Assembly (NCBI GenBank): GCA_020435415.1
Contig: JAGQZQ010000027.1
Coordinates: forward strand, 1 to 37,682
DNA: 37,682 nucleotides
Direction of reading: 5' to 3'
Source of the DNA: Flavobacteriales bacterium
GTDB taxonomy: Bacteria > Bacteroidota > Bacteroidia > JACJYZ01
The notes below the pieces were generated by a model that was given only the letters and a program-made list of their open reading frames with translations, had not been told where the DNA came from and made no database searches. The position numbers were made by a program, and so were the translations under genes. Positions 1-37,682 of the stretch are shown here, piece after piece; the first letter of the stretch is position 1, and every line of letters starts with the position of its first letter.

Positions 1-546
1 CATCTTGCCATTGATTATATCGACCCGGACCGGCATAGGAAAGTATACTTCCTTCCAGGCATTCCTGATCAATGATGAGTCCATTTCTGTGTAGTCCCAG
101 AGTTCCATGCCAAAATCAAAAGAATTTTTTAAACCTACACCGTTCGTGTCAACTTCCACAAAAAAGAAGCCCTTGCCATTGTGAAGGGAATTTAAGAGAA
201 CGGATGCTATATCCCCCGTGGGGAATCTTTTTAAAACTCTGCTGTTATGAATATCCAGTTGGCATACCAGTGCATTTCCATCTTCATTAAAGGGAGATGT
301 CTTCAGCTCCGGGTAGGCATAGTAGGCGAGCTGGTGTAACCGGTTGGTATCCGTGCCAAAGCCGAGTGCATGCAGTTTTTCGATAAAGGGATATTTCAGA
401 TGGTTATCCGATTCATCTTCTTCTATGATCTCCGGTTTTGACGAACTGGAATCCATATCGTAATTCAATGGTTCAGAATTTGTGGAAGGTTCGTTCCGGC
501 AGGATATCAGGAGCATTGCCAGAAAAATGTGTTTGTGTATTGTCAT
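1..546 (-). CDS. Lipoprotein, 3' end cut by the window edge
   Basis: The reading frame is open from an ATG at 546-544 to base 1, giving 182 codons with no stop, so the C-terminus lies outside the window. The N-terminus (MTIHKHIFLAMLLISC) is a short lipoprotein signal with lipobox LISC and the lipidated Cys at residue 16. An acidic, Ser-rich linker follows (about residues 25-45), then a soluble domain rich in aromatic residues. The ATG overlaps the TGA of the upstream SMI1/KNR4 gene as ATGA, so the two are probably translationally coupled. I do not recognise the globular domain. The protein should be anchored in the inner or outer membrane, facing the periplasm or surface. The gene call is firm; the function is unknown. 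Confidence 0.8.
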   Translation of the reverse strand, partial: MTIHKHIFLAMLLISCRNEPSTNSEPLNYDMDSSSSKPEIIEEDESDNHLKYPFIEKLHALGFGTDTNRLHQLAYYAYPELKTSPFNEDGNALVCQLDIHNSRVLKRFPTGDIASVLLNSLHNGKGFFFVEVDTNGVGLKNSFDFGMELWDYTEMDSSLIRNAWKEVYFPMPVRVDIINGKM

Positions 547-992
547 TCCTTGATACCAAGTTCGTTTTGCCAATCGTATAACCCTCCGGCCTCGAAAATA
601 TTCCCTTTCAGAAACCTCTGAAGGAACTCGGAAAGAGAAGAGGTCATGGCTATTTCGGGGAAGCTTCCATTAAATATTTCATAGTTTCCGTTGGTGGTAT
701 GTCGCAGACCCCACATGTCTGAGTTGATCATGTATTCTGCGAAATAAAACCAGTTGTTACCAAAATCCCGGGAGGGTTGTCTGGTGGTGTTTATTGGAAT
801 CATATTAAACAAGTCTTCCGTGCACTCAAATCCATTGCATGTTAAGTAAAACTCCCTGAAGTCTGCTGGTAAAACGAAGTTGGTATTCTTTTCAAATTCC
901 GCAATGTCAGAAATTTCGGCAGGTGGATTTACCTCTATACCACCTGAGGAATGCCTTTGAGTAATAGCGTTGACTAGCTCCTTTATATTCAT
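543..992 (-). CDS. SMI1/KNR4 (SUKH) family protein
   Basis: 149 residues from the ATG at 992. The pattern fits the SUKH superfamily: an N-terminal helix, the segment FEKNTNFVLPADFREFYLTCNG (family hallmark LP.D...F....NG), a central stretch with W/F residues around NNWFYFAE, and a C-terminal helix with the SLSEFLQRF motif. Such proteins are often immunity partners of polymorphic toxins in bacteria, but no toxin is visible nearby, so that role is not supported here. A TTG further upstream (1031) could extend the protein by 13 residues; I prefer the ATG because the domain begins there and an AGGG lies about 10 nt upstream of it. It sits directly behind the damaged SRPBCC gene and overlaps the next lipoprotein by ATGA, so it is part of a minus-strand operon. 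Confidence 0.8.
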   Translation of the reverse strand: MNIKELVNAITQRHSSGGIEVNPPAEISDIAEFEKNTNFVLPADFREFYLTCNGFECTEDLFNMIPINTTRQPSRDFGNNWFYFAEYMINSDMWGLRHTTNGNYEIFNGSFPEIAMTSSLSEFLQRFLKGNIFEAGGLYDWQNELGIKE

Positions 993-1035
993 ACCAAAAT
1001 GGCCCTTTTGTGTTTTCTGTCCATTATTCAATTCC

Positions 1036-2001
1036 TCAGGATTGTCTTTCCGCCCGTTCTTTCTGGATGTGCAGGATGTTGTTCTGTATATCCTTCATGA
1101 TACTGTTGGCCCACCAGCTTGCATAAAAATTGAAAGTGGTGGTCAGCTTGAAGTTGCTCCACAGGTGAAGCCGGCAGGTCCTTTCGTCAAGCTTTTCGAG
1201 CTCATAGGTTCCGTTCAGAACATCAAAGTACTTGCCACCCACCACCAAATGTTCGTCCATAGTGGTCAGGGGTATTTCGTGTGGCAGCGCTTTGATCGTG
1301 AATGACATTTTCTGGTTGTCGAAGTATTCGGTCACTGTTTCATGAAATACGAGTCCATTGGTAAAGATTGCTTCGCGGTAGGCGCCGACGCCTTCATGAT
1401 TTAACTCAGCGTTTACCGGTCGCGGAAAGTTCAGCAGGTGTGTCAGCCAACCGTTGTCTTCTTCCTCACTGATTTCTCTCACCCTTGTGACGTTGTCCCA
1501 TATCTTATCAGCCGGTGCGGCAATGTCGATGTAAGTGTAAGCCTTGTATGGCGTGGTATTGGCGCCGATATAGGATTCGATGGGTGAAGCAAGAAACGGT
1601 AAAACGACCAGCACCGAAATATACAATCCGTTGTCCTTCTTTCTGAGTTTGAAATAGCCACCTATAAGTCCGCCGATGGATGCTGCAATCAGAAATATCG
1701 GCAAAATCATCACCAGGCAAGGCCAACCTTCTATCAGGTAAAGGAGGGTTATAAAAAAGAAAACCAGGATGGGTAGCTATGGTGCGAAGAATCTGTACGA
1801 TAATTTTTCCACCCTTTCAATGCTTGAGAAATACACGGTCAGTGCGCCAACGATGGAGGGCAGGAGGAACAGAAATGTTTTAGACATCATGTTAAAGACC
1901 CCGCTCCAGGTGGATTCCCCGAATACTGTCCTTAACAACAACGCATACACCGTGGGAATGGCAACGATCTTAAGCAGGGTGATGATCTTTTGTCTGGACA
2001 T
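1036..2001 (-). pseudogene. Membrane protein with SRPBCC/START-like domain, interrupted by in-frame TAG
   Basis: One reading frame runs from ATG 2001 to TGA 1036 (321 codons) but has a TAG at 1779-1777, after residue 74. The two halves fit together. Before the stop come two hydrophobic segments (about residues 8-27 and 42-58) and the sequence KLSYRFFAP. After it, LPILVFFFITLLYLIEGW continues as a third membrane helix, then a fourth (ILPIFLIAASIGGLIGGYF) and a fifth. From about residue 155 there is a soluble domain (YTYIDIAAPADKIWDNVTRV) typical of polyketide-cyclase/START-like folds. The stop therefore falls at the start of a membrane helix; a TGG Trp codon mutated to TAG would explain it. 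The downstream part could restart at GTG 1713 or ATG 1710. Whether this is a real nonsense mutation or a consensus error cannot be told from sequence alone. Confidence 0.72.
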
Positions 2002-2007
2002 AGTCGG

Positions 2008-2314
2008 TTAAGTGTTCCTTATGTTCTGTAGGGCATATTCAATTTCAGAATCCGATGAACTCCCACCTCCAATATAACCATGTGATTCCAATAGCTATTG
2101 GTGCCTGGATCGTGAAGTTTTGTCTGTGGTTTTTATTCTCCACCTCATGATCAGATCAATGGCCAACGGAATCATCGAAAAGAGGCAGATCATTATCGCT
2201 GCAAGATATCCCCAACCTTCTTCTCCGGGATCCCTTGTGAAAGCATAGATTCCTGTTCCCAGAGTCACTGCAACCGATTGATAACAGGGTTAATGTGATA
2301 AGTATATTTTTCAA
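2008..2314 (-). pseudogene. Small two-helix membrane protein, apparently frameshifted and with in-frame TAG
   Basis: Coding signal without an intact gene. The frame read from 2289 to 2008 gives VAVTLGTGIYAFTRDPGEEG, a second hydrophobic helix (WGYLAAIMICLFSMIPLAIDLI) and a basic tail ending in SRHQ. A TAG follows at 2097-2095, and the same frame then stays open for 28 more codons to a TAA 6 nt before the next gene. A plausible N-terminus (TTG at 2314, then KNILITLTLLSI) lies in another frame. Removing one base near the CC at 2274-2275 would join it to VAVTLGTG and make one continuous helix. The frameshift and the readthrough portion are inferences. A GTG start at 2268 without a frameshift is the main alternative. 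I know of no assigned function. Confidence 0.42.
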
Positions 2315-2334
2315 CTAATGTATGGTAGCCGTCT

Positions 2335-3003
2335 TTATTTCTTTTTCGATTTTATTAAACACTCGTTCAATTGGTTTTGGGTTTCTTCATCTAATTTCCA
2401 TCGGTTGTATCCTCTTTTTCCTTGTCCGAGGCGCCGGAAGTGATTGCCATTTAATTTGAATGGGAGGGATTTGTGAAATTTGTAAATCAATTCATAGCAT
2501 CTGTCATCATTAATCGGATATGGAATAATGAGGTTCAACATAACAAAAAGTCTTCCCTGTTGGATGGAGCACATGATATGTCCATTCGGGTCGGGGCTTT
2601 TTCCGTAGTGGTAAAAGGAGCTTATCCAATATTTATGCAAGGGTAGAAAGTCATTATTCTTCAATGTCTCTGTGTAGGCCAGGAAGTCAAGAATGTTTAT
2701 ATTCTCGCATCTCCACGAAAAATAATTATTCATATGTGCAAATCCGGGGTTGTCCCATTTTCCCTTTAGAGGACCTAAATATTCGGTTAATTTCTCACGT
2801 GTCCTGTGGGCAATTTCCAATTCGTGATCCTTATCATAATACAATACCAGCTCCAGTCTATTGTCAGACGTTGCATTAAAACAGTCGACAAAACTGTCAA
2901 TGACTTTCTGGGTTGCTCGCCTCACATTATTGTCCCTGACCGTATGTCCGTGGGAATTTGATTTGGGAGGGCAGTACGTAAAATATGACAAGTTGGGATC
3001 CAT
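2335..3003 (-). CDS. Hypothetical protein, 222 aa
   Basis: I do not recognise this protein. The frame ends in TAA at 2335 and is open upstream to 3111, but the first 36 codons would overlap the end of the cupin gene out of frame. The ATG at 3003, 20 nt after the cupin stop, is the better start. The product is soluble with no signal peptide or membrane helix. It is rich in aromatic residues, His and Asn, with a conserved-looking centre (YFSWRCENINILDFLAYTE; SSFYHYGKSPDPNGHIMCSI) and a basic C-terminus (RRLGQGKRGYNRWKLDEETQ, ending KSKKK). Codon usage and length argue for a real gene. It follows the cupin gene on the same strand and may be co-transcribed with it. Confidence 0.62.
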   Translation of the reverse strand: MDPNLSYFTYCPPKSNSHGHTVRDNNVRRATQKVIDSFVDCFNATSDNRLELVLYYDKDHELEIAHRTREKLTEYLGPLKGKWDNPGFAHMNNYFSWRCENINILDFLAYTETLKNNDFLPLHKYWISSFYHYGKSPDPNGHIMCSIQQGRLFVMLNLIIPYPINDDRCYELIYKFHKSLPFKLNGNHFRRLGQGKRGYNRWKLDEETQNQLNECLIKSKKK

Positions 3004-3022
3004 GAGTTGGCAACTATTGTTC

Positions 3023-3481
3023 TCAGTGCAAAGGTGGCCCGACAATCTCGATGTTATGTCGGGATGATTGCGAGGAAAGTTCTGCTTTGAATTCTTCCGT
3101 TGGTGGCCCATGACGCTCTGGGAGGGAATCCATTTCAGCAGGTCGTGAAACCGCCTTCACAAAATTTTCGAAGTCGTGCCCGGTGGTCATGGTCAGCCAT
3201 TTGCCGCCGCTTGTGGATTCAACCCTGTAAGCGTGAGGGATTCCTTTGGGGGCCAATATGGTTTCTCCGGCCTGAAGTTGGTGTTCATCACCGCCGATGA
3301 CAAACCGGAATACCCCTTCAAGTACCACGAAGATTTCGTCTTCGGTGTGGTGGATGTGAAGGGGAGGGGAATCACCGTGGGGTGCATGATGTTCCAGTAC
3401 CGATATATGATCTGCGTTGTCATCACCGGATATCCGGATTTTTACAAGCGTATTCAGGAACCAAAAGCCATGTGTTTTCAT
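3023..3481 (-). CDS. Cupin domain-containing protein
   Basis: 152 residues from ATG 3481. A single conserved-barrel cupin_2 domain: motif 1 is visible as HIHHTEDEIFVVLEG (metal-ligand pattern HxH...E......G, about residues 42-56), and motif 2 as GETILAPKGIPHAYRV with its His. The C-terminal 50 residues form a helical extension. Such proteins include isomerases, dioxygenases and sugar-binding regulators, so the substrate cannot be named. No signal peptide is seen; the protein should be cytosolic. A TTG at 3508 would add nine His/Pro-rich residues of no obvious meaning, so I chose the ATG. It lies 66 nt downstream of the DHFR-like gene on the same strand. Confidence 0.85.
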   Translation of the reverse strand: MKTHGFWFLNTLVKIRISGDDNADHISVLEHHAPHGDSPPLHIHHTEDEIFVVLEGVFRFVIGGDEHQLQAGETILAPKGIPHAYRVESTSGGKWLTMTTGHDFENFVKAVSRPAEMDSLPERHGPPTEEFKAELSSQSSRHNIEIVGPPLH

Positions 3482-3547
3482 AGGATGTGGGTGGTGTGAT
3501 GATTTCAATGTTGGATTGTAGCAGAGGGACTGATATGGGATTCGAAG

Positions 3548-4123
3548 TTATAACTTGTCTACCGTATAATTCAACTCCGTAACCCCGCAGGCAAATTGTC
3601 GGGTGGATAGTAGATTGAGTTTTATTTTCTCTTTGATATTTGTGAACAATGGGATGCCTTGTCCAAGAATGATGGGGTTTACAAACAGCCAGTATCCGTC
3701 AATCAGGCTTTGTTGAATGAGGGAATGTGTGGCGGTGGGGCTACCGAAAAGCAGGATGTCTTCATTCCCGCCGGATTGTTTTATTTCATTGATGCTGTCC
3801 GCCAGGTTGTGGTTGATGATGGTAGTGTTAGACAAACCGGCGTCCTTCATTGTTGTGGACAAAACAATTTTGTGGGCGCCGGCATACCACTTTGAATGCT
3901 CAATGTCGTGTTTGGTGGCATTGGGTTGATCCGCTGCGGTGGGCCAATAGCTCTCCATCATCTGGTAAGTGACCCTGCCGTACAATGCGGCGTCCCCTTG
4001 GCTGATGCGCTTACCAACATGATCAAAGATGTCCTGATCAACCTTGATCCAGTCCATTTCACCGTTTGGTCCGGCCACAAAGCCGTCGAGCGATAGGTGC
4101 ATGAATGAAATGATTTTTCTCAT
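3548..4123 (-). CDS. Dihydrofolate reductase family protein (RibD C-terminal domain)
   Basis: 191 residues from ATG 4123. The start MRKIISFMHLSLDGFVAGPNGEMDW is the typical opening of the RibD-C/DHFR-like family. It is followed by DAALYGRVTYQMMESYWP (NADPH-binding G-R-x-T-Y region, about residues 45-60), KIVLSTT, and EDILLFGSPTATHSLIQQSLID near residue 130, which is the second nucleotide-binding segment. The family uses NAD(P)H, but many members have no known substrate and are not housekeeping DHFR. Length is normal for the group. A start 13 codons upstream is possible but less likely because the family begins at this methionine. It is the first gene of a minus-strand run that continues with the cupin. 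Confidence 0.88.
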   Translation of the reverse strand: MRKIISFMHLSLDGFVAGPNGEMDWIKVDQDIFDHVGKRISQGDAALYGRVTYQMMESYWPTAADQPNATKHDIEHSKWYAGAHKIVLSTTMKDAGLSNTTIINHNLADSINEIKQSGGNEDILLFGSPTATHSLIQQSLIDGYWLFVNPIILGQGIPLFTNIKEKIKLNLLSTRQFACGVTELNYTVDKL

Positions 4124-4325
4124 AGGGTTTTGTTTTTTGAATATGGTCCTGTAGGACAACAACGCGTCATTGTTTTTACACTTTATGATCTGATTCCATC
4201 ATCACATACAAAGTACGTTTTATTTATTTTTTGCCGAATGCTTTAGAATAGTTGATGGCAAAAAAAGCATTGAGCGGCTGACTCCACTTTTATTTTTATT
4301 TTGGCTTGTCCAAAATCCCGCACTG

Positions 4326-5588
4326 ATGAGAAAAACACAGGCATCTTTCATACTATCCGCATTGTTGGCGACCATGACATGGATTCAGGCATCCGGTCAA
4401 TGTACCCCGGGTTTCAGCTTTACGGCGTCGAACCTTCAGGTATCCTTTACCGATACCTCTTCGGGAGTACCGACCAGCTGGTTCTGGGACTTCGGTGATG
4501 GCAACAGCAGCACGCAGCAAAACCCGACACATACATACGCAGCAGCCGGTAGTTATACCACCTGCTTAACGGTGACAGACAGTTGTGGTACGGATTCGGT
4601 ATGCCATACCACGACGGTGGCGTGCCCTATGCCTGACCCAGGTTTTAGTTTCACCGCAACGAACCTTCAGGTGTCTTATACGGATACGTCTTCGGGAGTG
4701 CCTACGAGCTGGCTTTGGGATTTTGGTGATGGCAACATTAGCACCCAACAAAATCCAACGCATACTTTTTCAGCCCCTGGCAGTTATACCACCTGTCTAA
4801 CGGTGACCAACAGTTGCGGTACGGACTCTGTGTGTCATACTACCACGGTGGCATGCCCTGTGCCTGATCCGGGTTTTAGTTTCACCGCAACGAACCTACA
4901 GGTTTCATATACCGATACTTCTGCAGGCGCACCCACAAGCTGGTTCTGGGATTTTGGTGACGGCAACATCAGCACGCAACAAAACCCGACGCACACTTTT
5001 TCAGCCCCTGGCAGTTATACCACCTGCCTGACAGTGACCAACAGTTGCGGTACGGATTCCGTTTGCCACAACATCAGGATATGTGAAGTCCTGGTAGCAG
5101 GGTTCAACATCAATCAGACGGACACGACGGTCATGTTTACGGATACCTCTTCGGGTTCACCGGTCAGCTGGCTCTGGGACTTCGGCGATGGCAATACCAG
5201 CACGCAGCAAAATCCGTCGCACGTCTATGCCGCCAATGGTACCTACCTGGTATGCCTTACGGTAACGGATAACTGTGTCTCCGACTCCTCCTGTGCCAAT
5301 GTGGTGATCCAAACCACATCTACCGGTATGGTGCCGGCACAGCCCATGTTCTCCATATACCCCAATCCGGGTCATGGCCGGTTCACATTGCGACTACACA
5401 ACGCAGATCCGCAAGACTACACACTTGAGGTGTATGACCTGCAAGGCAAAAGGTTGTTTACCAAAAGTGTTTATCGGGCCAACGGGGAAATCTCTTTGTC
5501 ACCGGACCTGGCCCCGGGCCTGTACCGCCTGTCGGTCATTGCCGCAGATGGGAATGCAGGGAATGTGGCATTGGTGATTGTGGAGTAA
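4326..5588 (+). CDS. PKD-repeat secreted protein with T9SS type A sorting domain
   Basis: 420 residues. A signal peptide covers about residues 1-24. Four PKD domains follow, starting near residues 28, 105, 182 and 259, each with the PKD hallmark WxWDFGDGNxSTQQNPxHxY. Domains 1-3 are nearly identical, with a 77-residue period. Each repeat carries paired Cys residues (TTCLTVT.SCGTDSVC) that probably form disulphides. From about residue 345 comes a T9SS type A domain (IYPNPGHGRFTL ... GLYRLSVI ... VALVIVE) that directs export through the type IX system and attachment to the cell surface. There is no catalytic domain, so it is likely a surface stalk or adhesin. It stands alone between a minus-strand gene and REP sequences. 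Confidence 0.9.
   Translation: MRKTQASFILSALLATMTWIQASGQCTPGFSFTASNLQVSFTDTSSGVPTSWFWDFGDGNSSTQQNPTHTYAAAGSYTTCLTVTDSCGTDSVCHTTTVACPMPDPGFSFTATNLQVSYTDTSSGVPTSWLWDFGDGNISTQQNPTHTFSAPGSYTTCLTVTNSCGTDSVCHTTTVACPVPDPGFSFTATNLQVSYTDTSAGAPTSWFWDFGDGNISTQQNPTHTFSAPGSYTTCLTVTNSCGTDSVCHNIRICEVLVAGFNINQTDTTVMFTDTSSGSPVSWLWDFGDGNTSTQQNPSHVYAANGTYLVCLTVTDNCVSDSSCANVVIQTTSTGMVPAQPMFSIYPNPGHGRFTLRLHNADPQDYTLEVYDLQGKRLFTKSVYRANGEISLSPDLAPGLYRLSVIAADGNAGNVALVIVE
4407..5099 (+). repeat. Three tandem 231-bp coding repeats (PKD domains 1-3)
   Basis: Units start at 4407, 4638 and 4869. They are 77 codons long and highly similar in DNA as well as protein; units 2 and 3 are the closest pair (for example the shared stretch encoding STQQNPTHTFSAPGSYTTCL). 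A fourth, diverged PKD unit follows. The pattern suggests recent unequal recombination. Such arrays change copy number easily and collapse in short-read assembly. Confidence 0.85.
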
Positions 5589-5633
5589 GGGAAGAGTGCT
5601 GGCCGGAGCTTTTTGAAAAGCCCCCTTAGGTGG

Positions 5634-5656
5634 CACGGATTGCAAATCCGCGCTAG
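5634..5656. repeat. Solo REP-like palindromic repeat
   Basis: CACGGATTGCAAATCCGCG followed by CTAG. This matches the right-hand 23-bp terminus of the two 132-bp elements at 6330 and 7377 with a single change (CTAG instead of CCAG), and is followed by the same CACGG. The core GCGGATTTGCAATCCG-type palindrome is characteristic of REP sequences mobilised by RAYT/Y1 transposases. No transposase is present in the window. Confidence 0.7.
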
Positions 5657-5674
5657 CACGGAGCCAAGGGTTGG

Positions 5675-6271
5675 TCAAAGAGCCTTAATCGCTCTATTCT
5701 TATTATTTTCTGTTTCACCTTCATTAGGACCGAATCCATTTTCATTAAATCCATTGACAAATAGTTTTCCTATTTCGTCTTTATATAAATATGATATTTG
5801 GAAAAGTACTATTAACGTTTTGTGTCGTTTCTCAGATTCGATCTTTGCCTCAAAATACAGGTCATTTGTTCGAACGCCATGATAAACAACTTTTCTTAAT
5901 TCATAGTCAGTAGCAATTCTAGAATATTCAGTGCTGTCTGCAAATATCCTATGCTTCAATATGGTCAGGCCAAGTGAATCGATGTTAATGGTCTTGTTAA
6001 ATATTGTATCGGTTTTCTTTGTTAGCAGAATGTTGGATTCATACTTATTAAGAACCGAGTCTACATCAGGTGTAATCCTCATGAAATACTTTTCATTATA
6101 CATTGATAAGTCGTGCTCATAAATTGTAAAGTCTCCCATTACTTCTGATTTGGTTTCTGAAGTCAAGGAATCATTTTTCGGTTGGTAGTCACCAGCGGTT
6201 GTTGATTGGTTAGTTTGATTGCAACCAACACAACCAATCATAAGTGTGATTAGTATATTTATCTGCTTCAT
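5675..6271 (-). CDS. Hypothetical lipoprotein
   Basis: 198 residues. The start MKQINILITLMIGCVGCNQ is a lipoprotein signal; lipidation could be at Cys14 (LMIGC) or Cys17. A Ser/Thr/Asn-rich linker runs to about residue 45, followed by a globular domain with ITPDVDSVLNKYESN, ILKHRIFADSTEYSRIATDY and a last stretch FVNGFNENGFGPNEGE. I do not recognise the fold. The DNA is clearly more AT-rich than recJ or the PKD gene, and the stop codon lies only 18 nt from a REP palindrome, so the gene is probably accessory and acquired. Start and stop are unambiguous. Confidence 0.72.
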   Translation of the reverse strand: MKQINILITLMIGCVGCNQTNQSTTAGDYQPKNDSLTSETKSEVMGDFTIYEHDLSMYNEKYFMRITPDVDSVLNKYESNILLTKKTDTIFNKTINIDSLGLTILKHRIFADSTEYSRIATDYELRKVVYHGVRTNDLYFEAKIESEKRHKTLIVLFQISYLYKDEIGKLFVNGFNENGFGPNEGETENNKNRAIKAL

Positions 6272-6329
6272 AATGTTTTTTGTACCTGCATATGCATAGA
6301 TAGTTTTTGATAGAAAGCATGACCCTTAG

Positions 6330-6461
6330 CTGGCGCGGATTTGCAATCCGTGATTTTAATAAAGAGCCAAATATACGGCGCTTACATCTAACACTCAAGA
6401 TTACTGATTAGGCGCATTATTGCATAATTAAATTCCTGCACGGATTGCAAATCCGCGCCAG
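6330..6461. repeat. 132-bp MITE-like element, copy A (paired REPs)
   Basis: Bounded by perfect 23-bp terminal inverted repeats: 6330-6352 begins CTGGCGCGGATTTGCAATCC and 6439-6461 is its exact reverse complement. The interior (AATAAAGAGCCAAATATACG ... GATTACTGATTAGGCGCATT) is non-coding. Copy B at 7377-7508 has exactly the same length and only a handful of differences. It resembles a BIME/MITE, meaning two REP palindromes in opposite orientation moved in trans by a transposase encoded elsewhere. Confidence 0.85.
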
Positions 6462-6679
6462 CACGGAGGGCACTAAGAAAAACTACGAAAGAGATTCAGC
6501 GATATGCTGTGAATCAGTTGAAGATGAACTATGAGATACAGGATTTCACTATGCGAGCAATATATCAATTTAGTAGTTCTAAGTTGAAAGGGTTTCTCAA
6601 ATCTATGACTATTCAATTCATGCCATCAAAGACAGAAACGGGTGTAAAGCCAAAAGGATACCTCAGACATTCTCCATAA
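6428..6679 (+). pseudogene. C-terminal remnant of an unidentified gene next to MITE copy A
   Basis: The frame is open from 6428 to TAA 6677-6679. Outside the repeat it reads like real protein: RKTTKEIQRYAVNQLKMNYE, IQDFTMRAIYQFSSSKLKGF, then LKSMTIQFMPSKTETG. Its upstream part runs straight into the right end of the MITE (6439-6461), so any original 5' part is missing. The first ATG after the repeat is at 6524, leaving a peptide of about 51 residues. It may be a short gene, but a fragment truncated by element insertion or rearrangement fits better. Family unknown. Confidence 0.4.
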
Positions 6680-6690
6680 ATTAGTATACT

Positions 6691-7308
6691 ATGATTATAA
6701 GAGATTATACAAATGTAAAAATACAGGAGACGGACCGCTTTATACGATTAGTCTCTGGTATAGGAAGTAGAGTAGCTAAGCTTTTTTTGGTATTCTTTCT
6801 TCTAATAATGGGTGCATTGTTGCACTTTATGCTCAATAATGGAGGAGTGATTAATAGACTCCTGGAAATCGGGGATATAATATGTATTATAGGTTTGCTT
6901 GTAGTTGCATGCTGGATAATGATGGTAAGGGGACGTGAATTTTTAGTATACCCTAATGGTCAAATAGAAGTGACTATTGTAAATTTCTGGAAAAAAAGAT
7001 ATACGTTAGGACCAGATAGAAAGTTAAGACTTATAGAAAGGACTATAATAACCGGCGGGGAATATTCTATACACTTCGATATCGTTACAGTTGCAAATGA
7101 CTCTAAAACTTTTTTGGTAAAGATTGGATCATTTTCATATAAACCCCAGAATATTAATAATGTAGAGAAAAGTGAATTGAAAAGGTTAGCGGAAAAACCG
7201 CTGAGCATTAAGTCTACCTTGGAACGTTTTACAGGTAAAATAGAGCATGAAAAGAAGAAATCGAAAGGATTTCAGGGAGATGATAATGTCTGGTTTCTTG
7301 ATTATTGA
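6691..7308 (+). CDS. Hypothetical membrane protein with two N-terminal helices
   Basis: 205 residues from ATG 6691. Two membrane segments are clear: about 29-47 (AKLFLVFFLLIMGALLHFML) and 60-80 (IGDIICIIGLLVVACWIMM). They are followed by a soluble domain opening with RGREFLVYPNGQIEV, a layout seen in PH-like bacterial membrane proteins; that similarity is weak and by eye only. The C-terminus is charged and Lys-rich. The gene is markedly AT-rich (ATA, AGA and TTA codons frequent) and lies between two copies of the same 132-bp mobile repeat, which suggests horizontal acquisition. No partner gene is evident. Confidence 0.68.
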   Translation: MIIRDYTNVKIQETDRFIRLVSGIGSRVAKLFLVFFLLIMGALLHFMLNNGGVINRLLEIGDIICIIGLLVVACWIMMVRGREFLVYPNGQIEVTIVNFWKKRYTLGPDRKLRLIERTIITGGEYSIHFDIVTVANDSKTFLVKIGSFSYKPQNINNVEKSELKRLAEKPLSIKSTLERFTGKIEHEKKKSKGFQGDDNVWFLDY

Positions 7309-7376
7309 TGTTAAACCATCCAAATGAAAAACATTTTTGCCACTCGAACTATCGTGATTACACTAGCGACGCCATG

Positions 7377-7508
7377 CTGGCGCGGATTTGCAATCCGTGA
7401 TTTTAGTAAAGAACCAAATATACGGCGCTTACGCCTAGCCCTCAAGATTACTGATTAGGCGCATTATGACATAAATAAATTCCTGCACGGATTGCAAATC
7501 CGCGCCAG
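7377..7508. repeat. 132-bp MITE-like element, copy B (paired REPs)
   Basis: Same 23-bp perfect terminal inverted repeats as copy A (7377-7399 and 7486-7508), same total length and nearly the same interior, with differences concentrated around 7432-7440 and 7468-7475. Both copies are followed immediately by CACGG. The two copies are in direct orientation and about 1.05 kb apart, enclosing the remnant at 6428 and the membrane protein gene, so they could recombine and delete that segment. Confidence 0.85.
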
Positions 7509-7557
7509 CACGGTAATGTTAGGCTGCATGTTTTCTATTGATTTCCGAAAATAAGAA

Positions 7558-9276
7558 CTACCCCCTCCTCACCCGCAAATCCTTCAGCACCAGCTGCAGC
7601 CGTGTATTGCCATTCCACTCGTTCTCTTCCACGGTGTAACAGATGTCAACGGGGTTGCCGGCACGCAGCAGTTCCACGCGATCGCCGAGTCGGAAGCCGA
7701 TGGCACCGAAGCGCACGTTGGGGTAGAGGGCCTGGAAGAGGTCGCATTTCAGATGTTCATTTTCTTTGCCTACGCACTTGGCATAGCCGCGATCCAGTAC
7801 CTTTGTAGTGGTGAACACCGGCGCCAGGTTTCCAGGACCGAATGGGGCGAACTGCTCCAGGATGGCATAGGACTTCGGGGTGATATCAGGGAAGTCAATT
7901 TGCGCATCGATCTCAATTTCCGGGGTGAGCATGTGGGGTTCGATGCGTGTGCTCACCACCTCTTCAAAACGTTGCGTGAAAGCTTCGATCTTGTCGAGTG
8001 CGATGGTGAGACCGGCGGCATACATATGTCCACCGAACTGTTCCAGCAGATCGGAACATGCCTCGATGGCACTGTACACATCAAAGCCCTTGACGGATCT
8101 GGCAGATCCGGTAGCCACACCATTGGACCGGGTAAGCAGGATGGTGGGGCGGTAATAGGTCTCGGTGAGTCTGGATGCCACGATGCCGATCACGCCTTTA
8201 TGCCATTCCGGATTGTAGAGCACGGTGGTCTTTCTGCTTTGCAGGGTAGTGTCTGCTGCGATGAGGTCCAGTGCTTCGCGCGTGATGGCCTTGTCAACAT
8301 TCACCCTTTCGGAATTATTCAGATGGATCTGTTCCCCCTTGGTGGAAGCACTCTCATCATTTTCTGATATCAGCAACTCCACTGCCTTACGGCCGCTTTC
8401 CATGCGTCCTGCGGCATTGATGCGAGGTCCGATGGTAAAGACCACATCGGTGACGGTCAGGTTTTTTTTCATCTGGCTCATCTGCAGCAGTGCGGCAATG
8501 CCTGGGCGTGGGTGTTCGTTGAGGGCCTTCAGTCCGTAGTGGCACAATACGCGATTCTCACCTGTGATCGGGACGATGTCTGAACAGATGGAGATGGCGG
8601 CCAGGTCAAGGCAGTCCATCAGGGGTGCTTTGAGTTCTTCATACCGGGTAGCCAATGCCTGCATCAACTTGAATCCCACACCACATCCGGAGAGTTCTTT
8701 ATAAGGGTAGTCACAGTCGGGGCGTTTGGCATCAAGTACGGCGACGGCTTCCGGCCACTGTTCACCAGGCAGGTGATGGTCGCAGATGATGAAGTCTACA
8801 CCCAGACTGGTAGCCAGCGATACTTTGTCGATGGCTTTGATGCCACAGTCAAGTGCGATGATGAGGCTGAAATTATGCTCTGCCGCGTACCGGACACCTT
8901 GCTCGGATATGCCGTAGCCTTCGGCGTAGCGGTCGGGGATGTAGATGTCAAGATGGGGGGTGAGGTATTTCAAAACGGAGTAGACGAGTGCAACGGATGT
9001 GGTGCCGTCCACATCGTAGTCTCCATAGACCAGGATTTTTTCCTTGCCGTCAATAGCCCGGACGATGCGTTCCACGGCAACATCCATGTCCTTCATCAAA
9101 AAAGGATCGTGGAGATCATCCAAAGTAGGTCTGAAAAAAGTGCGCGCTTCTTCAAAAGTGGTAATGCCACGTTGTACGAGGAGGTTGGCCAGCAGCGGAC
9201 TCAGGTTCAATTCTCTTGAGAGTCTGTCCACCACCTCCGGGTCCCCGGCTTCTTTGATCACCCATCGTTGCTCCAT
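7558..9276 (-). CDS. recJ: Single-stranded-DNA-specific exonuclease RecJ
   Basis: 572 residues, close to the usual RecJ length of about 575. It is a 5'-3' exonuclease on single-stranded DNA in RecF-pathway recombination and mismatch/base-excision repair, acting in the cytosol. DHH-family metal motifs are all present: GDYDVDG (85-91), ALDCG (Asp143), CDHH (165-168), and LDAKRPD (Asp182). The DHHA1 motif FGGHMYAAGL and the C-terminal OB-like domain (VLDRGYAKCVGKENEHLKCD) follow. The start ATG at 9276 gives a normal N-terminus (MEQRWVIKEAGD). The stop is TAG. The gene is transcribed alone; no obvious partner lies upstream. Confidence 0.96.
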   Translation of the reverse strand: MEQRWVIKEAGDPEVVDRLSRELNLSPLLANLLVQRGITTFEEARTFFRPTLDDLHDPFLMKDMDVAVERIVRAIDGKEKILVYGDYDVDGTTSVALVYSVLKYLTPHLDIYIPDRYAEGYGISEQGVRYAAEHNFSLIIALDCGIKAIDKVSLATSLGVDFIICDHHLPGEQWPEAVAVLDAKRPDCDYPYKELSGCGVGFKLMQALATRYEELKAPLMDCLDLAAISICSDIVPITGENRVLCHYGLKALNEHPRPGIAALLQMSQMKKNLTVTDVVFTIGPRINAAGRMESGRKAVELLISENDESASTKGEQIHLNNSERVNVDKAITREALDLIAADTTLQSRKTTVLYNPEWHKGVIGIVASRLTETYYRPTILLTRSNGVATGSARSVKGFDVYSAIEACSDLLEQFGGHMYAAGLTIALDKIEAFTQRFEEVVSTRIEPHMLTPEIEIDAQIDFPDITPKSYAILEQFAPFGPGNLAPVFTTTKVLDRGYAKCVGKENEHLKCDLFQALYPNVRFGAIGFRLGDRVELLRAGNPVDICYTVEENEWNGNTRLQLVLKDLRVRRG

Positions 9277-9412
9277 GTTGCTAATGTATCAAAAGGAAAA
9301 ATTCCTGTGGGACAAATGCGTGAAAAAAATCACGTGGGTGAGAATTAGGAATTAAGAATGAAAAATGAATAGCAACGGCATTGGCATGATCATGTTAACC
9401 AGGAACATTTTG

Positions 9413-9503
9413 CTCTGTGCCCTCTGTGCTTCTCACTAACCTCTGTGATAAACATTTTTTGGCACACGTTTTTTTAACACAGAGAAATCAGAGAACCACA
9501 GAG
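9413..9503. repeat. 91-bp direct repeat, copy 1
   Basis: Begins CTCTGTGCCCTCTGTGCTTC and ends with CAGAGAACCACAGAG. Copy 2 lies 134 bp further on and differs at only a few positions. CTCTGTG near the start and CACAGAG at the end are complementary, so the transcript could form a long hairpin. It is an intergenic dispersed-repeat type with no coding content. Confidence 0.8.
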
Positions 9504-9546
9504 TACACAGAGTTGAGGCATTGCCAGGGAGAATGATATTTATTTT

Positions 9547-9637
9547 CTCTGTGTCCTCTGTGCCTCTCACTAACCTCTGTGATAAACATTTTTTAGCACG
9601 CGTTTTTTTAACACAGAGAAATCAGAGAACCACAGAG
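9547..9637. repeat. 91-bp direct repeat, copy 2
   Basis: Begins CTCTGTGTCCTCTGTGCCTC and shares with copy 1 the block CTCACTAACCTCTGTGATAA followed by ACATTTTTT and the T-rich/ACACAGAG half. The 43 bp between the copies also contain partial CACAGAG words, which suggests the array grew by local duplication. Confidence 0.8.
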
Positions 9638-9798
9638 CTCAGGCGTAGCCAGAGGGACTATGAAATGTTGAATTGACTGGTGACGTTTGCAGACTTCGGT
9701 TAACCACCCACCTTCTCCCGTAAGCACGGGATTCGGCCTTGCTCCGCCATAGCGGCTACGCGAAGGCGATGCGGGCAAAGCAAACAAGAAACCAAAAA

Positions 9799-10266
9799 CT
9801 ACAAACTAAACTCCTGTGCCCATTCCGGAAGTGGTGCCTTCTCCACATCACTCAACATCTTCATGTTTTGTGTGGTCACCCCTTTATCATCGGTACCGAA
9901 GATGCTGATGAAACGGAAGCCATACTTCAGTTCATCCCAGGTATAGGATAAGCGGCTATGTACGGTTTGCGAAAAGGTGTCATCAAAACCGGTGATGGAG
10001 ATCAGAAATTCTACCTGTTGCTTCTCAAAATCCTTTTCTTCCATGCCAAAAAGAGGACTGTCCTCCTCGATGATCAGGTTGAACTTCCACCACTTCATGC
10101 GGATGAGGGCATGGTAAATGCTTACCGCTGTCCACCGCGAAGTCTCGGTCCGCTGGATGTTAAAGGTGCCATCACGGTTGATCAGTCGTGCCCGGAACTC
10201 GCCGGTCCTGGTTCCAAATCCCAGTTCGGGGGATTTTGTGTTTGGTTTCTTAGCAGAGGTCATCAT
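9799..10266 (-). CDS. Inward-rectifier K+ channel (Kir)-like protein lacking the pore
   Basis: 155 residues in an intact frame (ATG 10266 to TAG 9799). The N-terminus is the cytosolic part of a prokaryotic Kir channel: LGFGTRTGEFRARLINRDGT and FNIQR, then the slide helix (VSIYHALIRMKWWKFN). The C-terminal 95 residues match the end of the Kir cytosolic domain: IEEDSPLFGMEEKDFEK, FLISITGFDDTFSQTVHSRL, SYTWDELKYGFRFISIF. Between them, at about residue 63, both transmembrane helices, the TxGYG selectivity filter and the first half of the cytosolic domain are missing; full-length relatives have roughly 300-330 residues. The product cannot be a channel. It is either the outcome of an in-frame internal deletion or an assembly collapse. 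No membrane segment remains. Confidence 0.8.
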   Translation of the reverse strand: MMTSAKKPNTKSPELGFGTRTGEFRARLINRDGTFNIQRTETSRWTAVSIYHALIRMKWWKFNLIIEEDSPLFGMEEKDFEKQQVEFLISITGFDDTFSQTVHSRLSYTWDELKYGFRFISIFGTDDKGVTTQNMKMLSDVEKAPLPEWAQEFSL

Positions 10267-10307
10267 GCGAATTTAAGGAAGAAATGTTGTGATAGATCAT
10301 TCCCGCA

Positions 10308-10341
10308 TCACCCTGTCAGGGTTTAAACCCTGACAGGGTGA
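10308..10341. repeat. 34-bp perfect palindrome
   Basis: TCACCCTGTCAGGGTTTAAA continues as the exact reverse complement, with no spacer and no mismatch. It lies 42 bp upstream of the Kir-like start codon, on the side where its promoter should be. It may be a dispersed palindromic repeat, a cruciform/terminator structure or an operator; there is no T-tract to favour a terminator. Confidence 0.75.
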
Positions 10342-10506
10342 GTTTACGACAACCTCAGAACCGTTCAATCCAGCCGGGATTGAAATGAATACCCCGCAAC
10401 ACTGCCGGATCGTTAAAAAGGAAAGTTGATTGCAAACCACGGCAGTGTGAGGAGTAGCAATGAAAAGCCCGACGGAATTTGGTGAGAACGATAACCGTTT
10501 CGCTGC

Positions 10507-10541
10507 AAAAAAAATCGGGCGAAGATTCAATCTCCGCCCGA
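10507..10541 (-). terminator. Rho-independent terminator of the pheA-aroF operon
   Basis: On the minus strand the stem TCGGGCGGAGAT pairs with ATCTTCGCCCGA (one G-U wobble) around a 3-nt loop and is followed by eight T residues. It lies about 65 nt after the aroF stop codon, so it should end the aromatic operon transcript before the Kir-like gene. Confidence 0.8.
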
Positions 10542-10604
10542 CGCTCTTTAATGGAAGTCTGAGCTTTCCCGGATGACCAGAAACCACAAACTAAAAACCC
10601 ATAA

Positions 10605-11705
10605 CTACGCTTTCACAGCGGTATTCATGATCTCCTCCTGTTTCCGGATGGATTCCTTGTGGATCATCTGGTACATCTGCTTGGTGAAATCCGGACTGAG
10701 GCCAAGAGCCTGGCCTATCTCCATGCGCTTGTTCATGATCTCTTCCCAACGGTTCAGCTGGAGGATGGTCACCTCATTGTCGCGCTTGTACTCACCGATT
10801 TTCTCAGCCACCTTCATCCGGGTGGAGAGCACATGCAGCAGGTCATCATCCAGCTTGTCGATCTCCGCGCGCAGCTGATCCAGTTTGCTTCGGAACTCAA
10901 TGCTTTCATTGGAAGATTTCCGAACGGTGATGGAAGAAAGCAGCTTGCCGAGATCTTCCGGGGTCACCTGTTGTTCCGCATCACTCAATGCTGCACGGGG
11001 TTGGATGTGCGTCTCGATCATCAGTCCGGTCATATCCAGGTCCATTGCCTTCTGGCAAACGTAAGACAGCAGTTCACGGCTTCCGGCGATATGGCTCGGG
11101 TCGCATATCATCGGAAGGTTCGGAAGGGTCCGTCTCATTTCAATCGCCAGCTCCCATTTGGGGACGTTGCGGAACGGGGTTTTCTCGAAAGGAGAGAATC
11201 CCCTGTGGATGGCAGCCAGCTTGGTGATGCCCGCCCCATGGATGCGTTCCAGTGCACCGATCCACAACTGCAGATCAGGGTTGATGGGGTTCTTCACCAT
11301 GACCGGAACGTCCACTCCTTTTAGGGCGTCGGCGATGTTCTGCACGGAGAAAGGGTTGACTGTGGTACGTGCACCCACCCATAGGATGTCGATGCCGTAC
11401 TTCAGACAAAGTTCAACGTGTTCGGCGTTGGCCACCTCGGTGGTGAGCAGCATGCCTGTCTCTTCCTTCACATCCTTGAGCCATTTCAGGCCTTCTTCCC
11501 CCACACCTTCAAAAGAATTGGGGCGGGTACGTGGTTTCCATATGCCGGCGCGGAAAATTTTCACCTTGCCCAGCCGGGCGATGCCGCGTGCGGTGGTCAT
11601 CACCTGGTCGGCATTTTCTGCGCTACATGGTCCTGCTATGATCACCGGTTTCTGGGGATCCGGCATCCAGGTATCAATAGGTTGAATGTTCAATTCTGGC
11701 TTCAT
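10605..11705 (-). CDS. aroF: Bifunctional DAHP synthase / chorismate mutase (type II)
   Basis: 366 residues with two domains. Residues about 1-260 are a type I-beta DAHP synthase, which condenses phosphoenolpyruvate and erythrose 4-phosphate at the entry to the shikimate pathway: IAGPCSAE (23-30), FRAGIWKPRTRPNSFEGVG, KNPINPDLQLWIGALERI, HRGF (168-171), CDPSHIAGSR (201-210). Residues about 270-358 are an AroQ chorismate mutase helix bundle (LRAEIDKLDDDLLHVLSTRM, KVAEKIGEYKRDN). This order, synthase first and mutase at the C-terminus, is the arrangement known in Bacteroidota, where the mutase also serves in feedback control. Its start lies inside pheA (32-bp overlap), so the two are co-translated in one operon controlled by the upstream leader. 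Confidence 0.95.
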   Translation of the reverse strand: MKPELNIQPIDTWMPDPQKPVIIAGPCSAENADQVMTTARGIARLGKVKIFRAGIWKPRTRPNSFEGVGEEGLKWLKDVKEETGMLLTTEVANAEHVELCLKYGIDILWVGARTTVNPFSVQNIADALKGVDVPVMVKNPINPDLQLWIGALERIHGAGITKLAAIHRGFSPFEKTPFRNVPKWELAIEMRRTLPNLPMICDPSHIAGSRELLSYVCQKAMDLDMTGLMIETHIQPRAALSDAEQQVTPEDLGKLLSSITVRKSSNESIEFRSKLDQLRAEIDKLDDDLLHVLSTRMKVAEKIGEYKRDNEVTILQLNRWEEIMNKRMEIGQALGLSPDFTKQMYQMIHKESIRKQEEIMNTAVKA

Positions 11706-12555
11706 CGTTTGTCGTATTTAATAGTTGTTCCAAATTTCCTTTTTTGTATTCTCCCAGCACGGACAAGTGGCTGACGTGTTTCAGTACCTGGTGCATGGCG
11801 TTTTCATAATCCGGGTATGATGCCCACTCCACATCAATGTGGAAGGTGTATTCATTGGGTTGACCCACCACCGGTACCGACTGTATCTTGGTCATGTTGA
11901 TGTGGTGCTGTGTGAAGATATTGAGCACCTGGGCCAGGCTACCCACCTGGTGTCCCAGACGGATGCTTACCGAGGCCTTGTTATGATCGGTGCTTTCTTC
12001 TGCCATGGTGGACAGGATCATGAAGCGGGTGTAATTCTTCTTGTGGGTCTCGATGCCGCGTTCCAGGATATTTAATCCATAGTGTTCGGCTGCATACAAA
12101 CCGGCGATGGCAGCTGCATGCGTATTCTTTTCTTCGGCAATGATGCGCGCGCATTCAGCGGTGTCGTTGTATTCCTGCAATTCCCAGTCGGGGTGGGTGG
12201 CCAGATATTCACCACATTGTCTCAGAGCGATCGGGTGCGACCGGACCACCTTGATGTCCTCCAGCTTCACCCCGGGAAGGGCCATCAGGTTCTGCTGGAT
12301 GTGCAGGTACCTTTCACCGATGATCTTCAGGTGATGATCCTGGATCAGACGGTAGTTGGTGAGCAGACTTCCGGAGAGCGAGTTCTCGATGGCCATCACG
12401 CTGAAGTCCACCTCACCGCTCACCAGTTTCTCACACAGGGTCTTGAAAGATGCGCATGCAATTGTTTCAATGTTATCCCCGAAATACTGATGGGCGACCA
12501 CATCGTGGAACGATGCTGCAACTCCCTGGATCCCTATTTTCTTTTTTGTACTCAT
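11674..12555 (-). CDS. pheA: Prephenate dehydratase
   Basis: 293 residues; converts prephenate to phenylpyruvate, the step committing flux to phenylalanine. The catalytic domain is about residues 6-185, with AIENSLSGS (55-63) and the family's TRF motif at 176-178 (NYTRFMIL). An ACT domain follows (about 195-270). In its ligand site, GSLAQVL replaces the GALV motif and KIQSVP the ESRP motif seen in enteric PheA, so Phe feedback may differ. There is no fused chorismate mutase; that activity is supplied by the next gene. A leader peptide and terminator hairpin lie just upstream (12574-12692), which indicates control by transcription attenuation. Confidence 0.96.
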   Translation of the reverse strand: MSTKKKIGIQGVAASFHDVVAHQYFGDNIETIACASFKTLCEKLVSGEVDFSVMAIENSLSGSLLTNYRLIQDHHLKIIGERYLHIQQNLMALPGVKLEDIKVVRSHPIALRQCGEYLATHPDWELQEYNDTAECARIIAEEKNTHAAAIAGLYAAEHYGLNILERGIETHKKNYTRFMILSTMAEESTDHNKASVSIRLGHQVGSLAQVLNIFTQHHINMTKIQSVPVVGQPNEYTFHIDVEWASYPDYENAMHQVLKHVSHLSVLGEYKKGNLEQLLNTTNDEARIEHSTY

Positions 12556-12573
12556 TCGATGGTTATTTTATTC

Positions 12574-12600
12574 AAAAAAAAAGCCCCGAGTTTTCGGGGC
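12574..12600 (-). terminator. Attenuator terminator in the pheA leader
   Basis: The transcript GCCCCGA-AAAC-TCGGGGC forms a 7-bp perfect stem and is followed by nine T residues, ending 18 nt before the pheA ATG. It therefore sits between the promoter and the first structural gene. Its 5' arm (CCCCG, 12599-12595) can pair instead with CGGGG at 12644-12640 inside the leader peptide coding region, giving an antiterminator. Confidence 0.85.
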
Positions 12601-12632
12601 CTGTAGGTGATGTTTTTTTGCAACGCTTCCTC

Positions 12633-12692
12633 TCAGATTCCCCGGTGGGACCTGTTATAAAAATAAAAGAAGAAGTAGTTGGTCTTTCTCAT
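12633..12692 (-). CDS. Phe/Tyr-rich leader peptide of the pheA operon (pheL-like)
   Basis: A 19-codon frame from ATG 12692 to TGA 12633 encodes MRKTNYFFFYFYNRSHRGI, with seven aromatic codons in a row (Tyr-Phe-Phe-Phe-Tyr-Phe-Tyr). It lies 33 nt before a terminator hairpin and directly upstream of prephenate dehydratase and DAHP synthase. This is the arrangement of a classical ribosome-mediated attenuator. When charged tRNA-Phe or tRNA-Tyr is scarce, a ribosome stalling on this run would block the local hairpin UCCC-ACC-GGGGA (12650-12639). That frees CGGGG to pair with CCCCG of the terminator arm and lets transcription reach pheA. Being so short, it is easily missed by gene callers. Analogy to enterobacterial pheL is by design, not by sequence. 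Confidence 0.85.
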   Translation of the reverse strand: MRKTNYFFFYFYNRSHRGI

Positions 12693-12710
12693 GGCATTAA
12701 TTTCAGAACA

Positions 12711-12742
12711 CAAAGGAACGAAGGCTTTCCCTTAAATCCAAA
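12711..12742 (-). promoter_or_regulatory. Candidate promoter of the pheA leader operon
   Basis: On the minus strand a TTTG (12742-12739) is followed after 20 bp by TTCCTTTG (12718-12711), one base off the Bacteroidota -7 consensus TAnnTTTG. Transcription would start near 12704, about a dozen nucleotides before the leader peptide ATG. The same 20-bp spacing occurs in the candidate promoter at 35349-35380. Confidence 0.42.
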
Positions 12743-12901
12743 CAATATATCAGTTATTAATAATCTCTTCACGTAAAACAGAATATTGTTTTGGGTAAAC
12801 TGGGATTAGGTGGAGGATTGGTGCGTAAGTCTGTTTTGAGGGCCGTTGATTATTCTGTACTGAAAAGCAGTTTTTTTCTTCGCCGGTATATGCCGTACAC
12901 A

Positions 12902-14368
12902 TTATTCTTCCCATTTCCAGGTCTTCCCAACCACCATTTCTTCTTTGAATCCTTGTCGGATAAAGAATTCCTTCGCCTCATCACTGTTCAGTTTACCTGC
13001 GGGAATGGAGTCGGCATCTGCCAGGGCGTAAAGGGCCATGGCCGTATATCGTGTGCCGTTCACCATCCATGATTTGTCTATCAGATTGAAATCGTCTCCA
13101 TTGGAATGATAGTATTTGTAGATGCTGTCATTCATATTGCTGATCATGCCTAAAACAGGGATTCCTTCAAGCATGAAAGGGAAATGGTCACTGTGCAGTC
13201 CAGACTTCGCATTGCCTTCATTTGAAAAAGTGGAATCAATGGTTTGAATGGTTGTACCGATATGATTGAAGAAATCTTTCATTTCTTCCCGTCCGGACCA
13301 GCTGAAACCTTTTGGATTACCGGACATGTCCAGGTTGATGATGTACCGGAGTTTATCAATCTCGCCGCTGGCGATCATTTGCTGTGCCATATACTTCGAG
13401 CCGAGCAGGCCCTGTTCCTCTCCCATGAACATTACAAATTGGATGGTGCGTTCGGGATGTAGTCCGGCACTTTTGAAGGTACGGGCAATGTCCAGTACGG
13501 TAAAGGATCCGATGCCGTTGTCTATGGCACCGGTGGCAAGGTCCCAGCTGTCCAGGTGTCCGCCGATCAGAATGACCTCCTCAGGTTTTCCGGAACCGCG
13601 AAGGGTAGCCACGACATTTCGTGCTTTGATGATATTGCTGGCATTTTCCATGGCAAGATGGGCAGAGAGTTGCTTACCTTGATTCATCAGATCTTTCAGC
13701 ATTTGTCCATCTTCCCAGGAGATATTGGCGGCAGGAATGGGATTCAGTTCTCCGGTCACGGAGGCGGTGCCGGTAAGCAGAATGTTTCCCTCCACGCGGT
13801 TATAGAGGATCACACCTGCTGCACCAAAATCAATGGCCAGTGCGGTTTTTTCAGAACGATGCAGGTTCTTCTCGGTGGAGTCCTGAGGTTCCAGGCCTAT
13901 ATTGGCCAGGATGATATTTCCGCGAATGGCGTCCCCCAATTTTTTCAGGTCTTTGCGTAATCCGCTCCCTGCAAAGATCAGCTGCCCCTGAACATCGGCA
14001 TGAACCGGGGAATGGGCGAGGGCTACTGTTTTCAGAGAAAATGAGGTGTCGTCAGACATGATGTCCAGGGAAATGGATTTTCGTGCCCAGGCTTCGACCT
14101 CGAAGGGTAGATAGGTAGCATCTTCAAACCCGTACTTCCGGAATTTTTCCAAAACAAAAACCTCAGCTTTTGCCCCATTCTCACTACCGGTGAGTCGGTG
14201 ACCGATGGTGGAGGTGGCCTCCCGGAGATCATCGTATCCCGAGGAGTGAGCCGTCACATTCCGGTTGATATCCGAGAAAATTTCGGAGAGGGGTCTGTTC
14301 GTCGGTGTTTTGGAAGTACAGGAAAAAAGTAACAACGCCGCACATGCTGCGATCAAAATTTTGTTCAT
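12902..14368 (-). CDS. M28 family zinc peptidase, lipoprotein
   Basis: 488 residues. Lipoprotein signal with lipobox LFSC and Cys17, so the enzyme is membrane-anchored outside the cytosol. A PA-type insert occupies roughly residues 120-250. The M28 catalytic domain shows all five metal ligands: His271 (GGHLDSWD), Asp283 (GAIDNGIG), Glu318 with the catalytic Glu317 (FMGEEQG), Asp347 (NLDMSG) and His421 (YYHSNGDD). Family members are aminopeptidases or carboxypeptidases that trim peptides, here most likely for nutrition. The gene is single, with its own upstream region of about 380 bp. Exact substrate preference cannot be read from the sequence. Confidence 0.93.
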   Translation of the reverse strand: MNKILIAACAALLLFSCTSKTPTNRPLSEIFSDINRNVTAHSSGYDDLREATSTIGHRLTGSENGAKAEVFVLEKFRKYGFEDATYLPFEVEAWARKSISLDIMSDDTSFSLKTVALAHSPVHADVQGQLIFAGSGLRKDLKKLGDAIRGNIILANIGLEPQDSTEKNLHRSEKTALAIDFGAAGVILYNRVEGNILLTGTASVTGELNPIPAANISWEDGQMLKDLMNQGKQLSAHLAMENASNIIKARNVVATLRGSGKPEEVILIGGHLDSWDLATGAIDNGIGSFTVLDIARTFKSAGLHPERTIQFVMFMGEEQGLLGSKYMAQQMIASGEIDKLRYIINLDMSGNPKGFSWSGREEMKDFFNHIGTTIQTIDSTFSNEGNAKSGLHSDHFPFMLEGIPVLGMISNMNDSIYKYYHSNGDDFNLIDKSWMVNGTRYTAMALYALADADSIPAGKLNSDEAKEFFIRQGFKEEMVVGKTWKWEE

Positions 14369-14500
14369 ATGGTTACGGATATGAAAGTGAAAGTAAGGAA
14401 ATATTGTTTTTGTCCGAAATGCAATGCCATATATCAGGCAGTGAATTACAATCGTATAGCTCGATGTTGCTGCTCCCGGAATGCCAAAGTGTGATGGCAG

Positions 14501-14642
14501 GAACGAACGGCGGGCGTGGGAAGGATGTGAATGAAGTGATGCGTTAAAACAAGCAAAAGGGGCCTAAGCCTTTGGGTGCATACCCACTACTTTTGCATTG
14601 TTTTAGCATTACTTCAGAGCGGGATGATAGCATCGTTCGTTC
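14501..14642. repeat. 142-bp nested inverted-repeat element
   Basis: Outer arms GAACGAACG (14501-14509) and CGTTCGTTC (14634-14642) are exact complements. Inside them lies a second pair, TTAAAACAAGCAAAAG (14544-14559) and CTTTTGCATTGTTTTAG (14590-14606), complementary apart from one extra base and one mismatch. An inner GGGT-GCAT-ACCC hairpin lies between. The remainder of the 14369-14753 gap holds no credible gene apart from the palindrome at 14720. The structure suggests a small MITE-like element or a structured RNA. Confidence 0.5.
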
Positions 14643-14719
14643 TTGATTTTTTGTTTCTTTTTCATCAAGGAAAAAGAAAGTAAGCATATCTATTCTCATT
14701 ATTTGTTTGGCTTTAAACC

Positions 14720-14745
14720 AATTTCAATTGCATGCAATTGAAATT
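14720..14745. repeat. 26-bp perfect palindrome downstream of rsmI
   Basis: AATTTCAATTGCA followed by its exact reverse complement TGCAATTGAAATT, 8 bp past the rsmI stop. There is no T-tract on the rsmI strand, so it is a weak terminator at best; it may be a protein-binding site or a dispersed palindrome. Confidence 0.65.
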
Positions 14746-14753
14746 ATAAAAGG

Positions 14754-15431
14754 TCAAACAGCGCACCCCGCAACCACCAACACAATCTCTCCTTTGATGG
14801 CTTTGGATGAAAAATGGCTGTGCAATTCCGACAAGGTGCCGGTGATGTTCTCCTCATGCAGTTTGGTCAGCTCTCTCGACACAGACGCCTGCCGGTCTTT
14901 GCCGAAGGCTTCCGACAATTGTTCAAGTGTTTTCAGCAGGCGATGTGGAGATTCGAAAAAGACCATGGTCCGATCTTCCTCTGTCAAGCGTGCAATGCGG
15001 GTCTGTCTCCCTTTTTTATGTGGCAGAAATCCTTCAAAGGTAAACCGGTCGGTTGGCAATCCGGAATTAACCAGGGCGGGCAGCAATGCAGAAGGACCTG
15101 GTAAGGTTTCGTAGGCAATGCCGGACCGGATACATTCCCTCACCAGAAGAAACCCCGGATCAGAGATGCCAGGCATCCCTGCATCACTGATCAGGGCAAG
15201 AACATCTCCGTTCTTTAATCTATCCATCACCCTTTCCAGGGCCTGGTGTTCGTTGTGCTGATGGAATGCGGACAATGGTGTCGAAAGACCCAGGTGCATC
15301 ATCAGTTTCTTACTGGTACGGGTGTCTTCCGCCAGGATGGCATCAACCTCTTTCAGGACACGCATGCTTCGGAGGGTAATGTCCTCGAGGTTGCCGATGG
15401 GGGTGGGGACGATATATAGCTTGCCAGACAA
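14754..15431 (-). CDS. rsmI: 16S rRNA (cytidine-1402 2'-O)-methyltransferase RsmI
   Basis: 225 residues, slightly shorter than the E. coli enzyme. It adds a 2'-O-methyl group to C1402 in the decoding centre of 16S rRNA, using S-adenosylmethionine. The tetrapyrrole-methylase fold is clear: LYIVPTPIGNLEDITLRS at the N-terminus, LAEDTRTSKKLM (33-44), ISDAGMPGISDPG (81-93), LPGPSALLPALVNSGLPTD (110-128), FEGFLPHKKGRQ, and VFFESPHRLLKTL. The stop falls right after the VVAG strand, so the extended C-terminal tail found in some homologues is absent. It follows the HTH regulator gene on the same strand with a gap of only 14 nt and may share its transcript. Confidence 0.96.
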   Translation of the reverse strand: MSGKLYIVPTPIGNLEDITLRSMRVLKEVDAILAEDTRTSKKLMMHLGLSTPLSAFHQHNEHQALERVMDRLKNGDVLALISDAGMPGISDPGFLLVRECIRSGIAYETLPGPSALLPALVNSGLPTDRFTFEGFLPHKKGRQTRIARLTEEDRTMVFFESPHRLLKTLEQLSEAFGKDRQASVSRELTKLHEENITGTLSELHSHFSSKAIKGEIVLVVAGCAV

Positions 15432-15445
15432 GGAGGGGTGTATGA

Positions 15446-16453
15446 TCAGGCTTTGTCTATGTCTGCCATAACTGCATCCACCTTGTTTTGCAGTTTCCGG
15501 AAGAAAATACTTCGCTCACGTTCCGCCACCTGACTAACCAGGGTAGAGCGTTTGGTAAGATTATCCAGGATATTCTTGGTCCTGTCGCAAAAGCCTGTAT
15601 CATGGGTGACAAGGTAGTTCATCACATTATGGCTGACGTATACCGCCTGCTTATCTCCCATGGCAATATGGATGTTGTTATCGGGCAGTACCAGATCATT
15701 GATATAAAATTGATAGGTACCTGGTATACCCCCGGGGTTTCCGCCACAATGATATTTGAACCCATGTTCTGCCTCGGAGGCCACATGAGAAATGAGCACT
15801 TTGAGTTTACTGCAAAGGAACAAAGCGTCTTCTTTGCTTTCAAATACGTCGGTTTGCCAATAGTACCGGATCTGTGAGATCATACTCACCAATGTTTCTT
15901 GGCTCCACACTTCGGTTGTCGGGATTTTGATAGCGAGATCGATGATCTGATTGCCCAGCTCAGCCACCTTATCATCCATCATCTCTACGTTGAACCTGGC
16001 CTTTTCGAGATCGGCGAATCCGGCCATGGTCTTCATCCACACGAATGTTTTGAATGCGGCCACTTCCGGGATCTGGAACAACTGGATGATCGGAACATCT
16101 TTGCTCATATAAGTGATCCGGGCGTTCTCATAGTTCACCGTCATTTGCAGGTCATTTACAATGCCCTGTAGGTATTGGTGAATATTGAAGTTCTGGCTTT
16201 CCAGCGCCACATTCCGGAATACCACATTCTCAGATGACAGTCCCATCAGCCCATCGAATGATACACCGAAGTGCCGGCAGACCTTTTCCAGTTCACAGAT
16301 GGAGAATTCCTTTTCGCCCCGTATGCGCCGGTAAGCACTATCACTGCTTACGTCCAGCAGGTCGGAGATCTCAGTGACAAGAGATGCTCCGGAGGGCAAG
16401 GAGGATTTGACCTGGTTGATGAGGTGCTGTTGTATGGAGGCCGTTTCGATCAC
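15446..16453 (-). CDS. HTH transcriptional regulator (Cro/BetR-like N-terminal domain)
   Basis: 335 residues from a GTG at 16453. An N-terminal helix-turn-helix spans about residues 5-75: SLVTEISDLLDVSSDSAYRR, IRGEKEFSICELEKVCRHFG, VSFDGLMGL. It is followed by a long, mostly helical domain with no enzymatic motif, a layout common to an uncharacterised group of Bacteroidota regulators. The frame stays open to 16627, but that upstream stretch crosses an A-run and inverted repeats and looks non-coding, so I chose the GTG immediately before the HTH. The gene is divergent from the outer-membrane protein/MDMPI-like/TonB operon, which makes that operon its likely target. The ligand is unknown. Confidence 0.78.
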   Translation of the reverse strand: MIETASIQQHLINQVKSSLPSGASLVTEISDLLDVSSDSAYRRIRGEKEFSICELEKVCRHFGVSFDGLMGLSSENVVFRNVALESQNFNIHQYLQGIVNDLQMTVNYENARITYMSKDVPIIQLFQIPEVAAFKTFVWMKTMAGFADLEKARFNVEMMDDKVAELGNQIIDLAIKIPTTEVWSQETLVSMISQIRYYWQTDVFESKEDALFLCSKLKVLISHVASEAEHGFKYHCGGNPGGIPGTYQFYINDLVLPDNNIHIAMGDKQAVYVSHNVMNYLVTHDTGFCDRTKNILDNLTKRSTLVSQVAERERSIFFRKLQNKVDAVMADIDKA

Positions 16454-16490
16454 GCTATTTTTTTTTAAAAATATCAAAAATCCGAAGGCG

Positions 16491-16509
16491 ATTTGCATTT
16501 TTTGCAAAT
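16491..16509. promoter_or_regulatory. Candidate operator in the divergent intergenic region
   Basis: ATTTGCA-TTTTT-TGCAAAT is a perfect 7-bp inverted repeat with a 5-bp spacer, and a further GCAAAT follows at 16516-16521. It lies between the HTH regulator and the divergent barrel gene, 38 bp before the chosen regulator start. This is a typical place for an autoregulatory site. Confidence 0.4.
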
Positions 16510-16638
16510 GCATGTGCAAATCTGTCCGAACCAACTTTCGGTTTGCAATTTCTAAGAATCCGCTGATAAGGGCGGCATAATTCCGTTTCACTTCGCCATG
16601 AGACCGCGCTAGGTTTGGGGTAACCAAAACCCAAGATC

Positions 16639-17190
16639 ATGAATATCTCCGGTATTAGAACTTTCATAATAGTAATGTCTTTGTTGATGACATTGTCAAC
16701 ATCGGGCCAATCGAGATACCCTCAAACAGCTATTAAGACGGGCATCCTGGCACCCGCACTCGGACACGTCAACCTGGAGTGGGAGCAACATGTGGGAGCG
16801 GGCGTCAATATTGTTACACGGGGCGGATATATTGGGGTAGGTGAAGAGTACCGTGATAATTCGGGAGGTTATTTCGGACTTGGACTCAAGGTGCTTACTT
16901 CTCACGTTGATTCCATGCGTTTTCAATGTACCTACCTCAAGCCAGAAGTGGTATTTTCTTCATTCAGCCATCCGGAATATTACGGTGTGAAGAAAGAGGC
17001 ATCTAGCCAAAGTGCACTACTACTGAGTGTGGGTAAGCAAAACCGGGTTCTGAATCACATGGTGGTAGACTACCACGTGGGCTTCGGCTTTGGTATAGGC
17101 GATTCCGACTTCGCATTTACCCATGCCCGGATATATACGAGATTCCCTTATGTCATCACCGGGGGAATTCTTCTGGGCTTTATTTTCTAA
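16639..17190 (+). CDS. Outer-membrane beta-barrel protein
   Basis: 183 residues. A signal peptide covers about residues 1-24 (ending STSGQ). The mature part is made of short alternating strands (VNLEWEQHVGAGVNIVTRGG, YFGLGLKVLTS, ALLLSVGKQNRV, VDYHVGFGFGIG) and ends with aromatic residues (GILLGFIF), as expected for a small outer-membrane barrel of 8 or so strands. I cannot assign a subfamily. It is the first gene of a plus-strand operon: the next gene starts 42 nt later, and the whole set is divergent from an HTH regulator. Gene call strong, function unknown. Confidence 0.78.
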   Translation: MNISGIRTFIIVMSLLMTLSTSGQSRYPQTAIKTGILAPALGHVNLEWEQHVGAGVNIVTRGGYIGVGEEYRDNSGGYFGLGLKVLTSHVDSMRFQCTYLKPEVVFSSFSHPEYYGVKKEASSQSALLLSVGKQNRVLNHMVVDYHVGFGFGIGDSDFAFTHARIYTRFPYVITGGILLGFIF

Positions 17191-17232
17191 CAAACATCAA
17201 TGGGATATCATCACCCCGAAACACACACTACT

Positions 17233-18222
17233 ATGAAAGATTTCACCCAACTTTCACGAACAGACTGGATCAAACTCATAGAAGAGTTTAACACCACTTT
17301 ATATAACTCGGTAACAGGTCTGACCCGGAAACAATGGAACCGCCGTACTCCTTATCTCGGTTGGCGGGTAAGGGATGTGATGGCCAACATCACCCGGGCC
17401 AAGGTGGTTAATTTTCATCCTTCCCTGGATAGGGCGCTGGACGATTACCCCATTGCTCCAAAGGAGTTTGATACCTTTCTTCGCTGCCAACGTGAAGTGG
17501 AAGCCCGCAGACATGTTTCGATCGGTGTGCTGCTTGATGAGTTCATGACGGAAAGCGACTACCTCCTGGATCGTTACCGCCATATGTCCGATGAAGATTT
17601 TCTCAAACCCGGATGGTTCTTCGTCGGTCCGCTGAATGTTAGGGGGTTGCTGCTTACTGAGTTCGGTGATAATGTATTTCATCTTCGTGACATGTTGCAA
17701 CCCAACGGAAAATGGCAGGGCTTCGACCCATCATATTCGGAACCTCTGGTGGATTGGTTCATGCGTGAATACCGTCCGGCACACTTCCGCGCCGATCGTG
17801 CGGATCACATCCATGCGCGTATCCAATACCGCCTGAGTGGTGTGGGCGGCGGTACCTGGACCATGCGCATAGTGAACAACCGATGCATCATGTCACAGGG
17901 AGCGCATCACGATTATGATGCCGTTATCGAATCATCCGCTGAGGATATGGTTTCCACGGCCCTTGGCAGAACTTCACCCTGGTTAGGGTCGCTGGCACGC
18001 AGCATGGATTGGTTCGCCGGCGTAAACCGGAAGAGCGATGTGGTCGCTGCCATACTTCACTATGGCAGTTATGCAGATGCCTTCAAACATCGCCGGTTCA
18101 GATTTATGGGCGACCGTGACCTGGGCATGTTTGTCAACCGGAAATGTTTCTGGCACTTCTATCAGCGGACTTCCATGACGCATGAAAGGATATCCCAAAG
18201 CAGAGGAGTTGTTTGGTGTTGA
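17233..18222 (+). CDS. MDMPI/DinB-like plus SCP2-like protein, copy 1
   Basis: 329 residues from ATG 17233. The N-terminal part (about 1-175) resembles the maleylpyruvate isomerase/DinB four-helix domain, with the helix GWRVRDVMANITRAKVVNF and EFGDNVFHLRDML. The C-terminal part (about 195-300) resembles an SCP2 lipid-carrier domain (YRLSGVGGGTWTMRIVNNRC, DAVIESSAEDMVSTALG). In thiol-dependent MDMPI enzymes the first helix carries a zinc-binding His (VRDxxAH); here the position is Asn, while the later His (DNVFH) is kept, so metal-dependent catalysis is doubtful. The next gene is a close paralogue 22 nt away. An in-frame ATG at 17200 would add 11 residues and is less likely. Confidence 0.72.
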   Translation: MKDFTQLSRTDWIKLIEEFNTTLYNSVTGLTRKQWNRRTPYLGWRVRDVMANITRAKVVNFHPSLDRALDDYPIAPKEFDTFLRCQREVEARRHVSIGVLLDEFMTESDYLLDRYRHMSDEDFLKPGWFFVGPLNVRGLLLTEFGDNVFHLRDMLQPNGKWQGFDPSYSEPLVDWFMREYRPAHFRADRADHIHARIQYRLSGVGGGTWTMRIVNNRCIMSQGAHHDYDAVIESSAEDMVSTALGRTSPWLGSLARSMDWFAGVNRKSDVVAAILHYGSYADAFKHRRFRFMGDRDLGMFVNRKCFWHFYQRTSMTHERISQSRGVVWC

Positions 18223-18244
18223 AAAAAGATCAATCCCGGAAGCC

Positions 18245-19243
18245 ATGACAGATTTTACACAACTTTCCAGAACCGAATGGATCAACCTGTTTGAAAATTT
18301 CAACGCTGACCTGTTTGATTCGGTTGCCGGTTTCACAGATCACGAATGGAACAGACGCTCGCCATATGTCGGATGGCGGGTTCGGGATGTGCTGGTGAAT
18401 ATCACCCGGGCCAAAGTGGTTAATTTTCACCAATTGTTAGACCGTGCGTTGAACGACAATGAAGTGGCACCTAAAGAATTTGATACATTCCTGAGGGGAG
18501 AAAGGGAAATTATGCAGTACCGCGACATGCCGGTTCATCGTTTACTTGATGCATTCATGCTGGAAAGTGAACGCCTGATGGACAGGTACCGGCAGATGTC
18601 GGATGAGGAGTTCATGAAACCCGGATGGTTTTTCGTAGGACCCATGAATGTAAGAGGTTTGCTGCTGACCGAGTTCGGTGATAATGTGTTTCATCTCCGG
18701 GATATGTTGCAGCCCAACGGGAAATGGCAGGGTCTGGATGCCAGCTATACCAACCCCCTCACCGATTGGTTTATGCGTGAATATCGCCCGGCTCATTTCC
18801 GGGCCGAACAAGCGGAAGGCGTAACAGCTAGCATCTTGTACCGGCTTTCCGGGGTAGGTGGTGGTGCATGGACCATGATCATTGAAGGTCAAAAATGTAA
18901 GGTGGTCAAGGGAATCAGACAAGGGTACGATGTGGTGATTGCTGCGGATGTGGAAGACCTTGTGGCGCTTTCCCTGGCGCGAAGCGGGACCTGGCCCGGT
19001 GGATTGGTCCGGGGGTGGCAACGTTTTATTGGAAGTCAGCGACAAACCGACACGGTTGCCAGAATACTTCATTACCTGGCATTCCTGGATGCCATGATCA
19101 ACAGAAAAGTCCGGTTCGGTGGAGATAAGAAACTGGGGATATCCATTAACAGGAAGTGTTTCTGGCATTTTTATGAACGCACCCAAATGACCAGTGAACG
19201 TATACATCGGAGCAGGTCGATGATCCAAAAGGTAAAAGTTTAA
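18245..19243 (+). CDS. MDMPI/DinB-like plus SCP2-like protein, copy 2
   Basis: 332 residues from ATG 18245. Paralogue of the preceding gene, roughly two-thirds identical by eye with long invariant stretches (KPGWFFVGP, NVRGLLLTEFGDNVFHLRDM, LQPNGKWQG, DWFMREYRPAHFRA). It has the same two-part structure and the same loss of the first zinc-binding His (VRDVLVNITRAK). The most conserved block is at the junction between the two domains, which suggests a shared binding surface; the two proteins may form a heterodimer. The frame extends upstream into the previous gene (to 18182), but the homologous start MTDFTQLSRTEW fixes the ATG. The TonB-type receptor begins 11 nt downstream. Confidence 0.74.
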   Translation: MTDFTQLSRTEWINLFENFNADLFDSVAGFTDHEWNRRSPYVGWRVRDVLVNITRAKVVNFHQLLDRALNDNEVAPKEFDTFLRGEREIMQYRDMPVHRLLDAFMLESERLMDRYRQMSDEEFMKPGWFFVGPMNVRGLLLTEFGDNVFHLRDMLQPNGKWQGLDASYTNPLTDWFMREYRPAHFRAEQAEGVTASILYRLSGVGGGAWTMIIEGQKCKVVKGIRQGYDVVIAADVEDLVALSLARSGTWPGGLVRGWQRFIGSQRQTDTVARILHYLAFLDAMINRKVRFGGDKKLGISINRKCFWHFYERTQMTSERIHRSRSMIQKVKV

Positions 19244-19254
19244 CTTTGAGGGGT

Positions 19255-21657
19255 ATGAGATATGCCCTTACGGTTGCCTTCTGTTTTATCCTGTTTTTCA
19301 CACAGGTCGGGCTTGCACAACAAACCACGCAAACCGTTTGTGGACAGGTACGTGATAAAGATACCCGTGCTGTCATGCCGTTTGCTGCCGTGGCGCTATA
19401 CCAGGATTCCGTTTTGATACAAGGTGTACAGGCGGATCCCGATGGATTGTATCGTATGGAAGAAGTTCCATTAGGCAGATATACCCTGATCGTGAGCTTT
19501 ATCGGTTATCAATCGGAGGTGATCCCGGGCGTCATGGTTAACTCGGGAAAGGAAGTGATCCTGGATGTACTTATGGAAGAGTCTGCGGTAAAGCTGGCAG
19601 AGGTGGTTGTTACGGCTACAGAAAATCCCGGAGATGCGCTCAACCAGATGTCTTTGGTAAGTTCCCGCGCATTCTCTGTTGATGAAACCGGAAAGTACGC
19701 CGGAAGTCGCGGTGATCCGGCGCGTATGGCCAGTAACTTTGCCGGCGTGCAGGGATCTGATGATTCCTCCAATGATATTATCGTCAGGGGAAATTCGCCC
19801 ATCGGACTGTTATGGCGGCTCGAAGGGGTGAATATTCCCAATCCCAATCATTTTGGCGTGGCAGGTACGTCCGGTGGACCGGTTTCCATTCTCAACAACA
19901 AATTGCTATCAACGTCAGACTTCATGACCGGCGCCTTCCCTGCCGAATACGGCAACACCGTTTCCGGGGTCTTTGATCTGCGTATGCGGTCAGGCAATGA
20001 TGAAAAACATGAGTTCTCCGGTCAATGGGGTTTTCTGGGAACGGAGTTGTTGGCGGAAGGGCCTCTCCCGGGAAAAGGACGTGCATCCTACCTTGTAAAC
20101 TACCGTTATTCCACGCTGGCAATGTTCCGTTATCTGGGCGTTCGCATAGGCACCGATGCAGTGCCATACTACCAGGATGGTTCTTTTAAACTCAACTTTC
20201 CCACGCAAAAGTCAGGGGATTTTTCTCTTTTCGGCATCGGTGGCCTCAGCCACATTGATCTGGTGAAAAGTACCGTGACTGACCCCAATCAAGTAGACAT
20301 CTACGGCGATGCGGATGTAGATGAATACTACAGCACCGGTATGGGTGTGTTGGGCGCAAACTATACAAAATCATTGGGTCCGAAGACGTATGCGAAGGTA
20401 ACCCTTTCCATGTCCAGGGAACACCAGAGAAATTCCAACGAACGCTTTATCCGGCATATTGACAATGGCTTGTTTGTATTGGATAGTTTATACCACGTGT
20501 TGGGTTATAATTTCTATCAGGACAAGTATGCACTTTCAGTATTTGTCAACCACAAACTCAGCAATCAACACGTACTAAAAGCAGGATTTATATCCGATCA
20601 CTACTGCGTGGATATGGCCGACAGCACCTTTGACGAATCGCTACAGAAGTTCATCACCCGGCTGGATTATGCCGGGGGGATGTACCTGAACCAGGGGTTT
20701 CTTCAGTGGCAGTGGAAGCAGTCTGATAAGGTTACGGTTACTGCTGGAATGCATGGACAGTACCTTACACTGAATAATGCCCTTGCCATTGAACCAAGGG
20801 CGGGTATCAAGTGGAAGATCAAACCCACGCAGTCTTTGTCGGCAGGAATAGGCATGCACAGCCAGATGATGCCCACCTATTTATATTTTGTTCATGAGTA
20901 TGATGCCATGGGTAGGGTGATGATGGCCAACAGGAATACCGGTTTTTCAAGAAGCAATCATTATGTGGTGGCTTATGATAATGCTGTACGTAAAGAGTGC
21001 AGATTAAAAGTGGAAGCTTATTACCAACAACTCTACAAAGTGCCTGTAGAAGTAAACAGATCATCGTACTCCATTCTGAATGAGGGTACGGAGTTGAACC
21101 GGTTCTTTCCGGACAGCATGATGAATAAAGGTAGAGGACGTAACATGGGTGTGGAGCTTACCCTGGAACGCTTCTTTCATGACCACTGGTTCGGGATGAT
21201 CACCACGTCATTGTATGATTAGAAATACGAAGGCAGCAATGGTATGACATATCCGACTTCCTTCAACGGCCGCTTTTCCACCAATTTTCTGGGCGGATAT
21301 GAATTTCAATGGAAAGCTAAACGGGAGACAAGCCTTGGTGTCGGCGGTAAGATCACCTGGGCAGGAGGACGACGGTATACACCGGTGCTTGTTGATTCAT
21401 CCCAAACCGTAGGTTATGCCGTTTATGATGACAGCCAGCGCAACGGCAAACAATTTCGCAATTACTTCCGCGCTGATCTGAAGTTGAATTACAAGATCAA
21501 TGCATCCAGGCTGACCCACGAGATCGGTCTGGATCTGGTGAATGTAACTGGTCAGGAGAACATACTTAAGCAATCTTATACCGGTGGAAACCCGCCGCTA
21601 AGGGAAGAGTACCAGCTTGGCTTTCTTCCTATCTTCTATTACAAAATAGATTTTTAG
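19255..21657 (+). pseudogene. TonB-dependent receptor interrupted by in-frame TAG at codon 656
   Basis: One frame of about 800 codons from ATG 19255 to TAG 21655-21657. A signal peptide (1-22) is followed by a carboxypeptidase-regulatory beta-sandwich (about 28-120, VCGQVRDKDTRAVMPFAAVA ... LAEVVVTA), a plug domain (about 125-245, NDIIVRGNSPIGLLWRLEGV) and a long beta-barrel ending in Phe (YYKIDF). At 21220-21222 a TAG splits the barrel: ...ITTSLYD before it, KYEGSNGMTYPTSFNGRFST after it. The downstream part is unmistakably the rest of the barrel in the same frame; related receptors usually have a Ser or similar residue here. It is the last gene of the operon starting at 16639. Either the receptor is inactivated in this strain, or the base is a sequence error. 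Confidence 0.8.
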
Positions 21658-21669
21658 TGCTGCTGGGCA

Positions 21670-24183
21670 CTACCAGTTCCATTCATTTCTCCTGTTACTG
21701 AACCATTCCAGGGAGAACTTGACATTGCCTTTCGGAAAGGATTGGTTCGATTCGGCCAGTACACCATAAACGCCCAAACGGATACGTTGGCGTTGAATCC
21801 GGATGACTCGCTCAATTCCTGCAAACCCTTCAATGTATCTGAGGTTGTTGTCGGTTGCATACAATGCACCACCTCCGCCAACAAGGTAGACCCGTGTTTT
21901 TTTCACCAAAGGAATGTTGTTGATCATTGCCCCGTTGAAGTGGTGTATGTAATGAAGCTCGTAGAATACATTGAACAGATGAAGGGTACTGTCAAGAAGC
22001 TGGAATGTGGCCAGCGGATTGGAATAATAAATGTCACCGCGAGGCAGGATCTTATGATTGACATACGGAACCTTGCGTTGGTTAAGAAACTTGCCAATCA
22101 GTGCAGAATAATTCGAAGTTCCTAAAGTTCCCATCTGGATGCGTTGCGTGATCATGGCCTCGGCATAGTCAAAGTCAATGTTGCTTTCCCAGAAGCCTTT
22201 CAGTCCTTTCTTGTAGGCAAAACGTATGGTTGGCCATTTGGAACCCAGAACGATCTTTTGTTTGGGTTCTTTGATAAATTTCTGTTTAAAGGTATAGCCC
22301 ATCCACGCGCTTACCACCACTGACCGGAAAGGCTCGAAGTCAACGGGCCTGTTGTCGGCGACATATTTGTCTGCCAGGCTTCCGAATTCGTAATCGCTGA
22401 TAGGATACGTGTGTTTGTAAAAGGCATAAGTGCCCAGATAAAAACCATTGAATATTTCACGCGAATGGATCACCTCCAGTCCGTCTTCTTCCGCAAAGTT
22501 GGAACGGCGTATTTGGTTCAGGAGGGCATCATTGGGAAAAATGGTAGTGAAATCGTGATAAAGATTGATGTTGATCATTCCCCGGTGGAAAGCGTCATAA
22601 CGGATTCGGGAGTTGATAGAACCTTTAAAATCTTTATTTCGGAAGCCATAGCTCACACCCGGATATACCAGGATGAACTTTTTATTCTCGAACATCTTGG
22701 TGTATGATACATAGGGCGCGACCCTTACGCCACCGGGTCTGACGGGCTGGACAAAGTCAAGCAGGCTGCCGAAATACCAACCCTTTTTCTTTTTTCTTAT
22801 CTGACGACCTTGTCCGTGATAAACCAGCTTACCGAGTGTAACCCTGTTGTATTCCCGTTCGAGGGAGTCCAGATAAACGTCGCTCGTCAGGTATGCTTTT
22901 ACACTGTCGTGATAAAAGATGCTCTTTTGTTCATCCTGGGTCAAAGGTTCAGGACGTTCGAGATTCCAATAAGTGGTGTCTTTTTCCCTTGCGCCTTCCA
23001 GCACCTCACCAATGGCATTGTTGAAGAAGCGAGGCTTGAAAACAGGGTCAATCTCAAAGTCGGACCGGATCACCAGGGTGGTGCCACGGAATGCCGACTT
23101 GTTTCTTTTTCCTACGGAATAGTTGTATTCTGTTCGAACCGGCAGGGTGATCGTGTCACGGATCCAGTCAAAATCTTGTCTTACCTCAAAAGCATCGTAC
23201 CAAAGCATGGCGCCTTTCTCGATGGACAATTCCAGGCGAATCACGGACAAGCTTTTGGCGCCTATCCATAGATAACCCTCTAATGTGCTGTTCCCATGTT
23301 TCCAGGGCCAGACCCTGATCTTGTAGATGAGTTCTTCATCCAGATCAAAATCCGAGGACTCCAGTTTGTAACGGTAGCTGATCGTAGCCAGGCGACTGAG
23401 GGGAGAGATGAATGGTGTTTCCGAAACATCTTCCATCAGGATCAGGTTATTGTAAATGTTGAACTCACCCCTGGTAGGACTGGCTTCATATAGGTTGTGG
23501 GTGTTTCCGGATTTTTTTTCAGCTTCCACCACCTCTTTGAAGTCATGAGGTGGCCTGCGGTGGATGATTACGCGACGTTCGAATACACTGACTGATGGCT
23601 GGTATTTTGTGAGGACACTATCCGCGGATAGTGTGTCATTCATAAGTTGTCCGCGCAGGTCCGCCGTGTCGTCATTTGTCTTTTCGTTCTCCTGTTCCTG
23701 TGATTCTTTTAATATCCGGTTGGCTTTGCAGTACTGCCGGTAACGGATGCCCTGGTATTGTTCGCTGAACCGGTCCTTGTTTTGAATAACTTTCCGGATG
23801 ATGTCATACGCCGGATCTTTTCTTTTTGCGGTCACCACCACTTCTTCCAGACCGATCTTTTCAGGTTCCATCCATACATCCTGTCGGACCGACTCTCCAG
23901 GTTTAACCGTAACCCAAATGGATTTTGTCTTATAGCCAACCACCGAGTAGATGAGTTCATAGCTGTCGGCATTTTCAAACCGGAAGAAGTAGCGCCCTTT
24001 TGAATCGGTGGCGGTGCCGGTTTCTGTATTTTTTATGTAGATGTTGGCTCCCGGTATGCCGGTGTTGTTCTCATCCAGCACATATCCGTTGACCACCTGG
24101 GCATAAGTGGGCAGGGTAATGCAAAAAATAAAGGCCAGGCATTGTAAGATATGTTTGATCAACTGCAACGTTCTTGAAGGCAT
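21670..24183 (-). CDS. DUF5686 / carboxypeptidase-like regulatory domain protein
   Basis: 837 residues from ATG 24183. A signal peptide (about 1-29, ending TYAQ) is followed by a CarboxypepD_reg-like domain (about 30-115, VVNGYVLDENNTGIPGANIY ... LEEVVVTAKRKDPAYDIIRK). The long DUF5686 region is predicted to end in an outer-membrane barrel (aromatic-ended strands and a final KFSLEWFSNRRNEWNW). Proteins of this group are surface or outer-membrane proteins of unknown role, widespread in Bacteroidota. The stop TAG lies 12 nt from the convergent end of the TonB-type receptor. A TTG at 24195 could add four residues. It follows a T9SS protein gene on the same strand (95-nt gap), so co-transcription is possible. 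Confidence 0.9.
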   Translation of the reverse strand: MPSRTLQLIKHILQCLAFIFCITLPTYAQVVNGYVLDENNTGIPGANIYIKNTETGTATDSKGRYFFRFENADSYELIYSVVGYKTKSIWVTVKPGESVRQDVWMEPEKIGLEEVVVTAKRKDPAYDIIRKVIQNKDRFSEQYQGIRYRQYCKANRILKESQEQENEKTNDDTADLRGQLMNDTLSADSVLTKYQPSVSVFERRVIIHRRPPHDFKEVVEAEKKSGNTHNLYEASPTRGEFNIYNNLILMEDVSETPFISPLSRLATISYRYKLESSDFDLDEELIYKIRVWPWKHGNSTLEGYLWIGAKSLSVIRLELSIEKGAMLWYDAFEVRQDFDWIRDTITLPVRTEYNYSVGKRNKSAFRGTTLVIRSDFEIDPVFKPRFFNNAIGEVLEGAREKDTTYWNLERPEPLTQDEQKSIFYHDSVKAYLTSDVYLDSLEREYNRVTLGKLVYHGQGRQIRKKKKGWYFGSLLDFVQPVRPGGVRVAPYVSYTKMFENKKFILVYPGVSYGFRNKDFKGSINSRIRYDAFHRGMININLYHDFTTIFPNDALLNQIRRSNFAEEDGLEVIHSREIFNGFYLGTYAFYKHTYPISDYEFGSLADKYVADNRPVDFEPFRSVVVSAWMGYTFKQKFIKEPKQKIVLGSKWPTIRFAYKKGLKGFWESNIDFDYAEAMITQRIQMGTLGTSNYSALIGKFLNQRKVPYVNHKILPRGDIYYSNPLATFQLLDSTLHLFNVFYELHYIHHFNGAMINNIPLVKKTRVYLVGGGGALYATDNNLRYIEGFAGIERVIRIQRQRIRLGVYGVLAESNQSFPKGNVKFSLEWFSNRRNEWNW

Positions 24184-24278
24184 GTTGGTTAGCAATGGTG
24201 TTGGGTTTTGCTAACAAAGATCATTCATATATATACTTAATGCCTGGCCTTATTATTATATTCTTTCCGCAAATAATA

Positions 24279-25343
24279 TTATTCAATAACCACCCTTCCG
24301 GTCGCAACGACCTGTGAGTTTCCGGTTACCTGGTAGAGATAAATTCCCGGTTCCAGTTCGTCAGTTGTAATTGATATATTACGACTGTGGGTATTGTTTA
24401 CCTCGCGAACCGTCCGTCCGGTCAGGTCGGTAAGAACCAGTTTGGTGGTTTGATGCAAAGGTTCTTTAAAAGAGAAATGAACAACGGAAGTCGCGGGGTT
24501 CGGGTAAACGTTTACCTGATTAAGCGATGCGGCGCTTTCCTTTACACCTGTTGCATTCTTCGCGAAGCGGTAGATGATGCCATCGGGTGGTGATCCTGTG
24601 AGATAGTCTTCTACAAACACCAATGTTGGATTGCTTGCCGGGCCATCCAGAATATAGGAATTGTTGAAGTCATAATTGCTAAGGCCAACCAACGGACCAT
24701 AGGCTGTTGAATCGGAATCGGTATAATAGTCCAGTTCCGGATTGTTTACCAGGCTGGGTCCATACCGAAACTCCACATCGTTGGAGCCTTCGTACAACCA
24801 AACCTGAAAATTGATGAAATCATTCAAAGTTCCAAGGGAATCCACCTCATTGTAAAATCCGGCATTCTTCCATTCAAGTTTGAAGATTCTACTGCCGGGA
24901 TTGCCATCCACCTTATAGCTGATTGGAGAAAGGGGTGTACTACCCAGGCTGCCACGGTCTACCAGGTCTGCATAAAGCGGTACGATGATATAGTCTGCCT
25001 CGTACGTATTCGGGTCAACAACTGTTGATATTGATCCGCCCAGATCAATTGCGAAATACACGGAGTCAGTCATTTGATCATATAGTTGGAAAGGAAATCC
25101 AATAGGAACCACGTATTCGGGATCGTCCCAAATATCACCGGCGCTTACAACCGTGGCACCGCTGAGATCCTGGTATGTTCCGGTAGACGTACTGAATGTG
25201 TAGTCGGTTCCAGCAGTGATACGTTGTGATGGTGTTTGTTCACCGTGAATCCAACTTTTATTTTTTGTTTTGTGTTGGGCCTGTACTGTTGGCAGGCTGC
25301 ATATTAACAGCGCAGTGCCAAGCATAAAAAACAACTTCTTCAT
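24279..25343 (-). CDS. Secreted protein with T9SS type A sorting domain
   Basis: 354 residues. Signal peptide about 1-22 (ending TVQAQ). The mature N-terminal domain (about 40-260) is a beta-rich module: YTFSTSTGTYQDLSGATVV, IGFPFQLYDQMTDSVYFAID, FQVWLYEGSNDVEFRYG. It recalls the structural domains of other secreted Bacteroidota proteins but has no enzymatic motif I recognise. Residues about 270-354 are the T9SS type A domain (VNVYPNPATSVVHFSF ... TDLTGRTVREV ... GIYLYQVTG ... GRVVIE), which sends the protein to the cell surface. It is the first gene of a minus-strand pair with DUF5686, and its 5' region is shared with divergent hemW. Confidence 0.88.
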   Translation of the reverse strand: MKKLFFMLGTALLICSLPTVQAQHKTKNKSWIHGEQTPSQRITAGTDYTFSTSTGTYQDLSGATVVSAGDIWDDPEYVVPIGFPFQLYDQMTDSVYFAIDLGGSISTVVDPNTYEADYIIVPLYADLVDRGSLGSTPLSPISYKVDGNPGSRIFKLEWKNAGFYNEVDSLGTLNDFINFQVWLYEGSNDVEFRYGPSLVNNPELDYYTDSDSTAYGPLVGLSNYDFNNSYILDGPASNPTLVFVEDYLTGSPPDGIIYRFAKNATGVKESAASLNQVNVYPNPATSVVHFSFKEPLHQTTKLVLTDLTGRTVREVNNTHSRNISITTDELEPGIYLYQVTGNSQVVATGRVVIE

Positions 25344-25510
25344 AGGTGTTGGTGTTATGGTGTGCCTTGTACATGCTTTTCTTTCTTTTCATGTACTGGA
25401 TCAAAAGTAGGAGGTTGTAAGTGAAATTCCTTGGCAGATTATAGGGAACCATCGATGGATATTTGCAAAAAATGCAAACCGCCTTGTTCATAGGGTTCCT
25501 GACGATATAA

Positions 25511-25538
25511 TTTTAGTCAGTGATTATTTCTACCTTGG
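25511..25538 (+). promoter_or_regulatory. Candidate hemW promoter
   Basis: TTTTAG (25511-25516) followed after 14 bp by TACCTTGG (25531-25538), one base off TAnnTTTG. The start codon of hemW lies 26 bp further on. The -33 match is weak and its spacing is shorter than usual; the -7 element is the main support. Confidence 0.33.
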
Positions 25539-25564
25539 AATAACAAATTCTTTAGCACAATAAA

Positions 25565-26695
25565 TTGGCAGGCATTTATCTCCACATTCCTTTCTGTAAG
25601 CAGGCGTGCCACTACTGTGATTTTCACTTTTCCACTACGCGTAAAAACCAGCGTAAAATGGTGGATGCCATGCTTGCGGAACTCAGGCTTCGCAATCCTG
25701 AATGGTCATACGGTCCTGTGGAAACAATTTATTTCGGAGGAGGAAGTCCGTCTTTGCTCACTCCCGGTGAACTGGCAGATCTGATGGAAGCAATCCAAAA
25801 AGATTACGGGATTAGGGGTGATGCGGAGGTGACGCTGGAAGTGAATCCTGACGATGTGAATACAACGAGCTTGCGAGACTGGAGGTCTGCCGGAGTCAAC
25901 AGGCTGAGCATCGGGGTTCAATCTTTTGACGACCATATCCTGAAGTGGATGAACAGGGCTCACGACGGGGAGCAGGCACTTGCCTCTATTCACCAGGCAA
26001 AGGATGCTGGTTTTGAAAACCTGACTATGGATCTGATTTACGGCCTGCCCGATATGGATAATGTAGCGTGGGGACGAGCCATACAGAAATTCATATCACT
26101 TGATATCCCGCATTTGTCTGCATACACCCTTACAATAGAATCGGGAACCGTTTTCGGACACAGGGTGAAGAAAGGTAAAATGGAAGTGGCCGTGGATACC
26201 CGCGTGGCTGCTCAGATGATCATGCTTTATGAGCTGATGGGTAGTGAGGGATACGAGGCATATGAGGTATCAAACTTTGCAAAAGATGGGATGTATGCAA
26301 AGCACAATACATCCTATTGGCAGGGGGTGGATTATATGGGCATCGGCCCGTCGGCTCATTCATTGTTCGGCGAGGTCCGCAGTTGGAACATAAGCAACAA
26401 CAATCTTTATATTAAAGAACTGCTTCAGGAACATCGCCGGCCTTACACTGCGGAGAATCTCACATTGTATGACAGGTACAATGAATACGTCATGACACGG
26501 TTACGAACCCAATGGGGTTGTAATCTCATTGAAATCCAAAGCAAATTTGGAGAAAGCTTTCTTAATATATTTCAAAGTGAATTGAGGCAAATTGACCCGC
26601 ATCATTTCCGTGAACAAGGAGGCAATATTGTATTGACCCCAGAGGGTAGATGCGTTTCAGATCATATTGCATCCTCCCTTTTTGCCTCAGAATAG
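25565..26695 (+). CDS. hemW: Radical SAM heme chaperone HemW
   Basis: 376 residues. The start is a TTG (25565), fixed because homologues begin MAGIYLHIPFCKQACHYCDF and no ATG precedes this motif. The radical-SAM cluster is C11-x3-C15-x2-C18 followed by Asp, not the fourth Cys of HemN, so this is HemW rather than coproporphyrinogen dehydrogenase. Further motifs: YFGGGSPSLLTPGEL, EVNPDDV, RLSIGVQSFDD, LTMDLIYGLPD, HLSAYTLTIE, YEVSNFAKDG (His/Asn heme-chaperone region), and the C-terminal HemN_C-like domain. HemW binds heme and delivers it to membrane respiratory proteins. It is monocistronic or leads into the Lrp gene 105 nt later. Confidence 0.94.
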   Translation: MAGIYLHIPFCKQACHYCDFHFSTTRKNQRKMVDAMLAELRLRNPEWSYGPVETIYFGGGSPSLLTPGELADLMEAIQKDYGIRGDAEVTLEVNPDDVNTTSLRDWRSAGVNRLSIGVQSFDDHILKWMNRAHDGEQALASIHQAKDAGFENLTMDLIYGLPDMDNVAWGRAIQKFISLDIPHLSAYTLTIESGTVFGHRVKKGKMEVAVDTRVAAQMIMLYELMGSEGYEAYEVSNFAKDGMYAKHNTSYWQGVDYMGIGPSAHSLFGEVRSWNISNNNLYIKELLQEHRRPYTAENLTLYDRYNEYVMTRLRTQWGCNLIEIQSKFGESFLNIFQSELRQIDPHHFREQGGNIVLTPEGRCVSDHIASSLFASE

Positions 26696-26800
26696 TTTCG
26701 CTTTGATTCGGTTGTAGCTACAGTTATTTTGGGTAATAGTCGTATTATTGCAGCATATTTGAAAAACATCCACAGGCGCGTCAAAATTAAATTCTGATTC

Positions 26801-27280
26801 ATGGGTTCATCAATTGATAAGATCGATAAAACCGATCTGAAGATTCTAAAGATACTTCAGGAGAATGGACGGATCACCAATCTCAGCCTATCCCAGGAGA
26901 TAGGTCTTTCCCCGGCTCCCACCCTGGAGCGGGTCAAAAAGCTTGAGAATGCCGGGGTAATAGAAAGTTATCACGGGGTGGTAAATCAGAGTAAGGTAGG
27001 TTTGGAGATCCAGGCATTTATCCAGGTCTCTCTGACCCGGCAGGTGAACAATGCCATCGTGAATTTCAAACGTCAGGTTCAGGAAATCCCCGAGATCATG
27101 GAATGTTATCAGGTGACAGGGGCGGCCGATTATGTTCTGAAAGTGGTTGTACCGGATATTGGTGCCTTTGAAGAACTGATCTCCGAAAAACTCAGCAGCA
27201 TGGAGGAGATCGGTTCCATGCAAACCACGGTCATCCTTTCGGAGACCAAGCTTACCCGCACCCTACCATTGAATTATTAA
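26801..27280 (+). CDS. Lrp/AsnC family transcriptional regulator
   Basis: 159 residues. N-terminal winged HTH (about 8-60: IDKTDLKILKILQENGRITN, LSLSQEIGLSPAPTLERVKK, LENAGVIESY) and C-terminal RAM/ACT-like ligand domain (about 68-150: FIQVSLTRQ, IMECYQVTGAADYVLKVVV, SMQTTVILSETK). Such proteins sense amino acids and control amino acid metabolism genes; which amino acid is not evident. The stop codon overlaps the convergent deacetylase stop by 4 nt, so the two transcripts run into each other. Confidence 0.93.
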   Translation: MGSSIDKIDKTDLKILKILQENGRITNLSLSQEIGLSPAPTLERVKKLENAGVIESYHGVVNQSKVGLEIQAFIQVSLTRQVNNAIVNFKRQVQEIPEIMECYQVTGAADYVLKVVVPDIGAFEELISEKLSSMEEIGSMQTTVILSETKLTRTLPLNY

Positions 27281-27894
27281 GCGGAAGGCAAAGGCAGGAA
27301 AGAATAGCCCTCTTCCGTCATGGCCTTCAGAAAAGCCGGGAGTACCACTTTAAGCTTGTCAAACGCTTTCAGGCTGTCGTGCATCACGATGATCGATCCT
27401 GGCCGGCAACTTTCCAACGTTTGACCCAGGCATTGTGCTGCTGTTATCTTTCCGTCGAAATCACCGGAAAGTACGTCCCACATCACCACGGTATATTCTT
27501 TCTTCAGCTTCAGGTATTGGGCAGGTGTGAGGTGACCGTACGGAGGACGGAACAACCGGCTGTTAACCCATGGCTTGCATTCAGCCACATTCTGCAGGTA
27601 CTGGCCCTTGGAAACCTTCCATCCGTCAGGGTGGGAGTAGCTGTGGTTTCCCGTACTGTGGCCCTTGCGGATGATATCATCATATAGCAGGCCATGTGCT
27701 TCAACATTCTTTCCAAGTACAAAGAAGGTGGCTCTGGCATCAAATCGTTCAAGCTCGTTCAGCACCCAATCGGTCACACCGGGCGTGGGCCCATCATCAA
27801 AAGTCAGGTAAAGATTTTTCCCGGATGCATCCATGCGCCACCAAGCATCCGGTAGAGCTTTTTGCACCAGCAGGGGCATGCGCACAGGATACAT
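27277..27894 (-). CDS. Polysaccharide deacetylase family protein
   Basis: 205 residues. NodB homology domain with the standard motifs: LTFDDGPTPG (motif 1, catalytic Asp), GNHSYSHPDGW (motif 2, H-x3-H metal ligands), RPPYGHLTP (motif 3), MWDVLSGDFDG (motif 4) and IVMHDSLKA (motif 5, catalytic His). The family removes N- or O-acetyl groups from peptidoglycan or other polysaccharides. There is no clear signal peptide, although the N-terminus is short and hydrophobic. It follows the DUF2723 gene after a gap of only 5 nt and is very likely its operon partner, which fits a role in envelope glycan metabolism. Confidence 0.92.
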   Translation of the reverse strand: MYPVRMPLLVQKALPDAWWRMDASGKNLYLTFDDGPTPGVTDWVLNELERFDARATFFVLGKNVEAHGLLYDDIIRKGHSTGNHSYSHPDGWKVSKGQYLQNVAECKPWVNSRLFRPPYGHLTPAQYLKLKKEYTVVMWDVLSGDFDGKITAAQCLGQTLESCRPGSIIVMHDSLKAFDKLKVVLPAFLKAMTEEGYSFLPLPSA

Positions 27895-27899
27895 ACCTG

Positions 27900-30800
27900 T
27901 TAATTTGATTCACCGGGGAACTGCGTGCCCTGAGGTATCTGAGGAGGAGTCTGCCTTCCTGAGAATGCCGCCTCATAACGTTGGATCGAGGAATCGATGC
28001 GTCCCGACAGACTGTCCAGCTTATTCTGTTTCACTTGATAATCGATCGAGCGCAGAACACTGATCTCAGTAGAGACATCATTTTTAAGGCCGGCGATCTC
28101 GTCAGGATCCAGTGAGGCCAGGTAATCCAGGTTATCCAGATTATGGTCGAGCAAGATCCTTAGAATTTCCGCTCCTTTCTCTTTCCTTCCAAGTTGGAAA
28201 TACGCTTCAGCGATGGGCGTCACAAAATAGTTATAGGGTGATAAAGCGTCGGGCATCACTTCTATAGCCCGGTCCAGCACAGCTTCAGCCTTGTCGTTCT
28301 TGCCTTCCTTGATCAGTTCCATGGCCAGTCTGGCAAAGTTATTCCTGAAATTCATGGTCATCCTGCGGTTCTGATCATTCAGGTAGATGTCTTCTCCGCT
28401 GTCCATGCCACCCCAGGCGAATTTATTCATCATGTTGTTATACATGATTTCTGTGTTGATGCGTCCTACTTGTCCACCAGCTTGATTGTTTTTAATGGGT
28501 ACCAGGCGGTAGGCTAAGCCTTCCAGCTGGAAATAATCTTCCAATCCCAGATAGTTGTCATTGCCTACTGTGACTGCGAAATATACCGGTCTGTCCCAGT
28601 TAAATGTTGCAAGCAGATCCAATACCATCATGTGGTTCTTGTAAACGTATTGCTTGTCGAGATCCCACTCGATTCCTTCAACAATGCGCCCTGCCTGAGC
28701 GGGCACTACGGTTCCGTTGCTTAAAACCTTTTCCCTGTCCACCGGTATCAATACCTTATTTGTCGGAAGATAATCCAGGGCTTCACCGCTTCCCTGCGGG
28801 CGGAACTTCGTCTGCATATTGTCACTTCTGACAAAATCCATCAAACGATTGGCCGGGATATATCCTGCGAGTTGTTTCTGAGGGATGACGGGCAGGTAAT
28901 CGCGTGTGCCCTGGATATACTGTTCCGGTGTTAATGAGAAAGGTACGGGTTCGGATTCATACGCTTTACGGCGCATCTGATCAATGTACCAATCCGTATT
29001 CAGGAGGCTCAGGTTTACTACGCGCACATCACGCCGGAATCCTTCAACTTCCTGCACATACCAGAGCGGGAACGTATCGTTGTCACCGTTTGTAAACAGG
29101 ATGGCATTCGGAGCACATGATTCCAGGTAATTCCTTGCAAAATCACGGGCGGTATATGTTCCTGACCTGTCGTGATCATCCCATCCATCTTTGGCCATAA
29201 CTACGGGAACGGCCAGCAAGCAAACAGCGCTAATGGTTACCGCAGCCAGACTTGGTGATAACTTGTCTTTTAACTTGTCGAAAATTCCCAATACACCTAT
29301 TCCGATCCAGATGGCAAAGGCATAGAATGAGGCTGCGTAGGCATAATCCCTTTCACGCGGCTGATTCGGGGTTTGGTTCAGGTATAGGATAATGGCAAAG
29401 CCCGTAAACAGGAAGAGGAGAGTCACTACCATGGCATCGTTCCTATGTGCCTTGAAGTGGTAAAACAAACCGATCAGGCCCAGGATAAGCGGAAGGAAAT
29501 AAAATGCATTCCGGCTTTTATCTTCCAGCGCCAGCTCGGGCAATTCGGATTGGTTACCGAGTCGAGCCTGATCTATGGCCTTGATGCCGCTGATCCAGTT
29601 CCCATGGATATTGTTTCCGAAACCCTGAACATCATTCTGTCGACCAGCAAAGTTCCACATGAAGTACCGGACGTACATGTGCCATATCTGGTATGAAAAG
29701 AATACGCGCAGGTTATCTCCGAATGTAGGTGGCGTATCTCCTTCAATGCCTGCCCAATATTTATAGCTTCTTATGTGATGCGGCTGTGGACTGTGCATGC
29801 GTGGAAAGAATGTGCTCCGTTTGGGATCATACACCGGGATGGTGTTTTTGCGATCGTCCGAGATGACATATTTGCCATTGACCTTGTCCTGGATATACAC
29901 CGGATTCCCGTCTTTGAAAATGCGCCGTCCGCTTTCATCCTTGGCAATCTCCGCGTCATAGTACGGACCGTAAAGCAAAGGCCAGTCGCCATATTGTTCA
30001 CGGTTCAGGTAGGCGAGCAGACTGATCATGTTCTCCGGATTATTCTCGTCCATCGGAGGATTGGCATTCGATCGGATCACGATCATCGCAAAAGAGGAGT
30101 AGCCGATAAGCAAGGCAGTGAAGCTGATGATGGCCGTATTCCAGAATACCTTATTCTTCTGTGTGGTGTATCTGATTCCCAGATAAATGAGAGCGGCGAT
30201 AAACAGGCCGAACATAATAACGCCACCGTTAAAGGGTAGTCCGATGGTATTCACAAAGAACAACTCAAATTTTGAGGCCAGATTCACAATGCCAGGGATG
30301 ATCACGTTCTGAACGCCACCGAGGATGAGAATCGATACAAGAAATGCGTAGATCAAACCTTTCTGGCTGGTCTTGTACTTTCTGAAATAGTAAACAAACG
30401 TCATTGCGGGGAGGGCAAGCAGGTTCAGAAGGTGAACTCCGATGGAAAGTCCCACGAGATAAAAGATAAATATGATCCAGCGATCCGCCTGAGGCTCGTC
30501 GGCTACCCGTTCCCATTTCAGGATGGCCCAGAAAACCACGGCGGTAAAGAAGGAAGACATGGCGTAAACCTCACCTTCCACAGCAGAGAACCAGAATGAA
30601 TCTGAAAAAGTATAAGCCAGCGCACCTACGATACCACTGCCCATGATGGCCATTTCCTGCGCCTTGCTCAGCGCCTTTCCACTTTTCTCCATGATCTTTC
30701 TTGCCAGGGCGGTGATCGTCCAGAACAAGAAGAGAATGGTAAAGCTGGAACACAGGGCGGACATGGTGTTGATCATGGCGGCCACGTGATATTTATCCGA

Positions 30801-31001
30801 AGCAAAAAGGGAAAAGAAACGTCCCAGCATCATGAAAAGGGGTGCGCCCGGTGGGTGACCTACCTCGAGTTTATACGATGTGGCAATATATTCTCCGCAA
30901 TCCCAGAAGCTTGTGGTAGGCTCTATGGTCGAAACGTAAACGAAGGTGGCGATCAGGAAAACGATCCAGCCTATGATATTGTTGATTTTTGAATAGGACA
31001 T
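27900..31001 (-). CDS. DUF2723 multi-pass membrane protein (GT117-like glycosyltransferase)
   Basis: 1033 residues. The N-terminal half has many membrane helices and the family's opening WDCGEYIATSYKLEVGHPPG followed by APLF, which holds the acidic and His residues typical of DUF2723/GT117 proteins. A large extracytoplasmic region follows the last helices (NGDNDTFPLWYVQEVEGFRR is conserved in the family), and the C-terminal 120 residues are helical, resembling TPR-like repeats (AEAVLDRAIEVMPDALSPYN). The family is thought to transfer sugars to proteins or lipids at the membrane, by analogy with lipid-linked glycosyltransferases. The length is normal. It is the first gene of an operon with the polysaccharide deacetylase. 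Confidence 0.9.
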   Translation of the reverse strand: MSYSKINNIIGWIVFLIATFVYVSTIEPTTSFWDCGEYIATSYKLEVGHPPGAPLFMMLGRFFSLFASDKYHVAAMINTMSALCSSFTILFLFWTITALARKIMEKSGKALSKAQEMAIMGSGIVGALAYTFSDSFWFSAVEGEVYAMSSFFTAVVFWAILKWERVADEPQADRWIIFIFYLVGLSIGVHLLNLLALPAMTFVYYFRKYKTSQKGLIYAFLVSILILGGVQNVIIPGIVNLASKFELFFVNTIGLPFNGGVIMFGLFIAALIYLGIRYTTQKNKVFWNTAIISFTALLIGYSSFAMIVIRSNANPPMDENNPENMISLLAYLNREQYGDWPLLYGPYYDAEIAKDESGRRIFKDGNPVYIQDKVNGKYVISDDRKNTIPVYDPKRSTFFPRMHSPQPHHIRSYKYWAGIEGDTPPTFGDNLRVFFSYQIWHMYVRYFMWNFAGRQNDVQGFGNNIHGNWISGIKAIDQARLGNQSELPELALEDKSRNAFYFLPLILGLIGLFYHFKAHRNDAMVVTLLFLFTGFAIILYLNQTPNQPRERDYAYAASFYAFAIWIGIGVLGIFDKLKDKLSPSLAAVTISAVCLLAVPVVMAKDGWDDHDRSGTYTARDFARNYLESCAPNAILFTNGDNDTFPLWYVQEVEGFRRDVRVVNLSLLNTDWYIDQMRRKAYESEPVPFSLTPEQYIQGTRDYLPVIPQKQLAGYIPANRLMDFVRSDNMQTKFRPQGSGEALDYLPTNKVLIPVDREKVLSNGTVVPAQAGRIVEGIEWDLDKQYVYKNHMMVLDLLATFNWDRPVYFAVTVGNDNYLGLEDYFQLEGLAYRLVPIKNNQAGGQVGRINTEIMYNNMMNKFAWGGMDSGEDIYLNDQNRRMTMNFRNNFARLAMELIKEGKNDKAEAVLDRAIEVMPDALSPYNYFVTPIAEAYFQLGRKEKGAEILRILLDHNLDNLDYLASLDPDEIAGLKNDVSTEISVLRSIDYQVKQNKLDSLSGRIDSSIQRYEAAFSGRQTPPQIPQGTQFPGESN

Positions 31002-31199
31002 TGCCTTTCGTAGGTTTTCTTGATGAACGGCGAATTTAGGAATTATTTCAGAACGGGAAAGGCAGGTTCTCCCCTTTCATCATGGAATTACAAAGCTTTT
31101 AGAAATGTTAACAATTGTGTGAATGAATTTCCGGACCATCTAACCGGCAATTATTATCAATGGTTTTTCGAACGTTTTCGAAACTAATGCAAATTTTCA

Positions 31200-31252
31200 T
31201 ATTTTTGCGCCCCCGCCCGGGTGAAGGCATCGTGTCTTACGTTACCCCGGGA
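31200..31252 (+). promoter_or_regulatory. Candidate tRNA-Gln promoter and 5' leader hairpin
   Basis: TATTTTTG at 31200-31207 is a perfect TAnnTTTG box. Transcription would start near 31214, right before a GC-rich hairpin: CCCGGG (31216-31221) pairs with CCCGGG (31246-31251), extended by GT-rich/TTAC bases. The tRNA begins 31 nt after the hairpin. The hairpin may aid processing of the precursor or act as an independent small RNA. Confidence 0.45.
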
Positions 31253-31282
31253 GGCCATTGATAAAGTTCTTTCAATCTTGAT

Positions 31283-31355
31283 TGCCCGATGGTGTAACTG
31301 GCAACACGTCTGGTTTTGGTCCAGAAGAGTCTAGGTTCGAGCCCTAGTCGGGCAA
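31283..31355 (+). tRNA. tRNA-Gln (anticodon TTG)
   Basis: 73 nt folding as a complete cloverleaf. The acceptor stem is TGCCCGA/TCGGGCA with A as discriminator. The D-arm begins GGTGTAACTGGCAACAC. The anticodon stem-loop is TCTGG-TTTTGGT-CCAGA with anticodon TTG, and the T-arm is CTAGG-TTCGAGC-CCTAG. The U1-A72 first pair is typical of tRNA-Gln. CCA is not encoded. It stands alone between the DUF2723 gene (divergent) and rlmI. Confidence 0.95.
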
Positions 31356-31557
31356 CATTTTTTACAGAAGATATTTCTTCGCATCCATTTCTATTGATAC
31401 CATATGTCAATGGAAACCATCCTTCCCTATATCATAATAGAAAATTTATACCCTGGCGGTGCAAGGAATTTCTCCACGCTATTCCACCCAACTTCTTTTA
31501 AGTTTCCATCCGGGTGATTGATACCGTATCTTTATCTTCGAACAAAATCCAACCCCG

Positions 31558-32730
31558 ATGAATCCCAGGATCACTTTAAAAAAAGGCAAGGACCGCGCCC
31601 TGCGAAATTTCCATCCCTGGGTGTTCTCAGGCGCTCTGGGTCGTGTCCCACCCAACCTTCAGAATGGTGATGTCGTAGATGTCTTCTCCTATGAAGATGA
31701 ATTTCTTGGCAGGGGGTTTTACGGCAGCTCGTCCATCGCGGCGCGTATCATGACCTTTAAGGATGAAGCCATCGATCAGGGCTTCTGGGAAAGCCGTTTT
31801 CAATCCGCCCTGGCGCTGAGGAACACGTTGGGGTTTCCTTCCGCTAAAACGAATGCCTTCCGATGGATACATGGAGAAGGGGATGGCCTGCCCGGCCTCA
31901 TTGTGGATGTGTACGGCCCCCACCTGGTCATGCAGGCCCATCATACCGGAATCCGGAAGAACCGGGAAACAATTGCACAGGCATTGCTAAATGCAGGTAA
32001 GGTATTGGGCATTGAAACGATCTATGATAAGAGTGCGGATACGCTTCAGGGACAAGAAGCCGGTGAGAATGCCTGGTTGCATGGAGACACCGCCTCCACG
32101 GAAATTCTGGAGAATGGCCACAGGTTCCTGGTGAACTGGGTCGAAGGACAAAAAACAGGCTTCTTTCTGGATCAGCGCGATAACCGTCAGTTACTTGCCT
32201 CTTTGGCCAAAGGCAGACACCTGCTGAATGCCTATGCTTATTCCGGAGGATTTTCGGTTTATGGTGCCATGGCGGGGGCGGCATCGGTACATTCGGTGGA
32301 CAGTTCCGAGAAGGCTATGGACCTGGCCGGAGAAAATATGAAGCTTAACAAAGTCAGTTGCCCTCATCAAGAGCATGTATCGGAGGTGGGCGAGTTCCTG
32401 AAATCATCCAAAGATAAATTCGATCTAATTGTACTGGATCCTCCGGCATTTGCCAAGCGCTTATCTGCACTGGAAAACGGACTGAGGGGGTATCGGAACA
32501 TCAACAGCACCGCATTTAAAAAGATCTTACCGGGCGGAATTCTCTTCACCTTCTCATGTTCACAGGCAGTCAGCCCGGAAGCATTTCAGCAGGTTGTTTT
32601 TCAGGCAGCAAGTGAAAGCGGCCGTTTTGTGCGTATCCTCCACCGGCTGAGCCAGCCGGCAGATCATCCGGTGAACATCTATCATCCCGAAGGGTCCTAC
32701 CTTAAAGGTCTGGTCCTGGAGGTAGAATGA
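31558..32730 (+). CDS. rlmI: Class I rRNA large-subunit methyltransferase, RlmI type
   Basis: 390 residues. An N-terminal PUA domain (about 1-75: ITLKKGKDRALRNFHPWVFS, GDVVDVFSYEDEFLGRGFYG) is followed by a linker domain (WIHGEGDGLPGLIVDVYG) and a Rossmann SAM-dependent methyltransferase domain from about residue 180 (KTGFFLDQRDNR, LLNAYAYSGGFSVYGAMAGA, LIVLDPPAFAK, LFTFSCSQAVSPEAF). The LDPPAFAK motif and the SCS cysteine near the C-terminus fit the m5C enzymes that modify C1962 of 23S rRNA. Length equals E. coli RlmI (396). It lies 200 bp after the tRNA, in its own transcription unit; nothing else is seen in that gap. Confidence 0.88.
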   Translation: MNPRITLKKGKDRALRNFHPWVFSGALGRVPPNLQNGDVVDVFSYEDEFLGRGFYGSSSIAARIMTFKDEAIDQGFWESRFQSALALRNTLGFPSAKTNAFRWIHGEGDGLPGLIVDVYGPHLVMQAHHTGIRKNRETIAQALLNAGKVLGIETIYDKSADTLQGQEAGENAWLHGDTASTEILENGHRFLVNWVEGQKTGFFLDQRDNRQLLASLAKGRHLLNAYAYSGGFSVYGAMAGAASVHSVDSSEKAMDLAGENMKLNKVSCPHQEHVSEVGEFLKSSKDKFDLIVLDPPAFAKRLSALENGLRGYRNINSTAFKKILPGGILFTFSCSQAVSPEAFQQVVFQAASESGRFVRILHRLSQPADHPVNIYHPEGSYLKGLVLEVE

Positions 32731-32754
32731 ATCATATCGTGACCGTACACTTCA

Positions 32755-33324
32755 TCAGAAGTGTTTCTTACCCAATGCCAGTCCGACTCCGAAATTGAGA
32801 CGGGACGGTTCCGATAAGCGGGATCCGGTGCCTAAGGAAATGACCTGGCCTTCGTAGTTGGCATATAGCATAACCCTGTTGAAGTGTAAAACAGGTCCGA
32901 TGCGATAACCAAGTCCATCCCTTCTTATCCGGACATCATTTCCCAGTTCATGGTTGATTTCCAGAATGTGGTTGTAGGCAGGCCCTCCTTCAATGGACAA
33001 CGGCCCCAGCAAATGTAATCCGACGATAACCGGAAACTGAATCCGATGAATGGATATGGGAGAGTTATCCGTATGGTTTACGGTACCCAGACGATTCAGG
33101 TAAAGCGCTTCAGGTCTCACATACAGTCCGTTCAAATCCAGCTGTAAAAAGAGTCCGGCCTCAATGCCATTGATATTTTCTCCCTTGACAATATCTTCCG
33201 GTTTGTCATATTCGATGCGCAGATTACCGTTTCCGCCGCCTACTTTGACACCAAAGGTTTGGGCACTCACAACTGTGACAAACAGTGTAAACAAGATTAC
33301 ACATCCGTGTTTTATATATTTCAT
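32755..33324 (-). CDS. Outer-membrane beta-barrel protein (PorT-like)
   Basis: 189 residues. Signal peptide about 1-21 (ending VVSAQ), then alternating amphipathic strands (FGVKVGGGNGNLRIEY, INGIEAGLFLQLDLNGLYVR, PEALYLNRLG, HRIQFPVIVGLHLLGPLSIE, GLGYRIGPVLHFNRVMLYANYEG) ending GVGLALGKKHF. This is the pattern of outer-membrane_beta-brl domains common in Bacteroidota, about 8 strands. Function is unknown; small barrels of this sort include PorT of the type IX system, but no specific match can be claimed. It is convergent with rlmI (24-bp gap). Confidence 0.8.
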   Translation of the reverse strand: MKYIKHGCVILFTLFVTVVSAQTFGVKVGGGNGNLRIEYDKPEDIVKGENINGIEAGLFLQLDLNGLYVRPEALYLNRLGTVNHTDNSPISIHRIQFPVIVGLHLLGPLSIEGGPAYNHILEINHELGNDVRIRRDGLGYRIGPVLHFNRVMLYANYEGQVISLGTGSRLSEPSRLNFGVGLALGKKHF

Positions 33325-33647
33325 AGTTCATACGTTTTGATGTATACCATAACGGAAATTCCGTACCGATATGGTCCGGGCGATCCCCAAAGGAAAAACA
33401 AATGTTTCTGAGGTACTTGTCTGACAGGTCATTCTACAATCATTCTCAGGATAGGTGTTCAAAATGAATTCGCCCTGTGAAGGTGATGTATCTCCCCACT
33501 TTTGTGGATGGAATTCTACATTCGTTTCAATCATACCCGTTGGAAAAGAACGCCTTTTCTATTGATAGAAGCGGTCTCCGGGTATTCCGGTTTTTTGGTA
33601 TGAATGTGGTTCCGGAAAAAGCATACTAAACTTTAAAACATACCATT
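33325..33647. other. Intergenic region between the barrel gene and sodC-like gene
   Basis: 323 bp that should hold two divergent promoters. A near-palindrome ACGGAAATTCCGT lies at 33350-33362. A 68-codon minus-strand frame (33534-33328) has no protein-like features. I see no gene here. Confidence 0.5.
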
Positions 33648-34232
33648 ATGAACCTTTTTGTAAACATATTCGCCGTTGCTGCGATGACAGCCGGCCTGGC
33701 CCCGAACCTTCCAGACACATTCCAGAAGTTGAATGATGCGGAACAACCATGGGGAAATGAAAAAATGCAAGCCTTGGCACAAATCAAAGGATTAGATGAC
33801 CATTCCTTTAGTGGGAGGGCTGTCTTCACCACTGGTAACAAAGGAGATGTGAGTCTGATGCTTACCCTTTCCGGTCTGGAACCGGGACAGTATGCCGTGC
33901 ATATCCATGAGAACGGAAATTGTTCGGGTACCGGTGCTTCTTCCGCCGGAGGGCATTGGAGTCCGGATAGCAGAAAACATGGCAACGCTGATACAGACTC
34001 GCATCATATGGGTGATATCGGCAATATAGAGATCGGGGAAGACGGCCGGGGTAAGCTTAATTTTACATCAACGGAATGGCATCTGGGTGATGGGAGTGAA
34101 GCGGATGTATTAGGAAAATCCATGATTATCCATGAAAAGAAAGATGATTTCACCACCCACCCATCTGGCGCATCAGGTACACCTATCGGCTGCGGTTTAA
34201 TTGAGAAGGACGAAAGTTCGGTGAGCTATTAG
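33648..34232 (+). CDS. Cu/Zn superoxide dismutase family protein lacking the catalytic Arg
   Basis: 194 residues. All metal ligands of the family are present: His85 and His87 (AVHIHENGNC), His103 (AGGHWSP), His111, His120 and Asp123 (HHMGDIGN) and His162 (IIHEKKDD). The disulphide pair is Cys92 and Cys182. The C-terminal signature, usually GNAGxRxACG, reads GASGTPIGCG here, so the active-site arginine that guides superoxide is replaced by Pro179. Metal binding should remain, but dismutase activity would be reduced or lost. The N-terminus is hydrophobic (residues 3-18) and probably directs export, though it lacks a strong cleavage motif. A 17-bp hairpin follows the stop and separates it from the convergent neighbour. 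Confidence 0.86.
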   Translation: MNLFVNIFAVAAMTAGLAPNLPDTFQKLNDAEQPWGNEKMQALAQIKGLDDHSFSGRAVFTTGNKGDVSLMLTLSGLEPGQYAVHIHENGNCSGTGASSAGGHWSPDSRKHGNADTDSHHMGDIGNIEIGEDGRGKLNFTSTEWHLGDGSEADVLGKSMIIHEKKDDFTTHPSGASGTPIGCGLIEKDESSVSY

Positions 34233-34245
34233 GCTACACCATTAT

Positions 34246-34295
34246 AAAGCCGGCCGGCTGAAAGGTATGCGTAACACCTTCAGCCGGCCGGCTTT
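34246..34295. terminator. Bidirectional terminator between convergent genes
   Basis: AAAGCCGGCCGGCTGAA and TTCAGCCGGCCGGCTTT are exact reverse complements (17 bp) around a 16-nt loop, followed by TTATT on the plus strand and TATAAT on the minus strand. It lies between the stops at 34232 and 34318. Each arm also contains its own palindrome AGCCGGCCGGCT. Confidence 0.82.
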
Positions 34296-34317
34296 TATTC
34301 AGACGCGACCTGGTTGG

Positions 34318-35250
34318 TTAACGGTTAATCACAATTTTTCTGGTCATGGCTTTTTTGTTTTGCAATACCTGCAGGAAATAAACACCTGACCCTTCCCCGG
34401 AAATATCAATGTCACGGCTATATTGTCCGCTGAATCCGGCAACCTCTTCTTCAAATACTACCTTGCCTTGAAGATCTACGACACGCACCTGCACGGGTTG
34501 TTTTCCTTCCAGCGCAAAGCTCAGGTGAAAACGTCCGTCATTCGGGTTGGGGTAAAACTGTAGATTGGCCGCTTCCAGTTCTTCAAGCTCCATTGCCTCA
34601 CCTACATCCCCCTTCTTTTTTAATTCACTCTTGTCCTGACCGGAAATCCGTTTGATGATCACCACCCTTTTTTCATGGCGTTCGTTGCCATTCTCATCCA
34701 CCACCACATCATGGTCCACGGTAACCTCCACATCTTCTCCATCACCTTCGGGGTCAATTTCAATGATCTCAATAAGACCATCGTCAGATCCGTCAGGTGA
34801 GATTTCTTCGCCATTCACATACTGATGGATGACCGTTTTACCATTTTCATCTACGGACTTTTCAATGCGTATTTCTTTTCTTTCTCCATCAGCGCCATCA
34901 GACGGCTTGTGGATAATGCGGATGTCCTCGCCTTCTCCGGGCCCATCACCAACGATCACCTCCACTTGTTTCTCAACATGCGTGCGGCCTTCTTCATCTT
35001 TATATTTTCTGATGCGCACATCTTTGGTGCCATCGTGATCACCTTCACGGCCTTCGTATTGCTTCATCAATTCATCAAGTTCCGCTTTGGATCCGGTGAA
35101 TTCTATGGTTGTATCAACCTTCGTAACAACACCGTCCTGATTTTTTTCGGTAACGATCCTCACCTTATGGGATTGCTGGTCGTCTTGTGCCATGCCCTGC
35201 AATGATAACAACAGGCAGGAAGCAAGCATGAGTTTGAATGTATTTTTCAT
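34318..35250 (-). CDS. Acidic secreted protein with T9SS type A sorting domain
   Basis: 310 residues from ATG 35250. Signal peptide about 1-22 (ending QGMAQ). The mature region (about 25-235) is highly charged and rich in Asp/Glu/Gly/Lys, with recurring short units of the type VRIVTEKNQDGVVTKVDTTI, IRKYKDEEGRTHVEKQVEV, IRIEKSVDENGKTVIHQYV and VVVDENGNERHEKRVVIIK. Each looks like a beta-hairpin with a DENG turn and could bind divalent cations. The last 80 residues are the sorting domain (FYPNPNDGRFHLSF ... GVYFLQVLQNKKAMTRKIVI). It is divergent from a histidine kinase/response regulator pair and separated by phased repeats, so it is a likely target. An ATG 10 codons upstream is possible but lacks the signal context. 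Confidence 0.85.
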   Translation of the reverse strand: MKNTFKLMLASCLLLSLQGMAQDDQQSHKVRIVTEKNQDGVVTKVDTTIEFTGSKAELDELMKQYEGREGDHDGTKDVRIRKYKDEEGRTHVEKQVEVIVGDGPGEGEDIRIIHKPSDGADGERKEIRIEKSVDENGKTVIHQYVNGEEISPDGSDDGLIEIIEIDPEGDGEDVEVTVDHDVVVDENGNERHEKRVVIIKRISGQDKSELKKKGDVGEAMELEELEAANLQFYPNPNDGRFHLSFALEGKQPVQVRVVDLQGKVVFEEEVAGFSGQYSRDIDISGEGSGVYFLQVLQNKKAMTRKIVINR

Positions 35251-35307
35251 ATGCGTTCTTGTTTGTTTGACATATGACAAAATTAAAGCCTGATGAAGGG
35301 GGCTCCG

Positions 35308-35346
35308 GTTAATGAAAGCCTAAAACCTGTTAATGAAAAGTTAATG
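35308..35346. promoter_or_regulatory. Phased GTTAATG boxes, probable response-regulator site
   Basis: GTTAATGAAA occurs at 35308-35317 and 35329-35338, and GTTAATG again at 35340-35346. The distances between starts are 21 and 11 bp, i.e. two turns and one turn of the helix, as for tandem binding by OmpR/PhoB-type dimers. The last box abuts the -33 element of the kinase operon promoter. Confidence 0.6.
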
Positions 35347-35348
35347 TT

Positions 35349-35380
35349 TTTGGGCGGCCACGCCGTGAGCCGTAAATTTA
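35349..35380 (+). promoter_or_regulatory. Candidate promoter of the histidine kinase/response regulator operon
   Basis: TTTG (35349-35352), 20-bp spacer, TAAATTTA (35373-35380), one base off TAnnTTTG. Expected start of transcription is near 35387, leaving a leader of about 36 nt before the ATG at 35423. Confidence 0.5.
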
Positions 35381-35422
35381 GGGGTTGAAGGCGGAATCGG
35401 AATAACAGCCGTTTGAACCACC

Positions 35423-36940
35423 ATGATAAAAGTAAACATAAAATCCAGGTATTGGATGCTGATCGTGCCCATGGTTGTGGCGCTGATTGGCATTACGGTT
35501 ATTCAGGTGGCATGGATGAGGAAGGCGTACCTGGCAAAAGAGGAAACATTCGACCATCAGGTGCAGGGTGCGCTGGCAGATGCAGTGGCACGGCTTCAAT
35601 CCGAAGAGGCTATCCGGTTCATTGCCGGCCATTCTTCTGAAGAAACGGAATCTCCTGTCCTTCGTGATTCCATTCTTCGCATGACCGAATGGGTGATCGG
35701 GCAAAATGAGGGTGATGCCGGTGCCACCGTAGATGTGAACGTGGAATTGATTCATGATGCCCTCGATTCCGGGAAGCACCAGGTTATCCGCACAGTTAAA
35801 AAGAATGGCGGCCGGGTCATCGTGGAAGAGCGGGTGACGGCAAGTCCATCCGAGGATAACCTGGAGCATGTGGTAAAAAAGATGGTAAAGGAGTATTCCA
35901 TGAGGGATGCCTCGTTAAAAACCAGACTGGGTAATACGGATATGAAACGGTTGCTGAAGCAATGTTTGAATGACCAGGGTCTTGAACTTGATTTCAACTT
36001 TCATATCACCGGTATGCCATCAGAGAAAAGCGCCGACTCATTGTCCGGCGAATACCAGATCCGTTTGTTCAAGGATGACCTTGTGGACAAACCCGGTACT
36101 TTGCACGTAAGCTTCCCGGGACGTGAAAACTTTCTGCATGCTTCTTTATACAGCATGGCTGGTCTTTCCATCTTTTTCACCCTGGTGATGATCTTTACAT
36201 TCCTGTCTACCCTTTATCATATGCACCGGCAAAAGAAACTCGCCGACATGAAAAGCGATTTCATCAACGGTATGACCCACGAACTCAAAACACCTATTGC
36301 TACTATTGGCCTGGCCGCAGAGGCACTCAATCATCCCAGGGTGGCGGGTCAGGATGAACAGGTGAAACAGTATGCAACCATCATTCGAAAAGAGAACCAG
36401 CGGATGAACCGGCAGGTGGAGAACGTACTTCACAGCACCCTGGCGGACCGGGAAGAGATGCAGCTCCGCATGGAAGTAGTCAATCTGAACGAGATCATTG
36501 ATGTGGCAGTTGAGGATACCTGGAGCCAGATGGATATGGCGCAAGGAACGTTTAGTGTTCATTTGAATGCAACAGAATCTATCATCAACGGCGACACTGT
36601 GCATCTGCGGCAGATGGTGTTGAACCTGATAGACAATGCCATCAAATATGCAGGTGAAAGACCGGAGGTTGTCGTTGAGACTACATCCGGAAATGGATTT
36701 GTTCAGCTCAGTGTGCGGGACAACGGACCTGGTATTCCCGAAGAAGAATTGGAACGGATATTCGATAAATTCTATCGTGTTGGCAAAGGAAACGCATACA
36801 CGGTCAAAGGATTTGGTATTGGGTTATACTACGTGAAAACCATTGCAAAAAAACACCGTGGAAGTGTCCAGGTGGAAAGCCGGTCGGGACAGGGCAGTAC
36901 ATTTATCATCAAACTTCCATTGTGCCATGAAACAACATAA
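35423..36940 (+). CDS. Sensor histidine kinase
   Basis: 505 residues. Two membrane helices (about 10-31 and 240-262) flank a periplasmic sensor region of about 205 residues without a recognisable domain. There is no HAMP domain; helix 2 leads directly to the HisKA dimerisation domain with the phosphorylated His286 (FINGMTHELKTPIATI). The HATPase_c domain follows: N box NLIDNAIKYA, G1 DNGPGIPEEE, F box DKFYRVGKGN, G2 GFGIGLYYVK. This is a complete, presumably active kinase of the group common in Bacteroidota. Its stop overlaps the start of the response regulator by 14 nt, so they form a coupled two-gene operon, probably autoregulated through the boxes at 35308-35346. Confidence 0.94.
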   Translation: MIKVNIKSRYWMLIVPMVVALIGITVIQVAWMRKAYLAKEETFDHQVQGALADAVARLQSEEAIRFIAGHSSEETESPVLRDSILRMTEWVIGQNEGDAGATVDVNVELIHDALDSGKHQVIRTVKKNGGRVIVEERVTASPSEDNLEHVVKKMVKEYSMRDASLKTRLGNTDMKRLLKQCLNDQGLELDFNFHITGMPSEKSADSLSGEYQIRLFKDDLVDKPGTLHVSFPGRENFLHASLYSMAGLSIFFTLVMIFTFLSTLYHMHRQKKLADMKSDFINGMTHELKTPIATIGLAAEALNHPRVAGQDEQVKQYATIIRKENQRMNRQVENVLHSTLADREEMQLRMEVVNLNEIIDVAVEDTWSQMDMAQGTFSVHLNATESIINGDTVHLRQMVLNLIDNAIKYAGERPEVVVETTSGNGFVQLSVRDNGPGIPEEELERIFDKFYRVGKGNAYTVKGFGIGLYYVKTIAKKHRGSVQVESRSGQGSTFIIKLPLCHETT

Positions 36941-37631
36941 ACCCGGAATCCTGCTGGTTGAAGACGAAGAGAACTTCGGCATGGTATTGAAAAACTACCT
37001 TGAGCTGAATGACTTTGAAGTTCGCTGGTGCCGGAATGGGAAGGAAGGGCTGACGGGCTTTATCAACGGCAGCTACGACCTATGCATCCTGGACGTGATG
37101 ATGCCGGAAAAGGATGGGTTTAGCCTGGCGGAAGATATCCGGAAAACCGGAAGTGACATCCCCATTATTTTTCTGTCGGCCCGCTCAATGAAGGAAGATA
37201 TGATCAAGGGTTACCGGGCAGGCGGAGATGATTACCTCGTGAAACCATTTGACACCGAAGTGCTCCTGCATAAGCTTCATGCCATGATTGCCAGAAAATC
37301 GGGACGGAACGGACGTACTCAGGAGTGTTATTCCATTCACACGGCCACCTTTTCTCCTTCACTGAGAATCCTGAAGATCGGCGCAAAGGAAAATACCTTG
37401 TCGCCCCGGGAGGCACAGCTTCTGACCCTATTGTGTGAAAATATGAACAGTGTTCTGAGCCGGGATGAAGCATTAACCAAGATATGGAAGGACGACAGTT
37501 ACTTCTCCTCCAGAAGCATGGATGTATTTATCACCAGGCTTCGGAACTACTTCAGGGAGATGCCTGAGGTGACCATTGTGAATGTGCATGGTGACGGCTT
37601 CCGGCTGATGGTGCAGCACAACATCCCGTAA
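36927..37631 (+). CDS. OmpR/PhoB-family response regulator
   Basis: 234 residues from ATG 36927. Receiver domain (about 6-120) with the acidic pocket Glu12-Asp13, phospho-acceptor Asp56 (CILDVMMPEKDGF), Ser in FLSARS, and Lys106 (YLVKPFD). A winged-helix DNA-binding domain follows (about 133-230: LSPREAQLLTLLCENMNSVL, SRDEALTKIWKDDSYFSSRS, MDVFITRLRNYF). The frame is open 28 codons further upstream, but that part lies inside the kinase gene and is not conserved-looking. It is the cognate partner of the upstream kinase; likely targets are its own operon and the divergent T9SS gene. Confidence 0.94.
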   Translation: MKQHKPGILLVEDEENFGMVLKNYLELNDFEVRWCRNGKEGLTGFINGSYDLCILDVMMPEKDGFSLAEDIRKTGSDIPIIFLSARSMKEDMIKGYRAGGDDYLVKPFDTEVLLHKLHAMIARKSGRNGRTQECYSIHTATFSPSLRILKIGAKENTLSPREAQLLTLLCENMNSVLSRDEALTKIWKDDSYFSSRSMDVFITRLRNYFREMPEVTIVNVHGDGFRLMVQHNIP

Positions 37632-37656
37632 CTTTTTTGCACCTTTGAAAAAAATC

Positions 37657-37682
37657 ATGATGCGAAGATTCTTCCATGTCTT
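37657..37682 (+). CDS. Start of a further plus-strand gene, cut by the window edge
   Basis: Eight complete codons (MMRRFFHV) remain. The basic start followed by hydrophobic residues could be a signal peptide. A CACCTTTG, close to the -7 promoter consensus, lies at 37640-37647. The gene may be separately transcribed from the regulator, 25 nt upstream. Too little sequence is left to say more. Confidence 0.35.

Follow-up and report, generated by a model that had tools for sequence, protein, structure and literature searches.

The pheA gene of this Flavobacteriales bacterium is preceded by a very short aromatic-rich open reading frame and a hairpin followed by a T-tract, raising the question as to whether the operon is controlled by a leader peptide. 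We consider it highly probable that the element is a ribosome-mediated transcription attenuator that senses charged tRNA-Phe and tRNA-Tyr jointly. Attenuation using both Phe and Tyr codons had been proposed in a first-pass annotation of this DNA, and comparison with relatives, in which the leader recurs in 22 of 35 groups with compensating changes in its pairings, strongly supports that proposal.

Leader frame, terminator, and predicted antiterminator

In the window (the whole 37,682-nt stretch of DNA analyzed; all features located below lie on its minus strand), the leader frame MRKTNYFFFYFYNRSHRGI and its stop occupy positions 12633-12692, with an ATG at 12692, 19 codons, and a UGA stop at 12635-12633. 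Codons 6-12 (12657-12677) read Tyr Phe Phe Phe Tyr Phe Tyr, all of them Phe or Tyr, so that the frame has the run of product amino-acid codons characteristic of a classic attenuator. This run is far above chance: an ATG frame with Phe/Tyr at seven of eight codons arose in none of 5,000 dinucleotide shuffles of the 250-nt region upstream of pheA, and the only other copy of a TWYx7 run (seven Phe/Tyr codons) in the 3.48-Mb genome is in a (TTC)n microsatellite. The 19-codon frame, its coordinates, and its seven consecutive aromatic codons are all as first annotated.

An intrinsic terminator, AGGCCCCGAAAACUCGGGGCUU (12574-12602), lies between the leader and the first gene, again as in a classic attenuator. 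Its predicted hairpin spans 12602-12581 and is followed by nine T residues (12582-12574; nine U in all in the RNA) that end 18 nt upstream of pheA. The 7-bp stem described previously is present, and extends to 9 bp when one G-U and one A-U pair are counted. The 145-nt leader RNA folds with substantially lower energy than shuffled sequences (-37.2 versus -25.7 kcal/mol, z -3.4). Folding also predicts an antiterminator that shares the 5′ arm of the terminator and could be exposed or covered by a ribosome, a third classic feature, seen here by sequence and folding. Its 5′ strand, CGGGG..UCUG..AGG (12629-12644), overlaps the last leader codons and the leader stop, and its complementarity to the terminator arm is kept across families; the 3′ strand (12594-12607) includes the terminator 5′ arm GCCCCGA (12600-12594). 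The core pairing of CGGGG (12644-12640) with CCCCG (12599-12595) is where the first-pass annotation placed it, although the antiterminator proper is longer, adding UCUG (12637-12634) with CAGG (12603-12600) and AGG (12631-12629) with CCU (12607-12605). The whole structure has a predicted energy of about -16 kcal/mol (p = 0.045 against shuffles), similar to that of the terminator hairpin (-15.3 kcal/mol).

The third pairing of the earlier description, UCCC/GGGA as a protector, fares less well. It falls within a larger putative hairpin in which a strand CAGGUCCC (12647-12654) would pair with the following GGGGAAUCUG, and this is no better than chance in the window sequence. The protector (1:2) stem scores 0.50 in the window versus 0.60 in shuffles and reaches p ≤ 0.05 in 13 of 54 relatives, in a test that does not discriminate the E. 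coli controls. The protector stem is thus a possible part only, set aside as an essential one on a window score not above chance in what is a weak test.

The downstream genes are those expected for such a sensor. The pheA gene (11674-12555) encodes a prephenate dehydratase (PF00800) with an ACT match just under the curated cut-off (25.2 versus 27), and its 3′ end is overlapped by a gene for a DAHP synthase-chorismate mutase fusion (10605-11705; PF00793 and PF01817), such that the two are very probably co-transcribed. No leader is present directly before tyrA in this genome, where tyrA follows an aminotransferase gene and groEL on a different contig; a tyrA relative occurs in the stretch downstream of pheA at 26 of 54 leader loci. 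Further along the window, a 155-residue frame at 9799-10266 has a match solely to PF17655, the domain at the C-terminal end of inward rectifier K+ channels, and no channel part was found within the frame.

Conservation and covariation across the class

To sample relatives, upstream DNA was examined in the genomes of the window's class with a PF00800 match (80 of 296), and further named loci were added; a leader was scored as a short frame upstream of pheA with at least five Phe/Tyr in eight codons. ATG-start frames of this kind precede pheA in 56 of 86 upstream regions, compared with a mean of 1.7 in shuffles, and none of the control residue sets tried that lack Phe or Tyr exceeded 6 in the same regions. 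With all start codons and a longer upstream stretch, leaders are found at 57 of 87 loci and in 22 of 35 groups, where groups are family codes, with the window and named MAGs each counted singly, such that some may share a family and independence is incomplete. Three loci of one further family have YFWFY leaders that fall barely below the threshold, yet have terminators. Spacer lengths vary among the leaders. Assignment of the sampled genomes to Bacteroidota is based on named relatives of pheA and on the promoter boxes described below.

A strong terminator is present at 54 of the 57 loci with a leader and at 6 of the 30 without ([[54,3],[6,24]]; Fisher p 8e-13). Immediately past the final aromatic codon lies a segment complementary to the 5′ arm of the terminator; the mean duplex energy of these segments with their own arms is -12.8 kcal/mol, versus -8.8 kcal/mol when partners are swapped and -5.9 kcal/mol for shuffled segments. 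With relatedness reduced by taking a single representative per group, the true pairings outdid every one of 2,000 permutations, and did so in all 20 draws (median z about -6.6). The leader segment and the terminator arm covary between groups, since the letters change from group to group but the pairing persists: GGGAC/GUCCC, CGGGG/CCCCG, GAGGC/GCCUC, CAGGA/UCCUG, and GAGAAC/GUUCUC. Such compensating changes, together with the recurrence of the aromatic run and hairpins, are the outcome of the comparison of relatives that the first-pass annotation had proposed. Counted from the first base of the final clustered aromatic codon, the start of the complementary segment mostly lies 6-17 nt downstream. 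A ribosome extends about 12 nt past the codon it is reading (PMC4833913), which fits a segment placed at about a ribosome's reach from that codon. The frame, the terminator, their complementarity, joint conservation, and geometry are thus direct observations.

These patterns bear on two other readings of the locus. First, the hairpin could simply terminate the M28 peptidase gene upstream, with the short frame incidental. That gene is co-directional and ends at 12902, about 300 nt before the hairpin, and the closest homologue by pheA sequence (locus L084 of genome G023; 56% identity) has a terminator-like hairpin without a leader. The tracking of strong terminators with the aromatic frame, and the matching of the terminator 5′ arm to the last codons of the leader, nonetheless make this explanation very improbable. 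Second, the frame could encode a functional small hydrophobic peptide, with attenuation secondary or absent, and the class of peptide is indeed conserved. Only the residue class is kept, however, with Phe and Tyr interchanging freely (193 Phe and 173 Tyr in the 8-codon runs across leaders, Trp being rare at 8; 82 Phe and 79 Tyr at the last three aromatic positions), and the peptide ends vary, tracking the RNA pairing; we regard this reading as having scarcely any likelihood, slightly less than the first.

Candidate promoters were also located. Upstream of the window leader, a candidate -7 element, TATATTGTTTG (12739-12749), is inferred as a weak form of the TAnnTTTG box of Bacteroidota, and is not an exact match. 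Exact boxes occur upstream of the relatives' leaders at 3.5 per kb, versus 0.15 per kb in coding DNA, and 27 of 38 begin 21-60 nt ahead of the leader ATG. None of the 57 leader loci has such a box in the 60 nt preceding pheA, compared with 9 of the 30 leaderless loci. No sigma-70 type promoter was found, as expected for Bacteroidota.

The leader is absent altogether from family f12 (L044, L045, L055, L057, and L077), and several of its members have a TAnnTTTG box just 12-15 nt before the pheA start; judged from sequence, this lineage appears either to have lost the attenuator or never to have possessed it. Elsewhere in the phylum, among 36 pheA genes from other classes, only 2 have such a leader, which suggests that the Phe/Tyr leader is largely a property of the window's class. 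The two exceptions, L138 and L159 (MKNNYYTGFGFYYFYLTRPSCRD and MTKNFSTYSPFFYFGYFYFIYPKKGTCMVLR, respectively), possibly reflect transfer. We note that prephenate dehydratase matches themselves are scarce in the class (80 of 296 genomes, versus 102 of 118 in a phylum-wide sample), which may indicate widespread Phe auxotrophy or a sampling effect. As a separate observation, HisG (PF01634) has no match in the 98.8% complete genome of the window and has one in 13 of 14 control genomes; histidine auxotrophy and an assembly gap are both possible.

Ribosome position and the proposed switch

To model the influence of the ribosome, the RNA up to the terminator loop was folded after removal of the stretch behind the ribosome front edge, a calculation that assumes equilibrium and a truncated RNA. 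For the window, capture of the terminator arm has a probability of 0.65 in ribosome-free RNA, which rises to 0.95 when a ribosome sits at Tyr12 and falls to 0.13 when it is at the stop codon; the means over 54 loci are 0.76, 0.79, and 0.15, respectively. For the E. coli leaders, the corresponding values are 0.04, 0.71, and 0.00 (pheL), 0.32, 0.71, and 0.00 (trpL), 0.70, 0.86, and 0.00 (thrL), and 0.05, 0.85, and 0.01 (leuL); for hisL (0.00, 0.68, and 0.69) the simplified model does not tell stall and stop apart. The modeled stall and stop states of the window leader are thus opposite, as attenuation requires. The model also predicts that most of the Bacteroidota leaders leave the antiterminator exposed without a ribosome, unlike four of the five E. 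coli leaders. Equilibrium folding of the full-length RNA favors the terminator whatever the ribosome state, for the window and the E. coli controls alike, and because of this the choice between terminator and antiterminator must, under the model, be kinetic.

We infer that the frame is translated, that ribosomes stall within it, and that transcription terminates in response to supply, as follows. When charged tRNA-Phe or tRNA-Tyr is scarce, the leader ribosome would wait at the aromatic run, with its front edge halting just short of the CGGGG..UCUG segment, and the free segment would capture the terminator 5′ arm as it is transcribed, allowing RNA polymerase to continue into pheA and on to the gene for the DAHP synthase-chorismate mutase fusion. 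With both charged tRNAs plentiful, the ribosome would reach the stop codon and cover the CGGGG..UCUG segment, the terminator would form, and transcription would end before pheA. A joint gauge of Phe and Tyr fits an operon containing a Phe-branch enzyme and a first common enzyme joined to chorismate mutase. A use of the same parts in some other switch, either translation attenuation or recognition of the RNA by a protein or small molecule, aided by the leader, is suggested by several relatives in which no more than 10 nt separate the hairpin from the start of pheA, and is nevertheless most improbable, as remote as the functional peptide, given the nine U after the window stem and U-tracts after the hairpin in nearly all relatives, the lack of any riboswitch or T-box match in Rfam at the window leader, and aromatic codons that suit a ribosome sensor.

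For the attenuator itself, a class-wide design can be entertained, rather tentatively and with the odds against it, in which a two-amino-acid sensor has no effective protector, antitermination is the default, and termination occurs only when a ribosome reaches the stop codon. If this were true, blocking translation of the leader would switch the operon on, not off.

Relation to known attenuators

The closest known counterpart is the E. coli pheL-pheA attenuator (Rfam RF01859, Phe_leader), which has a similarly control-codon-rich leader, mutually exclusive antiterminator and terminator, and the same target gene, and which behaves alike in the stall and stop states of the folding model. It differs in having Phe codons only, whereas Phe and Tyr are about equally represented in the window's class of leaders, and in hiding its antiterminator when no ribosome is present, which the window and most relatives do not. 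A full-length match to RF01859 at the window has the lowest E-value among the subthreshold matches, and scores 24 bits against a cut-off of 55; neither the window leader nor those of 14 relatives match any Rfam family at cut-off.

The suggestion that a Bacteroidota attenuator of this type deserves attention holds in part: the Phe/Tyr case is supported by the comparison, but attenuation in Bacteroidota is not new. Attenuation cases in Bacteroidetes/Chlorobi were reportedly mentioned in the 2004 comparative study of Vitreschak et al. (cited in PMC2965389). A Trp leader of the phylum, Bacteroid-trp (RF01692), is described (PMC2864571), and is alike in being a leader-peptide element for aromatic amino-acid synthesis in the same phylum, although with Trp codons and trp genes; the window leader contains no Trp codon and does not match RF01692. 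In Flavobacterium psychrophilum, a transcriptome-based study describes a structured 5′ element before pheA that has no Rfam match and is reported in other Flavobacteriaceae genera, together with clues to leader-peptide attenuation of amino-acid operons (PMC9723704). This is likely the same element as that in the window; the main-text passages of that study that concern it contain no Phe/Tyr codon or pairing analysis.

The kind of regulation is therefore already known, and what the comparison adds is a class-wide two-amino-acid leader with demonstrated covariation, recurring across a Bacteroidota class in which it has barely been described. Leader-peptide attenuation of Phe/Tyr synthesis would then be standard equipment in a large Bacteroidota class, encoded by short genes that reach the threshold of no Rfam family and are likely to be missed in annotation. 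The comparison yields predictions testable at the sequence level, specifying which codons and which pairings matter, and marks lineages lacking the attenuator.

The window's genome also carries a second leader, upstream of trpE (L117, contig G000:C44), with 14 codons (MKNNNNQSWWWMLT) including three for Trp (WWW) and a terminator with nine T downstream; it scores 32.5 bits against Bacteroid-trp, below the cut-off of 49. Taken alongside the pheA leader, this points to attenuation as the probable control of both branches in this organism.
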